In this document: positions 1 to 64,000 of the stretch, one piece after another
Numbering within the stretch: position 1 is the first letter of the stretch
Layout of the letters: each line of letters begins with the position of its first letter
Assembly: GCF_000013445.1 (NCBI RefSeq)
Contig: NC_007796.1
Coordinates: 2,392,936 to 2,456,935, forward strand
Origin: Methanospirillum hungatei JF-1
Lineage (GTDB): Archaea > Halobacteriota > Methanomicrobia > Methanomicrobiales > Methanospirillaceae
DNA: 64,000 nt
Reading direction: 5' to 3'
Notes under the pieces: model-generated
Seen by the model: only the letters and a program-made list of their open reading frames with translations
Told to the model about the DNA's origin: nothing
Databases searched by the model: none
Position numbers and translations under genes: made by a program

Positions 1-44
1 TATCCATAACTTACTTCCTTTCACATAACCAGTACTAATGAGTA

Positions 45-1823
45 ATGGTCACATTCAAAGAATATCTTCATCAACTTCGGTTTTTCATTCAAGGGTATGA
101 ATATTATCTGTTTTTACTCCTTATTCTATCCATCATCATTGGCCTGATTGATGCAGGGAGTATTGCTCTTTTATATCCCATGATATCAGTGGGATTTCAG
201 ATAAATGCTGATGCCATCCCCTTTTACGGAGTTATCGAATATATAAGCAGCCTGATTCCGATGGGATCGCAATTTGTCCATCTCGGATTATTATTTATTC
301 TGCTCACCGGCATATCACTTATTCTTCAACTGGCATACTGGAAGATTGCATTCATTTTCCAGCGGGAACTTATCGTAAAGACGAAAAAGTCGATATTTTC
401 AAAGATAGATTCCAACGATTATAAATTTTTTGTCGATGCACGGCAGGGAGATCTCATCAATCTCTTTAACCAAAGTCCCTATTATGTCCAGCAGACATAC
501 GACCGGTTGTTATGCCTGTGCACGGATCTGATGACCTCAATTCTGGTGATAGTGATGCTTTTTCTGATTTCACCAGGAGGACTTCTTCTGGTATTAATCG
601 GGGGGGGCGTTTTTTATCTCATCATCAACTCAATCAGCAAAAACATTTCAGAGAAACTGGGGAACCTTCAGATAGCATCTGGTCAATCCGAAAACAAGGT
701 TATCAATGAATACATAACCGGCATTAAGCCAATAAAAGCGCTCCATGCATCGGAACATTGGGGAAGGCAGTATATTGATGCTTTAAAAGTGTATTGGGAT
801 AAGTTTGCGGAACTCATGTTCATTCAGAGAATCCCTATCATTGCGATAAATTCCCTGTTTTATATTACCATTGGAGTTATTGTTCTTGTCCTTTACATTT
901 ATTACGCGGATAATTTTCTTGTGATAATTCCGGTTCTTGGAACGTTTGCTGCGGGCATGATGAAAATTCTGCCTAAAGCTATGAATATGGGGACCTATAA
1001 GATGGAACTGAAAAATTTTTATCCCCATGTTACAACCATCCATTCAATTCTCCAGGAGAAAAAATATCATTCGGTAGTAAATGGTGAAAAGACCTGCAAT
1101 GAAATCATATCAGATATCATTCTGGAGGATGTCAGTTTTTCATATGGTCATGCAAAGATCCTGCATAATGTGTCGATGACTATTGCGAAAGGTTCAATGA
1201 CTGCTCTTGTTGGTCATTCAGGATCAGGTAAGTCAACGATTGCGAGCCTGCTCCTACGACTCTATGATCCTGGTTCAGGGAGGATACTTGTTAATGGTTT
1301 TGATTTGAAAGAGTATGATGTGAATACATACCGGGATATTGTCGGGTATGTAAGTCAGGATCCATTTGTATTCAACGCAAGTATCAGGGAGAATATACTG
1401 TTCGGAGGGCTATTTTCAGATAAAGAAGTCATTGATGCAGCGAAATTAGCTTATGCACACGAATTTATCATGGAATTGCCAGAGGGATATGAGACATTGG
1501 TGGGAGATCAGGGGGTCACTCTCTCAGGGGGGGAGAAACAACGGATCGTGATTGCCCGGGCTATGATCCGCCGGCCTGAATTTTTAATATTGGATGAAGC
1601 AACGAGTGCGCTCGATAATATTTCTGAGGCAGCAGTACAGAAGGCGATCGATCAGGTCGCGAAGGAATGTACGACGCTGGTGATTGCGCATCGGTTGACG
1701 ACAATACGGAATGCTGATAAAATTGTGGTGATTGAGAAGGGGAGAATTGTTGAAGAGGGGACACATGAAGAGTTGATTGAGAGGAGAGGTAAGTATTGGG
1801 AGATGAGTGAGAATAAAGCATAA
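45..1823 (+). CDS. ABC exporter, fused membrane and ATPase domains (lipid-linked glycan flippase type)
   Basis: This is a 592-residue half-transporter. Residues about 15-320 hold roughly six hydrophobic segments (ABC exporter membrane domain) and 355-592 hold the ATPase. Walker A is GHSGSGKST at 390-398, the ABC signature LSGGEKQR at about 493-500, Walker B FLILDE at 513-518, followed by a switch histidine in VIAHR. The layout is that of MsbA/PglK exporters, which as homodimers move lipid-linked sugars or lipids across the membrane. Its place at the head of a glycan locus suggests flipping of a lipid-linked oligosaccharide, but substrate is inferred from context only. An alternative in-window ATG lies 7 bases upstream in another frame. 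Base composition here is closer to the later genes than to the AT-rich block that follows. Confidence 0.85.
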   Translation: MVTFKEYLHQLRFFIQGYEYYLFLLLILSIIIGLIDAGSIALLYPMISVGFQINADAIPFYGVIEYISSLIPMGSQFVHLGLLFILLTGISLILQLAYWKIAFIFQRELIVKTKKSIFSKIDSNDYKFFVDARQGDLINLFNQSPYYVQQTYDRLLCLCTDLMTSILVIVMLFLISPGGLLLVLIGGGVFYLIINSISKNISEKLGNLQIASGQSENKVINEYITGIKPIKALHASEHWGRQYIDALKVYWDKFAELMFIQRIPIIAINSLFYITIGVIVLVLYIYYADNFLVIIPVLGTFAAGMMKILPKAMNMGTYKMELKNFYPHVTTIHSILQEKKYHSVVNGEKTCNEIISDIILEDVSFSYGHAKILHNVSMTIAKGSMTALVGHSGSGKSTIASLLLRLYDPGSGRILVNGFDLKEYDVNTYRDIVGYVSQDPFVFNASIRENILFGGLFSDKEVIDAAKLAYAHEFIMELPEGYETLVGDQGVTLSGGEKQRIVIARAMIRRPEFLILDEATSALDNISEAAVQKAIDQVAKECTTLVIAHRLTTIRNADKIVVIEKGRIVEEGTHEELIERRGKYWEMSENKA

Positions 1824-2139
1824 TATTCTGTAAACCATATAGTATTCTGTGTAATTGACATCCAAAATTTGAAATTAAAGTTTTTTGCAAATGAATGTCT
1901 GATGTTTAGTAATTATAAAAACTGGAGAATAAAAATCAGAATTATTACCAAAAGATTAAGATTTTAAAAATGAAAACAGTATAATGCTAAAAATAAAAAT
2001 TTTTGATTATCGATGATTTTTATTATTTATTTTCAATTAGATAGCCGAATAAATAAAAATTTACTTGCTAATGGGGCATTTACTAATTGATTACCTCTTT
2101 TTTACTATTTCACTTGTCAATTGAATATTTGGAGATAAA
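1824..2139. other. AT-rich intergenic region at the edge of the AT-rich glycan block
   Basis: These 316 bases hold no credible gene. They are strongly AT-rich with many short A and T runs and mark the change from moderate GC content in the ABC exporter to the AT-rich block downstream. The promoter of the 2140 gene must lie here; a TTGGAGAT ribosome-binding motif is visible about 8 bases before its ATG, but no single TATA box stands out. Confidence 0.5.
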
Positions 2140-2595
2140 ATGGCTGAAACTTTAGGATCACTATGTGATAAACTTACCATCGTGAAATTGAAGCAATATC
2201 ACACCCAGGATTCTAACCGCCTTAAAAGCCTATCAATTCAGGAGAGGCAACTATGCGAAGAGATAGATGGATTCATTTATAGTGCAATAAATGGAGATAT
2301 ATGTCCAGAAAAACTTACATTCACGTCTAATAAAGTATATAAGCTAGAAGGAAATGAAATTGATGAAATATCTGGAACTATTGGAAATATATTTTCCTTA
2401 CTTGCTAGTGTAAATTGTCAATTATGGCATGAGCAAGAAAAAGTCTATGATTTTGAAAATATCCACCCGAATGAAAAAAACACTGTAGTAAAACAGTTAG
2501 CGATTCTTAATCTCCAGAGAAATCAATGCATTGATGAAATTGATAAAAATTTTCAACAAATAATAATTAAATTACGCAATGGTTATAAAAAATAA
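2140..2595 (+). CDS. Small DUF4254-like protein of glycan clusters
   Basis: The 151-residue product is mainly helical and charged, with no signal peptide or membrane segment. The stretch LWHEQEKVYDF near residue 96 and a C-terminal LQRNQCIDEID resemble the DUF4254 family, small proteins of unknown biochemical role that recur in polysaccharide and lipopolysaccharide loci. It begins with an ATG preceded by a GGAG motif and ends 12 bases before the methyltransferase gene at 2608, so the two are probably co-transcribed. The family match is from memory of motif style and is not certain; the role is unknown. Confidence 0.5.
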   Translation: MAETLGSLCDKLTIVKLKQYHTQDSNRLKSLSIQERQLCEEIDGFIYSAINGDICPEKLTFTSNKVYKLEGNEIDEISGTIGNIFSLLASVNCQLWHEQEKVYDFENIHPNEKNTVVKQLAILNLQRNQCIDEIDKNFQQIIIKLRNGYKK

Positions 2596-2607
2596 AAAGA
2601 GATTAAA

Positions 2608-3837
2608 ATGTATTTAGAGATAAAAAATTGCCGAATCTGCAAGAATAGTAATTTAATTGATGTTCTCTCTTTAGGAGAACAAACACTTACAGGAGTGTTC
2701 CCTAAAAATTACGATGAAAATATTTCAAAAGGACCCTTGGATTTGGTTTGGTGCACAAAATGTGGGTTGTTACAATTAAAACAATCATATAACCTTGTTG
2801 AAATGTATGGAGATAATTATGGATATCGTTCAGGATTAAATGTCTCGATGGTTAACCATCTAAAAAATAAGATTCGGACTTTAGAGAACTCAGTAAATCT
2901 TACTGAGGACGATATTGTTATTGATATTGGAAGTAACGATGCCACATCACTAATCGCATATTCAAAAAAATGTCGTAGGGTAGGAATAGATCCCACTGGA
3001 AAAAAATTTAAGCAATATTATCCCGCAAGTGTTGATCTCATTGAAAATTTTTTTTCTGCTGAAATATTTTTTTCGAAATATCCAAATTGTAAAGCAAAAA
3101 TTATCACATCTATTGCTATGTTTTATGATCTAGAGGAACCAGTATCCTTTGTCAGGGACATAGAGAAAATTTTGTCAGATGATGGTATATGGCATTTTGA
3201 ACAGAGTTATATGCCTTCAATGCTACGTTCAAATGCATATGATACAATTTGCCATGAACATTTAGAATTTTACTCATTTAAAGTCATAAAAAATCTATTA
3301 GAGGAACATGGTATCAGAATCATTGATGTACAGATGAATGGCATTAATGGTGGTAGTTTTGCAGTAACAGCCTGTAAAAAAGATGCATCATTTAAATCCA
3401 ATGAACCAGTTATCCAATGGATGCTAAAACAAGAAGAGGATATGTTACTAGATACACCAAAGCCCTATCGAAATTTTGAAGAAAAGGTATTTCTCCACCG
3501 TAAAAATCTATTAGGTCTGATTGAGGCCTTATTAAGTGATGGGAAAAAAATTTTTGGATATGGAGCTTCTACAAAAGGAAATGTTTTGATACAATTTTGT
3601 GGGTTATCTAGCAAACAAATACCATATATTGCAGATGTAAATATTGATAAATTTGGATGCTACACACCTGGTTCGCATATACCAATAATTTCAGAAGAGG
3701 AGGCTAGGACAATGCGACCTGATTACTTTTTAGTTTTTCCTTGGCATTTTAAACACTTTATACTTGAAAAGGAACACGAATTTCTCGAAAGAGGTGGGAA
3801 ATTTATTTTCCCTTTACCTGAAATTGAAATTGTGTAA
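2608..3837 (+). CDS. Sugar C-methyltransferase-like SAM enzyme with zinc-binding N-terminus
   Basis: This 409-residue protein shows the three-part build of NDP-hexose C-methyltransferases (TylC3 type). The N-terminus has a Cys4 zinc-type motif (CRIC near 8-11 and CTKC near 51-54). A SAM-binding domain follows with motif I IDIGSNDATS near residue 110. The C-terminal domain contains FGYGASTKGNVL near 315, typical of the Methyltransf_14 region that contacts the sugar nucleotide. Members add a methyl group to a carbon or oxygen of a nucleotide-linked deoxysugar. Located in a locus with perosamine-type enzymes, it likely tailors one glycan sugar; the exact position methylated cannot be read from sequence. 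Confidence 0.7.
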   Translation: MYLEIKNCRICKNSNLIDVLSLGEQTLTGVFPKNYDENISKGPLDLVWCTKCGLLQLKQSYNLVEMYGDNYGYRSGLNVSMVNHLKNKIRTLENSVNLTEDDIVIDIGSNDATSLIAYSKKCRRVGIDPTGKKFKQYYPASVDLIENFFSAEIFFSKYPNCKAKIITSIAMFYDLEEPVSFVRDIEKILSDDGIWHFEQSYMPSMLRSNAYDTICHEHLEFYSFKVIKNLLEEHGIRIIDVQMNGINGGSFAVTACKKDASFKSNEPVIQWMLKQEEDMLLDTPKPYRNFEEKVFLHRKNLLGLIEALLSDGKKIFGYGASTKGNVLIQFCGLSSKQIPYIADVNIDKFGCYTPGSHIPIISEEEARTMRPDYFLVFPWHFKHFILEKEHEFLERGGKFIFPLPEIEIV

Positions 3838-3963
3838 CATTTTTCATAATTAATTTATTTGCATTGTGTGAGAAAATTATTTAAAATATAAACATTATAA
3901 TAAAATTTATTATCATTAAACTTATTTTTTAATTCGGCGAGAAAAAGGTGTATAAAAATATAT

Positions 3964-5226
3964 ATGTCAAACAAAATATGTGACAAAACCCTTAATGAAA
4001 ATATCTGTCACCATAAATCTACATGTAAAAGGGAATATTCTATTGCGATATTAATTAATCCTTTAGAAATTAGCCATATTGAATTCAATTATCAATTTGC
4101 GGTGTCTCTAGTAAATACTATTATTGCAGGAAGTAAATCATCACATGATCTTGTTAAAGTAATATTAGGCATTCAGGAAGAAATAAATTCTGAAATAAAC
4201 CCATTTTTAAAAGATTTAGACCCAGAATGCATTATTAGAGAATTTTGGTGGGAATATGTAAATAACGATAATATTGAAAGAATTCGCTATCTTGAAGGAA
4301 TAAAAAAATCTACATTTGCAGGAAATTATTATATTCCAAGAGATGGGATGGCGGATTTTTTTGATACCTCGTGGTGGATAATTATATCTAACAACTTATA
4401 TTTTAACTTAGCTGCTTTGAGAAAAACATCATACTTAGTTCCAAATCCAATTGAATATATTGGAACAAATGGATCTCTAAAAGATTCTTTAATTTTTCAT
4501 CACTCAAATGAAATTTCCAATTATTTAACTTTCTTTCCATTTTTAAAAGAATATTTTGTTTCAAAATATTTAATTCCAGAAAATAAAATTCATTTACTAC
4601 CATTATTTCGATATCTTCCAGAAAATAAAATACCTTTTGAAAATGAAAAGGCATTAAATTATTATTTAGTTTGGCAAATAGATATTGGATCAATGGATCT
4701 ATTTATTGAAAATATTGAATATTTTATAGATTATTTTTCTGATGGTAATTATGAATTAACAATTATTTTTACAAAAAACGGTACGCCATTTCAAATAAAT
4801 TACTATTCAGATCCTGATTTATTAAAATTAAAAAAAATACTAGGGTCAAAATTCACCAAGAAACAACAGATAAAATTTTCCCTAATGCCATCTAGAAAGG
4901 ATTATTATTTTATGTTGAAAAATGCCCAATTTATTTTTATTCCTTTCATTGATAATTATATATCTGATTATTTATTAGATATCTCAATAATGGGAAAACA
5001 GGTTTTATGCATAGAACATCCAATTCTACATTATTTATGCAAGCAATACTCTATCGATGCAAATTTCTTCAATAATGCGAATGAATTAAATTACTACTTA
5101 TCTTGCATTAAAAGAGGGGAAAAATCATTAGAATTCGGAGATTGTGATTTTATTAAGAATAAGCACAATAATTATAAGAATCACATACAATTTTGGCAAG
5201 AATTAAAGAAATACTATGAAAAATAG
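3964..5226 (+). CDS. Uncharacterised protein, possible GT-B glycosyltransferase
   Basis: The 420-residue product is very rich in Ile, Asn, Lys and Tyr, in line with the AT-rich DNA. I do not recognise a family with confidence. The C-terminal third, containing MPSRKDYYFMLKNAQFIFIP then a stretch around DISIMGKQVLCIEHP, reads like the acceptor/donor half of a GT-B glycosyltransferase, in which a conserved segment marks a site where the glycan donor sits. The glutamate-rich EX7E motif of GT4 enzymes is not obvious. Its last 11 bases overlap the GT4 gene that starts at 5216, which points to translational coupling and a shared pathway. Confidence 0.45.
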   Translation: MSNKICDKTLNENICHHKSTCKREYSIAILINPLEISHIEFNYQFAVSLVNTIIAGSKSSHDLVKVILGIQEEINSEINPFLKDLDPECIIREFWWEYVNNDNIERIRYLEGIKKSTFAGNYYIPRDGMADFFDTSWWIIISNNLYFNLAALRKTSYLVPNPIEYIGTNGSLKDSLIFHHSNEISNYLTFFPFLKEYFVSKYLIPENKIHLLPLFRYLPENKIPFENEKALNYYLVWQIDIGSMDLFIENIEYFIDYFSDGNYELTIIFTKNGTPFQINYYSDPDLLKLKKILGSKFTKKQQIKFSLMPSRKDYYFMLKNAQFIFIPFIDNYISDYLLDISIMGKQVLCIEHPILHYLCKQYSIDANFFNNANELNYYLSCIKRGEKSLEFGDCDFIKNKHNNYKNHIQFWQELKKYYEK

Positions 5227-6808
5227 AGAAATTGGTATTGCAATTGGATTTCTACCGGGAGAACTCTCTATTGGTGAAGGGTTAGCACGGTTATTATCGT
5301 TTATCATAAAAGGATTGATAGAGAATAGAATACAGATTACGTTATTATCTCCAGAATGGGCAAAAAGTGACTTGGAAAAAATTCTTAAGGATATTGAATT
5401 ACATAACTCTGAATTCATAAGTATTATTACTACGGGAAAAATACCTCTTATTTTTAATTTCAAGAGAAGATTAGAGAGTTTATTTTTAAATAGAGAGAAA
5501 AGATATAGAAATAAAGAGAATTCTAAAAGCATTAAACCATTCAATTGGGCTGAGTTTTTTTTAGATAGGATTACAAAATTTTGTGCAAAAATACCATTTT
5601 TAATTCAAATTATATTAATCCCTATTTTTTACTGTATCTATTTTTCTTTTATACTCTTAAATGATAATAAAAATTTATTGTATAAATCCAACAGAATTGG
5701 AACAAAGAATCATTATAATCCTGATAAGAAAATATCTAAAAGAAAGGTGCAGTCATTTTATAATAAATTGTCTGATGAAATTATTAATTGTGAATATAAA
5801 AAATTATGTAAGATTGCACAAAAAAATGAGAGAATTAAATCATGGATCATCCCCACTTTATTTTGGCCATTAATCGTTGAAAAAATACCCAATCCGATTG
5901 TAATAGCTCCAGATATTGTTTTCTCAGCATTTCCTGTTGGATTCGAATTAAGCAGCAGAGGGTACAATGATAGTGATCATTATGTGAAAATGAAAGATCA
6001 TTTTCAACTTTCTTTAAATTTCGCAACACAAATCATAACATATAGTGATTATGTAAAAAATCAACAAGTTTGTAAATTTTTTAACATAGATGACAAAAAG
6101 GTATCAGTAATCCCTCATGGGCATATTTCACTATCAGATAATGCATATGTAAGGGAGAAAATTCAATACTTTGATCCAAATTTTCAAAGAGAAAAGTCGG
6201 TCCAAATAATTATGAATTATTTGGAAGAGAATAATTTAAATCAATATAAAGGATTCATCGACACAAAATTCATAATGTTCACATCACAAATCCGACCCCA
6301 TAAGAATATTTTAAATTTAGTAAAGGCAATTTATAAGATAAGAGACGAAAAGCATATTTTTCTTAAATTAATTCTCACTGCCGATTTTTCAACTGACGCA
6401 AAAATTATGAAAACCATTAATAAATACCATTTGGAAACCGACATAATTCAATTTACTAGAATTTCCTCACAATTAATGGCTGCTTTATATAATTTAGCCA
6501 GTATCGCAGTTAATCCATCATTAGCAGAGGGAGGTTTTCCTTTTACTTTTTCCGAAGCCTATTCAGTAGGTACACCCTCAATTATGTCAAAAATACCTGT
6601 AGTGGAAGAATATATTTTAGATCCAAACCTCAAAGACATTATGCTTTTTGATCCTTACGATATCACAGATATGGTAAATAAAATAATATGGGGTGTATTT
6701 AACAGGGACCTATTATTCAAATTGCAAGAACCATTATTTTCAAAATCTGTAAGCCGTAGTTGGAAAAAGGTAGCTGAGGATTATTATAATATCACCCAAA
6801 AATTATGA
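5216..6808 (+). CDS. Family 4 glycosyltransferase
   Basis: A 530-residue protein with an N-terminal MKNREIGIAIGFLP start resembling the first strand of GT-B enzymes. The C-terminal half has SQIRPHKNILNLVKA near 362 (donor-side loop) and SLAEGGFPFTFSEAYSVGTP near 436, the GT4 EX7E-like nucleotide-sugar-binding region. It is longer than the usual 350-400 residues because of an internal basic segment about residues 75-175 with one or two hydrophobic stretches near 125-150 that may anchor it to the membrane. It overlaps the preceding gene by 11 bases and the next by 4, so it sits in a tight operon. The sugar transferred is unknown. Confidence 0.7.
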   Translation: MKNREIGIAIGFLPGELSIGEGLARLLSFIIKGLIENRIQITLLSPEWAKSDLEKILKDIELHNSEFISIITTGKIPLIFNFKRRLESLFLNREKRYRNKENSKSIKPFNWAEFFLDRITKFCAKIPFLIQIILIPIFYCIYFSFILLNDNKNLLYKSNRIGTKNHYNPDKKISKRKVQSFYNKLSDEIINCEYKKLCKIAQKNERIKSWIIPTLFWPLIVEKIPNPIVIAPDIVFSAFPVGFELSSRGYNDSDHYVKMKDHFQLSLNFATQIITYSDYVKNQQVCKFFNIDDKKVSVIPHGHISLSDNAYVREKIQYFDPNFQREKSVQIIMNYLEENNLNQYKGFIDTKFIMFTSQIRPHKNILNLVKAIYKIRDEKHIFLKLILTADFSTDAKIMKTINKYHLETDIIQFTRISSQLMAALYNLASIAVNPSLAEGGFPFTFSEAYSVGTPSIMSKIPVVEEYILDPNLKDIMLFDPYDITDMVNKIIWGVFNRDLLFKLQEPLFSKSVSRSWKKVAEDYYNITQKL

Positions 6809-7437
6809 CTAATGATACTTTAGATGATTTATTAATATTTGGTTGTGGTGGACATGCCCGTAACGTTATAGATATTGCATTATCATCCGGCTGGAAGAAT
6901 ATTATAATAATTGACGAGAACGGACTTGATGGTGAAAAAATTTATGGATTTCCAATAATTCAAGATTTATCAACCATAAACCCCAAATTTCAAAGATTTA
7001 TTGTGGCATTTGGAGATAATAAAAAAAGGAAAATTATGTTTGAATGGTTAATTGAAAAACATTTTCAACCTATCAACCTAATTTCTCCAAATTCATATAT
7101 TTCACAAAATGCAAAATTAGGGATTGGAATTGTAATTGGGCATCAATCTTACATTGGACCGAGTGTACATATATCTGACAACGTAATAATAAATACAAAA
7201 GCCATTATTGAACATGAATGTAAAATTGGATATCACACCCATATCGCAATTGGTGCGATCGTGGCAGGAAAATGTATAATAGGAGATCTATGCTTTATTG
7301 GTGCTGGAACAGTAATAAGAGATAATTTAGAGATTTCATCTCTAATAACTACAGGAGCAGGAGCTGTTGTTACAAAAAACCTTGAAGATCCTGGTATATA
7401 TATTGGGATTCCTGCAAAAGTTAGACTAAATCATTAA
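6805..7437 (+). CDS. PglD/NeuD-type sugar acyltransferase (left-handed beta helix)
   Basis: The 210-residue product opens with a nucleotide-sugar-binding motif LIFGCGGHARNVIDIA, as in PglD and NeuD, and continues into hexapeptide repeats (about residues 95-200, e.g. IGHQSYIGPSVHISDNV and IGAGTVIRDN) that build the trimeric left-handed helix. Such enzymes N-acetylate UDP- or GDP-linked 4-amino sugars or O-acetylate sialic acids. The gene starts inside the GT4 stop codon (ATGA overlap) and is followed by a perosamine-synthase-type aminotransferase, so N-acetylation of a 4-amino-4,6-dideoxy sugar is the likeliest job; this is inference from context. Confidence 0.75.
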   Translation: MTNDTLDDLLIFGCGGHARNVIDIALSSGWKNIIIIDENGLDGEKIYGFPIIQDLSTINPKFQRFIVAFGDNKKRKIMFEWLIEKHFQPINLISPNSYISQNAKLGIGIVIGHQSYIGPSVHISDNVIINTKAIIEHECKIGYHTHIAIGAIVAGKCIIGDLCFIGAGTVIRDNLEISSLITTGAGAVVTKNLEDPGIYIGIPAKVRLNH

Positions 7438-7562
7438 AAAAAGGTTGCTATTTTTCAGAAAATCTTGAATTTGATCATAAAAAATATTTATAGCAATTAA
7501 TTAGGATAAGTATAGAAGAACGAGATGAATTATTGATATTTATCAATACATTTGGTGGAAAA

Positions 7563-8681
7563 ATGAAACTCCTACAAGACATTAAATACCCTGTTTACGA
7601 ACCAATTTTCTTTGGGAATGAAAAAAAATATGTAATGAACTGTTTAGATACATCATGGATCTCTTCAAAAGGAGAATATATTAATCTTTTTGAGAATTCT
7701 TTTGCAAATTTTATCAACATTACCTATGCCACTTCAGTATGCAATGGAACAATAGCATTAGACTTAGCTTTAATGGCTCTTGGTATCGGCCCAGGAGATG
7801 AAGTAATAGTACCTACACTCACATATGTAGCATCTGCTAATTCAATTGTCCATGTGGGTGCTACACCAGTTTTTGTTGACTCAAAAGAATCACATTGGCA
7901 GATGGACACATCAGATGTAATTCGAAAAATCACACCGAAAACACGCGCAATTATGGCAGTTCACTTATATGGCCATCCATGTGATATAATTGAATTGAAG
8001 AAAATTTGCACCGAATATGGACTATTTTTAATCGAAGATTGCGCAGAGGCTATCGGAACTTATTATCAGGACAAACATGTTGGAACATTTGGTGACATTG
8101 CCACTTTCAGTTTTTATGGAAATAAAACAATTACTACAGGCGAAGGAGGAATGGTTGTAACTAATGACGAGGAACTTTATAAAAGAAGTTATCACATTAA
8201 GACTCAAGGATTAGTTCAAGATGCAGAATATTGGCATGATACAATAGGATATAACTACAGGATGACAAATATTTGTGCAGCTATTGGACTAGCACAATTA
8301 GAGAATATTAACCTCATTATTAGGAAAAAAAGAAATATTGCAGAACTTTATAAAAAGAATATAAAAACATTAAATTTGCCAATACAATTCCATGAAGAAA
8401 TTTACCCAGCTATACACTCATATTGGATGTTTTCAATTATGGTTTCTAAAAAGGATGATAAAGAAAATTTACGTTTTTTTTTAAAAAATAAAGGGATCGA
8501 AACAAGGCCAGTTTTCCATCCCATCCATAAAATGCCTATGTACAACAAGCGTTATGCAAAATTTCCTGTAGCAGAATCTATTAGTGAAAGAGGAATCAAT
8601 CTTCCTAGCTCTCCCAATTTATCAGATAATGATATTTCAACTATTTGTAATATTATACATGAATATTATAAATCTAATTGA
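7563..8681 (+). CDS. DegT/DnrJ/EryC1 aminotransferase, GDP-perosamine synthase type
   Basis: A PLP-dependent sugar aminotransferase of about 372 residues from the ATG at 7563; this start has a GGTGG motif 5 bases upstream and matches the family N-terminus, better than the in-frame TTG at 7533. The internal-aldimine lysine is in FYGNKTITTGEGGMV (Lys188), and the fold is marked by GTIALDLALMALGIGPGDEV. The FYGNKTITTGEGG form is characteristic of GDP-4-keto-6-deoxymannose 4-aminotransferase (RfbE/Per). GDP-mannose 4,6-dehydratase at 14171 would supply its substrate, and the adjacent PglD-like enzyme could N-acetylate the product. Function as perosamine synthase is inferred from motif and context. 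Confidence 0.78.
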   Translation: MKLLQDIKYPVYEPIFFGNEKKYVMNCLDTSWISSKGEYINLFENSFANFINITYATSVCNGTIALDLALMALGIGPGDEVIVPTLTYVASANSIVHVGATPVFVDSKESHWQMDTSDVIRKITPKTRAIMAVHLYGHPCDIIELKKICTEYGLFLIEDCAEAIGTYYQDKHVGTFGDIATFSFYGNKTITTGEGGMVVTNDEELYKRSYHIKTQGLVQDAEYWHDTIGYNYRMTNICAAIGLAQLENINLIIRKKRNIAELYKKNIKTLNLPIQFHEEIYPAIHSYWMFSIMVSKKDDKENLRFFLKNKGIETRPVFHPIHKMPMYNKRYAKFPVAESISERGINLPSSPNLSDNDISTICNIIHEYYKSN

Positions 8682-8797
8682 AATGAATTCTGTGAAAACT
8701 TTTAACTGCAGAAAGTACATGAAATTCCATTTTAAAATGGAAAACATTAAAATTATTCAAATTTCAAACAAATTTAAAAAATCAATTATGTGATAAC

Positions 8798-9533
8798 ATG
8801 AAAGGACTTAAGGCATTCTTATCAATCCGTTTTTTACCATATCTAAATTGGGATGAAATTTTTTATTTAATTTCCCTAAAATTGCAAAAAGAAACAGATT
8901 TTTTTTATAATGGAACAAAATTACAATATTTTTTTCATTCGTATAATAATTTTTATGTTACGGAAAGAAAAATTGAGATTCCAATAATAGGGGAATATTT
9001 ACAAAGATTAAAACCATCTAATGTTCTTGAAATTGGAAACGTGTCTAGCCATTATTATGATTTTTTCGGGACGATTTTTAATGAAAAAATTGATATCGTG
9101 GATAAATATGAGAAGGGATTTAATGTTATTAACATAGATATTGCTAATTATTCAACAAATAAGAAATATGACTTTATTTTTTCAATTTCAACATTTGAAC
9201 ATATGGATGATGATTATGAGCAAATTCATGGTTTAAATATTGACAAGGAAAGATGTATCGCTGTTAAAAATATGGAGTATGTTATTCAAAATTTATTATT
9301 AGAGGGGGGCACTTTTATTGTCACTTTTCCTTTTGGTCAAAGTCCTAAATTAGATCATTTTTTTAAATCGAGAAAAATTGAAAAAAATTGCCTGTAAAAA
9401 GATTTGTAATGCAGTAATGATACGCGATCAGAACTATAATTGGAAACAAGTGGTTTTTAAAAATCTAGATTATCTAGATCCTGTAGATGAAAAAGGAGCT
9501 AAAAGTTTAATCGTGTTAGAATTTTCAAAATGA
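8798..9533 (+). pseudogene. SAM-dependent methyltransferase-like gene with a frameshift
   Basis: The first frame encodes 199 residues with a methyltransferase-like core (VLEIGN near 78, then FIFSISTFEHMDDDYEQ near 127, VIQNLLLEGGTFIVTFPFG near 165) and stops at 9395. Reading on in the next frame from 9387 gives a fitting C-terminus, KICNAVMIRDQNYNWKQV then GAKSLIVLEFSK, ending at the TGA of 9531-9533. The two frames meet at a run of seven A at 9381-9387, so one base has been gained or lost there; the intact protein would be about 245 residues. The cause may be a true mutation or a base-calling error in the homopolymer. The substrate is unknown. Confidence 0.65.
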
Positions 9534-9705
9534 GGTACGTAATTTGTTAATATTCTGCACAAATAGAGAACTAAAAAATCTAATTATTTTCAAAAACACT
9601 ACTTATAGGTTTAATTTGAAAACTAGAGGTATTTTCCCTAGATTATTTTGTAATGATTTTACAATGACTTTTTTTTATTTTGGATACTATTCGTGATATT
9701 ACTAC

Positions 9706-10854
9706 ATGAAAAATAAAGATTATTTATATCATAAGAAAAAGTTTTTAATCGGCCAATTGGGTTCTTTTGGCGATTGCTTATATGCAACCACAATTGCACG
9801 TCAGTTAAAAAATGATTACCCTGACTCATATATCACATGGGCGATTGGAACCATATACCGCTCAATAATAGATAATAATCCCTATATAGATGATATTTGG
9901 GAATACCCAATCTCAAATAGGGATGAATTGTTAAGTTGTTGGGAAAATTTCCAAAAAGAAGCGTGGATAAGAAAAAATAAGGGAGATTATGATGAAATAT
10001 TTCTAACACAGGTATTTCCAGGAAATATTAAATATTTTGATGGTACGCTACGATCCGCAATTTTTCGCGCATATAATAAACCAATAACAGTCCCTCTTGC
10101 GCCAGTTGTGCAATTATATGAAAGCGAAATTAAAAATGTTCATGCATTCGCACAATCTCATAAATTAGAGAACTTTAAAACTGTTATCCTCTTTGAATGC
10201 TCACCAAAAAGTGGCCAATCTTTTGTTACATGGGATTTTGCATATAACGTTGCAAGCAATATTACACACAAACACAAAGATTTATGCATAATTCTTTCCT
10301 CTAATGAAGCATTTCATTCAAATAATAAGCAAATTATTGACGGAAGCGTATTATCTTTTCGTGAAAATGCTGAATTAACAAAATTCTGCTCTCTTTTAAT
10401 TGGTTGTTCAAGTGGTATTTCATGGCTTTGTACTTCAGAATATGCAAAACCATTACCCATGATTCAATTAATAAAGAAAGAAACATCAATGTATGCATCT
10501 TTTATTTATGATCATGAGTATCATGGGATTCAATCTGACATGATTATTGAGATGTCAGAATGTACTCCATCAACATTAATAGACTGTATTGAAATGATTT
10601 TTTCTCAAAATTTTGCATTATCTCGATTAAAATATCATCAAAAAATTCCATTAGACTTTAAATACTATGCAACTGTAATTTCACTTGAATTATTACAAAA
10701 AAGAAAATATAAAGACGCATTATTATCCTTAAAGTTTACAATAAAAAGATATGGCTTAAAAATAAATTTATTAACTAGCTTTATCAAAGTTATATGTAAA
10801 TCAAAATGGTTGCAGAACAATCTAATAAATAAATTGGGATTAAAACACCTATGA
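9706..10854 (+). CDS. Glycosyltransferase family 9-like protein (heptosyltransferase fold)
   Basis: The 382-residue protein begins KKFLIGQLGSFGDCLYATTIARQLKNDYP, the N-terminal nucleotide of GT9/ADP-heptose heptosyltransferase-like GT-B enzymes, where the loop after the first strand carries the catalytic acid (here Asp in GSFGDCLYA). Later ILFECSPKSGQSF and LLIGCSSGISWLCTSE near residues 160-245 match the donor-binding half, including the GCSSGISW loop. It is a soluble protein with no membrane segments. It stands alone with 170 bases of AT-rich spacer upstream. Donor and acceptor cannot be deduced; archaea lack lipid A, so the heptosyltransferase name refers only to fold. Confidence 0.65.
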   Translation: MKNKDYLYHKKKFLIGQLGSFGDCLYATTIARQLKNDYPDSYITWAIGTIYRSIIDNNPYIDDIWEYPISNRDELLSCWENFQKEAWIRKNKGDYDEIFLTQVFPGNIKYFDGTLRSAIFRAYNKPITVPLAPVVQLYESEIKNVHAFAQSHKLENFKTVILFECSPKSGQSFVTWDFAYNVASNITHKHKDLCIILSSNEAFHSNNKQIIDGSVLSFRENAELTKFCSLLIGCSSGISWLCTSEYAKPLPMIQLIKKETSMYASFIYDHEYHGIQSDMIIEMSECTPSTLIDCIEMIFSQNFALSRLKYHQKIPLDFKYYATVISLELLQKRKYKDALLSLKFTIKRYGLKINLLTSFIKVICKSKWLQNNLINKLGLKHL

Positions 10855-10952
10855 GTTAAAAATTAATACTGAAAAATTTGAATACATAATATGACTTCTA
10901 TTTTAGATTTCATATAGGTTTAAATGTAGAATAAATTTCTCAAAACTTCAAT

Positions 10953-12053
10953 ATGAAAGTAGGCATCTTTACTGGTGATCACAATCAAGAAGAAACTGGG
11001 ATTGGTAACTATATTTGTAATTTAATTAATGAATTTAAAACTTTTCAAATTGATTTATCAATTATTCGACATCCAAAAGGGTATAGCTATAATATAAAAA
11101 ATCAAATTATCCCATATACAATCTCATCAACTGGAATGATGGTCTGGTCTTGTGCTGTTTCATTCCAGAAATATTTGTTTAAGGATCTGGACCTTGTTCA
11201 CAGCCCGACACTGGCATTATTCCCCATTAAACCACATGAAAACTATGTTTTAACGGTTCATGACATCATATTTAAAAAATTCCCCCAATTTATTCCCAAA
11301 GGAACGGTAAGACATACAAAATTATTTTTTTCTCATAATCTCTCTATTGCCGATAAAATATTAGCAGATTCACATTCAACAAAAAGAGATCTTATTGAGA
11401 TATATCATGTACCAAACGATAAAATTGAAGTAATCCCAGCGGCTGCAGATCGTATCTATAGACAATTATCTGAAAGTGATATCAGAAAAATAATTCATAA
11501 ATATAATTTATTTAAACCATTTATTCTCTATGTAGGAACGATTGAACCGAGAAAAAATATTTCAAAAATACTAGAATCTTTCTCATACTGCATAAAATGG
11601 TTTCCTGATCTTGAATTGGTGATTGTAGGGAAAAAGGGATGGTATTACCAAGAGGTCTTTCAGCGTTTGAATCAACTTCACATTCAGGAAAAGGTACGAT
11701 TTTTGGGATACGTCCCTCTGACTGATCTTCCAGGCCTGTATAATGCCGCAGAACTCTTTATATATATCTCACAATATGAGGGATTTGGAATACCCCCACT
11801 TGAGGCCATGCAATGTGGTACACCAGTTATTGCCTCTAATACATCTTCCCTTCCAGAAATAATAGGAGATGGCGGGGTTATGATAGACCCAAGTGATCCT
11901 ATAACTTTAGCAAATGAGATAAAAAAAATCTTATCTGATAATCATTTCAGTGAAGAACTATCATATTATGGCCTAGAAAGATCAAAACATTTTTCCTGGA
12001 AAAAAACTGCAGACATGACCTATGGAGTATACGAAGAAATTATGTGTAAATAG
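10953..12053 (+). CDS. Family 4 glycosyltransferase (mannosyltransferase-like)
   Basis: A 366-residue GT4 enzyme. The N-terminus [20 protein letters not shown] has the glycine-rich acceptor loop; the C-terminal half has [20 protein letters not shown] near 189 and the EX7E motif in [19 protein letters not shown] near 274. Close relatives transfer mannose or related sugars from GDP- or UDP-donors to lipid-linked acceptors on the cytoplasmic face. It is clearly paralogous to the next gene: both share the GIGNY/GMANY opening, the [21 protein letters not shown] stretch and the same C-terminal motifs. They are separated by 182 AT-rich bases. Confidence 0.8.
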
Positions 12054-12235
12054 AATTTTGACTGAATATTTAATAGCAAATTATTCGATTTATTCATTGA
12101 ACTGATTGGTTAAATATTACCCTAGAGGAAATCTAATTTTTTTCATAATGCGATAATTATGTGCCAATAGAGATTTAAGAATTAATTAAAATCCTAGGAA
12201 TTTTTCAAGACTATTATGAATACAAAAGGTGAAAA

Positions 12236-13348
12236 ATGTCATCATTAAAACCTATTGGAGCAATAACAGGAAACCTTAAGCAAAACCAAACTGGAATGGC
12301 AAATTATGCATTCAATATCCTTCAGGGCCTGTCAGCCAATTATAAGATTACTCAAATTGCTGATCATACGGGTGATATTATTAGGGGTTGTCAGTGCATT
12401 CATCCAAAAAATCCGCCCATTCCTTTCAACTATCTCATTTGGAGTTTATCTGCGTCTCTTCAAAAGAAGTTATTTTCTCAATTTGATCTTATTCATAATA
12501 TGTGTCAATACCCTGTATATCCCCCAAAAAATAAAAAATATATAATTACCATTTTTGATCTCATACCAATATTATTTCCAGAGTTAGTAACACCAGTGTA
12601 TGCCTGGCAATCTCGGAACCTTCTTCCCAGAGTACTAGAAAGATCGGACAAAATACTTGCAATTTCAGAACATACTAAAAGAGATCTTATTATTAGATAT
12701 CAAATTCCTCCAGATAAAATTGATGTAACTCATTTAGGTGTTTCTAATCATTTTAGGCCTTATGATCACGATTTGATTCAACAATATAAGTTAAAAAAAT
12801 CTTTGTTAAACCCATATATATTATTTGTGGGTGCACTAGAACCTAAAAAAAATATTCCTAACCTGATAAAATCTTTTTGGATGTGTCTGAAAAAAAAACC
12901 TGATTTAAATTTAGTTCTAGCTGGGAAACCATCATGGAAATATGATGAGATATTTTCATTAATTCATTCATTAAAATTAGAAAAAAAAATCAGAGTATTA
13001 AATTTTATTCCATACGAAGAACTCCCCTTATTATACAATGGAGCAGAAGTTTTTGTTTTCCCTTCAAAATATGAGGGATTTGGACTTCCCCCACTTGAAT
13101 CTATGAAATGTGGAACTCCAGTAATTGTATCTAACAGATCCTCACTTCCAGAAATTGTGGGTGAAAATGGATTGATGGTAAATCCTGATAATGTTCTAGA
13201 ATTAAAAAACCTCATATTAAAAATTATAGAAAACCCAGATTATCGAAGGAAATTAAAAGAATATTATATGAAACAAGCGGAAAAATTCACTTGGGAAAAA
13301 TGTATTCAAAAAACCATCCAATCCTACGAAAGTATATTAATGAAATGA
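12236..13348 (+). CDS. Family 4 glycosyltransferase, paralogue of the preceding gene
   Basis: A 370-residue GT4 enzyme with GNLKQNQTGMANYAFNILQG at the N-terminus, ILFVGALEPKKNIPNLIKSF near 194 and the EX7E motif in YEGFGLPPLESMKCGTPVI near 280. The start ATG is preceded by AGGTGAAAA. Similarity with the upstream gene runs over the full length, so the pair probably arose by tandem duplication and may add two successive, similar residues. Linkage specificity is unknown. It is the last gene of the AT-rich block. Confidence 0.8.
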   Translation: MSSLKPIGAITGNLKQNQTGMANYAFNILQGLSANYKITQIADHTGDIIRGCQCIHPKNPPIPFNYLIWSLSASLQKKLFSQFDLIHNMCQYPVYPPKNKKYIITIFDLIPILFPELVTPVYAWQSRNLLPRVLERSDKILAISEHTKRDLIIRYQIPPDKIDVTHLGVSNHFRPYDHDLIQQYKLKKSLLNPYILFVGALEPKKNIPNLIKSFWMCLKKKPDLNLVLAGKPSWKYDEIFSLIHSLKLEKKIRVLNFIPYEELPLLYNGAEVFVFPSKYEGFGLPPLESMKCGTPVIVSNRSSLPEIVGENGLMVNPDNVLELKNLILKIIENPDYRRKLKEYYMKQAEKFTWEKCIQKTIQSYESILMK

Positions 13349-13384
13349 CAAAATTAACCTTTTAAAAGTGGGAAAAAAGATATT

Positions 13385-14047
13385 CTAATATTCTTTTTGA
13401 GCGATATAAATCATATTCCGAGCCATTATACCATATTTGCCTGGCAATTTAAATTTAATATCATATAAATTATCCACAAGCTTTTCAAACCTCCATAGAG
13501 GTTTAACCAGAGAATCAAAAAATGGTATGAAAAAGTTATTGCCTATTATCTCAATGATTTTATAATTATGTAATTCAAACATTTTTTTCATTTTGGATAC
13601 AGACATAAGAGAGATATGCTGCTCAAATTGATCTGGAAATAATCCATTCGGGGTTGTGACAACCATATACCCACCTGGTTTAAGCAACCTATCCCAGGCA
13701 ATAAATGCCTCATTCGGAGAAGGGAGATGCTCAATAACTTCTCCAGCATATACAATATCCCATTTGCCAGTTAATGCTGGCTTTTGTGCATTATCCACAA
13801 TAAATGTGATTGGATGCGTATTGGATATCGCCGGATCAATATCAAAGGCAGTGATTTCAGGACATTCTTCAGGTGAGAGAAATTCACGAAAAATACATGA
13901 ACCACACCCAATATCCAATATTTTTGTATCCTTTTCTATCTGTAATTTATTTATAAAAATATCACGTAGAACATTAAGCCGAAAATTATGGTAGTTTTTT
14001 GCCCAGACCGAATATGTATCGCAGATAGTGCCAACTCCTTCCCACAT
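13385..14047 (-). CDS. Class I SAM-dependent methyltransferase
   Basis: A 220-residue protein with a classic methyltransferase core: ILDIGCGSCIFREFLS near 43 (motif I), AFDIDPAI near 70, and WDIVYAGEVIEHLPSPNEAF near 95 (motif post-I/II), followed by LKPGGYMVVTTPNG. This is the Methyltransf_11/23 layout. It is transcribed against its neighbours and separated from the convergent GT4 gene by only 36 bases. In glycan loci such enzymes commonly O-methylate sugars, but the substrate cannot be read here. The upstream spacer to gmd (14048-14170) must carry both divergent promoters. Confidence 0.7.
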   Translation of the reverse strand: MWEGVGTICDTYSVWAKNYHNFRLNVLRDIFINKLQIEKDTKILDIGCGSCIFREFLSPEECPEITAFDIDPAISNTHPITFIVDNAQKPALTGKWDIVYAGEVIEHLPSPNEAFIAWDRLLKPGGYMVVTTPNGLFPDQFEQHISLMSVSKMKKMFELHNYKIIEIIGNNFFIPFFDSLVKPLWRFEKLVDNLYDIKFKLPGKYGIMARNMIYIAQKEY

Positions 14048-14170
14048 TGTTTGTTTACATAAATATTAATATTGGTGATTTTTCAACATCAGACTTAAGT
14101 ATATACACCATTTCACTTCTCCATGCTAACCTTACCTTTTTCCCATCTACCATCAAATAATAATTAATCA

Positions 14171-15217
14171 ATGACAAAAACCGCATTCATCACCGGTATC
14201 ACCGGGCAGGATGGTTCCTATCTCGCCGAATTACTCCTTTCAAAAGGCTACGAGGTCCACGGGCTTGTCCGCCGGGCCTCAACCTTCAACACCCACCGAA
14301 TTGACCACATATACGTCGATGCCCATGATCCTGATGCACGAATTTTCTTCCATTATGGTGATCTCTCCGACTCTGAGATGATCTCACATGTCCTCTATAA
14401 TATCAAACCAGATGAGATCTACCACCTCGGTGCACAAAGCCACGTCAGAGTCAGCTTTGAAACCCCTGAATATACCGGGAATGTAACCGCCCTTGGAACA
14501 ACAAGGATTCTTGAAGCCATCAGGAGAAGTAACCCGGCTATCCGTTTCTACCAGGCATCATCCAGCGAGATGTTTGGACATATTGCTCCACCACAGAACG
14601 AAGAGAGTTGTTTCTGGCCCAGAAGTCCCTATGCTTGCGCCAAACTCTATGCATACTGGATGACCAGGAATTATCGGGACGGCTATAACATGTTCACCTG
14701 CAATGGCATCCTCTTTAACCACGAATCACCCCGAAGAGGTGAAATATTTGTCACCAGGAAGATTACCCGAGGTATTGCAGCAATCCTTGCCGGAAAAGAG
14801 AAATATCTTTACCTTGGAAACCTTGAGGCGAAACGTGACTGGGGATTCACTCCAGAATATGTAGAATGTATGTGGCAGATTCTCCAGCAGGATACTCCGG
14901 ATGACTATGTCATCGGAACCGGTGAGACCCATACAGTACAGGAGTTTGTAGATGCAGCCTTTGCCTATGCAGGTCTGGACCCCGAGAAGCATGTAAAAAT
15001 TGATCAGAAATATTTCAGACCGACAGAAGTTGAAGCACTCCTTGCTGACCCGTCACGAGCAGAGAAGAAACTCGGGTGGAAGGCAAAGATCAAATTCTCT
15101 GAACTGGTGAAGATCATGGTTGATGCAGATATGAAAGCAGCAGGATTATCACCGGTAGGAGAAGGGTATGAGATACTTGATAAGAAATTCCCAGGCAGAT
15201 GGTGGGGCAGGGATTGA
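14171..15217 (+). CDS. gmd: GDP-mannose 4,6-dehydratase
   Basis: A 348-residue short-chain dehydrogenase/reductase of the extended type. The NADP-binding GITGQDG motif is at 9-15, followed by the diagnostic [14 protein letters not shown]. The catalytic Ser-Ser-Glu lies in ASSSEMFG (130-133) and the Tyr-x3-Lys pair is Tyr154/Lys158. Length and motifs match GMD. The enzyme converts GDP-D-mannose to GDP-4-keto-6-deoxy-mannose, the precursor of GDP-perosamine, -rhamnose and -fucose; the only matching downstream enzyme in this window is the perosamine-synthase-type aminotransferase at 7563. Base composition is clearly higher in GC than the AT-rich block before it, so gmd may be part of the older chromosome. 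Confidence 0.92.
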
Positions 15218-15410
15218 TCCTCTTCTCTATTTATACAACCATTCTTACCAACACAATTTACAAATAAGCCCGTGATGAAAACAGGATTTATCAAAATTAC
15301 AGAAAACTCATTAATAACTGCACCAGTAGCAACGAGGGTCGGTTCTGAATGATTTCGATTCATTTTTATTCATTGCCGTAAATACCAAGAAGTATATATT
15401 TATAGGAATT

Positions 15411-17237
15411 ATGACAAACCACTTTAATAGACATAAAATTAACATAGGAAACATTTCCACCTATAACAAAATCTTCTTCAAAAAGAAGGAAAATGTTTTC
15501 GATTTCTTGAAAAAAATTGATTTTGCAGATTTATTTTTATACACAGGCACTACACTTTTAAATTTCTTTGCTCTTCTTTTCATTTTTACACAAATATTTT
15601 TTTACTGTAATATCACAGTTAATTATTTTACCATAATTATTTCATTTATCTGTTCATTCTTGGTACCATTCCTATCCATATTTTATCGATCTACTCATAT
15701 TATTTCCAAAACTGAAAGAATAAAACTATCATTGCTTTATGCAGCAAAAATAATCAGTATTTGTGCAATATTAATTATTATTTCTATAATGCTTGGATCT
15801 GCCTTCATTGATGATGGATATGATTCGAATGCATATCATAAACCATACTCATTATTTTTCATTCATGGATGGAACCCGATAACTGGCTCAACACCAGACG
15901 TTTTTGGTGGAAAGATCATCGTCGGTGATCATAAAGGAAATACCTATCCAAAAGCAGTTGAGTTAATTGCGTCATACATTTATTTATGCACAAAATCATT
16001 AGAATCAGTTAAAGCAGTAAATTTTATAATTTTTTTTGCTAGCTTGACTATAACATATTCAGCTTTTTCTCTCTTTTTTTTGAAAAGAAAATATATTGCT
16101 TTAATTATTTCTATACTAGCAGTTTCAAATCCAATTTGGTTAATGCAATCCACACAATTTTACAATGATGGATTCGTTTCAGAACTCTTTTTAATATTAA
16201 TCTCATTAATTTTGCTTTTCATCAAAGGAAATGCTCAAAAATACACACTATTATCTCTGCTACTCGGATTAACATTATTATTGAGTAGTAAGGGTTCAGC
16301 TCTTCTTTTTGTTCCAATTCTCATAACTCTTTTAGGCACACTCACGTATTTATATAAAAAAGAAAGTTTCAGATATTTTCCGGCAATATTATTAATTCTC
16401 GGATTTTTATTTTGTATTACTGCATATTCTCCATACATTTCGAATTATATCACTACAAAATCACCGCTAGGATCAGAGTTTTCGAAAACTACTCCAGAAT
16501 CCTATACAAAAGAATATACAGGGTTTTCGAATGACAATTTACCTGGCTGGATGGTTCCAAGAGCATTATTTTTATTATCTCTGTTTTCTTCTCCCTCACA
16601 ATCATATACAGGATTAAATAATCCATTTGAAGTCTCATTAGCTGATACCTTTAGCATGACCGGAGAAGATAAAATTAATGGTTTTGGTCCTCTGATAGGC
16701 CTTATCACCCTTATAACAGTAATCGGACTATTATTCATAATAAGGACAATCCAATCAGAGGATGAAAGAATATTACTGATTTCGATATTTTTTATCTTTT
16801 TATCAGTTATTCTTCATACTGCATGTTGGTGGGCAAGGATGGTACCTCAATTTTATTTAATACCTGTTTTTGTCCTCGCAATTACATTATTGAAAAAAAG
16901 TAGCGTAATAAAAGTCATATCTGCGTTATTGGTTATTCTTTTGCTCATAAATATGATCCTTATTAGTTATCATTCATATACGCGTGCTTCTTATATTACT
17001 GATCATTACGAAGATGCTTTTTCACACATAAAAAGCAATGCTGCATTACCAGTGGGTCTGAAAAATACTTTTCCAGATAATTCATTTAATCTTGTCAGTC
17101 CGGTTAGTGCAGTTTTACTTGATGAAAAAGGCATCCCATGGGAATTATGTGATCCGAAAAATGGATGTCCAGAGGGGGGTTACAGAAATTCTCTATTATT
17201 TTTTACAGACGTTTATTATTATCCAAAATCAAATTGA
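15411..17237 (+). CDS. Large polytopic membrane protein, possible GT-C glycosyltransferase
   Basis: The 608-residue product has about 11-13 hydrophobic segments, starting near residue 38 and running to about 530, and a soluble C-terminal tail. The first outward loop contains DDGYDSNAYHKPYSLFF near 136-152, an acidic loop of the type that binds the metal and donor in GT-C enzymes (PMT/ArnT class), which use lipid-phosphate-linked sugars outside the membrane. I cannot assign a subfamily. Location directly before the IS insertion and after gmd suggests a role in glycan transfer, but this is inference. Start ATG at 15411 follows a TATATTTATAGGAATT region with a possible TATA box. Confidence 0.6.
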   Translation: MTNHFNRHKINIGNISTYNKIFFKKKENVFDFLKKIDFADLFLYTGTTLLNFFALLFIFTQIFFYCNITVNYFTIIISFICSFLVPFLSIFYRSTHIISKTERIKLSLLYAAKIISICAILIIISIMLGSAFIDDGYDSNAYHKPYSLFFIHGWNPITGSTPDVFGGKIIVGDHKGNTYPKAVELIASYIYLCTKSLESVKAVNFIIFFASLTITYSAFSLFFLKRKYIALIISILAVSNPIWLMQSTQFYNDGFVSELFLILISLILLFIKGNAQKYTLLSLLLGLTLLLSSKGSALLFVPILITLLGTLTYLYKKESFRYFPAILLILGFLFCITAYSPYISNYITTKSPLGSEFSKTTPESYTKEYTGFSNDNLPGWMVPRALFLLSLFSSPSQSYTGLNNPFEVSLADTFSMTGEDKINGFGPLIGLITLITVIGLLFIIRTIQSEDERILLISIFFIFLSVILHTACWWARMVPQFYLIPVFVLAITLLKKSSVIKVISALLVILLLINMILISYHSYTRASYITDHYEDAFSHIKSNAALPVGLKNTFPDNSFNLVSPVSAVLLDEKGIPWELCDPKNGCPEGGYRNSLLFFTDVYYYPKSN

Positions 17238-17299
17238 GTTTCAAATACTGATTTTATAATCATTTCAGAGGCTGATGCATAAATCAATTTTGGCAATAC

Positions 17300-17312
17300 A
17301 GAGGGTGTTGCA
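17300..17312 (+). repeat. Left terminal inverted repeat of the IS1182-type element
   Basis: AGAGGGTGTTGCA is repeated in inverse orientation at 21162-21174 with no mismatch. The bases further inward diverge, so the repeat is 13 bp as read. Confidence 0.85.
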
Positions 17313-18028
17313 CAACTCAGATCCCCCCATAATTTTTTAACTAAGGTCAATCAAAAGTACTTTACCTTAGTACGTCCAACATATACTCAATGTATAATAC
17401 GATAGGTCGGGATTTTGAACAACTTTACCTTCTCCCTGAGGATATTAGAGACTGGGGTCCGAGTGATGCTTTCTTTCATATACTAATTGATTTAATCTCA
17501 GTGCGACAAGAAGCAGTAAATCGGATTGCGAACCCGGTTTAAAATCGGGAACGCCACCCAATCCATTCTGGGCGTCCCTACCTGCACGTGCGTGTTTAGC
17601 AATAAACGGGTGCGAAGCTGCAGGAACAACGTGGTGATTCCCATAGTCTCTTTGGGATAAGCTGCCAGGGAAAGGTATCATGGACAAACAAACGTTGAAC
17701 CGCTGCAGGATCGTTAATTATATCAGGAGGAAAGAGATTTGCCCCTGTCCCCACTGAGGGAGAATCACGGTATCAGTAGCTTGAATTATGCTGGTACGAA
17801 TGGACGAAGCTGATTCCGGTCTATGGGCGGGTCCTAAAATACCACAATTATCCGATTTATTGAACTTGGAAAACCCAATACGCTCCTAAAAAAAAAAAAA
17901 AAAATTTTTTTAGGTAAGAACCTTGTGAGAGGAACCACATGCGTAGTGGGAGTAGGAGGCTGCAAAACGCGAATGCCCGGCTGTAATGGCTGTGGATAGG
18001 GGTTCAAACTTTGCCCTGACCTGAAAGG

Positions 18029-19546
18029 GTGCCGACGTGCAGCTGGTTTTTCACGGCGAACAGGATGGTTTCAATGAACGGGATAAGTTCAATTACGCAT
18101 AAAAGCGAGGACATCTCGGACAGAAAACTTGCAAAACAATGGAAGAAATTTCCATTTGCTAAAGCAAGAGATTATGTAAAGCGACTTCAGACACGTATCG
18201 CAAAAGCAGTGAAGAACGGCCAATATCGACTTGCAAGACGACTCCAGTATCTGCTTACACATTCGTTTTATGCAAAAATGTTGGCAGTACAACGAGTAAC
18301 CAAAAACAGAGGTAAAAGAAGTGCAGGAGTAGATGGGGAAAAATGGACCACCCCTGAACAGAAAATGAAAGCAGCATTAACGCTTTCGGACAAGGGCTAT
18401 CGGGCAAAACCTCTCCGGAGAATCTACATCCCTAAACCGCAATCGAGTAAAATGCGACCTCTTTCGATTCCAACCATGTATGACCGTGCTATGCAAGCTT
18501 TGTATGCAATGGCTCTTATGCCTTGGGCTGAGACCACAGCAGACAAGACATCATTCGGATTCCGAATGAAGCGAAATGCACAGGATGCTGCTTCATACAC
18601 TTTTCAGTGCTTAAGCAGAAAGACTTCAGGTCAATGGATATTAGAAGGTGATATCCGCGGGTGCTTCGATAATTTCGCACACCAATGGATGCTTGATAAC
18701 ATCCCTCTTGACCAAAGAATCCTTAACCAATTCCTGAAAGCCGGTTATATTTATGATGGAATACTCTACCGTAACAAGTCAGGTACGCCCCAAGGCGGCT
18801 TAATTTCCCCCTTATTGGCTAACATGGCTCTTGACGGCATGGAAAGAATGTTGAAAGAACACTTTCCCGGAAATAAGGTTCATCTCATACGGTTTGCAGA
18901 TGATTTTCTCGTAACGGCAGACTCACAGGAAACGGCACTCCAGTGCAAGGAACTCATCACTGAATTTCTTCATGAACGAGGGCTTGAACTCTCTGAGGAA
19001 AAGACCAAAATCGTTCATATCAACGAGGGGTTCGATTTCCTGGGCTGGAATTTCAGAAAATTCAAAGGCAAATTCCTGATACAACCTTCGAAGAAAGCTA
19101 TTGCCGCAATCATTGATAAAGTAAGGGTAATCATTAAGTCGGCGAAGGCCTGGAAACAGGAAGACCTTATCAAAGCCCTAAATCCCGTAATTAAGGGATG
19201 GGCAATGTATCACCGGACGGTTTCTGCAAGTATGACCTTTGGGAAACTTGACTGGGTTGTCCGAAATATGTTGTGGAGATGGGCAAAGCGCCGTCATAAT
19301 AATAAAGGGAAGAGATGGATTGCCAGAAAATACTGGCACCCAACACTTACCAAAAAACAGGTCTTTAGAACCTCTACTCTTACTCTCGAAAACTTCTCCA
19401 ACACCAAAATTCAATACCGGAAATTCATAAAACTGGATGCAAATCCGTTTATTGATACCGAGTATTTTGAACACAGAAAAGGAGTTTTCCTCTCAAAGCA
19501 AAGATCGATACGGATGTTCCTTCATTACGCCCATAAAAGCGGGTAG
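18029..19546 (+). CDS. ltrA: Group II intron reverse transcriptase/maturase
   Basis: A 505-residue intron-encoded protein that helps splicing and carries out retrohoming. Reverse transcriptase blocks are seen as RRIYIPKPQSSKMRPLSIPT near 131, GDIRGCFDNF near 207, GTPQGGLISPLLANMALDGM near 252 and the catalytic FADD at about 291-294. Domain X (maturase) follows (GWAMYHRTVSASMTFGKLD near 390). The C-terminus ends HRKGVFLSKQRSIRMFLHY and lacks the Cys/His HNH endonuclease domain seen in many relatives, so it appears endonuclease-free or truncated. The first conserved region begins near residue 31, and starts at internal ATGs (18068, 18074) are equally possible. Homologous to LtrA-type proteins. 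Confidence 0.9.
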   Translation: MPTCSWFFTANRMVSMNGISSITHKSEDISDRKLAKQWKKFPFAKARDYVKRLQTRIAKAVKNGQYRLARRLQYLLTHSFYAKMLAVQRVTKNRGKRSAGVDGEKWTTPEQKMKAALTLSDKGYRAKPLRRIYIPKPQSSKMRPLSIPTMYDRAMQALYAMALMPWAETTADKTSFGFRMKRNAQDAASYTFQCLSRKTSGQWILEGDIRGCFDNFAHQWMLDNIPLDQRILNQFLKAGYIYDGILYRNKSGTPQGGLISPLLANMALDGMERMLKEHFPGNKVHLIRFADDFLVTADSQETALQCKELITEFLHERGLELSEEKTKIVHINEGFDFLGWNFRKFKGKFLIQPSKKAIAAIIDKVRVIIKSAKAWKQEDLIKALNPVIKGWAMYHRTVSASMTFGKLDWVVRNMLWRWAKRRHNNKGKRWIARKYWHPTLTKKQVFRTSTLTLENFSNTKIQYRKFIKLDANPFIDTEYFEHRKGVFLSKQRSIRMFLHYAHKSG

Positions 19547-19556
19547 TGAAAAACTT

Positions 19557-19594
19557 GAGCGGATTGCGGTGAAAATCGCACGGTCCGTTCTTGG
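19557..19594 (+). ncRNA. Group II intron domain V catalytic hairpin
   Basis: GAGCGGATTGCGGTGAAAAT begins the hairpin; it matches the domain V pattern GAGC...GCGGTGAAA...CGCAC...CGGTTC with a GAAA tetraloop, closing with CGCACGGTCCGTTC. It lies 10 bases after the maturase stop codon, as expected, and is followed directly by the domain VI hairpin. Confidence 0.88.
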
Positions 19595-21161
19595 AAGGCT
19601 GGGTTAGGGTAACCTAACCTGGCTATTCGACATTCTCGACCTATCCCCATTATATAAGGAATACCGGGAAGACGGCCGGGGTGCGGCAATTTATCATCCA
19701 GAAATAATGACTGGTTTAATCATTTACTCATATTTCAATGGAGTTCGTTCAAGCCGTCAAATAGAGAATAAATGCAGATAAGATGTAGGATTTAGAATAG
19801 TAACCCGCAATTCTCTCCCAGACCATTCCACAATCTCGCGATTTATCAAGAAAAACAGTTCTTTTATTGGACAACTTTTCATTCCAGTATTGACTCTCCT
19901 TAATGAAGCAGGATTAATCAATAACGTCCTTCTCGCCTTGGATGGAACAAAACTAAAGGCGAATGCTTCACTTGGATCGAACATGCCATATGAAAAGATT
20001 GAGGGAGAAATTCAAAAATATCTAAAGGAAGTCCAAGAAAAAGATGATGTCGAGGATCGTCTTTATGGCCCGGATAAATCAGGTAACGAGGTTCCCGATG
20101 ATTTTAAGACTCACTCAAAAAGGATAAAACGATTCATTCAAGCAAAAGAACGACTTGAGGCTGAACATAAGGAGAAATCCCAAAAAAAGGAAGAGAAGAT
20201 TGCCCAAAGGGAGGAAGAGGAGAGAGAGTCTGGAAAAAGGAAACGAGGTAGAAAACCTAAAAAGCCTGCAAAAAACCCTGATGAGCAAAGTCTTGCAAAC
20301 ACTACAGATCCTGATAGTTCAATAATGAAAAGTGGGCCTGGTTGTATTCAAGGATATAATGGCCAGATAATTGTAAACCAGGATGGCTATATTCTGGTTC
20401 CGTTTTTAAGTAATTCACCCGTTGATTACAGATTACTTCAACCATGTTATGAAAGATTAGAGGAAATTGCTCAATTAACCGGCTTATCGCTTGAATATCT
20501 TAATTTACTTACTGATGCTGGTTATTGGAGCTATGAAAACTATCTGTATATGAAACAGCAGGATATTGGATTTCTCTGTTCTACATGCCATGAACCAGAT
20601 ATTTTCAGTATTAGAGGCCTCGAGAGAAGTTTACTTGAACTTGAACGAATTTCCGATCAACTTTTTGATGGCATTTGCAGTATTCCAACGTTAGCATCTA
20701 TTGGTGATTGGTGTACGAGAAATCTCATTCAAGATGATAATATTCCAACACCCGCTTCTATTGCTAAAGGGATTATGGAAGTGACAATGACTCCGTATGG
20801 CGCCAAAAAGACATATTCACAACGAAAAACGATTGTTGAACCCGCATTTGGATGGATTAAAGAAAATCGCAATTTAAGAAAATTGCAGAGAAGGGGAATA
20901 TCACATTGTCAGGATGAATGGAGTTTGATTTGTTTAACACAGAATCTTCGGAAGGTCTGTTCAAGAGGGGAGTTGAAGAAATTCAGAGAACTGATCCTGC
21001 AAAAGAAGCGGCATATTATCTGTAATAAGGGAGTGGGTATTAGAATACCTTATTCAATATTGTCCGATGCATTATCATCTTTGGGCAGAATGATCGGAGA
21101 CAATTTTCTAAAGATGTTGATAAGAAAAAGTACTTACCAAAAATTTTCCAAATTTTAGTCA

Positions 21162-21174
21162 TGCAACACCCTCT
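21162..21174 (-). repeat. Right terminal inverted repeat of the IS1182-type element
   Basis: TGCAACACCCTCT is the exact reverse complement of 17300-17312. It begins 4 bases after the transposase stop codon. Confidence 0.85.
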
Positions 21175-21205
21175 ATAATGTCAGAATATCATATCATTAT
21201 TCACA

Positions 21206-21230
21206 AAAAACGGGGATTAACCCTGTTTTT
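21206..21230 (-). terminator. Hairpin overlapping the 3' end of the epimerase gene
   Basis: Read on the minus strand, AACAGGG and CCCCGTT (one G-U pair) form a stem around the gene's TAA, followed by a T-run (GTTTTTTG). This is a plausible transcription stop for the minus-strand epimerase and also separates it from the IS end. The call rests on structure only. Confidence 0.4.
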
Positions 21231-22158
21231 CTATCCACCATGAATACGTCTCACTAAGCCCCTCTATCAGTGAATACCCGGGCTTATACCCCATTCCATC
21301 AGATATCTTTGAAATATCTGCACACGAATGCCTGACTTCCCCATCACGGGCATCAAGATATCGAATCCCCACCTTTTTCCCTGAAACCTCCATAATTGTC
21401 CTGGCAAGGTGATTAATCGATACACTCGCACCAGTACCAACATTAAAGACACCAGATACACTCTTCTCCATTGAAAGGATTAAAGCCTGAACGACATCCA
21501 GAACATAGACAAAATCCCGGGTCTGTTCTCCATCTCCAAATATCGTAAACCCATCGTCCCGGGAGATGGCATCCATGAATTTGGATATTACCCCTGAATA
21601 GGGAGAAGAAGGATCCTGTTTCGGACCATATACATTAAAAAACCGTAAGCAAACCGAATGAACACCATATAAATCAGTATACACTGCAGCGTATAATTCA
21701 GAAAGACATTTTCCAACTGCGTATGGCGAAAGAGGAACCGAAGCAAATGTCTCTTTATGGGGCGGAAGATAGTCATTTCCATAGAGGGCGGCAGATGATG
21801 CAAGTACAATTTTAGGAACCCTGGCAAGTCTCGCAGCCTCGAATACTTCAAAAAGCCCATCAATATTTATCCGGTGATTTAATCGAGGATCATCAATTGA
21901 ACGCTGGACTGACACCAGGGCAGCAAGATGGAATATCCCGTCAATGCCGTTACAAAGTGAAACAAGTCGGGAACCATTTAAAATTGTATCTTCAATAAAC
22001 TCAACATGGTCATCTTCAAGAAGGTCGGAGATATTACACAATTTTCCAGAATCAAGTGAATCAAGAATGATGACCCGGTCACCCCTGGCTGCCAGTGCCT
22101 GACTGAGATGTGAACCGATAAAGCCTGCACCACCCGTGACAAGATATCGCTTACTCAT
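21217..22158 (-). CDS. NAD-dependent nucleotide-sugar epimerase (GalE/WbpP type)
   Basis: A 313-residue extended SDR enzyme. The NAD-binding motif VTGGAGFIGSHL is at residues 7-18, the catalytic Ser-Ser in LASSAALYG near 118-126 and the Tyr-x3-Lys in SPYAVGK near 144. RFFNVYGPKQDPSSPYSGVI matches the UDP-sugar-binding region of UDP-glucose/UDP-GlcNAc 4-epimerases. It probably interconverts UDP-GlcNAc and UDP-GalNAc or UDP-Glc and UDP-Gal for surface glycans; which one cannot be told. It points in the same direction as the downstream-located UDP-sugar operon (24066-28129) but is cut off from it by the toxin-antitoxin module and an IS element. Confidence 0.82.
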   Translation of the reverse strand: MSKRYLVTGGAGFIGSHLSQALAARGDRVIILDSLDSGKLCNISDLLEDDHVEFIEDTILNGSRLVSLCNGIDGIFHLAALVSVQRSIDDPRLNHRINIDGLFEVFEAARLARVPKIVLASSAALYGNDYLPPHKETFASVPLSPYAVGKCLSELYAAVYTDLYGVHSVCLRFFNVYGPKQDPSSPYSGVISKFMDAISRDDGFTIFGDGEQTRDFVYVLDVVQALILSMEKSVSGVFNVGTGASVSINHLARTIMEVSGKKVGIRYLDARDGEVRHSCADISKISDGMGYKPGYSLIEGLSETYSWWIEKQG

Positions 22159-22316
22159 ACTTGTACCAATCCCACCATCCAGTATTAATTGTATTATTAT
22201 TCAGATTAGAATACATGTAAGTCAGGCAGGCTAATAGTTCTGTGAAATTGCAGATTTTATTTTCTCCCCAAAGGATAAACATTAAGATATTTAAACTGCC
22301 CCTCTTATATACAATT

Positions 22317-22541
22317 ATGGCTGAGTCTGCAGTATACAGCATCAGAATTGATCCCCGTATACGTTCTCTTATGGAAGAGATGAAAGACGAAGATATACAG
22401 GCAGATATTCGATCCCTGATAGAAATATATGTGAAAAGAAAAAGAAAAGAGCAACTTTTGCAAAAGGCAACAAAAATATGCAGCCAAATGAGTTCAGGAC
22501 CCGGTGCAGTACCAATAATAAGAGAGGATCGGGATGGATAA
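22317..22541 (+). CDS. VapB-type antitoxin (ribbon-helix-helix-like)
   Basis: The 74-residue product starts at the ATG at 22317 with AVYSIRIDPRIRSLMEEM, a short beta strand then helix as in ribbon-helix-helix DNA-binding antitoxins, followed by a charged helical tail. It overlaps the first 8 bases of the PIN-domain toxin gene at 22534, the usual coupled arrangement. The toxin gene is now interrupted, so this antitoxin is an orphan. A TATA-like TTATATACA at 22304-22312 lies close to the ATG and would give a short or leaderless message. Confidence 0.6.
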   Translation: MAESAVYSIRIDPRIRSLMEEMKDEDIQADIRSLIEIYVKRKRKEQLLQKATKICSQMSSGPGAVPIIREDRDG

Positions 22542-22554
22542 TTCATCTGCTTTC

Positions 22555-22559
22555 TTTGA
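22555..22559 (+). repeat. Target-site duplication TTTGA, left copy
   Basis: TTTGA at 22555-22559 is repeated at 23643-23647 on the other side of the IS. Its removal with the element re-creates an open toxin frame, which confirms the insertion point. Confidence 0.85.
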
Positions 22560-23642
22560 TAGGAGTTACGCAGTTAACTTTTATTATAGAAAGATCTATA
22601 TATATTGACAACGCCTATAATATACGTGCCTATAACGAAGCAGCCTTCAGATGTAGATTATATCAATTACCTCATCGCAGCTCGATGCGACGTTTCTTGT
22701 GTAAAAGTCGCTGATTGTTATTCGACGTCTGAATTCTCGATATCACATGATACCTTCAATCGATTCCTAACAAGACAGTCTCTAACTCCTGAGACGTTGT
22801 GGGCTGAAGTTGAGGCATATGTTGACAGAAAAAAGGGCTGGTTGGTTCTGGATGACACTATTCTAGATAAAAAACATTCCAAAAAAATCGAATGTACATA
22901 TTACCAGTGGAGTGGAAAAGAGCACAAAGTAATCAAAGGAATAGGATTGATTACCTTAATTTGGACAGATGGAATCACTTCATTTCCAATTGATTATCGA
23001 ATTTATGATAAGGATGTTGATGATAAGACCAAAAATGATCATCTCCAAGAAATGGCCTTGACAGCTTTCAAAAGAGGATTTACTCCTGCCTTTGTCATGT
23101 TTGATAGTTGGTATTCAGGAAATGAAAATTTGAAGTTGATTAACCGTCTTGGATGGTTTTATTTCACACGAGTTAAGAAAAATCGTATGGTCAATCCCGA
23201 TGCCCAAGGTAATGTTCAAGTGTCATCATTAAATATACCAGAGGAGGGATTAGAAGTTCATTTAAAGAAATATGGATTTATTCGTCTTTTTCACTCACTA
23301 AATCGTAAAGGTGTAAGTAGATATTGGGCAACCAATTTTTTGCCGATGAATAATGAAGATAGGCTGGTTTTACAATCTATTTGCTGGACAATCGAGAATT
23401 ATCATAGGGCTATCAAAGAACTATGTGGTGTCGAAAAATGCCAAGCTAGAAAGGGAATTATCCAACGAAATCATATTAATTGCTCACTTCGGGCATATTT
23501 ACGATTCGAAGTCAATAAATTTTTGAATGGTGTTACTCCGTACGATGCTCAATGGCAAATCATAAAAGTTGGAATTTCAGAATATATTCAGAACCCAAAA
23601 TATGCGCTATAAATTTTTAGAGGTTGTTCTGCGTAACTCCTA
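22560..23642 (+). mobile_element. Insertion sequence of about 1.08 kb with 14-bp inverted repeats
   Basis: The ends are TAGGAGTTACGCAG at 22560-22573 and its exact complement at 23629-23642. The element is flanked by a 5-bp direct repeat TTTGA (22555-22559 and 23643-23647), and removal of the element plus one repeat restores the PIN gene. A single transposase fills it. The intact repeats, intact transposase and clean duplication point to a recent insertion. Confidence 0.9.
22605..23612 (+). CDS. DDE transposase (IS701/IS4-superfamily-like)
   Basis: The 335-residue product has the RNase H-like transposase pattern: WLVLDDTILDKKHSKKIE near 79 (first Asp), FVMFDSWYSGNENL near 165 (second Asp) and CWTIENYHRAIKELCGVEKC near 264 (Glu). 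The WLVLDDT block and the DSWY motif resemble IS701-like or related IS4-superfamily enzymes; the 5-bp duplication does not settle the family. The start is given as TTG at 22605, with GTG at 22626 as an alternative; no ATG fits. The frame is intact, so the element could still be active. Confidence 0.8.
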   Translation: MTTPIIYVPITKQPSDVDYINYLIAARCDVSCVKVADCYSTSEFSISHDTFNRFLTRQSLTPETLWAEVEAYVDRKKGWLVLDDTILDKKHSKKIECTYYQWSGKEHKVIKGIGLITLIWTDGITSFPIDYRIYDKDVDDKTKNDHLQEMALTAFKRGFTPAFVMFDSWYSGNENLKLINRLGWFYFTRVKKNRMVNPDAQGNVQVSSLNIPEEGLEVHLKKYGFIRLFHSLNRKGVSRYWATNFLPMNNEDRLVLQSICWTIENYHRAIKELCGVEKCQARKGIIQRNHINCSLRAYLRFEVNKFLNGVTPYDAQWQIIKVGISEYIQNPKYAL

Positions 23643-24065
23643 TTTGATTCATGTGTCCTAGCAGCAGCATTCTTTCAGGAGGATCTGACAAGAAAGGCAC
23701 AAGAGATGCTCATGTTATACGATCCCATTACGGTGGATTTTGCCAGGATCGAAATAACAAATGTTGCCTGCAAACGGATACTTCATGGGAAAACAAACCC
23801 GGATATCATTCGCTCTGCACTCAATACATCTGTTGAATTTCTCAATGATGCATGTTTCCTGCTCAAAGCATCTGATATTATTGATGCAGCATATGAATGT
23901 GCAATAACTCACAAAATTACCGTATATGATGCATTATATCTCACCGCTGCTATGAAAGAAGAGAAAATTTTCATCACAGCAGATTATGCCTTGTATAAAG
24001 CAGCTCATGATGTTCATGAGATTGTTTTGCTCACCACATGAAGGATAAGGTGTAAAAAGGGAGTT

Positions 24066-25496
24066 TTAATCTCTCGGATAACGGTTCTTATCCCCTCTCC
24101 CAATTCCCTCATACACAAATCCCGCCCGGATGATCACATCAGGGTCAACAATATTCCTCCCATCAACCAAAACAGGAAAAGGTCTCATCATTCTCTTTAC
24201 CCAGTCATAATCCAGTGCATAATACATCCGGTGAGCCGTCATAAGGACAAGAACATCTGCATCCTTCACCACCGGTTCAATATCAGATGACAGACTGAAA
24301 CCAGGATACTCATGAACCCATGGATCATGAATCTCTGTGACTGCTCCATGTATCTGACAGATATTAACAAACTGTTCTGTCGGAGTATTTCGTGCATCAT
24401 CAGTATTGGGAAGAAATGAAAATCCAAGTATAGCAATCCTGGAGCCGGAGACCTCTTTTCCAACACATGAAAGGCCTTGTCTAACCAGATGAAACGTATG
24501 ACGGGGCATAAAGTCATTCACATGCCGGGCCAGGACAAACAGTGATTCATGACCCTGGGGATAATCAAGCGGAGTTCTACCAGCCACGTCCACCCCACGC
24601 TCCAGGTGATATGTATCTTTTGTCAGACAATGCCCACCAACACCCGCTCCCGGCCATAAAATTGCACGGGTGATCCCATCTCCTTTTAGAGAATCAATCC
24701 CGGTCCTGACATCATAGAAATTTACCCCCATCGCCTCGCAATATAATGCTAACTGATTTGCTGCTGCTATCTGGAGATCCCGGAAAGTATTCTCTGCAGT
24801 CTTGGTCACTTCTGCTGCGGTTGCAGTCATCGGTATGATCTGTCCTTTCGTGAGAACCGGTTGATATAACTCGATTGCCCGACGGGTAGAATCTTCATCA
24901 ATTCCTCCAACGATCCGGTCATGCTCCTGAATATTCTGAATAAGCCTTCCTACCATGACACGTTCCGGAGCGTGCGCCAGAGCAAAATCCCTGCCGGCGA
25001 GAAGCCCTGACTCTTCCTCTAACACCTCCCTTGCCCAGCCACAGGTCGTTCCGGGAGTTATCGTCGATTCAAGGACAACAAGCGTGCCTCGGGTCAGATA
25101 CCTCCCTGCTTGCCGCAAACCCTCCTCTAGAGCGGTAAGATCCGGTATCAGATCTTCAGGGCTTTTAAACGGAGTCTGAATCGCGATAGTTACTGCATCA
25201 CATTCTTGAATACTGGTGAAGTCATCGGTGCAGTGAAATACTCCCTTATGCACAACATCTGCCAACAACTTATCCAGACCAGGCTCTTCGCCTTTCAAGG
25301 GATTTTTTCCTTCGTTCAGCATCCGGATTTTATACCCTGATGTGGGTGAATTTCGCTGAAATCCATAGGCCCTTCGAATACCGGGAACTGAAGCAAAGAG
25401 AGCGGCAGAAGGAATACCGACATATCCCATCCCGATAACACCGATTGTCCTGATTGGCCCTCTTTGATTTAAGGCAGCAGATAATTCAGTTGCCAT
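24066..25496 (-). CDS. UDP-N-acetylhexosamine 6-dehydrogenase (WbpA/WecC type)
   Basis: A 476-residue member of the UDP-glucose/GDP-mannose dehydrogenase family. The NAD-binding GMGYVGIP is at 22-29, and the catalytic cysteine is Cys290 in GAGVGGHCLTKDTYHL; the lysine of AEVTKTAENTFRD is also present. These enzymes perform two successive oxidations at C6 to a uronic acid. In this operon, with oxidoreductase, aminotransferase and acetyltransferase, the substrate is most likely UDP-GlcNAc, giving UDP-GlcNAcA. The start overlaps the upstream gene by 11 bases. It is the last gene of the four-gene minus-strand operon. A ManNAc substrate cannot be excluded. Confidence 0.82.
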   Translation of the reverse strand: MATELSAALNQRGPIRTIGVIGMGYVGIPSAALFASVPGIRRAYGFQRNSPTSGYKIRMLNEGKNPLKGEEPGLDKLLADVVHKGVFHCTDDFTSIQECDAVTIAIQTPFKSPEDLIPDLTALEEGLRQAGRYLTRGTLVVLESTITPGTTCGWAREVLEEESGLLAGRDFALAHAPERVMVGRLIQNIQEHDRIVGGIDEDSTRRAIELYQPVLTKGQIIPMTATAAEVTKTAENTFRDLQIAAANQLALYCEAMGVNFYDVRTGIDSLKGDGITRAILWPGAGVGGHCLTKDTYHLERGVDVAGRTPLDYPQGHESLFVLARHVNDFMPRHTFHLVRQGLSCVGKEVSGSRIAILGFSFLPNTDDARNTPTEQFVNICQIHGAVTEIHDPWVHEYPGFSLSSDIEPVVKDADVLVLMTAHRMYYALDYDWVKRMMRPFPVLVDGRNIVDPDVIIRAGFVYEGIGRGDKNRYPRD

Positions 25497-26403
25497 GAGA
25501 AAGCCCCTGGATTATGTATTCACAGACTTCAAGATTCATAACCGCCTGTTCAGGAGTCACAGGAAATTCTTTCCCGGTCCGGACTGAATCCAGGAATGAC
25601 AATAGTTCGTCACGAAGTGGCTCCTTCTTGGTCACCTGCACTTTTTCTACAATATTCTCCTGAACATACCGCTCATTTTCTACAGAATAAAGGCCGGGTT
25701 TGCGATAAATATAAACCTCCTGAGTCATGAAGTCCCCTTCAATGGTAATATCCTCCTGTTCAATGTGAATCATACGTATCTTCTTTGATGCTTTCCTGCT
25801 GGCAGAGAGATAGACAGGAGTATTGCCACACTGACATAACGCCATTGCTACATCCCTGGTTCCCCGTGAAAAGACCTCAAGGGGATCCTGGAACAAGGAG
25901 TGAAGAATTATGTCAATATCATGGATCATAAGATCTTCAACTACTGAACTGGCAGTGATCCTGGATGATGTCGGATTATGCCTTTTCAGTTCTACATACA
26001 GAGGGCTTGAGATGATTCTTGAGATTTCTTTCACAATAGGATTAAAGCGTTCAATATGCCCGACTCCGACTATGGTCCCTTTTGGTATCTTATTTATAAG
26101 CTCATGACCCTCCGTTGAAGTAAGGCATATCGGTTTTTCAATAAGCGTGTTCATTCCGGTTGTGATTATCTTCTGTGCTGATTGATAATGAAGAGGAGTG
26201 GGAACACAGAGACTGACAGCATCTACATTTTTTAGGAGTTCCTGGATAGAACCAGCCACTTCTGCGTTGTTCTGCTCTGCAACTATCCGGGCCTGATCCT
26301 GGTTTACATCATATACGAAAAGAGACTGTACTGGCTTTAACTCAGAATATATCCGTACATGATTCCGGCCCATCATCCCGGTCCCGATAACCCCGACATC
26401 CAT
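25486..26403 (-). CDS. Gfo/Idh/MocA oxidoreductase (WbpB/WlbA type)
   Basis: A 305-residue NAD-dependent oxidoreductase. The N-terminal Rossmann motif is VGVIGTGMMGRNHVRIY at 3-19, and IEKPICLTS near 91 is the conserved EKP motif of the family. GVGHIERFNPIV near 117 and MIHDIDIILH near 159 mark the substrate half. In the WbpB role it oxidises the 3-hydroxyl of UDP-GlcNAcA to the 3-keto sugar, which the next operon enzyme aminates. The gene shares one base with the aminotransferase gene before it and 11 with the dehydrogenase gene after it, so translation is tightly coupled. Confidence 0.8.
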   Translation of the reverse strand: MDVGVIGTGMMGRNHVRIYSELKPVQSLFVYDVNQDQARIVAEQNNAEVAGSIQELLKNVDAVSLCVPTPLHYQSAQKIITTGMNTLIEKPICLTSTEGHELINKIPKGTIVGVGHIERFNPIVKEISRIISSPLYVELKRHNPTSSRITASSVVEDLMIHDIDIILHSLFQDPLEVFSRGTRDVAMALCQCGNTPVYLSASRKASKKIRMIHIEQEDITIEGDFMTQEVYIYRKPGLYSVENERYVQENIVEKVQVTKKEPLRDELLSFLDSVRTGKEFPVTPEQAVMNLEVCEYIIQGLSHGN

Positions 26404-27491
26404 TATTCACATCCATTGACTGCCTGAGTTATTGAATCTCTTTGTTCCAGCGTCAGTCCCGGATACACCGGAAGACTAAGTATCTCTCGGGATATCTTTT
26501 CAGATACCGGGCATCCACATGGTTGAATCTTCCCTTCATATACTGGTTGTTTATGAATAGGTATCGGGTAATGAATGGCTGCTCCGATACCTTTCCTGTT
26601 CAGATCGGAAACAAGCTCATCACGAGTAATGTCAGCCTGATCGGTAACCCGGATGGCATACTGATGATATACATGGGTTGAATCCTGTCTGACGAAAGGA
26701 GGTATGATGCCGCGACGGACAATCTTTTTTGTGAAGAAATCTGCATTCTCCTGCCTGGACTGATTCATTTCCGGAAGTTTTCGAAGCTGAACACGCCCGA
26801 TTGCGGCAGCAATGTCAGTAAGTCTGAAGTTATATCCTAGCTCTGTATGCAGATATTTCTCTTTCTGACCATGATTTATGAGCAGTCGTATCCGGTTAAT
26901 AAATTCGGGATTGGTACTGGTTACCATACCGCCTTCTCCACAGGTCATATTCTTGGTCGGGTAAAACGAAAAACAGCCACAGGTCCCATAACTTCCCACG
27001 GCCCTGCCCTTATACTGTGCGCCATGTGCCTGTGCACAATCCTCGATGAAATGGAGTGCGTGATCGGTACAGATGTCAGATAGTGCACGAATATCACATG
27101 GCTGGCCAAAAAGATGGACGCCAATTATGGCTTTTGTTTGTGGAGAGATCAGTTCAAGGACCTTTTCTGGATCAATACAATATGTTTTTTCCTCAATGTC
27201 TGCAAGAACCGGAGAGGCACCACACATACTGACGGATGTTGCAGATGCGATGAAGGTAAAGGAAGGAACAATGACCTCATCACCTGGCCCTATACCAAGT
27301 GCTGCCATCGCCATATGAAGTGCCGTTGTCCCGTTGCTTGTGGCAACTGCATGAGGGGTCCCACAAAAATCTGCAAATTCTTTCTCGAAATGAATGACTT
27401 CCTGTCCGGATGCGAGCATACCAGAAAAAATCACCCTGGCTGCTGCATCTGCTTCTTCCTGACCAACAAAGGGACGGGCTACAGGGATCAT
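26403..27491 (-). CDS. DegT-family sugar aminotransferase (WbpE type)
   Basis: A 362-residue PLP enzyme with the aldimine lysine at Lys180 in CFSFYPTKNMTCGEGGMV and the phosphate-contact region ATSNGTTALHMAMAALG near 50. FYPTKNMTCGEGG is the form found in WbpE/WlbC, which convert UDP-3-keto-GlcNAcA to the 3-amino sugar with glutamate as donor. It lies between the acetyltransferase (4-base overlap) and the oxidoreductase (1-base overlap). It is a different subfamily from the DegT enzyme at 7563, so the organism makes two distinct amino sugars. Confidence 0.82.
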   Translation of the reverse strand: MIPVARPFVGQEEADAAARVIFSGMLASGQEVIHFEKEFADFCGTPHAVATSNGTTALHMAMAALGIGPGDEVIVPSFTFIASATSVSMCGASPVLADIEEKTYCIDPEKVLELISPQTKAIIGVHLFGQPCDIRALSDICTDHALHFIEDCAQAHGAQYKGRAVGSYGTCGCFSFYPTKNMTCGEGGMVTSTNPEFINRIRLLINHGQKEKYLHTELGYNFRLTDIAAAIGRVQLRKLPEMNQSRQENADFFTKKIVRRGIIPPFVRQDSTHVYHQYAIRVTDQADITRDELVSDLNRKGIGAAIHYPIPIHKQPVYEGKIQPCGCPVSEKISREILSLPVYPGLTLEQRDSITQAVNGCE

Positions 27492-28093
27492 TTCTGAATC
27501 GCTCCCTCAGGAAGTGGTTTGATCCGAGCAGGTGAACCAATCGCAAGCGAGAATGGGGGAACATCTTTGGTTACAACCGACGCTGCTGCAATAAGGGCCC
27601 CCTCTCCGATGGTTACACCCGGTAGTATCGTAGCATTTGCACCTATTGAAGCATGATCACGAACGATTGGACCGAATAGGTTCTTTCCCCCATGAGGGGG
27701 ATATTTATCATTTGTCAGAACTGCGTTCGGCCCTATAAAAACATAATTCCCAAGTTCTGAATTGGTCGGTACATACACCATACTCTGAAGATTGACATGG
27801 TTCCCAATGGTGCAGTTTCCTTCTATGATTACTCCGGTTCCAAGAGAGACATGATTCCCCAGTACCGTTTTTTCCCGGACGAGGACGTTATGACCGGTTG
27901 AGAAATTGGATCCGGTCCGGACATCAGCATACAGAATGGTGCCGGATCGAATGATGGCATTATCTCCGATTATAACACCAGGATGATTCTTCTTTCCAAT
28001 ATAATCCCGGGAAGGAAAACCGAGCGTAACCGGATCAAAGATTTGTACATTTTTTCCAAGCTGATTATTGCCATATTCGAACACGATATTCAC
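27488..28093 (-). CDS. Hexapeptide-repeat N-acetyltransferase (WbpD type)
   Basis: A left-handed beta-helix acyltransferase of about 201 residues with repeats such as VIIGDNAIIRSGTILYADV and GNHVSLGTGVIIEGNCTIGN, and a C-terminal IGEGALIAAASVVTKDVPPF. WbpD enzymes acetylate the 3-amino group to give UDP-2,3-diacetamido-2,3-dideoxy-glucuronate. I place the start at GTG 28093 because the region before it reads as a leader (TTGTATAATTATG TATA-like context); an in-frame ATG at 28129 would add 12 hydrophobic residues not typical of the family. First gene of the operon, sharing 4 bases with the aminotransferase. Confidence 0.75.
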   Translation of the reverse strand: MNIVFEYGNNQLGKNVQIFDPVTLGFPSRDYIGKKNHPGVIIGDNAIIRSGTILYADVRTGSNFSTGHNVLVREKTVLGNHVSLGTGVIIEGNCTIGNHVNLQSMVYVPTNSELGNYVFIGPNAVLTNDKYPPHGGKNLFGPIVRDHASIGANATILPGVTIGEGALIAAASVVTKDVPPFSLAIGSPARIKPLPEGAIQK

Positions 28094-28129
28094 ATAATTA
28101 TACAATTGGAGAATGAATAAAACGAGCAC

Positions 28130-28566
28130 TTCTGTTTAAAATGTATCGTTTCACTGAGTTTCCCAGACAATATTGTCATATATATCTCCTCTGATCCTCC
28201 ATAAATAAACCAGATAATGCTATATAATATCTCGTTCAATTCTCTCATCACCCAAAGCGCTCATATCAATAGCACAAAAAAATTTCGAAGTACAATTAGG
28301 TAATTAAAAAAGTTATTTTTTGTAATATTGATCATCATAAAAATGCAGAAGCATATAAAATTAATTCAATTAATTAATGAAAACTTTACAGAGAATATAA
28401 AGTTTCTCCGAGAATCAAACCGTTAGATTTTTATTTACATCTTCAGACATATCATCAGTCCCGTAAAGGGGACGTGTACGAGTGATTACAGTCTATCAGT
28501 AACAGATTTCCTTCCAGTATACAGTGACAAAATCGTACAGGTTTTAAGGAACATCGGAGGAACCAT
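28130..28566 (+). promoter_or_regulatory. mcr operon upstream region and long leader
   Basis: These 437 bases separate the divergent UDP-sugar operon from mcrB. A TATA-like CATATAAAA at 28352-28360 would start transcription near 28380 and leave a leader of roughly 185 bases. A small hairpin GTCCC/GGGAC (28458-28473) sits in that leader, and a strong GGAGG ribosome-binding site at 28556-28560 precedes the ATG. Long leaders are plausible for highly expressed methanogenesis operons; the actual start site is not shown by sequence. Confidence 0.5.
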
Positions 28567-29874
28567 ATGGCAAAATTTTCCGACACAATCGATCTCTATG
28601 ACGATCAGGGCAAGCTGCTGAAAAGCGGTGTTGCCTTGGATAAAGTTAGCCCGCTGACAAACGCCGGCATCAAGAAGATGATCAGCCTTACCAAGAGAAC
28701 TGTTGCAGTTAACCTTGGTGGAGCAGAGGCATTTCTGAAGACCGGAAAGGCCGGAAAGAACCAGATTCCCGGACGTGAACTCAACCTTGACCTTGTTGCC
28801 AATGCTGGTGCAATCAAGGAAAAGATGTTCAAGATGCTCCAGGTCACCGAGGGCGATGACACCGAGATCAAGGAATTCGGTGGCGGTAAGCTCCTGCTTT
28901 GTACCGTCCCAACTGCACGTATTGAAGCAGCAGCAACCTACGATGCAGCAATGACCGCTGTTTCAGCAGCAGCAACCTATGCAGTTATTGACCAGTTCAA
29001 TGTTGACATGTTCAACGGTTCAACTGTCAAGGCAGCATTCTGGGGTACCTACCCACAGACCATGGATCCGTCTGGCTCAGCTTGTGCATCCATTCTGTCC
29101 ATTCCACAGAACAACGAAGGTCTTGGATACGCTCTCCGGAACATCCAGGCAAACCACTGTGTCATGATCACCAACAAGAATGCAATGCAGGGTGCAGCAC
29201 TCTCCGCAACCTTTGAACAGGCAGGAGAGTTCGAGATGGGAGCCGCAATCGGACCATTCGAGCGTGCACAGCTCCTTCTCTACGCCTACCAGGGCCTGAA
29301 CGCGAACAACCTGGTCTACGACCTCGTGAAGAAGAATGGTGCAACCGGAACTATCGGTACTGTTGTCCAGTCACTTGTCGAGAGAGCAATCGAAGACAAG
29401 GTCATCACCCCAGGAAAGAAGGGACCATCCGGATACATATTCTACGAGACCAAGGACCCAATGCTCTGGAACGCCTACACTGCAGCCGGAACTATGGCAG
29501 CAACCATGGTAAACTGTGGTGCTGGCCGATTTGCCCAGGCAGTATCCTCAACCCTGCTCTACTTCAACGACCTCATTGAGCACGAGACCGGACTTCCGGG
29601 TTGTGACTATGGTCGTGTAATGGGTGTAGCAGTCGGATTCTCATTCTTCAGCCACTCAATCTATGGTGGTGGAGGTCCGGGTATTTTCAACGGTAACCAC
29701 GTCGTTACCCGTCACGCAGCCGGTGTTGGTCTCCCCTGTATCGTCGCTGCCTGTGCTCTTGATGCAGGAACCCAGATGTTCAGCCCAGAGAGCACCTCAA
29801 AGGTCTACCAGGATACCTTTGGTAAGATCCCAGAGTTTGCCCAGCCGATTCAGCACATCGCCCAGGGAGCATAA
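28567..29874 (+). CDS. mcrB: Methyl-coenzyme M reductase subunit beta
   Basis: The 435-residue beta subunit of MCR, a cytoplasmic alpha2-beta2-gamma2 complex with two nickel F430 cofactors. MCR makes methane and the CoM-CoB heterodisulfide from methyl-CoM and coenzyme B. Recognisable family stretches include DTIDLYDDQGKLL at the N-terminus, a glycine- and alanine-rich core, and the C-terminal FSFFSHSIYGGGGPGIFNGN at about 359-378. Length fits the family. It is the first gene of mcrBDCGA with a GGAGG site 6 bases before the ATG. Codon use is strongly biased to GC-ending codons, as expected for one of the most abundant proteins in the cell. Confidence 0.97.
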   Translation: MAKFSDTIDLYDDQGKLLKSGVALDKVSPLTNAGIKKMISLTKRTVAVNLGGAEAFLKTGKAGKNQIPGRELNLDLVANAGAIKEKMFKMLQVTEGDDTEIKEFGGGKLLLCTVPTARIEAAATYDAAMTAVSAAATYAVIDQFNVDMFNGSTVKAAFWGTYPQTMDPSGSACASILSIPQNNEGLGYALRNIQANHCVMITNKNAMQGAALSATFEQAGEFEMGAAIGPFERAQLLLYAYQGLNANNLVYDLVKKNGATGTIGTVVQSLVERAIEDKVITPGKKGPSGYIFYETKDPMLWNAYTAAGTMAATMVNCGAGRFAQAVSSTLLYFNDLIEHETGLPGCDYGRVMGVAVGFSFFSHSIYGGGGPGIFNGNHVVTRHAAGVGLPCIVAACALDAGTQMFSPESTSKVYQDTFGKIPEFAQPIQHIAQGA

Positions 29875-29892
29875 TCCCCAAGGTTTCGCACA

Positions 29893-30363
29893 ATGGCTGA
29901 TGCTGAATTCCCGCAATGCAGGATCGTCACCGAGCGCCTCTTAAAACCTGAAACTGTTGAGAAAATCCTCAATAAACTGGCGGTCATACCCGGGATCCGA
30001 AGGATCGTCATTAACGGCCCGAGTATACCCCAGAAAGTCCCCTATGGCCCTGCACGGGGCCTGGATAACCCCCATTCCGGAAAAGCAACAATCCGGGTCG
30101 GGGTAACGGATGTTGACCTCAGGGTGCAGGTAGGAACATTCCTTCTCGAACTTGAAACACGGGATATCGTCTCGCAGGTAGAGGAAGCCTGTAAGGAAGT
30201 CTTCACGAATTTTTCATACTCGGTCAAGGAAGGAAAATTCATGAGGTCGACCCCGACCCAGGTGGACTATGCGAAGTACGGCCCGAATGCAAACGAAATC
30301 ATGTTAGGTCTGGTCGATCCCAAGAATAAAACCGGACCGACACTCATCCAGGGACATAAATAA
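29893..30363 (+). CDS. mcrD: Methyl-coenzyme M reductase operon protein D
   Basis: A 156-residue McrD. It starts 18 bases after mcrB and ends in TAATG, sharing its last base with the mcrC start. McrD binds MCR and has been linked to assembly or delivery of the cofactor or activation components; it is not part of the final enzyme. Visible family stretches include VIPGIRRIVINGPSIPQKVPYGPARG near 32 and VGVTDVDLRVQVGTFLLELE. Weaker codon bias than mcrB, G and A agrees with a low-abundance accessory role. Confidence 0.93.
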   Translation: MADAEFPQCRIVTERLLKPETVEKILNKLAVIPGIRRIVINGPSIPQKVPYGPARGLDNPHSGKATIRVGVTDVDLRVQVGTFLLELETRDIVSQVEEACKEVFTNFSYSVKEGKFMRSTPTQVDYAKYGPNANEIMLGLVDPKNKTGPTLIQGHK

Positions 30364-30998
30364 TGCCAATCGGACGGGTAACACAGGTTGTAGACTGCCG
30401 CGAAAGTGCGGGTATGGGAAAAGGAGGGGCCCTTGCCCAAAGGGGGACGATCTCCGAATGCCGATATCCTGACGTCATCATCATAGGGATGTCCCCCGGT
30501 CGCCGGCATGTCACAAAGCCGGTCTGTGATATCACGTCTGCCCTGCGGGCACAGGGGGTTGAATATAGTATCAGCACCATGATTCTCAACGCGGGCTCCG
30601 GGATTCCCCCTGATGCCCCAAAGAGTGCCGGTCATGTGCTGGGAGCATATTTCGGCCTGAATGAGAAGGAAATAATCCAGGTTAACCGCCATAAAGTTGC
30701 GGTTCTGCACCATGGAAATGTCAGATCACATATCGTCCATAAGGTCAGGTCTATCTTAAAGGACTGTGATATTCCGGCGGTTGTAGTCTGTCAGGCCCCT
30801 GTTGATTACGAGGATTTTGCAAAGGAAGGGGTGAAAACGGCGTTTGTGATGCCTACTGAAGAGAATGTCCGGACAAAAGGGACAGTTATGGCGATTGTCA
30901 GTGGTGTCACGAGGGGTCAGACCCCGTCACGTGAGAAGATCAGCGAAGTCATTCACGAAGTCATGAAACTTATGAAAACTTCAGATTTGGAGAGATAA
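30363..30998 (+). CDS. mcrC: Methyl-coenzyme M reductase operon protein C
   Basis: A 211-residue McrC. The N-terminus VVDCRESAGMGKGGALAQRG and PDVIIIGMSPGRRHVTKPVC are typical of the family, and HHGNVRSHIVHKVR lies mid-protein. McrC has been found in the ATP-dependent complex that reduces nickel in MCR to the active Ni(I) state. The start overlaps the mcrD stop (TAATG). mcrG follows after 4 bases. Codon bias is weaker than in the structural genes, in line with fewer copies per cell. Confidence 0.94.
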   Translation: MPIGRVTQVVDCRESAGMGKGGALAQRGTISECRYPDVIIIGMSPGRRHVTKPVCDITSALRAQGVEYSISTMILNAGSGIPPDAPKSAGHVLGAYFGLNEKEIIQVNRHKVAVLHHGNVRSHIVHKVRSILKDCDIPAVVVCQAPVDYEDFAKEGVKTAFVMPTEENVRTKGTVMAIVSGVTRGQTPSREKISEVIHEVMKLMKTSDLER

Positions 30999-31002
30999 AG
31001 AT

Positions 31003-31761
31003 ATGGCATATACTCCACAGTATGGTCCGGGCCAGTCTATTGTAGCCGAGAACCGGCGCAAGCAGATGAACCCAAATGTAAAGCTCGAAAAAATCCGTAA
31101 TGTTACCGATGAAGACATCGTTCTCATCCTTGGTCACCGGGCACCAGGTCAGGCATACCCGACTGCACACCCGCCACTCGCAGAACAGGGTGAGCCGGAC
31201 TGTCCAATCAGAAAGATTGTTACCCCGACTGACGGAGCAAAGGCTGGAGACCGTGTCCGGTACATCCAGTTCGCTGACTCCATGTTCAATGCACCATCTC
31301 AGCCATACCAGAGAACCTACACCGAATGTTACCGCTACCGTGGTATCGACCCGGGAACTCTGTCCGGCCGTCAGATCGTCGAGTGCCGTGAGCGTGACCT
31401 TGAAAAAATCTCTGCAGACCTGATTAACACCAACCTCTTCGACCCGGCCCGTGTCGGTATTCGTGGTGCAACCGTGCATGGTCACTCCCTCCGTCTTGCA
31501 GAAGACGGTATGATGTTTGATATGCTGCAGCGGTGTATCCTCGAGGGCGGGACTGTCAAGTACGTAAAGGACCAGATTGGTACTCCACTCGACAAGAAGG
31601 TCGATGTTGGTAAGCCAATGGACGATGCCTGGCTGAAGGCAAACACTACGATGTTCCACTCACTCGTTGGTACCCCTTACCGGAGCGACGCCGAGTACAT
31701 CGAATATATCCAGCGTATTCACTCCCTGAGAACAAAGTACGGTTTCATGCCGGTGGAGTAA
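31003..31761 (+). CDS. mcrG: Methyl-coenzyme M reductase subunit gamma
   Basis: The 252-residue gamma subunit. [17 protein letters not shown] at the N-terminus, [18 protein letters not shown] near 42 and [20 protein letters not shown] near 155 are typical. The subunit helps enclose the F430 site at the alpha-alpha'-beta-gamma interface. The AAAGATATGG context provides a ribosome-binding site, and mcrA begins 13 bases later after GGAGGT. Highly biased codon use. Confidence 0.97.
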
Positions 31762-31774
31762 GGAGGTACTAAAT

Positions 31775-33478
31775 ATGGCAAAAATTGAGAGAGCACAGAA
31801 ACTTTTCCTCAAAGCACTGAAGACCAAATTCGAGGGAGACGTCGCAGATACCAAGACCGGTTTTTACAACTTTGGTGGTCTGAACCAGTCCCCAAGAAAG
31901 AAAGAGTTCATGGAGGCATCCAAGAAGGTAGAACTTCGCCGTGGAATCTCCATGTACGACCCGAACCGCTGCCACCTCGGTGGTCTGCCAATGGGTCAGC
32001 GTCAGCTCATGACCTACGAAGTTTCCGGAACCGGAACCTTTGTAGAGGGTGACGACCTGCACTTTGTCAACAACCCGGCAATGCAGCAGATGTGGGATGA
32101 TATCCGTCGTACCATCATCGTCAACATGGACCTTGCACACCAGACCCTGCAGAAGCGTCTTGGCAAGGAAATCACCCCGGAGACCATCAACGAGTACCTT
32201 CACATCCTTAACCACGCAATGCCTGGTGGAGCAGTTGTTCAGGAACACATGGTTGAGACCCACCCAAGTGTTGTCGATGACTGTTATGTAAAGGTCTTTA
32301 CCGGAGACTCCGAACTTGCAGACCAGATTGAGAAGCAGTTCGTTCTCGATGTCAACAAGCTCTTCCCGGCAAAGCAGGCAGAGCAGCTGAATGAAGCTGT
32401 CGGCAAGTCACTCTGGCAGGCAATTCACATCCCGACCATCGTATCCCGTACATGTGATGGTGGAACTACCTCCCGGTGGTCAGCCATGCAGATCGGTATG
32501 TCCTTCATTACCGCATACCGCATGTGTGCCGGAGAAGCAGCAGTCGCTGACCTGTCCTTTGCAGCAAAGCACGCTGGTGTTATCCAGATGGCAAGTCACC
32601 TCCCGGCCCGTCGTGCCCGTGGTCCAAATGAACCAGGAGGTATCATGTTCGGACACTTTGCTGACATGATCCAGGCAAACCGGAAGTACCCGAATGACCC
32701 AGCAAAGGCATCACTTGAGGTTGTCGGTGCAGGTTGTATGCTCTTCGACCAGATCTGGCTCGGTTCCTACATGTCTGGTGGTGTCGGATTTACCCAGTAT
32801 GCAACCGCAGCATACACCGACAACATCCTCGATGAGTTCACCTACTATGGTATGGACTACATCAAGGACAAGTACAAAGTCGACTGGAAGAACCCAAGCC
32901 CGAAAGACAAGGTCAAGCCAACCCAGGAGATCGTCAACGACATTGCCGGAGAGGTCACCCTCAATGCAATGGAGCAGTACGAACAGTTCCCAACCATGAT
33001 GGAAGACCACTTTGGTGGTTCCCAGCGTGCAGGAGTTATCGCAGCAGCATCCGGTCTGTCTGTCGGTGTCGCAACAGCAAACTCCAACGCAGGTCTGAAC
33101 GGATGGTACCTCTCCATGCTCATGCACAAGGAAGGCTGGTCACGTCTCGGATTCTTCGGATACGACCTGCAGGACCAGTGTGGTTCCACCAACTCACTCT
33201 CTGTCAGACCTGACGAGGGTTGTATCGGTGAATACCGTGGTCCAAACTACCCGAACTACGCAATGAACGTGGGTCACCAGGGAGAATACGCAGCAATTGT
33301 TGCATCTTCCCACTACACCAGAAACGATGGTTTCTGTCTGTCCCCACTGATCAAGATCACCTTCGCAGACCCATCCCTGCCGTTCGACTTTGCCGAGCCA
33401 CGGAAGGAGTTCGCAAAGGGTGCAATCCGCGAGTTCGTAGCCTGCGGAGAGCGTACACTCCTCATGCCAGCCCGTTAA
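31775..33478 (+). CDS. mcrA: Methyl-coenzyme M reductase subunit alpha
   Basis: The 567-residue catalytic subunit. Residues that are modified in characterised MCRs are all present: His266 in KHAGVIQ (N-methylhistidine position), Arg280 in LPARRARG (5-methylarginine), Gln417 in GGSQRAG (2-methylglutamine), Gly462 in [11 protein letters not shown] (thioglycine) and Cys469 (S-methylcysteine). Whether each is modified here is unknown, but a probable glutamine methylase is encoded at 45964. [19 protein letters not shown] near 491 is another landmark. The gene has a GGAGGT site 8 bases before ATG and ends the operon. Confidence 0.98.
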
Positions 33479-33488
33479 TCGGGGAAAA

Positions 33489-33509
33489 CACTTTTTCTTT
33501 TTTTTCTCT
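33489..33509 (+). terminator. T-rich terminator after mcrA
   Basis: CACTTTTTCTTTTTTTTCTC begins 11 bases after the mcrA stop codon. Archaeal RNA polymerase ends transcription at T-tracts of this kind without needing a hairpin. It fits the end of a strongly transcribed operon. Confidence 0.6.
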
Positions 33510-33555
33510 GCCGTGCGTTAAAAAAGGTATAAGAGTAGAGACCTTCAGGTCTGTA

Positions 33556-33966
33556 TCAGGGAATATTGTTCATCCATACTCGTTTTACTGATGGAATACG
33601 ATCAAAATGGGTATCTTCCGTGATTATCGTGTTAATACCCTGATGTGACATACAGGCTGCGTGTATCGCATCTCTTGGTTTCATTGCGTATTGGGTCATA
33701 ATAGAGTGTGCTAATTTCAGAATTTCAGGGCTGACATCAATATAATGTACATTTGGTAGTGAGAGAAAATATTCTGAACATTCAAGAGCGATCTCACGGT
33801 TGATCTTTTTCATCAGCACGTAGACAATTTCATCCCAGGTTAGAGTGGAGGTACATGCAATGAATTCACCCTCCATTATATGAGAGAGGGTACTTCTACA
33901 CCAACGACCTTCCGGAGTATCACTTGCTACTGCATAAATAAAAAAATTTGAGTCAATATAGTTCAT
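33556..33966 (-). CDS. PIN-domain toxin (VapC type)
   Basis: The 136-residue product starts MNYIDSNFFIYAVASD, with the first catalytic Asp in the IDSN position, then TLTWDEIVYVLMK near 40, MKPRDAIHAACMSHQG near 96 and IITEDTHFDRI near 115, giving the four acidic residues of a Mg-dependent PIN RNase. Its start overlaps the AbrB-type antitoxin gene by 4 bases. VapC toxins typically cut tRNA or rRNA when the antitoxin is lost. The gene converges on the mcr operon, only 77 bases after mcrA. Confidence 0.82.
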   Translation of the reverse strand: MNYIDSNFFIYAVASDTPEGRWCRSTLSHIMEGEFIACTSTLTWDEIVYVLMKKINREIALECSEYFLSLPNVHYIDVSPEILKLAHSIMTQYAMKPRDAIHAACMSHQGINTIITEDTHFDRIPSVKRVWMNNIP

Positions 33967-34205
33967 ATTGTTTTAAATCTCTCGAGAATCATCTGTTCAT
34001 GGATCTCATCCGAATCAATATGAGTAATATAATTGTTTTTAGAAAGTTGCTTAAATCTTTCTAATATTTCTTCTTTATCTGGAGAAATTACAATTTTTCC
34101 AGATTCAATGGTAATGATTACTTTTTGCCCAGGCTTGAAATTAGTGTTGGCAAATATTGTTTGAGGGATGGTTAGATCACCATTTTCCCTGATGATTACT
34201 TCCAT
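33963..34205 (-). CDS. AbrB/SpoVT-type antitoxin
   Basis: An 80-residue protein with the swapped-hairpin AbrB pattern MEVIIRENGDLTIPQTIFANTNFKPGQKVIITIESGKIVI; the C-terminal half is a charged tail expected to wrap the toxin. It precedes and overlaps the PIN gene, so it is the DNA-binding antitoxin that represses its own promoter. The start ATG has GGAAGT just inside the message and a weak upstream site. This is one of four PIN modules in the window. Confidence 0.75.
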   Translation of the reverse strand: MEVIIRENGDLTIPQTIFANTNFKPGQKVIITIESGKIVISPDKEEILERFKQLSKNNYITHIDSDEIHEQMILERFKTI

Positions 34206-34566
34206 ATAAGGTAAATTTGTTTTTCTGATATTTGAGACATTGGAACATACCCATAACCAAACTAAAATCCGCGGCCTTCTAAAGGCCGGTCCATCTCTGC
34301 GCAGATATACGCTTTTTTAGTACCCAAAACACCTTGATGGAATAATATCGATAATTACCGTACAAGCAGTTTAACTCAAATAATCGCTCCTTGGTGCGAC
34401 CGAATTAAGAGATTATAATCTGGATTTTATCTTTATTCACTTTAGTCTTGGAAAAAATGTGCGTTTACATCGAATAAAGAAACAAGAAAATTTATACATG
34501 TATCTTACGAAATTAAATTAAGACTTGTAAAACAAGAAAGTGACATGTAAAAATTGGAGAATTACA
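34206..34566. promoter_or_regulatory. Divergent promoter region between two toxin-antitoxin modules
   Basis: No gene is seen in these 361 bases. A hairpin CGGCCTT/AAGGCCG lies at 34272-34288 with no T-run after it. A TATA-like TTTATACAT at 34491-34499 and an inverted repeat CTTGT-AAA-ACAAG at 34524-34536 precede the antitoxin gene at 34567; the repeat is a candidate autoregulatory operator. GGAG at 34556-34559 is the ribosome-binding site. Confidence 0.4.
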
Positions 34567-34812
34567 ATGCAGACATCAGTAACGAAACGCGGTCAAACCG
34601 TTATTCCAGCTGCAATTCGAAAAAAATACCATATCGATGCAGGGGTCCATTTGGTATGGCTGGATGATGGAGACACCATTCGAGTAGTCCCAGTACCGAA
34701 TGATCCATTACTTTCTCTCAGGGGATCGGGGCGGGGAAAAAACTATACAAAAAAGTTGTTAGAGGAACGAAACATAGATCGGAACCGCGAAAACTCCATC
34801 AATGAACATTGA
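34567..34812 (+). CDS. AbrB/SpoVT-type antitoxin
   Basis: The 81-residue product from ATG 34567 starts MQTSVTKRGQTVIPAAIRKKYHI, the textbook AbrB-type DNA-binding N-terminus, followed by GVHLVWLDDGDTIRVVPVP. The longer frame from 34540 lacks a ribosome-binding site, whereas GGAG lies 7 bases before 34567. The tail LLSLRGSGRGKNYTKKLLEERN is the usual toxin-binding segment. Its stop codon overlaps a TTG that could start the toxin gene. It is unlike the antitoxin at 33963 outside the DNA-binding fold. Confidence 0.8.
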   Translation: MQTSVTKRGQTVIPAAIRKKYHIDAGVHLVWLDDGDTIRVVPVPNDPLLSLRGSGRGKNYTKKLLEERNIDRNRENSINEH

Positions 34813-34817
34813 AACCA

Positions 34818-35243
34818 ATGTCTGAAGAAATATTCCATCCCTACCTTCTGGATACATCAGCACTCTTTTCATACATAGAGGATGAACCAGGAGCTGATAC
34901 GGTTGAATTAGCGTTGAGGGAAAAAACTACATTCATCCCCTGGACAGTTCTGATGGAGGTGTATTCCATTACCTTGCAGGAGGATGGTATTGCAGAAGCA
35001 GATCGGCGAATTGCTCTAATTAAAGAACTTAATGTAAAGATTCTATTGAATATGGATGAGTCAACCCTGCTTACAGCTGCCCGATTGAAAGCGGAACATA
35101 AAATCTCTTTCGCTGACGCGATAATTGCCGCATTCGCAATTCGAAAAAACTGCATACTTATGCACAAGGATCCTGAGTATGAGTCTCTTCGTGGCTGGGT
35201 ATTAATGGAAGTTTTGCCATATAAGAATGTAAATAACCAATAA
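34818..35243 (+). CDS. PIN-domain toxin (VapC type)
   Basis: About 141 residues from the ATG at 34818 (an in-frame TTG at 34809 overlapping the antitoxin stop is an alternative). The catalytic pattern is YLLDTSALFSYIEDEPGA at the N-terminus, FIPWTVLMEVYSI near 40, HKISFADAIIAAFAIRKN near 97 and MHKDPEYESL near 116. It forms a standard operon with the AbrB-type antitoxin just before it and is expected to be a metal-dependent RNase. Confidence 0.82.
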   Translation: MSEEIFHPYLLDTSALFSYIEDEPGADTVELALREKTTFIPWTVLMEVYSITLQEDGIAEADRRIALIKELNVKILLNMDESTLLTAARLKAEHKISFADAIIAAFAIRKNCILMHKDPEYESLRGWVLMEVLPYKNVNNQ

Positions 35244-35450
35244 CCTTATTCAAGAAAAGGTACCCTGGCAGATACAGCAGCAGATAGGAACTGGTGGGGG
35301 GACGCTCCTTCCATATATAATTCAGAATTGAGAGGAGAGACTCACATTTTCTCCTGAACCTGTACTTCTATACTCTTAAGAGAATTTCATTCCCAAAAAA
35401 ATTCCTGGTTTCAAGAACGTAATAGGACAAACTATTTATTTCGCATATGA

Positions 35451-36182
35451 GATCAATTATCTATATCTCATCTCACATCAATACTCTTCGTACTGGCTAT
35501 AACATTGATTATTCTGGGAAGCCCCTCTGGTGCAGATGTCAACAAAACATACTACAACGGGTATTCGTTTGATCCCGAACTTGTTCCATCCGGAATGATT
35601 CCCTATCAGGGTGGATGGTCGCATGGCTCACTCTTTTCAGCTCCAAACTGGCTGCTTGCCCAGATAGATCAAAATCTGATGAGTACGGTACTTGACCGGG
35701 GAGTCACTCCGACCCCGACTCCGGTAATTGGTTCTGATACATATGATACTCATATATCAGAGGGGTTTGCTGCTCTCGAAGGGAGTAACTATCGTGCTGC
35801 GTATACAGCGTTTCAGGCTGCTACCGTTCTCAAACCTGATTCATCAGATGCATGGTATGGCCTTGGGATTGCCCTCGAAAGCCAGAAAAGATTCCTGTAA
35901 GCACTTGATGCCTACACGAAAGCCATCTCCTATGCACAAGGAGCATCATCAAACTGGGCTTCATATGCAGGAAAGGGGAGAGTTCTCTTTTCCTTAAACC
36001 GGTTTACTGAAGCAAAAACAGCTCTTGAAACTGCAATTGAGCAATACGAAAAGGCAGGAGTATCCCACCCTGATGAACTCGGGGAGATATCCCGTCTCCT
36101 TGAAGAGTTGAACCAGAGAAATATTGTTCAAAACCCGGTAACGATGTCAGCATACATTCCTCCGGTGGTTTCCGGAGTATAA
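35451..36182 (+). pseudogene. Secreted TPR-repeat protein gene, broken by a stop codon
   Basis: One frame runs from about 35451 to the TAA at 36180-36182. It begins with a hydrophobic stretch SILFVLAITLIILGSPSGA like a signal peptide, then a region with TPTPTPV, then TPR-like repeats (ISEGFAALEGSNYRAAYTAF; DAWYGLGIALESQKRFL; YAGKGRVLFSLNRFTEAKTA). An in-frame TAA at 35898-35900 falls inside the second repeat, after RFL and before ALDAYTKAISYA. The signal-peptide frame has no ATG; one at 35447 is in a neighbouring frame, so a 5' frameshift is also likely. The product would have been exported; its partner is unknown. Confidence 0.7.
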
Positions 36183-36245
36183 CCAACTTTTTCCGCACAG
36201 GGTATCCAACCTATTATGATAATATGAGAAGGAATGGGAGATTCT

Positions 36246-36692
36246 ATGAGTAATTCCAAAAAAATCGGGATAATTATCTGTGATCGATATCGAACCTGTG
36301 CCGGGGGTAAATGCCTGAGATCCATGCACAACCGTGAAGGAGCCTTCAGCCGGTATAAGGGAATGGAGATTGAACTGATTGGATTTGCCACCTGTAATGG
36401 ATGTCCGGGAGGAAATATTGAATATGCTCCGGCAGAGATGAAAAAGAACGGTGCTGAAATAATTCACCTTGCCACGGGAATGATAGTTGGATACCCTCCA
36501 TGTCCACGCATAAAATATTTCTCATCCTTCATCACGGAAAAATATGGAATCGAAGTGGTGATTGGCACACATCCCATTCCTACAAGTTATTACGAGACGC
36601 ATTCGCATCTTGGGACATGGAATTCAGAGTCATGGAAAGATATGCTGGCCCCGACCCTTGGTGATGAAAAAACCAGGGCCGATTACAATTAA
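36246..36692 (+). CDS. CGGC-domain protein
   Basis: The 148-residue product starts at ATG 36246 with GGAG 9 bases upstream (an in-frame ATG at 36234 lacks a site). KIGIIICDRYRTCAGGKCLR, FATCNGCPGGNIEYAPAEM and MIVGYPPCPRIKYF carry the clustered cysteines of the CGGC/DUF1847-like family, small archaeal and bacterial proteins thought to bind metal. The biochemical role is not established. It lies near DUF5320, feoAB and the NifX-like cluster, which suggests a link with iron or iron-sulfur handling. Confidence 0.7.
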   Translation: MSNSKKIGIIICDRYRTCAGGKCLRSMHNREGAFSRYKGMEIELIGFATCNGCPGGNIEYAPAEMKKNGAEIIHLATGMIVGYPPCPRIKYFSSFITEKYGIEVVIGTHPIPTSYYETHSHLGTWNSESWKDMLAPTLGDEKTRADYN

Positions 36693-36823
36693 ACCGCAAC
36701 CCCTTTTCGTTTCTCATCTACCTTTTTTCTCTGATTATAATTAGAGAATCCGCATTTTAAGCTATATGCTCACCGGTACAGGATAATTAAAAAATTATTG
36801 CGTTGAGATACTTTTATGTATTT

Positions 36824-36839
36824 TTACTCATATGAGTAA
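36824..36839. promoter_or_regulatory. 16-bp perfect palindrome, candidate operator of the DUF5320 gene
   Basis: TTACTCATATGAGTAA is a perfect palindrome. It follows a TATA-like CTTTTATGTATTTTT (36811-36825), so it would cover the transcription start. The same sequence, extending into AATAATGGTGC, occurs before the second DUF5320 gene at 41797, and a related site lies before the NifX gene at 44345. The local DUF134 protein is a candidate binder; that pairing is inference. Confidence 0.6.
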
Positions 36840-36873
36840 TAATGGTGCGATGCATCGTACCAGGAGTAAAACT

Positions 36874-37152
36874 ATGCCAAGATTTGATGGTACCGGCCCC
36901 ATTGGACGGGGTCCTATGACAGGAAGAGGATTTGGATACTGCCGCACCGCATACCAGCCCACACAGCAGCCAGTCGCACCTTCCGGAGAAAACCAGACAG
37001 GAGCCACCACTGAAAATATCCCCGTATACCAGCCACCAGTTCAGGGTCAGGCACCAGTATACGGACTCGGTCGTGGAGGAATACCCTATGGCGGGGGACG
37101 AGGATGTGCATCTGGAGGTCCTCGAGGAAGAAGGGGACGCTGTTTCTGGTAA
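36874..37152 (+). CDS. DUF5320 family glycine/arginine-rich protein
   Basis: The product of 92 residues begins MPRFDGTGPIGRGPMTGRGFGYC, the typical DUF5320 opening, and ends in GLGRGGIPYGGGRGCASGGP then GRRGRCF. I choose ATG 36874, with GGAG 10 bases upstream, over the in-frame ATG 36832 because 36832 lies inside the palindrome and probably upstream of the transcription start. DUF5320 proteins accompany NifX/NifB-domain proteins and Mrp ATPases in many anaerobes; function is unknown, with a role in metal-cluster handling suspected. Two cysteines near the C-terminus and one near residue 23 could bind metal. Confidence 0.7.
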   Translation: MPRFDGTGPIGRGPMTGRGFGYCRTAYQPTQQPVAPSGENQTGATTENIPVYQPPVQGQAPVYGLGRGGIPYGGGRGCASGGPRGRRGRCFW

Positions 37153-37294
37153 ATCAATCCTACCAGAGAGATCTCTGCTATCTCCTTACATTAACCTGAT
37201 CAGAACCCTCTTTTTGGGAAAAGTATTCTTTCAGTACATCCATTATGATAATAAATTGATAAATTATATTTAGGTAAACCAGATAAGATGCCTT

Positions 37295-37543
37295 ATGAAT
37301 ACGGTAATTCAGATAGATCAGGATCTCAAAATATCTCTTAACGCGATAAATGAGAAAGTGCTCTTTAGACCATTTGAAAAAGTATCTCTACAGGTGATGG
37401 ATAATGATACAATAGTCATTCATCGGGAATCCGATGAGGATCCGTTCCTGAAATCCATACGAGAACCTGCGAATTCAAAAGAAAAATTTACCCGAAGTGA
37501 TATTGAAGCAATGAAAAATGAGCTCTGGTCAGATTGCAGGTAG
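37295..37543 (+). CDS. Antitoxin-like protein of a PIN module
   Basis: An 82-residue acidic protein whose C-terminal half, DEDPFLKSIREPANSKEKFTRSDIEAMKNELW, is typical of the toxin-binding tail of antitoxins. The N-terminus lacks a clear AbrB or ribbon-helix-helix signature but has two short beta-like strands (VSLQVMDNDTIVIH). Its last 10 bases overlap the PIN gene, which is what identifies it. Confidence 0.6.
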   Translation: MNTVIQIDQDLKISLNAINEKVLFRPFEKVSLQVMDNDTIVIHRESDEDPFLKSIREPANSKEKFTRSDIEAMKNELWSDCR

Positions 37544-37947
37544 TAATTGACTCGAACATACTCATTTTTGCAAATAATGCAACAATGCCTGAGCAGAAAG
37601 AGAGTCTTGCCATTATCGAAGAAATGATTGCTTCTGATAATACATTTTATGTGAATACTATCATAATTTCTGAGACGTACCACATACTAACCCGTATGCT
37701 GGGTAAAGAAGAAGCGATGCAAAGAACACAAGCAATCTTATCCTCAAAATATATTACATATCTCCCCGTTTCTTATGAAATAATGAATAAAGCCATATGC
37801 ACCAGTTGTGATAAGGAAGTTCGAATAAATGATGCGATCATTGGCATTCAGGCATTATGCAATGCTGATGGAATACTGACAGATAATACGAAAGACTTCA
37901 AAAAGATAGATGGATTAAACATCATTCCATTGAGAAAAACCGAATGA
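37534..37947 (+). CDS. PIN-domain toxin (VapC type)
   Basis: A 137-residue PIN protein starting at TTG 37534 inside the antitoxin gene: MQVVIDSNILIFANNATMPE gives the first Asp, then TIIISETYHILTRM near 46, VRINDAIIGIQALCN near 96 and ILTDNTKDFKKI near 113. All four acidic positions are present. It starts 31 bases before nothing else in the same operon; the radical SAM gene begins 30 bases after its stop and may be read through. Confidence 0.8.
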   Translation: MQVVIDSNILIFANNATMPEQKESLAIIEEMIASDNTFYVNTIIISETYHILTRMLGKEEAMQRTQAILSSKYITYLPVSYEIMNKAICTSCDKEVRINDAIIGIQALCNADGILTDNTKDFKKIDGLNIIPLRKTE

Positions 37948-37977
37948 ATTAGAGATATTAAGTAATTTTTTAAAACC

Positions 37978-38919
37978 ATGACTCACCACATTTTTGGGCC
38001 GGTCATCTCAAGACGACTTGGACGATCTCTTGGGATTGACCTCATCCCCTTTAAGACATGTTCATATAACTGTGCATATTGTGAATGCGGGGCAACAACT
38101 GATCTCACATCACAGCGAAGAGAATTTTTTCCTCCCGATGAGATCATTCGCCAGTTGGATACTGTTCTCTCCTCTTCTCCAAAACTTGATTATATCACGT
38201 TTGCAGGTTCAGGTGAACCCACCCTCTCTCTCTCCCTTGGTCCCGTGCTGGTATACCTGAAAAAAAACTACGAACAATATAAGGTAGCGGTTCTTACAAA
38301 TGGAAGTCTCTGCACTGACCCAGCAGTGAGGCGGGATCTTCTGCCTGCTGATCTCGTGAGCCCGACGATAACCACAACCACACAAGAGATCTTCGAGAGA
38401 ATACACAGACCTGCTCCGGGTCTATTCGTAAAGGAGATAATCCAGGGCCTACAGTCTTTGAGGAATGAATATTCAGGCCAGATCTGGCTTGAGGTTTTTC
38501 TGGTTCCCGGTCTTAACACCTCAGATAATGAACTCGAAATGCTCCGGAATGCAGTATTCAGCATCAGACCGGATCGAATCCAGTTAAATTATCTTGACCG
38601 GCCAGGAACTGAATCATGGGTATCTCCTCCTGAACCTGTACTCCTCAAGAAGATTCAGGAATTTTTTATTGAAGGAGGGATACCGGTTGATATCACCGGG
38701 TTTGATGAAATAACTCCTCTTCTTGCTCAGGATGATAGTATTGCCCTGATAGATGAAACACTCCGGCGTCGTCCCTGTACTGCTGAAGATATCGCACAAA
38801 TGACTGGTCTTCAAGCACCGGAGATCAGAAAAAAACTGGCCCTGATGGTTCAGCAGGGCACTGTCCAGGCAAAAAGTGGGGAGCGGGGAATTTTTTATTG
38901 GATCTCCTCGAATTCCTGA
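37978..38919 (+). CDS. Radical SAM protein with C-terminal winged-helix-like region
   Basis: A 313-residue radical SAM enzyme with the 4Fe-4S motif at Cys28, Cys32 and Cys35 (CSYNCAYCE). The opening IFGPVISRRLGRSLGIDLIP and FAGSGEPTLSLSLG are typical of the archaeal radical SAM proteins related to COG0731/COG2100 families. The last ~65 residues (LRRRPCTAEDIAQMTGLQAPEIRKKLALMVQQG) form a winged-helix-like unit. The reaction is unknown. It lies 48 bases from the convergent feoB end. Confidence 0.75.
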   Translation: MTHHIFGPVISRRLGRSLGIDLIPFKTCSYNCAYCECGATTDLTSQRREFFPPDEIIRQLDTVLSSSPKLDYITFAGSGEPTLSLSLGPVLVYLKKNYEQYKVAVLTNGSLCTDPAVRRDLLPADLVSPTITTTTQEIFERIHRPAPGLFVKEIIQGLQSLRNEYSGQIWLEVFLVPGLNTSDNELEMLRNAVFSIRPDRIQLNYLDRPGTESWVSPPEPVLLKKIQEFFIEGGIPVDITGFDEITPLLAQDDSIALIDETLRRRPCTAEDIAQMTGLQAPEIRKKLALMVQQGTVQAKSGERGIFYWISSNS

Positions 38920-38967
38920 AAAAGGAACAGATCATCAGATCTGTTCACCCCTTCTCATTCTCCCCTA

Positions 38968-40683
38968 TTATATCCCAATCAGGATAAAACGCATGATACC
39001 GCCCACAAAAAATGCGGTCGTTGCCATTACGATTACTGATTTTATCATTCCGGAGAATCCAAGCTCACGATACAGCACTGCAAAAGCCCCGGCACAGGGG
39101 AAGTACATCGTCAACGTGGTAACCGCTACAACCATCTGCTGAGCGGTCATATCCAGGGGAAGGAGCATACCTATAGCCAGATCTTTTCGTAAAAATCCGG
39201 TCAGAAGAGCTCCGGAAGCTTCCTTTGGCAGCCCAAGCCAACCAACGATAAGGGGAGCGAGTGCTGTCCCGAGCCAGGCAAGGAATCCGGTTGCATATAA
39301 TATGTTGATCAACAGGACCCCGAGGAACAGATATGGCACCGCTTCTGCAATGAAAGCAACAAGACGCATCCAGGTCTTTTTCATGACCATGTTAAGCCGG
39401 GGGGTCCGGTATGGGGGTATTTCAAGAAATATTTCCGGACACTCGCCATGTATGAATCGACTGAGAACCATCCCGATGGTGATATACACAATCACAAGCA
39501 CTGCAATGACCAGAAGGATATACAAAAAGCCAAACTGTCCGATAGTCCCGAATATCATGGCAGTCTTTGCCATACAGGGGATAGAGATTGCTATTAATGT
39601 TGCAGCAATGAACCGTTGTTTTCGTGTTTCAAGAACCCGGGTTGCAAGAATACCCGGAACATTGCACCCAAGACCTAAAAAAACCGGAACAATACCATAC
39701 CCATGCATCCCCAAACGGTGAAAGAAGGTATCAGTCAGGGTTGCGAGCCGGGGCAGGTATCCTGAATCCTCAAGGAGTGCTGCGAGGATGTAAAAGACAA
39801 TGACATACGGGAGGACAATCCCGAACGGAACATAAAGGCCCGTTGTCAGAATTCCCATTGACTGTTCAAAATCAATCCCTCCGTCGACCAGTTCCCCAAT
39901 CAATATCTGATGAATAAATCCCGGTCCGATGAATTCAGACACCTGGGTGATGATCGGAAGATACAGTTCGAAGAGAGGGTCGGTGATATACGTTATACAG
40001 GCCTCACCAATAAAAATTACCGCCCATAATGAGACCAGAATTACCAGTATAGCAACAGGGATTCCGGTTACCGGTTTGATGGTGATATCAGATATCAGAT
40101 CACGAAGAGTATGGTGACGGTGAGTTATAGTCTGAACTTCCCTCGTGATCTGTCCGATCATAACCCATTTTTCCTCATCGCTGTAGTTCTTCTGCTCTGG
40201 GACCGAAGCATCTTGTGAGAAATAGGAAGCAAGCTCGGCAATACCTTCGCCGGTAACCGCAACAGTCGGAATGACCGGTACACCAAGCAGTTCCTGGAGC
40301 CTGGACACGTCAATTTCAATGCCCGTATGTGCGGCTTCATCCCATAAATTCAGGACAACAAGCAGGGGAACATTCCTTGAAAGGAGCTCCAGAGTAAGGA
40401 TGAGATTTCGCTCAAGGTTTGTGGCATCTAGAACATTTACCACAATATCCGCTTCATTCAGAATACGTAATGAGACCTCCTCGGCAGGGTTTGTTGGATC
40501 CAGAGAATATGTTCCGGGTGCATCGATGATAAACACCCGTTCCCTGCCAAGACATGTCGCTCCCTGTGAATAATCAACCGTCGTTCCGGGAAAATTGGAG
40601 GTAATCACATGGGTTCCGGTCAGCCGGGAAAATACCACACTCTTCCCGACATTCGGGTTCCCCATCAGAACAATCTTTTTCAA
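38968..40683 (-). CDS. feoB: Ferrous iron transporter FeoB
   Basis: The 571-residue protein has an N-terminal G domain, with G1 GNPNVGKS at 8-15, G2 region NFPGTTVDYSQG, G3 IDAPGTYSLDP and G4 VLNLWDEA, then about eight membrane segments with two gate/nucleoside-recognition regions (CNVPGILATRVLETRKQRF mid-protein and GFLRKDLAIGMLLPLDM near the C-terminus). It imports Fe(II), which methanogens need in quantity for iron-sulfur enzymes. It is at the short end of the family. The start overlaps feoA by 4 bases. Confidence 0.93.
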   Translation of the reverse strand: MKKIVLMGNPNVGKSVVFSRLTGTHVITSNFPGTTVDYSQGATCLGRERVFIIDAPGTYSLDPTNPAEEVSLRILNEADIVVNVLDATNLERNLILTLELLSRNVPLLVVLNLWDEAAHTGIEIDVSRLQELLGVPVIPTVAVTGEGIAELASYFSQDASVPEQKNYSDEEKWVMIGQITREVQTITHRHHTLRDLISDITIKPVTGIPVAILVILVSLWAVIFIGEACITYITDPLFELYLPIITQVSEFIGPGFIHQILIGELVDGGIDFEQSMGILTTGLYVPFGIVLPYVIVFYILAALLEDSGYLPRLATLTDTFFHRLGMHGYGIVPVFLGLGCNVPGILATRVLETRKQRFIAATLIAISIPCMAKTAMIFGTIGQFGFLYILLVIAVLVIVYITIGMVLSRFIHGECPEIFLEIPPYRTPRLNMVMKKTWMRLVAFIAEAVPYLFLGVLLINILYATGFLAWLGTALAPLIVGWLGLPKEASGALLTGFLRKDLAIGMLLPLDMTAQQMVVAVTTLTMYFPCAGAFAVLYRELGFSGMIKSVIVMATTAFFVGGIMRFILIGI

Positions 40684-40913
40684 CTGGTCATCTCCACCAT
40701 GATCCGACAGGCCAGCCCTCTGCCAAGGCTGATCATCTTCCGGTCAACCTTCACAACGATCGGTCCTTGAAAGGGATGATGTGTTACCACAGCAATATCT
40801 TTTCCTTCAAGGATGCCTATTGAACGCAGTTGATTCTGCATCCCGTGGCCACCTTGTATCTCGATAATTTTTGCGGTTTTTCCTTCCTCAAGTTCCATTA
40901 CAGATACAACCAT
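40680..40913 (-). CDS. feoA: FeoA-like SH3-fold protein
   Basis: The 77-residue protein MVVSVMELEEGKTAKIIEIQ...NQLRSIGILEGKDIAVV...MISLGRGLACRIMVE has the FeoA pattern: a small SH3-like barrel that interacts with FeoB in iron uptake. It is co-transcribed with feoB (ATGA overlap). The region upstream contains a nested hairpin (41029-41076) that may be a leader or terminator element. Confidence 0.88.
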   Translation of the reverse strand: MVVSVMELEEGKTAKIIEIQGGHGMQNQLRSIGILEGKDIAVVTHHPFQGPIVVKVDRKMISLGRGLACRIMVEMTS

Positions 40914-41028
40914 GTATACCAGATTCCACCATGAGTATTGAATTTAGATGATACTAATATTTTTCATGATCACAAATAATAGGCTCATCAGGATAAAATA
41001 AGGTAGAAGACAACATCGTGAAAAGCAT

Positions 41029-41076
41029 AACCGGAAAAGGTCGGAAAACCGACCTGATGAACATATTCTTCCGGTT
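41029..41076. other. Nested inverted repeats between nifX-like gene and feoAB
   Basis: AACCGGAA (41029-41036) pairs with TTCCGGTT (41069-41076), and inside it AGGTCGG (41038-41044) pairs with CCGACCT (41049-41055) across an AAAA loop. Both stems are perfect. It lies downstream of the 41176 gene and about 115 bases upstream of feoA, so it could be a terminator, a leader structure of feoAB or a DNA-binding site. No T-run follows directly. Confidence 0.5.
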
Positions 41077-41175
41077 ATCTCACAGGGGATTTTTCTTTCG
41101 AGAGTATGCCGATACTGGCATTTCTGGTATAGGAAACAGATACTACAATCAATGTATAACGATCAGGCGAACGGG

Positions 41176-41529
41176 TTAATGTCCGGAACACTCGTGATCA
41201 TGTTGAGTACAGATACTGCCGGTTGATTTTAATCTCCCTGCAATATAATCCTGGGCTGCGACATCTACCGGACCGCTCACACCAAGAATTACTTCAATAT
41301 TATTATCATTGAAGAGCTGAACTGCCCGGGCACCCATCCCTCCGGCGATAATCAGGTTGACCCCGTGTTCTGCCAGAAAGACCGGAAGCCGGCCCGGTTC
41401 ATGCCCGGGGCTTTGCAGAGTTTCTGAATATGCAATGACTGAATCTGTAGCATCATAGATTGCATATCCTTCACAATGTCCGAAATGTCCCGATACATTT
41501 TTTCCATCACATGCTATTGCAACTTTCAT
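41176..41529 (-). CDS. NifX/NifB-type iron-molybdenum cofactor-binding domain protein
   Basis: A 117-residue protein of the dinitrogenase iron-molybdenum cofactor-binding fold: MKVAIACDGKNVSGHFGHCEGYAIYD at the N-terminus, then LIIAGGMGARAVQLFNDNNIEVILGV. The C-terminal tail STGSICTQHDHECSGH is Cys/His-rich and could bind metal. The same domain occurs in the 44001 gene. Such proteins carry or chaperone iron-sulfur clusters; a role in nitrogen fixation need not follow. The gene sits 3 bases after the DUF5320-like gene, so the two form an operon. Confidence 0.82.
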   Translation of the reverse strand: MKVAIACDGKNVSGHFGHCEGYAIYDATDSVIAYSETLQSPGHEPGRLPVFLAEHGVNLIIAGGMGARAVQLFNDNNIEVILGVSGPVDVAAQDYIAGRLKSTGSICTQHDHECSGH

Positions 41530-41532
41530 GAA

Positions 41533-41754
41533 TTATGACCTGAATGAATTGTCCCATCTTCTGCCCATTCTCCGTGAACCTCCCCGGGGAAGTCCGCCCC
41601 GACCGATGCCATAAACAGGTTCTCCCAGAGGAGCATCCTGCTGAGTGACTGGTCCGGAGGAATCTGGCAGATTACTCACACTGTTCTCAAAATTCCACCT
41701 GCCCCTTCGAGAAAATTTCCGTTCTCCAAGCCATCTGGGGCCGGTGCCATCCAT
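41533..41754 (-). CDS. DUF5320-like small protein
   Basis: From the ATG at 41754 the product is about 73 residues: MDGTGPRWLGERKFSRRGRW near the start and GEPVYGIGRGGLPRGGSRRMGR near the end, closely parallel to the DUF5320 protein at 36874 (GLGRGGIPYGGG). The longer in-frame start at 41802 overlaps the shared palindrome and lies about at or before the predicted transcription start, while AGGAGGTGA lies upstream of 41754. It forms a two-gene operon with the NifX-like gene. Function unknown; no cysteines remain in this copy, unlike the 36874 protein. Confidence 0.6.
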   Translation of the reverse strand: MDGTGPRWLGERKFSRRGRWNFENSVSNLPDSSGPVTQQDAPLGEPVYGIGRGGLPRGGSRRMGRRWDNSFRS

Positions 41755-41796
41755 ATCAGGTATCTTCGTCACCTCCTGGTGCACAGCACCATTATT

Positions 41797-41808
41797 ACTC
41801 ATATGAGT
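41797..41808. promoter_or_regulatory. Palindromic operator-like site before the DUF5320/NifX pair
   Basis: ACTCATATGAGT is a perfect 12-bp palindrome; on the minus strand it extends into AATAATGGTGC, the same 23-base stretch found at 36826-36848. A TATA-like TTTATATTTTA (minus strand, about 41821-41811) lies just upstream, so the palindrome falls at the expected start of transcription. Confidence 0.6.
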
Positions 41809-41835
41809 TAAAATATAAATAATTTTCCTGTGGGA

Positions 41836-42261
41836 TCATGGTTCCTGCAGACGGAGATCATCCGGCCCTTTCCTGGGACATATATGGGCATCACGGGGAC
41901 AGAGATATTCCTGGTTTTTGGGGCATTCATTACCGCCCTGCCTTACACATCCGGCCACTTCAATCATCTTGCCATGAACAAGAGCATCAGCAACCTTCCG
42001 TCTGGCATCATGAAGATCTTTCCAGACTGTTCTTCGAGACACACCAAGAAACGAAGCTGCCTCTTCCTGCTCCATTCCTTCAAGATCAATGAGCCGTATC
42101 ACCTCAATCTCTTCTGGAAGCAGGACAACAGCCTCAATTTCACCAAGAACTTCGCATCTGGGACCATAACACCGAAGCATGCCATTTTCGGACATCCTTC
42201 TCCTGATTCTTGGCCTTCCCCGTCTTCGTTGTTGTCCCTCTTCACCATTCGCCGGCATCAT
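41836..42261 (-). CDS. DUF134/UPF0251 DNA-binding protein
   Basis: A 141-residue protein with a basic N-terminus RRRGRPRIRRRMSENG, a CYGPRC metal-type pair, and a sigma-70 region 4-like helix-turn-helix: PEEIEVIRLIDLEGMEQEEA then ASFLGVSRRTVWKDLHDARRKVADALVHG. This is the DUF134 pattern. The C-terminus has several cysteines (CVRQGGNECPKNQEYLCPRDAHICP) that could bind an iron-sulfur cluster. It is the last gene of the NifX-MinD-MinD-DUF134 operon (4-base overlap). It is the obvious candidate to bind the shared CATATG palindromes and sense cluster or iron status. Confidence 0.78.
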   Translation of the reverse strand: MMPANGEEGQQRRRGRPRIRRRMSENGMLRCYGPRCEVLGEIEAVVLLPEEIEVIRLIDLEGMEQEEAASFLGVSRRTVWKDLHDARRKVADALVHGKMIEVAGCVRQGGNECPKNQEYLCPRDAHICPRKGPDDLRLQEP

Positions 42262-43127
42262 ATGTGGTCAAGTTCTTGAGACAGGTTCTGTGTGATCTCA
42301 TGTATCGCTTCCGATGCAGCGCCGGACATACGGGTAACCGGAACACCCTGCCTGGTTGCATTCAGAACGGTGCGGTCAAACGGAATCAGGCCAAGGACCA
42401 GGATTTCGTTCTCAGCAGCGACCTGGAGGATATCTTCGGTGATGTTCTGATTAACATCAGACCGGTTGATGACGAGAAACATCCGGACCCGGAATGACCG
42501 GCAGAGGGTAATGAGCCTCTGGAGATCTGACTGGGCTGATGTACTGGGTTCGGTGACAAGTATCGCTATCTGAATACCGGTGATGGTGGAGATAAGAGGG
42601 CAGCCAATTCCAGGCGGGCCGTCAATCAGAACAAGCGGCACATCCGGATGCAATAATCCTGCTTCCTGTCTCAGCCGGTGAACCAGTAATCCAGAATTTC
42701 CCGAACCAGGAGTCAGTGACCCATACAGAAGTGGTCCTGCAGACGTATCCGCATAATGAATCATCCCGGTGATGCGGGATTTCATGCTGACGGCATCTTC
42801 AGGGCAGACAATTGTGCAGGTTCCACATCCCTCACACCGGTATGGAACAACCTCATAGATTTCACCGACCTTTTGGATAGCATCATACACACATGCCTCT
42901 GCACAGATGCCACAACCAATACATGATTTCGTATCGATAACCGCACCGTCCATCCCCCTGAACTCCTGGGTTTTGAGGTCTGTTGGACTGAGCAGCAGGG
43001 AAAGGTTTGCAGCATCGACATCAGCATCAATGAGGACTTTATCCTGAGAGAGAAGGGTTGCAAGAGAGGCAGTCAGTATTGTCTTCCCGGTGCCTCCTTT
43101 TCCACTGACAACGGCGATCTGAATCAT
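42258..43127 (-). CDS. MinD-superfamily ATPase with inserted ferredoxin domain (second of pair)
   Basis: A 289-residue P-loop ATPase. The deviant Walker A GKGGTGKT is at 9-16, followed by two inserted 4Fe-4S motifs at Cys69/72/75/79 and Cys98/101/104/108, and the later DGPPGIGCP motif. Pairs of these proteins accompany NifX-like and DUF5320 proteins in many anaerobes and are thought to act in metal-cluster assembly or electron delivery driven by ATP. The gene overlaps its neighbours by 4 bases on both sides. Confidence 0.85.
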   Translation of the reverse strand: MIQIAVVSGKGGTGKTILTASLATLLSQDKVLIDADVDAANLSLLLSPTDLKTQEFRGMDGAVIDTKSCIGCGICAEACVYDAIQKVGEIYEVVPYRCEGCGTCTIVCPEDAVSMKSRITGMIHYADTSAGPLLYGSLTPGSGNSGLLVHRLRQEAGLLHPDVPLVLIDGPPGIGCPLISTITGIQIAILVTEPSTSAQSDLQRLITLCRSFRVRMFLVINRSDVNQNITEDILQVAAENEILVLGLIPFDRTVLNATRQGVPVTRMSGAASEAIHEITQNLSQELDHI

Positions 43128-43975
43128 GAAGCCCCTCCGGCATATGCAAGAATTTTCTCACCAAGTTCCTTGAACTGTTCAAACCAGGCGGGATCTATGC
43201 GGGAAATAAGGTCGCCATTATTCTGGGCTTTCAGCAGGGGAAAATCCAGGGGAATTTTCATCAGGACAGGAAGACCACGGCCTGAACAATACTCTTCAAT
43301 ATGTTCATCACTCCCTTCACTCCGGTTGATAACAACCACAGCCGGGATATTCAGAACGTCTAGCACATTGACCGCAACAGAAAGGTCATGAAGCCCGAAT
43401 GGTGTTGGTTCAGTCACAAGGACACAGAGAGAGACGTCGTCCACCGTTTCAATAAAGGGACAGGCAGTTCCCGGAGGGGAATCCAGCAATACCAGTGGAT
43501 CGTTTCCGGTAATCTCACGGACCCTGTGAATAACTACGGTTGTCCGCACATCACCCTCTTTCAGCTTGCCACTAACAAGGGTGAGCGAATCAGAAAGATG
43601 GCAGGTTTGTACTTCACCAACATATGCAGGATTTTCCTCCAGTGCCTCATGCGGACAGACCCGGAAACATCCCCCACAGGAATGACAGAGCTGGGGGAAG
43701 AATAATACCCGGTCTTTCAGCACCGTCAGTGCCCCAAACCTGCAGAATTCACCACATGCTCCACAATGCATGCATTGACTTTCATTTACCTTCGGAATGA
43801 TGACATGAACAGGGTGAATCTCCGGAACACAAGGAAAGAAAATACCTAGATTGGGTTCTTCAACATCACAGTCAGCAAGAGTAATGGTTCGCGACTGTGA
43901 CATAACATATCCAAGATTAGATGAAACCGTTGTTTTTCCGGTTCCACCTTTTCCACTGGCTATAACAATCTGCAT
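43124..43975 (-). CDS. MinD-superfamily ATPase with inserted ferredoxin domain (first of pair)
   Basis: A 283-residue paralogue of the next gene. Walker A GKGGTGKT is at 8-15, the ferredoxin cysteines at 68/71/74/78 and 97/100/103/107, and DSPPGTACP near 170. The two proteins probably form a heterodimer, as the twin P-loop ATPases do in related operons. It starts 25 bases after the NifX-like gene. Confidence 0.85.
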   Translation of the reverse strand: MQIVIASGKGGTGKTTVSSNLGYVMSQSRTITLADCDVEEPNLGIFFPCVPEIHPVHVIIPKVNESQCMHCGACGEFCRFGALTVLKDRVLFFPQLCHSCGGCFRVCPHEALEENPAYVGEVQTCHLSDSLTLVSGKLKEGDVRTTVVIHRVREITGNDPLVLLDSPPGTACPFIETVDDVSLCVLVTEPTPFGLHDLSVAVNVLDVLNIPAVVVINRSEGSDEHIEEYCSGRGLPVLMKIPLDFPLLKAQNNGDLISRIDPAWFEQFKELGEKILAYAGGAS

Positions 43976-44000
43976 AATATGCCCGGCAGATTATACCTGC

Positions 44001-44333
44001 TTAAGAGTTGTTCTCTGGGTTCGCTTTCCATGCATTATATGCTGCCTGGACCGTCACATCCGGGTTTTGCATGATGACTGTGATACCTGATGCTTTCAGA
44101 GCTTCATCTGCATTTCCACCAAGCCGTGGTGCAATGAGAATCTGTACATTATTTTTTACCAGAAACTGTGCAGCCATCGGACCAACGCCACCTGATCCTC
44201 CTGCGTGGGGATTCTGCTCTACTCTGACTGAATTTGTATCAGTGTCAAAAAAGGCAAAATACGGTGCACGACCAAATCGATCATCCATCTGGGAGTCTGC
44301 TGTTGAACCCCGTGAGGGGATACATACTATCAT
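44001..44333 (-). CDS. NifX/NifB-type cofactor-binding domain protein
   Basis: A 110-residue protein: MIVCIPSRGSTADSQMDDRFGRAPYFAFFD is the family N-terminus and LIAPRLGGNADEALKASGITVIM the second half. It is the first gene of a NifX-MinD-MinD-DUF134 operon, with the palindrome at 44345-44362 just upstream. It differs from the 41176 protein in the N-terminal motif (MDDRFGRAP against VSGHFGHCE) and lacks the Cys/His tail, so the two probably handle different partners. Confidence 0.85.
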   Translation of the reverse strand: MIVCIPSRGSTADSQMDDRFGRAPYFAFFDTDTNSVRVEQNPHAGGSGGVGPMAAQFLVKNNVQILIAPRLGGNADEALKASGITVIMQNPDVTVQAAYNAWKANPENNS

Positions 44334-44344
44334 ACCAGATAATT

Positions 44345-44362
44345 ATTGCTCATATGTGCAAT
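44345..44362. promoter_or_regulatory. Imperfect 18-bp palindrome before the NifX-MinD operon
   Basis: ATTGCTCATATGTGCAAT is symmetric at 16 of 18 positions around CATATG. It lies 12 bases before the ATG of the minus-strand NifX gene and shares the CTCATATG core with the sites at 36824 and 41797. Confidence 0.5.
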
Positions 44363-44471
44363 AAATCTTCCCAGATACCAATACAAAAATTTGAACCTCA
44401 TGACATAAATACGTCATTCCGGATTGCCATATGGATGGAATACCGGACACCATATTCAAAATAATGGATGT

Positions 44472-45281
44472 TCATGTGGATTCTATCCGAGCGAGCAGCG
44501 TGTCAATAATAGTATCTATTGATCTCCAGGCCGGGCTTTCCTTTACTTTCCCTACGAATGCCCATCCCTCATCACCGGATCGACGAATATCTATATCCAA
44601 CGGGATTCCCCCCAGATACGGAACGCCCATCTCCCGGGCAATATCTTCTCCCCCGCCTTTTCCAAAGATATCCACCGCTTCTCCACAGGAAGGGCAGATA
44701 TACCCGCTCATGTTTTCAACAACACCAAGAACTTCCATCCCTAAATCCCTGCTAAATGTAATGGCTTTTGATGAATCAAGGGTTGATACCGCCTGAGGGG
44801 AGGTGACAATGATCGTTCCGGTGATATTTGGTGCAATCTGGGCGATCGTAAGAGCCTCATCGCCGGTTCCCGGAGGGAGATCCACAATAAGATAATCAAG
44901 AGGTTCCCAGGCTGTGTCCACTAAAAACTGGCGTATGGCGTTCGATTTCATGGGCCCCCGCCAGATGACGGGAGAGTTTCTGTGAGGAAGGAGAAATGCC
45001 ATGGATACAACCTGAAGTTTTTCAGATACCCGTACCGGCACAATTTTATTGTTTTCGGAAAGTAACTGATGATCTTCTAATCCCAGCATCTTTGGAACAT
45101 TCGGACCATGAATATCCAGGTCCAAAAGGCCTACCTGTTTGCCTCGTATCGCAAGGGCGTTTGCAATATTTACTGAAACGGTGGATTTCCCTACTCCACC
45201 CTTTCCTGAGAGAACGAGAATTACGTGACTGGCGTCAATTTGTGCACGCTCCGGGGATTTTTTTTCTGCTTCAGATTGCAT
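44472..45281 (-). CDS. mrp: Mrp/NBP35 (ApbC) iron-sulfur cluster carrier ATPase
   Basis: A 269-residue P-loop ATPase with deviant Walker A GKGGVGKS (26-33), the VDLPPGTGDE motif near 133 and the cluster-binding CPSC near residue 194 in GYICPSCGEAVDIF. Mrp/NBP35 proteins carry a bridging 4Fe-4S cluster between two subunits and deliver it to target proteins; methanogens lack the main SUF/ISC carriers and rely on this family. Transcribed with or near DUF2124 (33 bases upstream), ending 138 bases before the NifX operon. Confidence 0.9.
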   Translation of the reverse strand: MQSEAEKKSPERAQIDASHVILVLSGKGGVGKSTVSVNIANALAIRGKQVGLLDLDIHGPNVPKMLGLEDHQLLSENNKIVPVRVSEKLQVVSMAFLLPHRNSPVIWRGPMKSNAIRQFLVDTAWEPLDYLIVDLPPGTGDEALTIAQIAPNITGTIIVTSPQAVSTLDSSKAITFSRDLGMEVLGVVENMSGYICPSCGEAVDIFGKGGGEDIAREMGVPYLGGIPLDIDIRRSGDEGWAFVGKVKESPAWRSIDTIIDTLLARIEST

Positions 45282-45314
45282 AGAGTTACCTGAAAAAAAG
45301 GAGATTGATTTTAC

Positions 45315-45794
45315 TTAATCAGAAGTCACATCTACTGATATATCGGCGTCGATAAGAAGATCAAAGTGCATCTTATCAAGCCAGCCTGCCTTTTCAAACA
45401 TGTGCATAAAGCAGATCCCAATTGCCCCTGCTCCGTTCCATTTTTTCATCACCGATGCAACATCGTCTGCGGTGACCGGCATATTTGGCATGGCCAGCCC
45501 TCCCATGATGACAAGGAAGGAAGGATTTTTCGGTGGATATGCCTCTGATGCCTGAAAACCGACATCCGGTTTTATTGTCAGCTTCTGGGCTTTTTCCTCT
45601 TCGGTGTAAGGCACAAAGATACAGGTCAGAGAAAGTGACCGGATAGCAAAACAGAGTAATTCAACAAATGGTGTGCAGGTACCGGGCACCCCGTAGAACA
45701 CAATCTCTGAACCTGCAGGAAGTGACCTTTTTTCAATATAGTCTTTAAAGGGTCTTAGAATACCGGGGACCCCCTGATACGTAGTCTGTCCCAT
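45315..45794 (-). CDS. DUF2124 family protein
   Basis: A 159-residue protein found mainly in methanogens. GVPGTCTPFVELLCFAIRSL near 35 and PSFLVIMGGLAMPNMPVTADDV near 91 mark the family; the C-terminus GAIGICFMHMFEKAGWLDKM is also conserved. Function is unknown. Location just upstream of mrp suggests a role linked to iron-sulfur assembly. The assignment to DUF2124 is from memory of the family pattern. Confidence 0.6.
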   Translation of the reverse strand: MGQTTYQGVPGILRPFKDYIEKRSLPAGSEIVFYGVPGTCTPFVELLCFAIRSLSLTCIFVPYTEEEKAQKLTIKPDVGFQASEAYPPKNPSFLVIMGGLAMPNMPVTADDVASVMKKWNGAGAIGICFMHMFEKAGWLDKMHFDLLIDADISVDVTSD

Positions 45795-45963
45795 AACGCT
45801 ACCTCATCTCTGCCGGTGTCAGCAGAGTTTCTGTATGTATATAGGATCAGAGTGATTCTAATATATTTCCCAGCATATGAGAAATAATATCTCCATTCTT
45901 TCTGAGAGAACAGAGAGGGTGTCGCTGATATTTAAAAGCAAAAAATAAACCAATGGTACAATC

Positions 45964-47298
45964 ATGAGAAGCCGGAAATCGGATGTGATGGTCGGTGCTC
46001 CCGGCCTGTATACCTATGGAGCGATGCGGATAGGAGGAATAATTCGAGATGCCGGATTTCACCCACAGATTACCCGCAATATTTCACAAATACACGGTGA
46101 TCAGGTTTTTCTCAGCCTGTTTAGTACTCTTCATCTGCTGGATCCAGCGGTGAAAGAGGTCGTCAAACGAATACAACAGAAAGGGGGGGAGTGCATCATC
46201 GGTGGTCCGGTCTCTTCAGGGCCGGAGATGGTCCTTGGAGAACTGCATCCTGACCTTGTTGTCTGTGGTGAAGGGGAAGAGGCTGTCAGATGCATTCTTG
46301 ATCGGACAGGTGATCAGACAGACCATGCTGATTGTCCAAATTGTGCATACATTGAAGATGGTCGGGTTATAAAAACCGAACAGAAACGGGCTCAGGATCT
46401 CTCCTTCCCGCTCCCCCTCATACCGGATGATATCGCAGCCCAGGATATCAGGGGCGCCCAGACCTATATCGAAACCCATCGGGGATGTTTTGGCCGGTGT
46501 GGGTTCTGTCAGGTGCCACGGGTTTTTGGCAGACGGATACGAAGCAGGGAGCTTGATGAAATCCTGAAGGAAGTCAAGGCATTTCAGAAGAAAGGAGTCA
46601 GAAGGCTTGCCCTTATTGGAGGTACCGGATCATTATACCGGTCAAAGGAGGGTGAAGTCAATTCTGATGCATTCATCAGCCTCCTTGAGGGTATTTCCTC
46701 AATCATGGGCCCCAAAAATGTTTCATGTCCGGATATCCGGGCTGACTGCCTTACCGATGAAGTGCTTGAAGCAGTCAGGGCACACACCATCGGATGGATA
46801 TTTTTTGGCATAGAATCGGGGAGTGAAAAGATGCTTGGCCTGATGCAAAAGGGCATACCCATTGACAAGGTCCGGGATGCCATTGAACAATGCAGACAGT
46901 ACGGAGTAAAACCTGCCGGGAGTTTCATTACCGGATACCCGGGAGAGGAAGAAGAGGACTTCCAGGCAACAAAGGATCTGATGGAAGAACTCACTCTTGA
47001 TGATGTGTTCATCTCAATCGCCGAACCAATACCCAGTACTCCCCTGGCTGAAGTTGTTTGCTCTCAAAATCCGGACATGGATCTGGTATCCGTCCCGCAC
47101 ACCGGCGAATATGCCGGACTTCATCTCTCAGAAGCAGAGGCACGGGCATTTGATCTGATGCTGCATGCTGACATGTGCCGGCCAGTCCCCCGGATTACTC
47201 AGGATGTGCACTATAATGCCTACCTTGAAGAGGCTAGAAAACAGGGAGCGGATATCAGGAACGTGACCAGACTGATTCGGAGATATTATTCTGCTTAA
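45964..47298 (+). CDS. mgmA: Cobalamin-type radical SAM enzyme, probable McrA glutamine C-methyltransferase
   Basis: A 444-residue protein. The N-terminal ~110 residues (VGAPGLYTYGAMRIGGIIRDAG, then CIIGGPVSSGPEMVL) look like the B12-binding half of class B radical SAM methylases; the radical SAM cluster is Cys175, Cys179 and Cys182 in HRGCFGRCGFCQVPR; GIESGSEKMLGLMQKGI lies near 283. This fits the MJ_0865-type family (TIGR04014), of which a member has been shown to methylate the alpha carbon of a glutamine in McrA. The target residue Gln417 is present in this McrA, and the gene lies between mcr and mtr. Family assignment is from motif recall. Confidence 0.6.
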   Translation: MRSRKSDVMVGAPGLYTYGAMRIGGIIRDAGFHPQITRNISQIHGDQVFLSLFSTLHLLDPAVKEVVKRIQQKGGECIIGGPVSSGPEMVLGELHPDLVVCGEGEEAVRCILDRTGDQTDHADCPNCAYIEDGRVIKTEQKRAQDLSFPLPLIPDDIAAQDIRGAQTYIETHRGCFGRCGFCQVPRVFGRRIRSRELDEILKEVKAFQKKGVRRLALIGGTGSLYRSKEGEVNSDAFISLLEGISSIMGPKNVSCPDIRADCLTDEVLEAVRAHTIGWIFFGIESGSEKMLGLMQKGIPIDKVRDAIEQCRQYGVKPAGSFITGYPGEEEEDFQATKDLMEELTLDDVFISIAEPIPSTPLAEVVCSQNPDMDLVSVPHTGEYAGLHLSEAEARAFDLMLHADMCRPVPRITQDVHYNAYLEEARKQGADIRNVTRLIRRYYSA

Positions 47299-47714
47299 TG
47301 CCTGTAAATCCGGAACAAAGACATCATAGGACCATTCGGGATGAAATCGACGATAAACGAACGTCACGCGCATAATCATCGATTCACGCGTTTTTTTCAT
47401 CCGAATCGTATATATAGATCAAGACCGTGAACTGAAGAACAAATACTTTCTCTCTCTGATATGCTCAGGATCAGTTGATCTGAAAACAATATTTTTTGAT
47501 TTAGATAAGAATCCCTTGAGAAAAAACCTTCAATTTGCCCTCTTTTTCCCAGGAAGATGTGTATAACCATATAAATCGACGTTATTTCGAAACCTTTAAT
47601 TCAATACTGACCGAACAAATCAATTACCACAACGGGTCTGATATGCCATGTGTGTGGTATTGCAACGCGAGCACTCTTGTGTCTGATCTTGAGCTACGCA
47701 GGAGATAGGTTTAC
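47299..47714 (+). promoter_or_regulatory. mtr operon upstream region
   Basis: No gene is seen in these 416 bases. Two TATA-like boxes are visible: GTATATATAG at 47408-47417 and CATATAAAT at 47568-47576; the second would give a leader of about 115 bases. GGAGAT at 47701-47706 is the ribosome-binding site of mtrE. A T-run after CACGCG near 47386-47397 could end the radical SAM transcript. Confidence 0.5.
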
Positions 47715-48611
47715 ATGGAAGAGATTGTATTAGGCATTGGTATTACTGCATTAGCGGGAGCTTTTGCCACAGTTGCCGGTGCTGCGGAAGATACTGAATC
47801 TGATATCGGATCACAGGGTGACCCGAACTCACAGGTTCAGCTCGCTCCGCAGATGGGTTACATTCACCGCATCTTTAACAAGGCAATCTCCGGAGAGCCA
47901 CCAGCATATGGAGCATGGTGTGCCATCGGAGCAGGTGTTGCCTGGGCATTGATGCAGATTAACTACAACCCGGCACTTGCTATTATTCTCGGTTCAGTTA
48001 TCGCCGTATTTGTACAGGGAATCTACTGTACTTCCGGTTATCTTGGCCGTATAGCAAGTCTTGCAAAGTTCCAGCAGCCGGTATACATTGACATCATCAA
48101 GTCATTGTTATCGGTCACTATGGCACATGCGTTCGTCGCGATCTTTTGTACGGTCGCGATGTGTTACCTGATGGCATCAGCACTCCATCATCCGTTCGCA
48201 CTCCCCCTGCTCGGACTGGTGTGGGGTATTGCGCTTGGTGCCGCAGGATCTGCAACCGGAAATCCATTCTACGGAAAAGAACGTCAGTACCAGAATCAGA
48301 AGTATGGTGCAGGTGTTCCGATCTCCGCATCTGGAAACATCGTCCGATATGCAGAAGCAGGACAGCGTTCCTCCCTTGACAATGGCTGGTTCACCACCAA
48401 GTTTGCCGGTCCGGCATCTGGTATCTGTTTCGGTCTGATTGTCTTCCTCGAACTCTGGCGTACCGTCCTCTTTGAGAAGATGATGGGCGGATGGGGAGCA
48501 ATCATCATGGGAGTTGTTCTGATTCTTGTCTTCACATTCATCGACCGCTGGGTTGAAGTGTGGGGCCGCAAGACCTACGGACCATACACCACCGAGGAGG
48601 CCTCGTCATGA
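47715..48611 (+). CDS. mtrE: Tetrahydromethanopterin S-methyltransferase subunit E
   Basis: A 298-residue integral membrane subunit with about six hydrophobic segments; TESDIGSQGDPNSQVQLAPQ near 37 and YIHRIFNKAISGEPPAYGAW are family hallmarks. The Mtr complex transfers the methyl group from methyl-H4MPT to coenzyme M and pumps sodium ions; MtrC, D and E form the membrane core. It is the first gene of the operon, and its stop overlaps the mtrD start (ATGA). Confidence 0.96.
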   Translation: MEEIVLGIGITALAGAFATVAGAAEDTESDIGSQGDPNSQVQLAPQMGYIHRIFNKAISGEPPAYGAWCAIGAGVAWALMQINYNPALAIILGSVIAVFVQGIYCTSGYLGRIASLAKFQQPVYIDIIKSLLSVTMAHAFVAIFCTVAMCYLMASALHHPFALPLLGLVWGIALGAAGSATGNPFYGKERQYQNQKYGAGVPISASGNIVRYAEAGQRSSLDNGWFTTKFAGPASGICFGLIVFLELWRTVLFEKMMGGWGAIIMGVVLILVFTFIDRWVEVWGRKTYGPYTTEEASS

Positions 48612-49450
48612 GTGCACTCGGAGGTAAGGCAGCCGGCGGTGAAGGGATAAACCCAACCGGATCTGTCGTTGGTATAGTTATTCTCCTCGTCTCGATCGCT
48701 GCAACATACGCACTTGGTTTCTCTATCGTTCCTCTTATCGGAATAATAATCGGTGGAGCACTCATTGGATTTGGCGTTCACTTTGTGCCAGTCGGTGGTG
48801 CTCCGGCAGCAATGGGACAGGCACCCGGTATCGCTACCGGTGTCGCTATGCTTGCCGCTGGTGCCGGTCTTGCAGGTCTCTTCGGTGGGGCCTGGGCATA
48901 TGAGGCAACCGGGGACTTTGCAGTAGCAGTCGCTGGTGGAGCCGTCGGTGGAGGTCTTATGATGGCCATCACCTGTCTGATGGTCAACGCCACCTATGTC
49001 TTCGCAATGGGTATCCCTGCAGCATCTGGTAAGATTGCCAAGGATCCAATCACCGGAGACACCTTCCCTGAATATAAATCACAGGGAACTGAAGGACATG
49101 GTCTGCCATTCATCTCATTCTTCGGAGGAGTTGTTGGTGGATTTATCGCCGGTCTTGGCGGAACCCTGATTTACATCGAACTTCTCGATGTCTACCATAC
49201 AGGACTGCCAGCAATTATGCAGGCCAATCCGGAAGCAATCGAACCTCTGGCAGTATCACTCGCCGGAATCTTTGCTATCGGATTCTTCCTGGTAAACGCA
49301 GTACTGGCAGCATATAACATCACCGGAACTATCGAAGGACCGCATGACCCCAAATTCAAGCGTGTTCCACGGGCAATTATCGGTTGTGCAGTCGCATCAG
49401 CCTTTTGTGGCCTGATTTCGATGCTGATTGTATTAAACACGGGGATGTGA
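48608..49450 (+). CDS. mtrD: Tetrahydromethanopterin S-methyltransferase subunit D
   Basis: A 280-residue membrane subunit starting at ATG 48608, inside the mtrE stop and after a GGAGG site; the frame is open further upstream but that is mtrE shadow. About six membrane helices; GAEGINPTGSVVG-like GGEGINPTGSVVGIVI at the N-terminus and FVPVGGAPAAMGQAPGIATG near 60 are typical. Part of the sodium-translocating core with MtrC and MtrE. Confidence 0.95.
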   Translation: MSALGGKAAGGEGINPTGSVVGIVILLVSIAATYALGFSIVPLIGIIIGGALIGFGVHFVPVGGAPAAMGQAPGIATGVAMLAAGAGLAGLFGGAWAYEATGDFAVAVAGGAVGGGLMMAITCLMVNATYVFAMGIPAASGKIAKDPITGDTFPEYKSQGTEGHGLPFISFFGGVVGGFIAGLGGTLIYIELLDVYHTGLPAIMQANPEAIEPLAVSLAGIFAIGFFLVNAVLAAYNITGTIEGPHDPKFKRVPRAIIGCAVASAFCGLISMLIVLNTGM

Positions 49451-49460
49451 GGGATACAAC

Positions 49461-50360
49461 ATGACAGCAAAAATGGAAGCTTCAGCAGGGGCGATATCTG
49501 AAAACACCCTGATGATCTACGGAATTGTCGTCGCCTTAGTCGGCACATACCTCACATATCTCAATGTTGTAACTGGCATGGCCGTTTTCTCCTTCTTTGG
49601 TGGGATCGGTGCCATTGCAGCAATCTGGTGGGGTTCTGACACAATCAAGCACCTGTGCAGTTATGGTCTTGGTACTGGTGTTCCGTCTGCCGGAATGGTA
49701 GCATTCGGAGCTGGTGCAATAGCCATGATTGCAGGGACAAAATTTGGAATAGCATCACCGATTGTAACACTGATCCTTGCAGCCATTATTGGAGCAGTGA
49801 TCGGGTACATCGCAAACAACGTCATTAACATGAACATTCCGGTTATGATCTTTTCACTCATGAAATTATCAATCGTCGGAGCGCTGACCATGCTCGGATT
49901 TGCCGCTATGTGCACCGGCACCTTCATGTTCAATGGTCTTGTTATCGGTGGGATGACTCTCTCCATGGAACCAGCAGGAGAAGCTGCAGCCGGAGGAGCC
50001 CAGACATTCATGGTAACCGTATTACCTGAATTTGCAGGGTCACTCATCGGTGGATCAGCTCTTGCAGTGATCTTCTTCCTTGGTGCAATGGCTCTGCAGC
50101 ACCCGTTCAATGCCTGTCTTGGCCCGAACGAGTCACAGGACAGAACCCTTATGCTCGCCATCGAAGTCGGATTCCTTTCCATGTTCGTTGTAGCCGTTAT
50201 ATCCTATGCATTCCTTGACATGATGGCCGCAACTGTTGGATTGATAATCTCACTGATTGGGTGGATATACACCTACAAGCAGTACATTGCACTGTCCAAG
50301 CGTGATGCATATGCATGGCTTGATGCAAAGCCAATCATTGAAGTCGGAGGTCATGAGTAA
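49461..50360 (+). CDS. mtrC: Tetrahydromethanopterin S-methyltransferase subunit C
   Basis: A 299-residue membrane subunit with about eight hydrophobic segments. YLTYLNVVTGMAVFSFFGGI near 31 and SLMKLSIVGALTMLGFAAMC are family landmarks. It shares its last base with the mtrB start (TAATG). It is homologous in fold to MtrD and MtrE and completes the trimeric membrane core. Confidence 0.94.
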   Translation: MTAKMEASAGAISENTLMIYGIVVALVGTYLTYLNVVTGMAVFSFFGGIGAIAAIWWGSDTIKHLCSYGLGTGVPSAGMVAFGAGAIAMIAGTKFGIASPIVTLILAAIIGAVIGYIANNVINMNIPVMIFSLMKLSIVGALTMLGFAAMCTGTFMFNGLVIGGMTLSMEPAGEAAAGGAQTFMVTVLPEFAGSLIGGSALAVIFFLGAMALQHPFNACLGPNESQDRTLMLAIEVGFLSMFVVAVISYAFLDMMAATVGLIISLIGWIYTYKQYIALSKRDAYAWLDAKPIIEVGGHE

Positions 50361-50644
50361 TGACGTGGATTCCGGTTCTTCCTGACTTCGGTCTTGGATG
50401 TGATGTATTTGCAGGATTCGTCACCCAGCAGGGTGAGTCTCTGGCACCAATCGTAGAACAGGTGAACAAGCTGGAGAAAGTCACTGACGATATTGTTGGT
50501 ATGCTCTCCGGTGAGGGTAGTTTCCTTGAGAGCTTCCCGAACCGTGAGAAGTCACTGGTATTCGCTGGTGGAATCACGGCCATGTTCTATGGACTTGCTG
50601 TAGGACTCCTGGTCGCCGGAATCATCGTTCTGGCTTTGATGTGA
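50360..50644 (+). CDS. mtrB: Tetrahydromethanopterin S-methyltransferase subunit B
   Basis: A 94-residue small subunit with one C-terminal membrane helix ([20 protein letters not shown]). The soluble N-terminal part has [19 protein letters not shown] near 32. MtrB is one of the small stalk subunits that with MtrA, F and G link the corrinoid domain to the membrane core. It begins within the mtrC stop. Confidence 0.92.
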
Positions 50645-50654
50645 GGGGAGAAAA

Positions 50655-51389
50655 ATGGCAAACAAGAAATCACCAGCCAGTGGATGGCCAATTGTCCAGG
50701 GTGACTTCCATACCGGTGACCCAAACAGCCCGGTGGCAGTTGTTACCATGGGATCCCACCTCGATGAAGGTGCAATCTGCAGTGCAGGAGCAGCCATCGC
50801 CGGATCCTGTAAAACTGAAAACCTCGGTCTGGAGAAAGTCATTGCAAATGTCATCTCCAACCCGAACATCAGGTTTGTCATAACCTGCGGTACTGAGGTT
50901 AAGGGACACCTCTCCGGTCAGAGTCTTATCGCACTTCACCAGAACGGTGTAGACGGCGGAAAAATCGTTGGATCAAAGGGAGCAATTCCGTTCATCGAGA
51001 ACCTTTCCGCTGACAACATCAAACGGTTCCAGGAACAGGTCGAATTAGTCGACATCATGGAATCCGAAGATCTCGGAGCAATTTCAGCAAAGATCAAGGA
51101 ACTGACTGCCCGCGATCCAGGTGCATTCGACGCTGAAGCCATGATCGTTGAGATCAAGGAAGAAGGTGGCGGAGCAGCAGAAGAGGGTGGCGAAGTCAGA
51201 CCAATGTCTGCCGAAGTCGCTCTGATTCATGCACGGATGAAAACAATCCAGCGGACGATTACCGATATTGGTTTCTACGACAAGTACGCTGCCGGTGTAT
51301 ACGGTGGTAAAGTCGAAGGACTTATGATCGGTCTTATCGTCTCGTTTGTGATTATAGGACTCCTGCTTGTAGGACACGGGGTGAGTTAA
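50655..51389 (+). CDS. mtrA: Tetrahydromethanopterin S-methyltransferase subunit A (corrinoid protein)
   Basis: A 244-residue canonical MtrA. The corrinoid-binding domain (about 1-170) starts [20 protein letters not shown] and contains His85 in [11 protein letters not shown], equivalent to the cobalt-ligand histidine of characterised MtrA. An acidic linker ([14 protein letters not shown]) leads to [20 protein letters not shown] and a C-terminal membrane helix ([15 protein letters not shown]). The bound factor III carries the methyl group between MtrH and coenzyme M. Its corrinoid domain is nearly identical to that of the 51593 gene. Confidence 0.96.
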
Positions 51390-51593
51390 GTGTCAGATGA
51401 GAAGAAGTCAGGGCCAATACGTATGGCTGCAATTGATGCCATGATGGCCGACATGAAATACAAGGGACAGATCCTTGCACGTACCAACAAGCTTGAATCC
51501 GGTATCATGGGTGCAGGAATTATCGGATTTGCAATCGGTCTTGCATTTGCCCTTATCCTGGTTGTGCCCGTAATTCTGATGGGAGGAGTCTGA
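51390..51593 (+). CDS. mtrF: Tetrahydromethanopterin S-methyltransferase subunit F
   Basis: A 67-residue protein starting at GTG 51390, directly after the mtrA stop. [28 protein letters not shown] matches the MtrF N-terminal half, and the C-terminus is a single membrane helix ([19 protein letters not shown]). No strong ribosome-binding site precedes it apart from GGGGTGAG within mtrA, so it is probably read by coupling. Its stop overlaps the ATG of the fusion gene (TGATGG). Confidence 0.88.
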
Positions 51594-52339
51594 TGGCAGA
51601 CAAGGGAGAGGCCGCCTCCGGATGGCCAATTGTCCAGGGTGACTTCCACACCGGTGACTCAAAGAGCCCGGTCGCAGTTGTTACCATGGGTTCCCACCTT
51701 GACGAAGGTGCAATCTGCAGTGCAGGAGCAGCTATTGCTGGATCCTGTAAGACTGAAAACCTCGGTCTGGAGAAGGTCATTGCAAACGTCATCTCCAACC
51801 CGAATATCCGGTTTGTAATTACCTGTGGAACAGAAGTCAAGGGTCACCTTTCCGGACAGAGCTTAATCGCCCTTCACCAGAATGGTGTAGACGGCGGTAA
51901 AATCGTCGGATCAAAAGGAGCAATTCCGTTCATCGAGAACCTCACCGGAGATCACATTAAGAGGTTCCAGGAACAGGTCGAGATCGTTGACATCATGGAG
52001 TCTGAGGATATCGGAGCAATTTCAGCAAAGATCAATGAGCTGAAAGCACGGGATCCCGGAGTCTTCCCTGGTGGACCAATGGTTGTCGAGATCAAGGAGG
52101 AGGGTGGAGGCGGTGGAGCAGCCGCATCTGCAACTGCAAACCCGCAGTTCCTTGAGATCGAGGCTAAGCTGGACGCAATCGAAAGCAAACTCGAATTTGT
52201 CGAGGGTGAGATTGCCCAGCGTGTCGGCCGGAAAGTCGGACGCGATATTGGTATACTCTACGGTGTCGTAGCCGGACTTATGTCATACATCATAATAACG
52301 GAATTACTTCCGAAACTGCTCGAGATACTCGCAAAATAA
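51593..52339 (+). CDS. MtrA-MtrG fusion: second corrinoid domain joined to MtrG
   Basis: A 248-residue protein. Residues 1 to about 172 are a nearly identical copy of the MtrA corrinoid domain, including His85; a Gly/Ala-rich linker ([14 protein letters not shown]) follows; then residues about 180-248 are Mtr[41 protein letters not shown] and a membrane helix. No separate mtrG exists in the operon, so this gene supplies MtrG. The canonical MtrA C-terminal helix is missing. The fusion would give the complex two corrinoid domains per A/G pair. It lies exactly where mtrG is expected, between mtrF and mtrH. Confidence 0.92.
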
Positions 52340-52352
52340 GAGGTGATAAGCC

Positions 52353-53375
52353 ATGTTCATGTTTGAAAAGGAACAGACGGTCCTTGATTTCAATGGATAC
52401 AAGATCGGAGGACAGCCGGGAGAATATCCACGTGTCCTCGGTGCATCGATATTCTACAACAAACACGAGACCGTGCTCGATGAGCACACTGGAAAGATTG
52501 ATAAAGCAAAAGCAGAGGCACTCTGGAACCGTTGTCTTGAACTCTACGACGCAACCGGTCACTGGTACTTCTGTCAGATCATCGCTGAATTCGGAGAAGC
52601 CTTCGAGAGCTACATCGACTGGTTCTGTACCATCGATGACCAGTTCCCATTCCTGATGGACTCCTCTGCACCGGCAGCATTGGCACATGCCTGTAAATAT
52701 GTGACTGAAGCAGGCTGTGCAGACCGTGCAGTCTACAACTCCATCAACGGTTCCATCGGACCGGAGAACATCGAGGCAATCAAGAAAAGTGATGTGGATG
52801 CAGCAATTGTGCTGGCATTCAACCCAGGTGACCCAAGTGTCCGTGGGCGTGAGAAAGTGCTCGCAGAAGGTGGCGTTGCCGGTCAGGAGAAGTCCATGAT
52901 GGCAATTGCAGAGGAATGTGGAATCAAGCGTCCAATCCTCGACACTGCAGCAACTCCGCTCGGCCTTGGTTCCGGTGGTTCATTCCGTGAGATCCTTGCC
53001 TGTAAGGCAATCCACGGTCTCCCAACCGGTGGCGCATACCACAACATGACCGTATCCTGGACCTGGCTCAAGCGCTGGAGAAAGAGCGGTATCCTTGAAC
53101 GATACAAAGACGCAGGAACCCTCCTTGAACAGATGGGACACCACCACTTTGGCGGTGTTGAAGGTATCCGTCAGGCTGCCTGGTCCTCTGCTGACATCGG
53201 TTGTAACATTATGGCAGCAACCCTTGGTGCTGACCTTATCATGTTCGGTCCAATCGAGAACTGTGAGGCAACCGCAACTGCAATGGCATTCAGTGACATT
53301 GTTCTTGCAGAGACCCTCCGTGAACTCGGTGGGGATGTAAAGATAGATAAGCACCCAATCAACATGCTGGTTTAA
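52353..53375 (+). CDS. mtrH: Tetrahydromethanopterin S-methyltransferase subunit H
   Basis: A 340-residue soluble methyltransferase of TIM-barrel type that moves the methyl group from methyl-H4MPT to the corrinoid on MtrA. Hallmarks are MFEKEQTVLDFNGYKIGGQPGEYP at the N-terminus, YNSINGSIGPENIEAIKKSD mid-protein and NIMAATLGADLIMFGPIENC near the C-terminus. AGAGGTGAT provides the ribosome-binding site. It ends the operon. With two MtrA-type corrinoid domains upstream, this single MtrH would have to serve both. Confidence 0.96.
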   Translation: MFMFEKEQTVLDFNGYKIGGQPGEYPRVLGASIFYNKHETVLDEHTGKIDKAKAEALWNRCLELYDATGHWYFCQIIAEFGEAFESYIDWFCTIDDQFPFLMDSSAPAALAHACKYVTEAGCADRAVYNSINGSIGPENIEAIKKSDVDAAIVLAFNPGDPSVRGREKVLAEGGVAGQEKSMMAIAEECGIKRPILDTAATPLGLGSGGSFREILACKAIHGLPTGGAYHNMTVSWTWLKRWRKSGILERYKDAGTLLEQMGHHHFGGVEGIRQAAWSSADIGCNIMAATLGADLIMFGPIENCEATATAMAFSDIVLAETLRELGGDVKIDKHPINMLV

Positions 53376-53712
53376 ACCAGCTTTATTTTTTGCCTCCCAA
53401 TTTAGTGCCAATTTCGGTCTTTTCTTGCAATCGAAAAAGTACTTCTGGATCCTTTAGAGATCGTGGACTGTCCATACCATAAGACGGCCATTATAGTATC
53501 AAATATTAAATTTGATTCGAAATATTCGCACTCTGTCACGGAAGTCAGAAGAATAAATGAGAGATCTGACAATACCATGCGTATATGTGACCCTATAGAA
53601 TGCCCATATTTTGAGAACTGTATTTAGTGTAGGTTCAGGGTAGGTTATGTAAGTCGCTAATAAAATCCCCCAATGGTACCCATCCTAAAAATAAAAAATA
53701 AAAAGAAGATAT
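53376..53712. terminator. mtr terminator and spacer to cysS
   Basis: CTTTATTTTTTGCC at about 53380-53393, just after the mtrH stop, is a T-rich archaeal terminator. The remaining ~320 bases up to the convergent cysS end hold no credible gene; a second T- and A-rich stretch lies at 53685-53702 next to the cysS stop. Confidence 0.45.
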
Positions 53713-54984
53713 CTATTTCAAGGGTTTCAAGGGGGGATCCGTAACTTGTATGCCTGCATCAGCAATTTTTTTCCGAATCATATCAGCGATTTCGAACTGT
53801 TTTGAGGCACGTAATTCTGCCCTGATATCCTGAAGGATACTGAGCGGAGCACTGGTTTCGGGGAGGAACCGAATGCCAAGGATCTCTCCATATTCAATTA
53901 ACGCTTCGAGATCACCATGTGCTGCAAGGGCATGGATTGCTGCAATAGCATTCGGCGTATTGAGATCAGATTCCATAGCTGCGATAAATGCATCCCGTCC
54001 TTCAGGATAGGGACCATTGTCGGTTATTGCGATAGCACGGATGTGTTCCAGGGCTTTTTTTGCATTGAGGAGACCTTCTTCGGATACCTGGAGCGGTGAG
54101 CGGTAGTGGGAGAGGAGAATAAAGTACCTGATGATATCTTTGTCCCATGTTTTGAGAGCATCCTGAATTTTGATGAAATTTCCCAGGGATTTTGACATCT
54201 TTTCCCCCTCAACGGTCAAAAATCCGGTATGCATCCAGTACCTGACCATCGGATGTTTCCCCTCAAGTGATTCCATCTGGGCTATCTCGGCTTCATGGTG
54301 GGGGAAGATAAGATCCAGCCCGCCGCCATGGATATCATACTGCTGGCCGAAATATTTCTCAGTAATGGCAGTATCCTCAATATGCCAGCCCGGACGGCCT
54401 CTTCCCCACGGAGAGTCCCAGGTATATTCACCATATTCTCCCCGCTTCCATAATACAAAATCTGCAGGATTGTGTTTTTTGGTGTCAGTAACCCGGCTGA
54501 TTCGTTTATCCTTTGATTGCCCGGATAATTCCCCGTTTCTGGGAAATGAATCAATGTTAAAGTAGACACCGGTTTCTGTGATATATCCAACACCAATCCC
54601 CACCAGTCGCTCTATCTGGTTGATGATTTCCGGGATGTGGGTTGTTGCCCGGGCGTGATAACTCACCGAATCAATGCCAAGTGAGAGCATATCTTTTATG
54701 TATTCACGCTCAAACTTCCTTGCAAGATCTTTTTGTGAAATTTTCTCTTCTTGTGCCCGGTTGATGATTTTATCATCGACATCGGTTATATTCTGGATAT
54801 ACAGTACCTCCTGCCCGGTCCAACGGAGATACTTTGCCAGTACATCAAAGACCACATAGGTCCGTGCATGACCAAGATGCGGATAATTGTATACCGTCGG
54901 ACCACAGACAAAGAGCGAAACCCGATCAGGATAGAGTGTCTGGAATGGCTCGACCATTCTGGATAAGGTACTATACAGTTGCAT
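53713..54984 (-). CDS. cysS: Cysteinyl-tRNA synthetase
   Basis: A class I aminoacyl-tRNA synthetase of 423 residues from ATG 54984; the frame is open further upstream only because it runs through the tRNA gene at 55006-55079. HLGHA (36-40) is the HIGH motif, KMSKS is at 262-266, and Cys27 in FVCGPT plus His229/His230 and Glu231 in PHHEAE are zinc-site residues. The remaining zinc ligand is normally a cysteine in GWHIEC; here Asp204 (GWHIEDTA) occupies it, so the zinc site may be altered. It charges tRNA-Cys with free cysteine. The gene follows tRNA-Cys by 21 bases on the same strand. Confidence 0.93.
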   Translation of the reverse strand: MQLYSTLSRMVEPFQTLYPDRVSLFVCGPTVYNYPHLGHARTYVVFDVLAKYLRWTGQEVLYIQNITDVDDKIINRAQEEKISQKDLARKFEREYIKDMLSLGIDSVSYHARATTHIPEIINQIERLVGIGVGYITETGVYFNIDSFPRNGELSGQSKDKRISRVTDTKKHNPADFVLWKRGEYGEYTWDSPWGRGRPGWHIEDTAITEKYFGQQYDIHGGGLDLIFPHHEAEIAQMESLEGKHPMVRYWMHTGFLTVEGEKMSKSLGNFIKIQDALKTWDKDIIRYFILLSHYRSPLQVSEEGLLNAKKALEHIRAIAITDNGPYPEGRDAFIAAMESDLNTPNAIAAIHALAAHGDLEALIEYGEILGIRFLPETSAPLSILQDIRAELRASKQFEIADMIRKKIADAGIQVTDPPLKPLK

Positions 54985-55005
54985 ATTGAAATCACCCAGC
55001 AGAAA

Positions 55006-55079
55006 CGCCGGCGGAGGGAATCGAACCCCCAAACATTCGCTTTGCAGGCGAAGGCATTCAGCCACTCTGCCACACCGGC
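55006..55079 (-). tRNA. tRNA-Cys (GCA), upstream of cysS
   Basis: Read on the minus strand: acceptor GCCGGTG pairs with CGCCGGC, D arm GCA/TGC with an AGTGGC loop, anticodon stem TTCGC/GCGAA with loop CTGCAAA (anticodon GCA), a 5-base variable loop, T arm GGGGG-TTCGATT-CCCTC. The base after the acceptor stem (position 73) reads G, whereas tRNA-Cys normally has U73. CCA is not encoded. The D loop and loop bases resemble bacterial tRNA-Cys more than the second copy at 55436 does. cysS starts 21 bases downstream on the same strand, so the two are likely co-transcribed. Confidence 0.85.
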
Positions 55080-55435
55080 ATCAGAAGACTCATCTTACAG
55101 ATACAGACACATCAGGTGGATAATAATCCTCATGCGGAGAGAGGAGTCAACCACGCTGATCGGTGCAGATACTTTCCTGCAGATTCTGTCCATACTATCG
55201 TATGCCAGATTCATTTAAATATATCAAGAATCAGGCAAAATAAACCGGATAATGGAAGAGATGAACACAGAATATCCGTATAAAAATGGTACCTCATGAA
55301 TATCAAGGCAAATATTGGAGGGTAAGAATCTTAACCAGTAATGTGAATCCCCATCATTCTTATTGCCGAATGTAGTCGTTTTATATACTTTTACGTCGAC
55401 CTACATTAACGCAGGTGAGATATCCTGTGGTGATT
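55080..55435. promoter_or_regulatory. Region between the two tRNA-Cys genes
   Basis: No gene is seen in these 356 bases. TTTATATAC at about 55379-55387 is a TATA-like box some 50 bases before the plus-strand tRNA-Cys. The promoter of the minus-strand tRNA-Cys/cysS unit must also be here; ATTTAAATATA near 55212-55222 is the best candidate. Confidence 0.4.
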
Positions 55436-55507
55436 GCCAAGATGGCGGAGCGGCCACGCGGCTGACTGCAGATCAGCTACACTCCGGTTCAAATCCGGAT
55501 CTTGGCT
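55436..55507 (+). tRNA. tRNA-Cys (GCA), archaeal type
   Basis: Acceptor GCCAAGA pairs with TCTTGGC; T73 follows, the expected discriminator for tRNA-Cys. Anticodon stem GCTGA/TCAGC encloses CTGCAGA (anticodon GCA), and the T arm is TCCGG-TTCAAAT-CCGGA. CCA is not encoded. It differs from the 55006 tRNA at most positions outside the anticodon loop. It is followed at once by a T-run. This is the likely substrate for the SepRS/SepCysS route, whose second enzyme is encoded at 57758. A degraded copy occurs at 62460. Confidence 0.93.
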
Positions 55508-55512
55508 TTTTT
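55507..55512 (+). terminator. T-run terminator after tRNA-Cys
   Basis: TTTTTT directly follows the tRNA acceptor stem, as is common for archaeal tRNA genes. Confidence 0.5.
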
Positions 55513-55609
55513 CCAGTTCAACTATCTGATCAGATTCAGATAGGATCTGAACTCTATAACCACTGATAAGGAGCAGACTGCACTCTGCTCCTGCATATAT
55601 CTGTTCAAT

Positions 55610-55837
55610 TCACTCCCCCCTGAAAAAGAGAAAAGGATATGCCAGATCTGGCAAGGAATCATACCAGGTCTCAATGGTGGCAAGAAGATTATCTATCTCA
55701 TTGCTGATGATTATAAGTTTGTTGAGTTTGAACCCTTCATTGCAGAGTTCCCCAGAATCTGTGCAGGCACTTGAGTGTCTGAACTTTAGAGTGATTCTGA
55801 TAATGCGATCCTGAAACGATTCAGAACCAAAAAAGAT
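55610..55837 (-). pseudogene. Probable coding remnant without a start
   Basis: On the minus strand one frame is open for about 76 codons and ends at 55610. It reads FFGSESFQDRIIRITLKFRH, then NKLIIISNEIDNLLATIETW and DSLPDLAYPFLFF, with protein-like composition. It has no start codon and is preceded by an in-frame TAG at a run of six T. It could be the 3' part of a decayed gene. I do not recognise the family. Confidence 0.3.
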
Positions 55838-55859
55838 CTATTGAAGGGATCCAGTATTA

Positions 55860-56492
55860 CTAATACCACCCGGGACACCACTTGCAATACATTTTACAGG
55901 CTTCTTCACTCGCATAATAATTCTGGTCATACCCCACCCTCGAGCACTCTCCCATACACCATGCGCACCCCGTATCCCACGTGTCAACGCATTGATTAAA
56001 TCTATTCGTTGGTGTAGGATCAAAAATTTCAAGATATAATCCAGTATTTTTTACTTTTTCTCCGGTATTCATGATGGGTTCCGGACTGCTATTAGCAAAG
56101 ACATTTAATCCCGAACCCTCGTAGAACTCGAGTGGATGCACCTTAAGCGTAAGAATCTTCTTTTCATCAGATAATGAAAGATTCTCTACCGAAATCATTG
56201 AGATGTGCTCTTTATCTTCTCCGGATATGACCAGTGCTGCCTGCAAGGGGTATGAAAAGTAAGAAAAATTCGGAATTGGAATCAATTCACCCGTATTTTC
56301 CTGATTAATATAACAGTACGGAACAACACCCTTGATGGTTATCATACTCGTTCCATTCGGATCTGAAATAATGTCACTTTCTCCACCCTGAACATATATC
56401 GTAAAACCAGACGGTGAATCTGCCAGACTTGCTCCGGTCAGAGATACCAACAAAACAAGACATAGGCATCCACATAATGGAAAAGATTTCAT
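55860..56492 (-). CDS. Secreted cysteine-containing protein of unknown function
   Basis: A 210-residue protein with a clear signal peptide (MKSFPLCGCLCLVLLVSLTG, cleavage probable after SLA or LADS). The middle is rich in beta-type segments. The C-terminus is cysteine- and tryptophan-rich (CVDTWDTGCAWCMGECSRVG and CKMYCKWCPGWY) and probably forms disulfides outside the cell. No family is recognised. It is a single-gene unit; upstream is another Cys-containing hypothetical on the same strand. Confidence 0.6.
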   Translation of the reverse strand: MKSFPLCGCLCLVLLVSLTGASLADSPSGFTIYVQGGESDIISDPNGTSMITIKGVVPYCYINQENTGELIPIPNFSYFSYPLQAALVISGEDKEHISMISVENLSLSDEKKILTLKVHPLEFYEGSGLNVFANSSPEPIMNTGEKVKNTGLYLEIFDPTPTNRFNQCVDTWDTGCAWCMGECSRVGYDQNYYASEEACKMYCKWCPGWY

Positions 56493-56560
56493 ACATTCCT
56501 TCTGGAAATAAAGCAGTTAAATCTTTTAATATTGAATCATCAACCAGAATTCTCTCATTT

Positions 56561-56866
56561 CTAATCAGTAGGAGAAAACGCTGACTCTTCATCATCTGAA
56601 TCTTCATCTGCTTCACACCATCCAAAATGAATACACGAGATGCAGGAGGTGTTCACGGAGTGAAGACACCCATCTGGATATGGCTCTGGTTTGCAGGAGG
56701 GATCATAAAGCGGGTTGTCAACCTCCTGAAAACTTCCATCCTGCATATGGTGGTAGTTATAGGGATCTTTCTTCATGATGTAATCCAGATTAAGCATACA
56801 ATACCCCTCGATGGTAAGGATGGCATACTCCGAGATACATGGGTATTCTTCGTCACCAGATTCCAT
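56561..56866 (-). CDS. Acidic hypothetical protein, possibly the remnant of a longer gene
   Basis: A 101-residue acidic protein (MESGDEEYPCISEYAILTIE at the start, CLHSVNTSCISCIHFGWCEA near the end) with seven cysteines. I know no function. The frame stays open upstream to a TGA near 56931, and before that the same frame encodes MGLEEFCEVYEKLSGMKGHL, so the present start may be a secondary one after a disrupting stop or frameshift. Confidence 0.45.
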   Translation of the reverse strand: MESGDEEYPCISEYAILTIEGYCMLNLDYIMKKDPYNYHHMQDGSFQEVDNPLYDPSCKPEPYPDGCLHSVNTSCISCIHFGWCEADEDSDDEESAFSPTD

Positions 56867-57207
56867 AATCAGTTCGTCGTTTCTTCCGATACAAAGTTTC
56901 TGACTATGCCAGGGAGTTCAGGAGAAGTCCAGATGTCCCTTCATTCCAGATAATTTTTCATATACTTCGCAGAATTCTTCAAGTCCCATTTTTAGATCAT
57001 CCTGAATAATCTTTTGAAGGACCCTTTTGGAACATCTTAACCGCTATGAACGGGAACGACCATTAATCCCATCGAATTCGATTGAATTAGAGTTGTAAGT
57101 ATGATCACTGTACAAACTCAAATCCAAAATAGAATAGTGCAGACATACCTTTGACACATTGCAATGAATAAGAAGAATCGGAGGTGAATAATCACCTCTC
57201 ATCGCTT
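56867..57207. other. Spacer with a short coding remnant
   Basis: Minus-strand bases about 56989-56920 encode MGLEEFCEVYEKLSGMKGHL followed by a TGA; a neighbouring frame then reads PELPGIVRNFVSEETT. Together with the 56561 gene these look like pieces of one reading frame broken by small indels. No other feature stands out. Confidence 0.35.
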
Positions 57208-57444
57208 CTACCCCATTACAACCGCCTGGTCTGATTCTGAAATGCTATAGATGCTTTGACGTGCATCCATGAAACTTAATCGTTCCTTCAGCATTGCATT
57301 CATCTTGAGCCTTCGGATTGCATACCGAACAGTTCTTGGCGGGAGCCTTGTCTTTTCTATAATTGCTTTCTGAGTGAGAGGTTCACCAGTCTCAAGCACT
57401 TTATACACCAGCTTCGCAGATGGTGGAAGACGCTCAAATTCCAA
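57208..57444 (-). CDS. Small winged-helix DNA-binding protein
   Basis: The 78-residue product has a MarR/GntR-like winged helix: LPPSAKLVYKVLETGEPLTQ, then KAIIEKTRLPPRTVRYAIRR as the recognition helix, then a wing. Proteins of this size and pattern are common single-domain regulators in archaea. It starts at TTG 57444, with an ordinary ATG missing, so the true start is uncertain. It is divergent from SepCysS, whose promoter lies in the intervening 313 bases and might be its target; that is inference. Confidence 0.6.
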   Translation of the reverse strand: MEFERLPPSAKLVYKVLETGEPLTQKAIIEKTRLPPRTVRYAIRRLKMNAMLKERLSFMDARQSIYSISESDQAVVMG

Positions 57445-57757
57445 TACTTCTAAATTTCCAGCCCCTTCAGAGGCAAAAACGATCCCTTCTGGTCATAGTG
57501 ACTACACATAGATATGATCTTATACCTAATAAACATTCACAATGGTGAATTGAATGCCCTGAAAATAAAATAATCATACATAAAAGATTGCCATTCTTCA
57601 AAAAAAAATTCAGTTCTTAACTGGCTTACCAGATTAACCTCAACAAAAGTATATGCAAACTCTGCCGGTTTCCTATCTCTTTTATTACTGGGTACCTAAT
57701 CTGTATGAGTTCACATTTGTGAAAATTATTATTTAATGAAAAGGTGATTATCCGGAG
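57445..57757. promoter_or_regulatory. Divergent promoter region of the HTH gene and SepCysS
   Basis: No gene is seen. TTATTATTTAATG at about 57728-57737 is TATA-like but very close to the SepCysS start; AAAAGGTGAT provides its ribosome-binding site. No clear operator repeat was found. Confidence 0.35.
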
Positions 57758-59128
57758 ATGGAGAAAAAGACAGACGAGGTTTTTGATGCCCTCTTTAAAC
57801 TGGAAGAAATAAGGCAGATACTCCGTGACTCTCTCCCGACCGGACTTGATAATGACGAGAAGGAGGCCTGGAAGAGTAAACTATCCGAGCTGAATGAAAT
57901 CGTTCAAAAACTGGATTCTGAATCGGTCACGAGACCACTCAAAAAAATTGCAGGGACCATTGAGATACGAAGCCGGGAAGAGAACTATATCAATATTCAG
58001 CCAATCCAGGCAGCAGGACGATTAACGCTTGAAGCCCGGAAGGCGATTATTGCGTACGGAGATGGCTACTCAACCTGTGATACCTGCCGAAAACCATTCC
58101 GACTGGACAAGATCTCAAAACCACCTATCGGCGATTTTCATACAGAACTTGCCAGATTTGTGAACATGGATCAGGCACGGGTGGTTCCTGGAGCCAGGCG
58201 GGGATTTCAGGCAGTTGCACAGACCATGGTTCAGAGGGGTGACTCAGTCATTGTTTCATCGTTTGCCCACTACACTGAGTTTCTAGCCGTAGAAGGAGCC
58301 GGAGGTCAGGTGCGGGAAGTCCCTGTTGATAAAAATAATCTCATAACCGCTGATGCAACCGCGACAAAGATCGAGGATGTCATTCGGGAAACCGGTAAAA
58401 ATCCAGCACTGGTCATGATGGATCATATCGACTACCAGGTGGCAAATGAACATGATGTAACCGGCATTGCAAAAGTTGCCCATCAATACGATATCCCCTT
58501 CCTCTATAATGGAGCATATACGGTAGGAATCATGCCCGTTGATGGAAAAGCCATCGGGGCAGATTTCGTGGTGGGATCCGGACATAAAAGTATGGCATCC
58601 CCGGCACCGTCAGGCATGCTCGCAACAACCGATGAATGGGCACCAAAAGTGCTGAGAACCACTCAGATGGTTGGGGATCTGACCAGCAGAAAATTCGGGG
58701 TTAAGGAAGTTGAGATGCTCGGATGTACCCTGATGGGTTCCAATCTTATCGCCATGATGGCCTCCTTCCCGGAGGTACAGAAACGAACACAAAACTGGGA
58801 TGATGAAGTGAAAAAGTCGAATTACTTCATCGATGCTCTCCTCACTATCGAAGGGAGCAGGGTATTGTCAGAGTACCCGAGAAAACATGCCTTATCAAAG
58901 GTAGATACCACGGGAAGCTTTGACATCGTCGCAAAAACGCACAAACGCAAGGGATTTTACTTCTCTGATGAATTATCCGCTCGGGGCATAGTTGGGGAGT
59001 TTGCAGGAGCTACACGGACCTGGAAACTATCAACATATGGGCTTTCGTGGAAGAAAGTACAATATCTTGCTGATGCGTTTACCGAAATTGCAGAAAAATA
59101 TGAATTACCACTAAAAAGTAAAACGTGA
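57758..59128 (+). CDS. pscS: Sep-tRNA:Cys-tRNA synthase with N-terminal extension
   Basis: A 456-residue PLP enzyme that turns O-phosphoseryl-tRNA-Cys into Cys-tRNA-Cys. The PLP lysine is Lys277 in [14 protein letters not shown]. The essential cysteines are Cys107 and Cys110 (STCDTC) and Cys323 (MLGCTLMG). Relative to short homologues it has about 40-70 extra N-terminal residues, two predicted helices ([33 protein letters not shown]). Fusion of a SepCysE-like segment to the N-terminus of SepCysS is known in some methanogens and may explain this. The partner SepRS is outside the window. The next gene starts within 6 bases of its stop. Confidence 0.93.
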
Positions 59129-59133
59129 GAACA

Positions 59134-60429
59134 ATGACCGATAAAAAAGACAGAGATAGCACCACTTCTTTGCATGCAGGTCAGAGAGCGGATCCGGCAA
59201 CCGGATCACGGACGGTTCCGATTTATCAGACGACCTCCTATGTATTTCGTGATGCAGACCATGCAGCAGCGCTTTTTGGGCTTTCTGAACTCGGGAATAT
59301 CTATACCCGGCTCATGAATCCTACTTCCGATGTACTTGAGCAGCGGATTGCAGCCCTTGAAGGAGGAAGCGGAGCATTAGCGGTTGCATCCGGGCAGGCA
59401 GCAATAACCTATGCCCTGCTGAGCATTACCAGGCTTGGCGATGAAATCGTTGCAGCAAACAATCTGTACGGTGGCACGTATACCTTGCTCAAATACACCT
59501 TTGCGAAACTTGGACGAACCGTCATCTTTGTTGATTCACAGGATCCCGAGGCTTTCAGAAAGGCAATTACTCCAAAAACGAGAGCCATATATGCAGAAAC
59601 CCTGGGAAATCCAAAACTGGACGTTCCTGACTTTCGAACTATCGCGGATATTGCACATGAAGCAGGAATTCCTCTGATCGTTGACAATACCTCTGCAGTC
59701 GGACTGGTAAAGCCTATCGAGCATGGTGCAGATATCGTTGTTCATTCTGCTACGAAATTCATAGGCGGTCATGGAAACTCAATCGGTGGACTGATTGTGG
59801 ATTCAGGAAAGTTCAATTGGGGGAATGGGAAATTCCCGGAATTTTCAGAGCCGGACCCCAGTTATCATGGCCTCGTATACTGGGACGTTTTCAAAGATTT
59901 TGCCGGTCTTGGAAACGTGGCATTCATCTTTAAGATCAGACTTTCCCTGCTTCGGGATATGGGAGCTGCAATATCACCCTTCAACTCATTTCTGCTCCTT
60001 CAGGGATTCGAGACACTGCCACTCCGTATCAGACAGCATTCAGAAAACGGCCTTGCTGTTGCAAAATTCCTGAAAGCTCATCCAAAAGTCGCATGGGTAA
60101 ACTACCCGGGTCTTCCGGATAATCCGGCATATGAACTGGCAACAAAATACTTAAAAGGCGGATATGGTGCCCTTCTTGGATTTGGTGTGAAAGGCGGTGT
60201 TGAGGAAGGGAAGAAAGTCATTAACGCATTACAACTCTTCTCTCATGTCGCAAATATCGGAGATTCAAAGAGTCTGGTCATCCACCCTGCTTCAACCACT
60301 CACCAGCAGCTCAGTCCAGAGCAGCAGCTGGCAACCGGTGTAACCCCAGACTATATCCGGCTCTCAATCGGAATAGAAAATGTTGAAGATATCATTGAGG
60401 ATCTGGATCAGGCATTAGCACAGATCTAA
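59134..60429 (+). CDS. O-acetylhomoserine sulfhydrylase (Cys/Met metabolism PLP enzyme)
   Basis: A 431-residue enzyme from ATG 59134 (GTGAG serves as ribosome-binding site; an in-frame GTG at 59125 overlaps the previous stop). The PLP lysine is Lys208 in [16 protein letters not shown], and the N-terminal [20 protein letters not shown] and [20 protein letters not shown] are typical of the sulfhydrylase branch. It joins sulfide to O-acetylhomoserine giving homocysteine, and some members also make cysteine from O-acetylserine. Being coupled to SepCysS, it may supply sulfur amino acids to the same network. Confidence 0.88.
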
Positions 60430-60547
60430 GCTTCTGTGAAATGGGAAATCTTCCCATTCATTTCGGAAGCAATACCAGATCTGATGCAACTCATTTCACT
60501 ATGAGGAATAACCGATAATGAATCCAGATCTTCTCAGGTGAACCATC

Positions 60548-61498
60548 ATGGCAAGAATATACAGTGACATTACCAAGACAATAGGAAATACTCCCCTCAT
60601 CCGACTAAACCGGATACCGAAAGCATTAGAAACACTCCCAAACCCTCCGACAATCCTGGTAAAACAGGAGTCCAGAAACCCCCTCGGAAGTGTAAAATGC
60701 CGGATAGGAGTAGCCCTTATCGAGGATGCTGAGTTAAAGGGGCTTATCAAAGAAGGGACGACGATAATTGAACCCACCAGTGGAAACACCGGAATCGCTC
60801 TGGCCTATGTCTGTGCTGCAAAGGGTTACAAACTGGTTCTAACGATGCCAGAATCGTTCAGTGTGGAGAGACGGAAATTATTGGTCGCATTAGGAGCAGA
60901 ACTTATCCTGACCCCTGCATCAGAAGGGATTCCCGGGGCAGTCAGAAGGGCCGAGGAGATTCATCGGGAACATCCTGACAGTTACCTGATACCGCAGCAA
61001 TTTAAGAATGAGGCAAATCCGAAGATCCATATGCGAACCACCGCTGAAGAGATCTGGAACGATACCGATGGAGCAGTGGATATCGTTGTAGCGGGGGCAG
61101 GAACAGGAGGGACCATTACCGGAATTGCAACTGTAATCAAAGAGCGAAAACCTTCATTCAAGGCTATCGTTGTGGAGGCTGCTGAATCACCGGTGATCTC
61201 TGGTGGAAAGCCCGGGCCCCATAAGATACAGGGTATCAGTCCGGGATTTATTCCAGAGAACCTGCATGTAAACATCCTGGATGAAGTCATCCCAATCACC
61301 AGTGAAGAAGCATACGAGATGGCACGACGACTTGCAAAAGAGGAAGGGATTCTTGCAGGTCCCTCTTCAGGAGCTGCCCTCGCGGCTTCCCTGAAAGTTG
61401 CAGCCAGGCCTGAAAATGCGGGAAAATTGATTGTGACAATTCTGCCGGATACCGGAGAACGGTACCTGTCAACCGATTTATTTCCCTATTCCGGGTAA
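60548..61498 (+). CDS. cysK: Cysteine synthase (O-acetylserine sulfhydrylase)
   Basis: A 316-residue PLP enzyme with Lys50 in [14 protein letters not shown] (family NPxGSVKxR), the substrate loop [20 protein letters not shown] near 80 and the PLP-phosphate loop [11 protein letters not shown] near 180. [17 protein letters not shown] lies near 265. It makes cysteine from an activated serine and sulfide. No serine acetyltransferase is seen nearby, so the activated substrate may be O-phosphoserine or made elsewhere. Cysteine from this route could feed CysRS (53713). Transcribed separately from the preceding gene by 118 bases. Confidence 0.92.
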
Positions 61499-61540
61499 TT
61501 AATCTATTTTTTCATATCTTTCGCATTAAAAAATAGAGAG

Positions 61541-62278
61541 TCACCTGGTTGTCCCACATATCGGGCATTGAGGATCCTTTTTAATAGAAACTTCGTGAAA
61601 GGTCATGAATTTCCCATCATAGAGAAGTAATCGATGTGTAACCGGCCGTCCGATTCCTGTGATGAGTTTAATCGTTTCCGTCACCTGTAGATTCCCGATG
61701 ACCCCGGGTGTTGCTCCCAGGACCGGGAAGATTTCTTTTGGAGGGGCTTCATGCACCAGACATGAGAGACAGGGTGTTTTTCCGGGAATTATTGTCATCA
61801 TCTGACCTCCAAGTCCCCATACTGAACCATGCACAAAGGGAATCGAGTGAAGATGGGCTGCTTTATTGAGGAGGAACCGGGTCGGATAATTATCCATGGC
61901 ATCGACAATGACATCGGCATCCTTTGTCAGCTCATACACATTTCTGTCATCAATAGTTACATCCAGAGCAGTAATCCTGACCTCAGGATTTAACCTTCTG
62001 AGTTTCGCAACTCCACTTACAACCTTTTTCTGACCAATATTCTCATCCCAGTGGAGAATCTGGCGGCTCAGGTTGGACGGATCTACCACATCCATGTCAA
62101 CCAGAATAATATGTCCTACTCCGGCTACGGCAAGATATATGGCAATAGGACTCCCGAGACCTCCGGCACCAGCAACGAAGACAGTAGCAGATTTTAACCG
62201 TTCCTGCCCTTCCAAACCAAATCCGGATATGAGCATCTGCCGGTGATATCGTTTTTCATCATAATCTGTAAGAACCAT
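61541..62278 (-). CDS. ThiF/MoeB/HesA-type adenylyltransferase
   Basis: A 245-residue E1-like enzyme: GAGGLGSP (37-44) is the ATP-binding loop, DVVDPSNLSRQILH contains the catalytic Asp/Arg positions, and IVDAMDNYPTRFLLN follows. Two CxxC pairs (CLSC near 167 and CPIC near 240) bind zinc. Such enzymes adenylate the C-terminal Gly-Gly of small ubiquitin-like sulfur carriers for molybdopterin, thiamine or tRNA thiolation. The partner carrier is not visible. Convergent with cysK; divergent from thiI. Confidence 0.85.
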   Translation of the reverse strand: MVLTDYDEKRYHRQMLISGFGLEGQERLKSATVFVAGAGGLGSPIAIYLAVAGVGHIILVDMDVVDPSNLSRQILHWDENIGQKKVVSGVAKLRRLNPEVRITALDVTIDDRNVYELTKDADVIVDAMDNYPTRFLLNKAAHLHSIPFVHGSVWGLGGQMMTIIPGKTPCLSCLVHEAPPKEIFPVLGATPGVIGNLQVTETIKLITGIGRPVTHRLLLYDGKFMTFHEVSIKKDPQCPICGTTR

Positions 62279-62459
62279 TCTCTCACGTTCATATTGGATT
62301 GCTCATTGTTACATACACCAGGATTGAGGCAATTATTGCTGCTAAGTGAGAGATGCATGGTTGGCTGTTAAACATACCATATGATGGCGGATGTTGCCGC
62401 AAAGAGACATGATTTATGTTTAATCACCATTTTCATAACAACTAATTCATTGATGTATT
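62279..62459. promoter_or_regulatory. Divergent spacer of the ThiF-type gene and thiI
   Basis: No gene is seen here. TTTATGTTTAATC at about 62411-62423 is TATA-like and would start a transcript through the tRNA-like segment at 62460 into thiI, giving a leader of about 190 bases. Confidence 0.35.
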
Positions 62460-62528
62460 GCAAGATGGCGAAGCGGCCATGCGGCTGATTGAAGAACACC
62501 ACACGCAGGATTATCCGGATATCGGCTT
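62460..62528 (+). pseudogene. Degenerate tRNA-Cys copy in the thiI leader
   Basis: GCAAGATGGCGAAGCGGCCA at 62460-62479 matches the start of tRNA-Cys (55436) except for one missing C and one G-to-A change; the match continues TGCGGCTGATTG with two changes, and the 3' part keeps ATCCGGAT. The anticodon stem, T loop and acceptor pairing are lost, so it cannot be a working tRNA. It lies in an open frame continuous with thiI, but ThiI homology begins only at 62629. It may be a decayed tRNA gene or a tRNA-like control element. Confidence 0.7.
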
Positions 62529-62628
62529 AAAATCTGACAATATCACACATAATTTCAGGTATTGGGATTTAGGCCAATTTTATTCGATATTCACTTACGT
62601 ATTCAGGAAGTCACACCCGGAAAGATAT

Positions 62629-63738
62629 ATGAAACCTGACATCTGGCTTATCCGATATTCTGAAATATTTTTGAAAAGCGAACCTGTTCGTCGTGTATGG
62701 GAGGATCTCCTTATCCAAACACTCAAACAAAAATTACCGGATTGTAGCATATCAAAAACACGGGGAAGGATATGGATAACCGGTGATGTAGATCCTGAAG
62801 CAATCGCTCATACTTTCGGGGTGTATTCCTTTTCTCCGTGTATCATGTTCCCCTTGTCAGATCTCAATGAAAGAGTTCTCACATATGTAAAAGAAACCGG
62901 TTTCTCTGCATACAAAACGTTTGCATTACGGATTAACCGCTCAGGGACACACCCTTTTACATCACAGGATCTGGCCCGAACACTCGGAGCATCCATCCAA
63001 AAATCATGGCCATCTATTGCTGTTGACCTCACCAATCCGGAATATGAATTACATATTGAGGTCCGGGATGAACAGTGCTACCTGTATCAGGAGATCATAT
63101 CCGGTCCCGGGGGAATTCCGCAGGGAGCATCAGGCACTCTTGTCGCCCTGCATTCCGGAGGAATTGACTCGCCGGTTGCCATGTACATGATGATGAAACG
63201 GGGGACGATACTTCACCCGGTATACGTGAAAATCGCTCCATTTCATGATGATAGTTCTGAAGAACGGGCACATCTGATTGTAGAACATTTGAGGAAATAT
63301 CAGCCGGATCTAACCCTTGAGGTCATTGATGATGGGCATGTGTACGCTACCAGGATGGAACTGAAAAAACGGGACCTTGAAAAGTATGCCTGTGTTCTCT
63401 GCAAACGGCACCTGTACCGGATCGCCGAGCAAAAAGCACGCGCAATCGGGGCAAAAGGGATTGTCACCGGTGAGTCACTGGCACAGGTAGCTTCTCAGAC
63501 CCTTGATAACTTGTACGTCCTGGATGATGCGGTCTCAATGCCGGTATATCGTCCCCTCATTGGATTTGATAAAGAAGAGACCATAGCAGTCGCAAAAAAA
63601 ATCGGGACATATGATCTATCAGTCATGCAGGTTCCCAGCTGTTGCTGTGCCATTCCCTTTAAGCCGGCGACCACATCCCAGCGGGAAACGATATCTACCC
63701 TTGAAGAGGAACTAGCAAAAGGATCTCCAGCCAAATAA
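62629..63738 (+). CDS. thiI: tRNA 4-thiouridine synthetase ThiI
   Basis: A 369-residue protein from ATG 62629, where family similarity starts (IWLIRYSEIFLKSEPVRRVW) after a GGAAAG motif. The THUMP RNA-binding region spans about 55-160, the PP-loop SGGIDSP is at 176-182, and CVLCKRHLYR and PSCCCAIPF hold cysteines. ThiI adenylates U8 of tRNA and inserts sulfur; archaeal members lack the rhodanese domain, as here. The frame is open 57 codons further upstream through the tRNA-like segment, which I take as non-coding. Confidence 0.88.
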   Translation: MKPDIWLIRYSEIFLKSEPVRRVWEDLLIQTLKQKLPDCSISKTRGRIWITGDVDPEAIAHTFGVYSFSPCIMFPLSDLNERVLTYVKETGFSAYKTFALRINRSGTHPFTSQDLARTLGASIQKSWPSIAVDLTNPEYELHIEVRDEQCYLYQEIISGPGGIPQGASGTLVALHSGGIDSPVAMYMMMKRGTILHPVYVKIAPFHDDSSEERAHLIVEHLRKYQPDLTLEVIDDGHVYATRMELKKRDLEKYACVLCKRHLYRIAEQKARAIGAKGIVTGESLAQVASQTLDNLYVLDDAVSMPVYRPLIGFDKEETIAVAKKIGTYDLSVMQVPSCCCAIPFKPATTSQRETISTLEEELAKGSPAK

Positions 63739-63741
63739 GGA

Positions 63742-64000
63742 ATGGAATATTCGGTGCATATTATGGACATAAATATAAAAATACAGGATTTGAAAAGCAT
63801 AATCAAAGAACATGCACCACTTCTCATCGCATACTCCGGCGGAGTTGACAGTACCCTACTTGCGGTTCTTACCAGGGAGACAATCGGAGCAGAGCATATG
63901 CATTGTGTACTGGTGGACGGACCGGAAGTACCCCGGAGAGCAGTGACAGCAGCAATAAACCAATCAGAATACCTGAAAATCCCTCTCACCGTCCGGGAAG
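63742..64000 (+). CDS. LarE-type ATP-dependent sulfur transferase (partial, runs off the window)
   Basis: Only the first 86 codons are inside the window. LLIAYSGGVDSTLLAVLTRE near residue 30 is a PP-loop ATP-pyrophosphatase motif, and VLVDGPEVPRRAV follows in the manner of LarE/ExsB-like sulfur transferases. LarE donates sulfur to the nickel-pincer cofactor in bacteria; archaeal relatives have unproven roles. The start is 3 bases after thiI, so the two are co-transcribed. An internal ATG at 63763 is an alternative start. Subfamily is uncertain without the C-terminus. Confidence 0.65.
   Translation, partial: MEYSVHIMDINIKIQDLKSIIKEHAPLLIAYSGGVDSTLLAVLTRETIGAEHMHCVLVDGPEVPRRAVTAAINQSEYLKIPLTVRE

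Follow-up and report, generated by a model that had tools for sequence, protein, structure and literature searches.

The only MtrG of Methanospirillum hungatei JF-1 is encoded as the C-terminal part of a fusion protein whose N-terminal part is a second MtrA corrinoid domain, and Mtr of the Methanomicrobiales very probably has a duplicated corrinoid carrier, with two tethered, interchangeable shuttles per protomer and six per trimer. Mtr is the Na+-pumping methyl-H4MPT:coenzyme M methyltransferase, which performs a step of hydrogenotrophic methanogenesis. The operon was analysed within a window of 64,000 nucleotides (the whole stretch of DNA studied here), and the fusion was followed through the sampled genomes of the order.

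The MtrA-MtrG fusion is a standard feature of the Methanomicrobiales and has been known since 2009. The observation made in an earlier note on this DNA is therefore not new: it had been printed in that year for JF-1 itself (PMC2686161) and analysed in 2015 (PMC4632066). Anderson et al. (2009), who included JF-1, described as a signature of the order MtrA and MtrG fused, together with a separate MtrA and no other MtrG (PMC2686161). Wang et al. (2015) named the fusion gene mtrA-2b, documented its order-wide synteny, put the similarity of the copies down to long-lasting gene conversion and reported a parallel MtrA-MtrF fusion in the Methanococcales; their sampling included one Methanospirillum, and every copy pair grouped by species (PMC4632066). 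The fusion was mentioned again in a survey of 2018 (PMC6053082). The gene described here is the same one, with the same position between mtrF and mtrH, the same domain order, no free mtrG and mtrA-1 retained; it shows no difference in gene structure from mtrA-2b, JF-1 having been included in both studies (PMC2686161, PMC4632066). The additions made here are modest: wider sampling, a lack of the fusion in the rest of the phylum as far as sampled, and the finding that conversion is episodic. A literature search found no paper on purified or imaged Mtr from the Methanomicrobiales and, in titles and abstracts, nothing usable on M. hungatei proteomics naming the fusion.

The mtr operon (47715-53375) has the order E-D-C-B-A-F-(A-G)-H, and every subunit scores above the cut-off of its Pfam family (Table 1). 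The fusion read from the sequence in the earlier note is real, with the corrinoid domain, a Gly/Ala linker and MtrG in one open frame, and the gene order given there was confirmed. The TGA stop codon of mtrF and the ATG of the fusion gene share one base (TGATGG at 51591-51596), an overlap that suggests translational coupling. Elsewhere in the window, two tRNA-Cys genes lie on opposite strands about 350 bp apart (55005-55080, minus strand, and 55436-55507, plus strand). The former adjoins an open reading frame on the same strand (53713-55065, minus), which resembles a cysteinyl-tRNA synthetase by eye, and overlaps its called GTG start.

Table 1. Genes of the mtr operon of M. hungatei JF-1 and parts of the MtrA-MtrG fusion (positions in the window).
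Feature	Position	Strand	Evidence
mtrE	47715-48611	+	Pfam, above cut-off
mtrD	about 48608-49450	+	Pfam, above cut-off
mtrC	49461-50360	+	Pfam, above cut-off
mtrB	50360-50644	+	Pfam, above cut-off
mtrE, mtrD, mtrC and mtrB together (normal 5' part of the operon)	47715-50644	+	PF04206, PF04207, PF04211, PF05440
mtrA-1, corrinoid domain (His85) and C-terminal membrane helix	50655-51389	+	PF04208, 1.8e-86; TIGR01111, 348 bits
mtrF, free-standing	51390-51593	+	PF09472, 9.8e-20
mtrA-G fusion (mtrA-2b of Wang et al. 2015, PMC4632066), P0001, 248 aa	51593-52339	+	PF04208 and PF04210 in a single open frame
Second corrinoid domain, residues 1-172 (His85 codon 51845-51847)	51593-52108	+	PF04208, AlphaFold2 model
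Gly/Ala-rich linker, residues about 170-183, predicted disordered	52100-52141	+	pLDDT
MtrG part, residues 184-248, long helix including membrane span	52142-52339	+	PF04210, TIGR01149; PDB MtrG chains 9QTQ_S, 8Q3V_G
mtrH	52353-53375	+	PF02007, 3.9e-94

Profile searches placed MtrA (PF04208) at residues 4-172 of the fusion protein (9e-82) and MtrG (PF04210) at residues 184-236 (2.4e-21). The AlphaFold2 model consists of an MtrA-type domain, a disordered linker (pLDDT below 50 at residues 170-188) and a long MtrG helix, and its corrinoid domain superposes at 1.5-1.6 A on two crystal structures of MtrA, 5L8X and 5LAA. The linker is similar in length to that of MtrA (about 15-20 residues). As had been noticed from the sequence, the cobalt ligand His85 (His84 in M. 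marburgensis) is conserved in the second corrinoid domain; it is kept in both copies of JF-1. The MtrG part had been called complete, and it does match both PF04210 and TIGR01149 (the latter also above its cut-off), but it aligns to the PF04210 profile only from position 9. The alignment begins at positions 5-11 of the profile in fused MtrGs and mostly at positions 1-5 in free MtrGs outside the order, which indicates that the extreme N-terminus of MtrG was trimmed or replaced by the linker.

The absence of a free mtrG, claimed for the window in the earlier note, extends to the whole genome of JF-1 (3,544,738 bp, a single contig), in which profile searches returned a single MtrG match (PF04210) and two MtrA matches. 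Exactly one MtrG match was found in 163 of the 199 sampled Methanomicrobiales genomes, and never more than one; the great majority of the matches in the order lie in open frames of 200-320 aa, most of them about 240-320 aa, and some of the genomes without a match are incomplete drafts. The search of the order that had been proposed was carried out: the complete gene was legible in 65 members (JF-1 and the neighbourhoods of about 60 other genomes with an MtrG match), and it is a fusion in 65/65. Outside the order, within the same phylum, MtrG is free, with frames of 57-143 aa for every match with a listed frame. All 91 copies checked across the order have His85, and both this residue and an MtrG motif of 13 residues are invariant in 37 aligned fusions, an alignment that leaves out L109, which contains a stop. 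Four fusions have GQ changed to AQ or GE beside the His motif, with His85 itself intact. Such variation directly past the motif (SGQ to SAQ or SGE) was noted at L074 (genome G079), L078 (G017), L089 (G064) and L080 (G047); in L074, SAQ occurs in the fusion copy only. Among the order members examined, short or missing MtrG frames (L094, L095, L096, L014, L020-L023, L028 and L033) were considered as free mtrG and rejected, since they end at contig ends, where two similar genes break short-read assemblies; the frame of L094 also carries a frameshift. In another Methanospirillum, a third gene, distantly similar to mtrA, lies outside the mtr operon (L055; genome G167, C1:5994-6488); it scores above the NF002126 cut-off and below the mtrA equivalog cut-off.

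The two corrinoid domains of JF-1 share 88.6% protein identity over about 167 aa and 83.8% DNA identity. Their description as nearly identical in protein holds for residues 25-117, which are identical, and is generous for the whole domain, the differences being confined to the N-terminal 24 residues and the part past residue 117. The many synonymous differences reported between the copies were also found (dS about 0.74), with about 30 such codons within residues 25-117; dN is about 0.071 and dN/dS about 0.1 (Nei-Gojobori). Sequence comparison thus indicates that this region, which includes His85 and the segments modelled as touching MtrH and MtrCDE, is under purifying selection. Many relatives have two domains that are 98-100% identical along their entire length. 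Placing all mtrA-1 copies of the order in one clade was rejected on the corrinoid-core tree (AU p 7e-28), which is the signature of gene conversion; selection and conversion, offered in the earlier note as alternatives, both shape the pair.

Of 63 genomes, 27 have copies that fail to group with the other copy of the same genome, and all 10 sampled members of Methanospirillum are among these; such copies group by type among close relatives in Methanospirillum, Methanocorpusculum-like and further lineages. A first tree had presented Methanospirillum as the sole genus escaping homogenisation, a reading dropped when denser sampling found the same in other genera. Judging from these trees, gene conversion between the copies is intermittent and not, as the 2015 sampling suggested, continuous. 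For JF-1, the data reject a sister relationship of the two copies (p 4e-5), and the pair has no recent tract of conversion that reaches significance (permutation p 0.20); L040, also from Methanospirillum, has a recent tract (p 0.0025, uncorrected for 10 tests). The sites fixed by copy type in Methanospirillum are at the domain ends only (nt 7-26 and 475-482, i.e. codons 3, 5, 6, 9 and 159-161), as expected if conversion tracts stop before the ends.

In the solved Mtr, MtrA, MtrB, MtrF and MtrG each contribute one stalk helix with a cytoplasmic N-terminus (PMC10998594). The helices of MtrA and MtrG are adjacent, and in the membrane the central bundle of three helices consists of MtrG (PMC10998594, PMC12774963). 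Attached by a Gly/Glu linker, the corrinoid domain is flexible and too mobile to appear in the Methanothermobacter map, and its segments beside the His touch MtrH and MtrCDE in AlphaFold-based models (PMC10998594). Since the stalk N-termini are cytoplasmic, a corrinoid domain at the N-terminal end of MtrG would sit on the correct side of the membrane, beside the MtrA helix; as MtrG is an obligatory stalk helix with no free copy, each protomer should carry two corrinoid domains. We propose a duplication of mtrA in the Methanomicrobiales ancestor, with the second copy shedding its membrane helix and becoming joined to mtrG. Each protomer of (ABCDEFG)3 would then hold two flexible corrinoid domains, tethered to the MtrA helix and the neighbouring MtrG helix, and both would take methyl groups from MtrH and deliver them to the cavity of MtrCDE by the same chemistry, while episodic gene conversion and purifying selection would keep them alike. 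This implies that the fusion would be expressed as one intact chain, that both domains would be loaded with cobamide and act as equivalent carriers, and that a trimer would have six of them. MtrG may be released proteolytically from the fusion.

A point against six carriers is that other orders make do with three corrinoid domains per trimer, which leaves no evident need for six. Methanothermobacter and Methanosarcina need only a single corrinoid domain in each protomer (PMC10998594, PMC12774963), which would suit a structural or regulatory second domain that folds and is rarely loaded or used, the fusion mainly supplying MtrG. This is unlikely, as His85 and residues 25-117 are in JF-1 the same as in mtrA-1 despite the synonymous changes, dN/dS is low, and His85 was found in every copy checked across the order. 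That the gene is an artefact of assembly or sequencing joining two genes has practically no probability left: the likeness of the two domains is sufficient to break short-read assemblies, and several drafts stop inside the gene, but the same fusion, with conserved linker and context, occurs in many independent genomes, including single-contig ones of several families, and was published for several strains (PMC2686161, PMC4632066). The possibility of an assembly error, raised in the earlier note, is thereby ruled out.

The two carriers could also be specialised, e.g. one favouring docking to MtrH and the other docking to MtrCDE or reactivation. The Methanospirillum copies have diverged at residues 1-24 and past 117, and have codons fixed by type; these positions, however, are at the domain ends and not near His85, the contact segments do not differ in JF-1, and in many relatives the domains hardly differ over their whole length. 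Such a division of labour is very unlikely. It is likewise a long shot that where conversion lapsed (e.g. in Methanospirillum) the domains are non-redundant and begin to specialise in different half-reactions or states, as a two-carrier relay. The different methyl routing foreseen in the earlier note is made less likely by the same identity of residues 25-117, which include the putative segments of contact with MtrH and MtrCDE. Interchangeable carriers are the simplest reading.

A close parallel to the fusion is mtrA-2a, encoding MtrA-MtrF, of the Methanococcales and Methanocella arvoryzae (PMC4632066). Both place a second corrinoid domain on a small stalk subunit encoded in the mtr operon, and the mtrA-2a copies are likewise homogenised by conversion; mtrA-2a differs in its partner, which is MtrF and not MtrG, and its authors hold that the origin was independent (PMC4632066). 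Compared with the canonical Mtr(ABCDEFG)3 of Methanothermobacter and Methanosarcina mazei (8Q3V, 9QTQ; PMC10998594, PMC12774963), all eight subunits have homologues in JF-1, and the corrinoid fold and His ligand are the same, whereas each protomer of the canonical complex has a single MtrA and a separate MtrG, giving three corrinoid domains per trimer. Two corrinoid carriers per protomer seem to be the rule throughout the order Methanomicrobiales, and the solved structures represent one-carrier versions of Mtr only; a structure or a cobalt count from a member of this order would therefore be informative.
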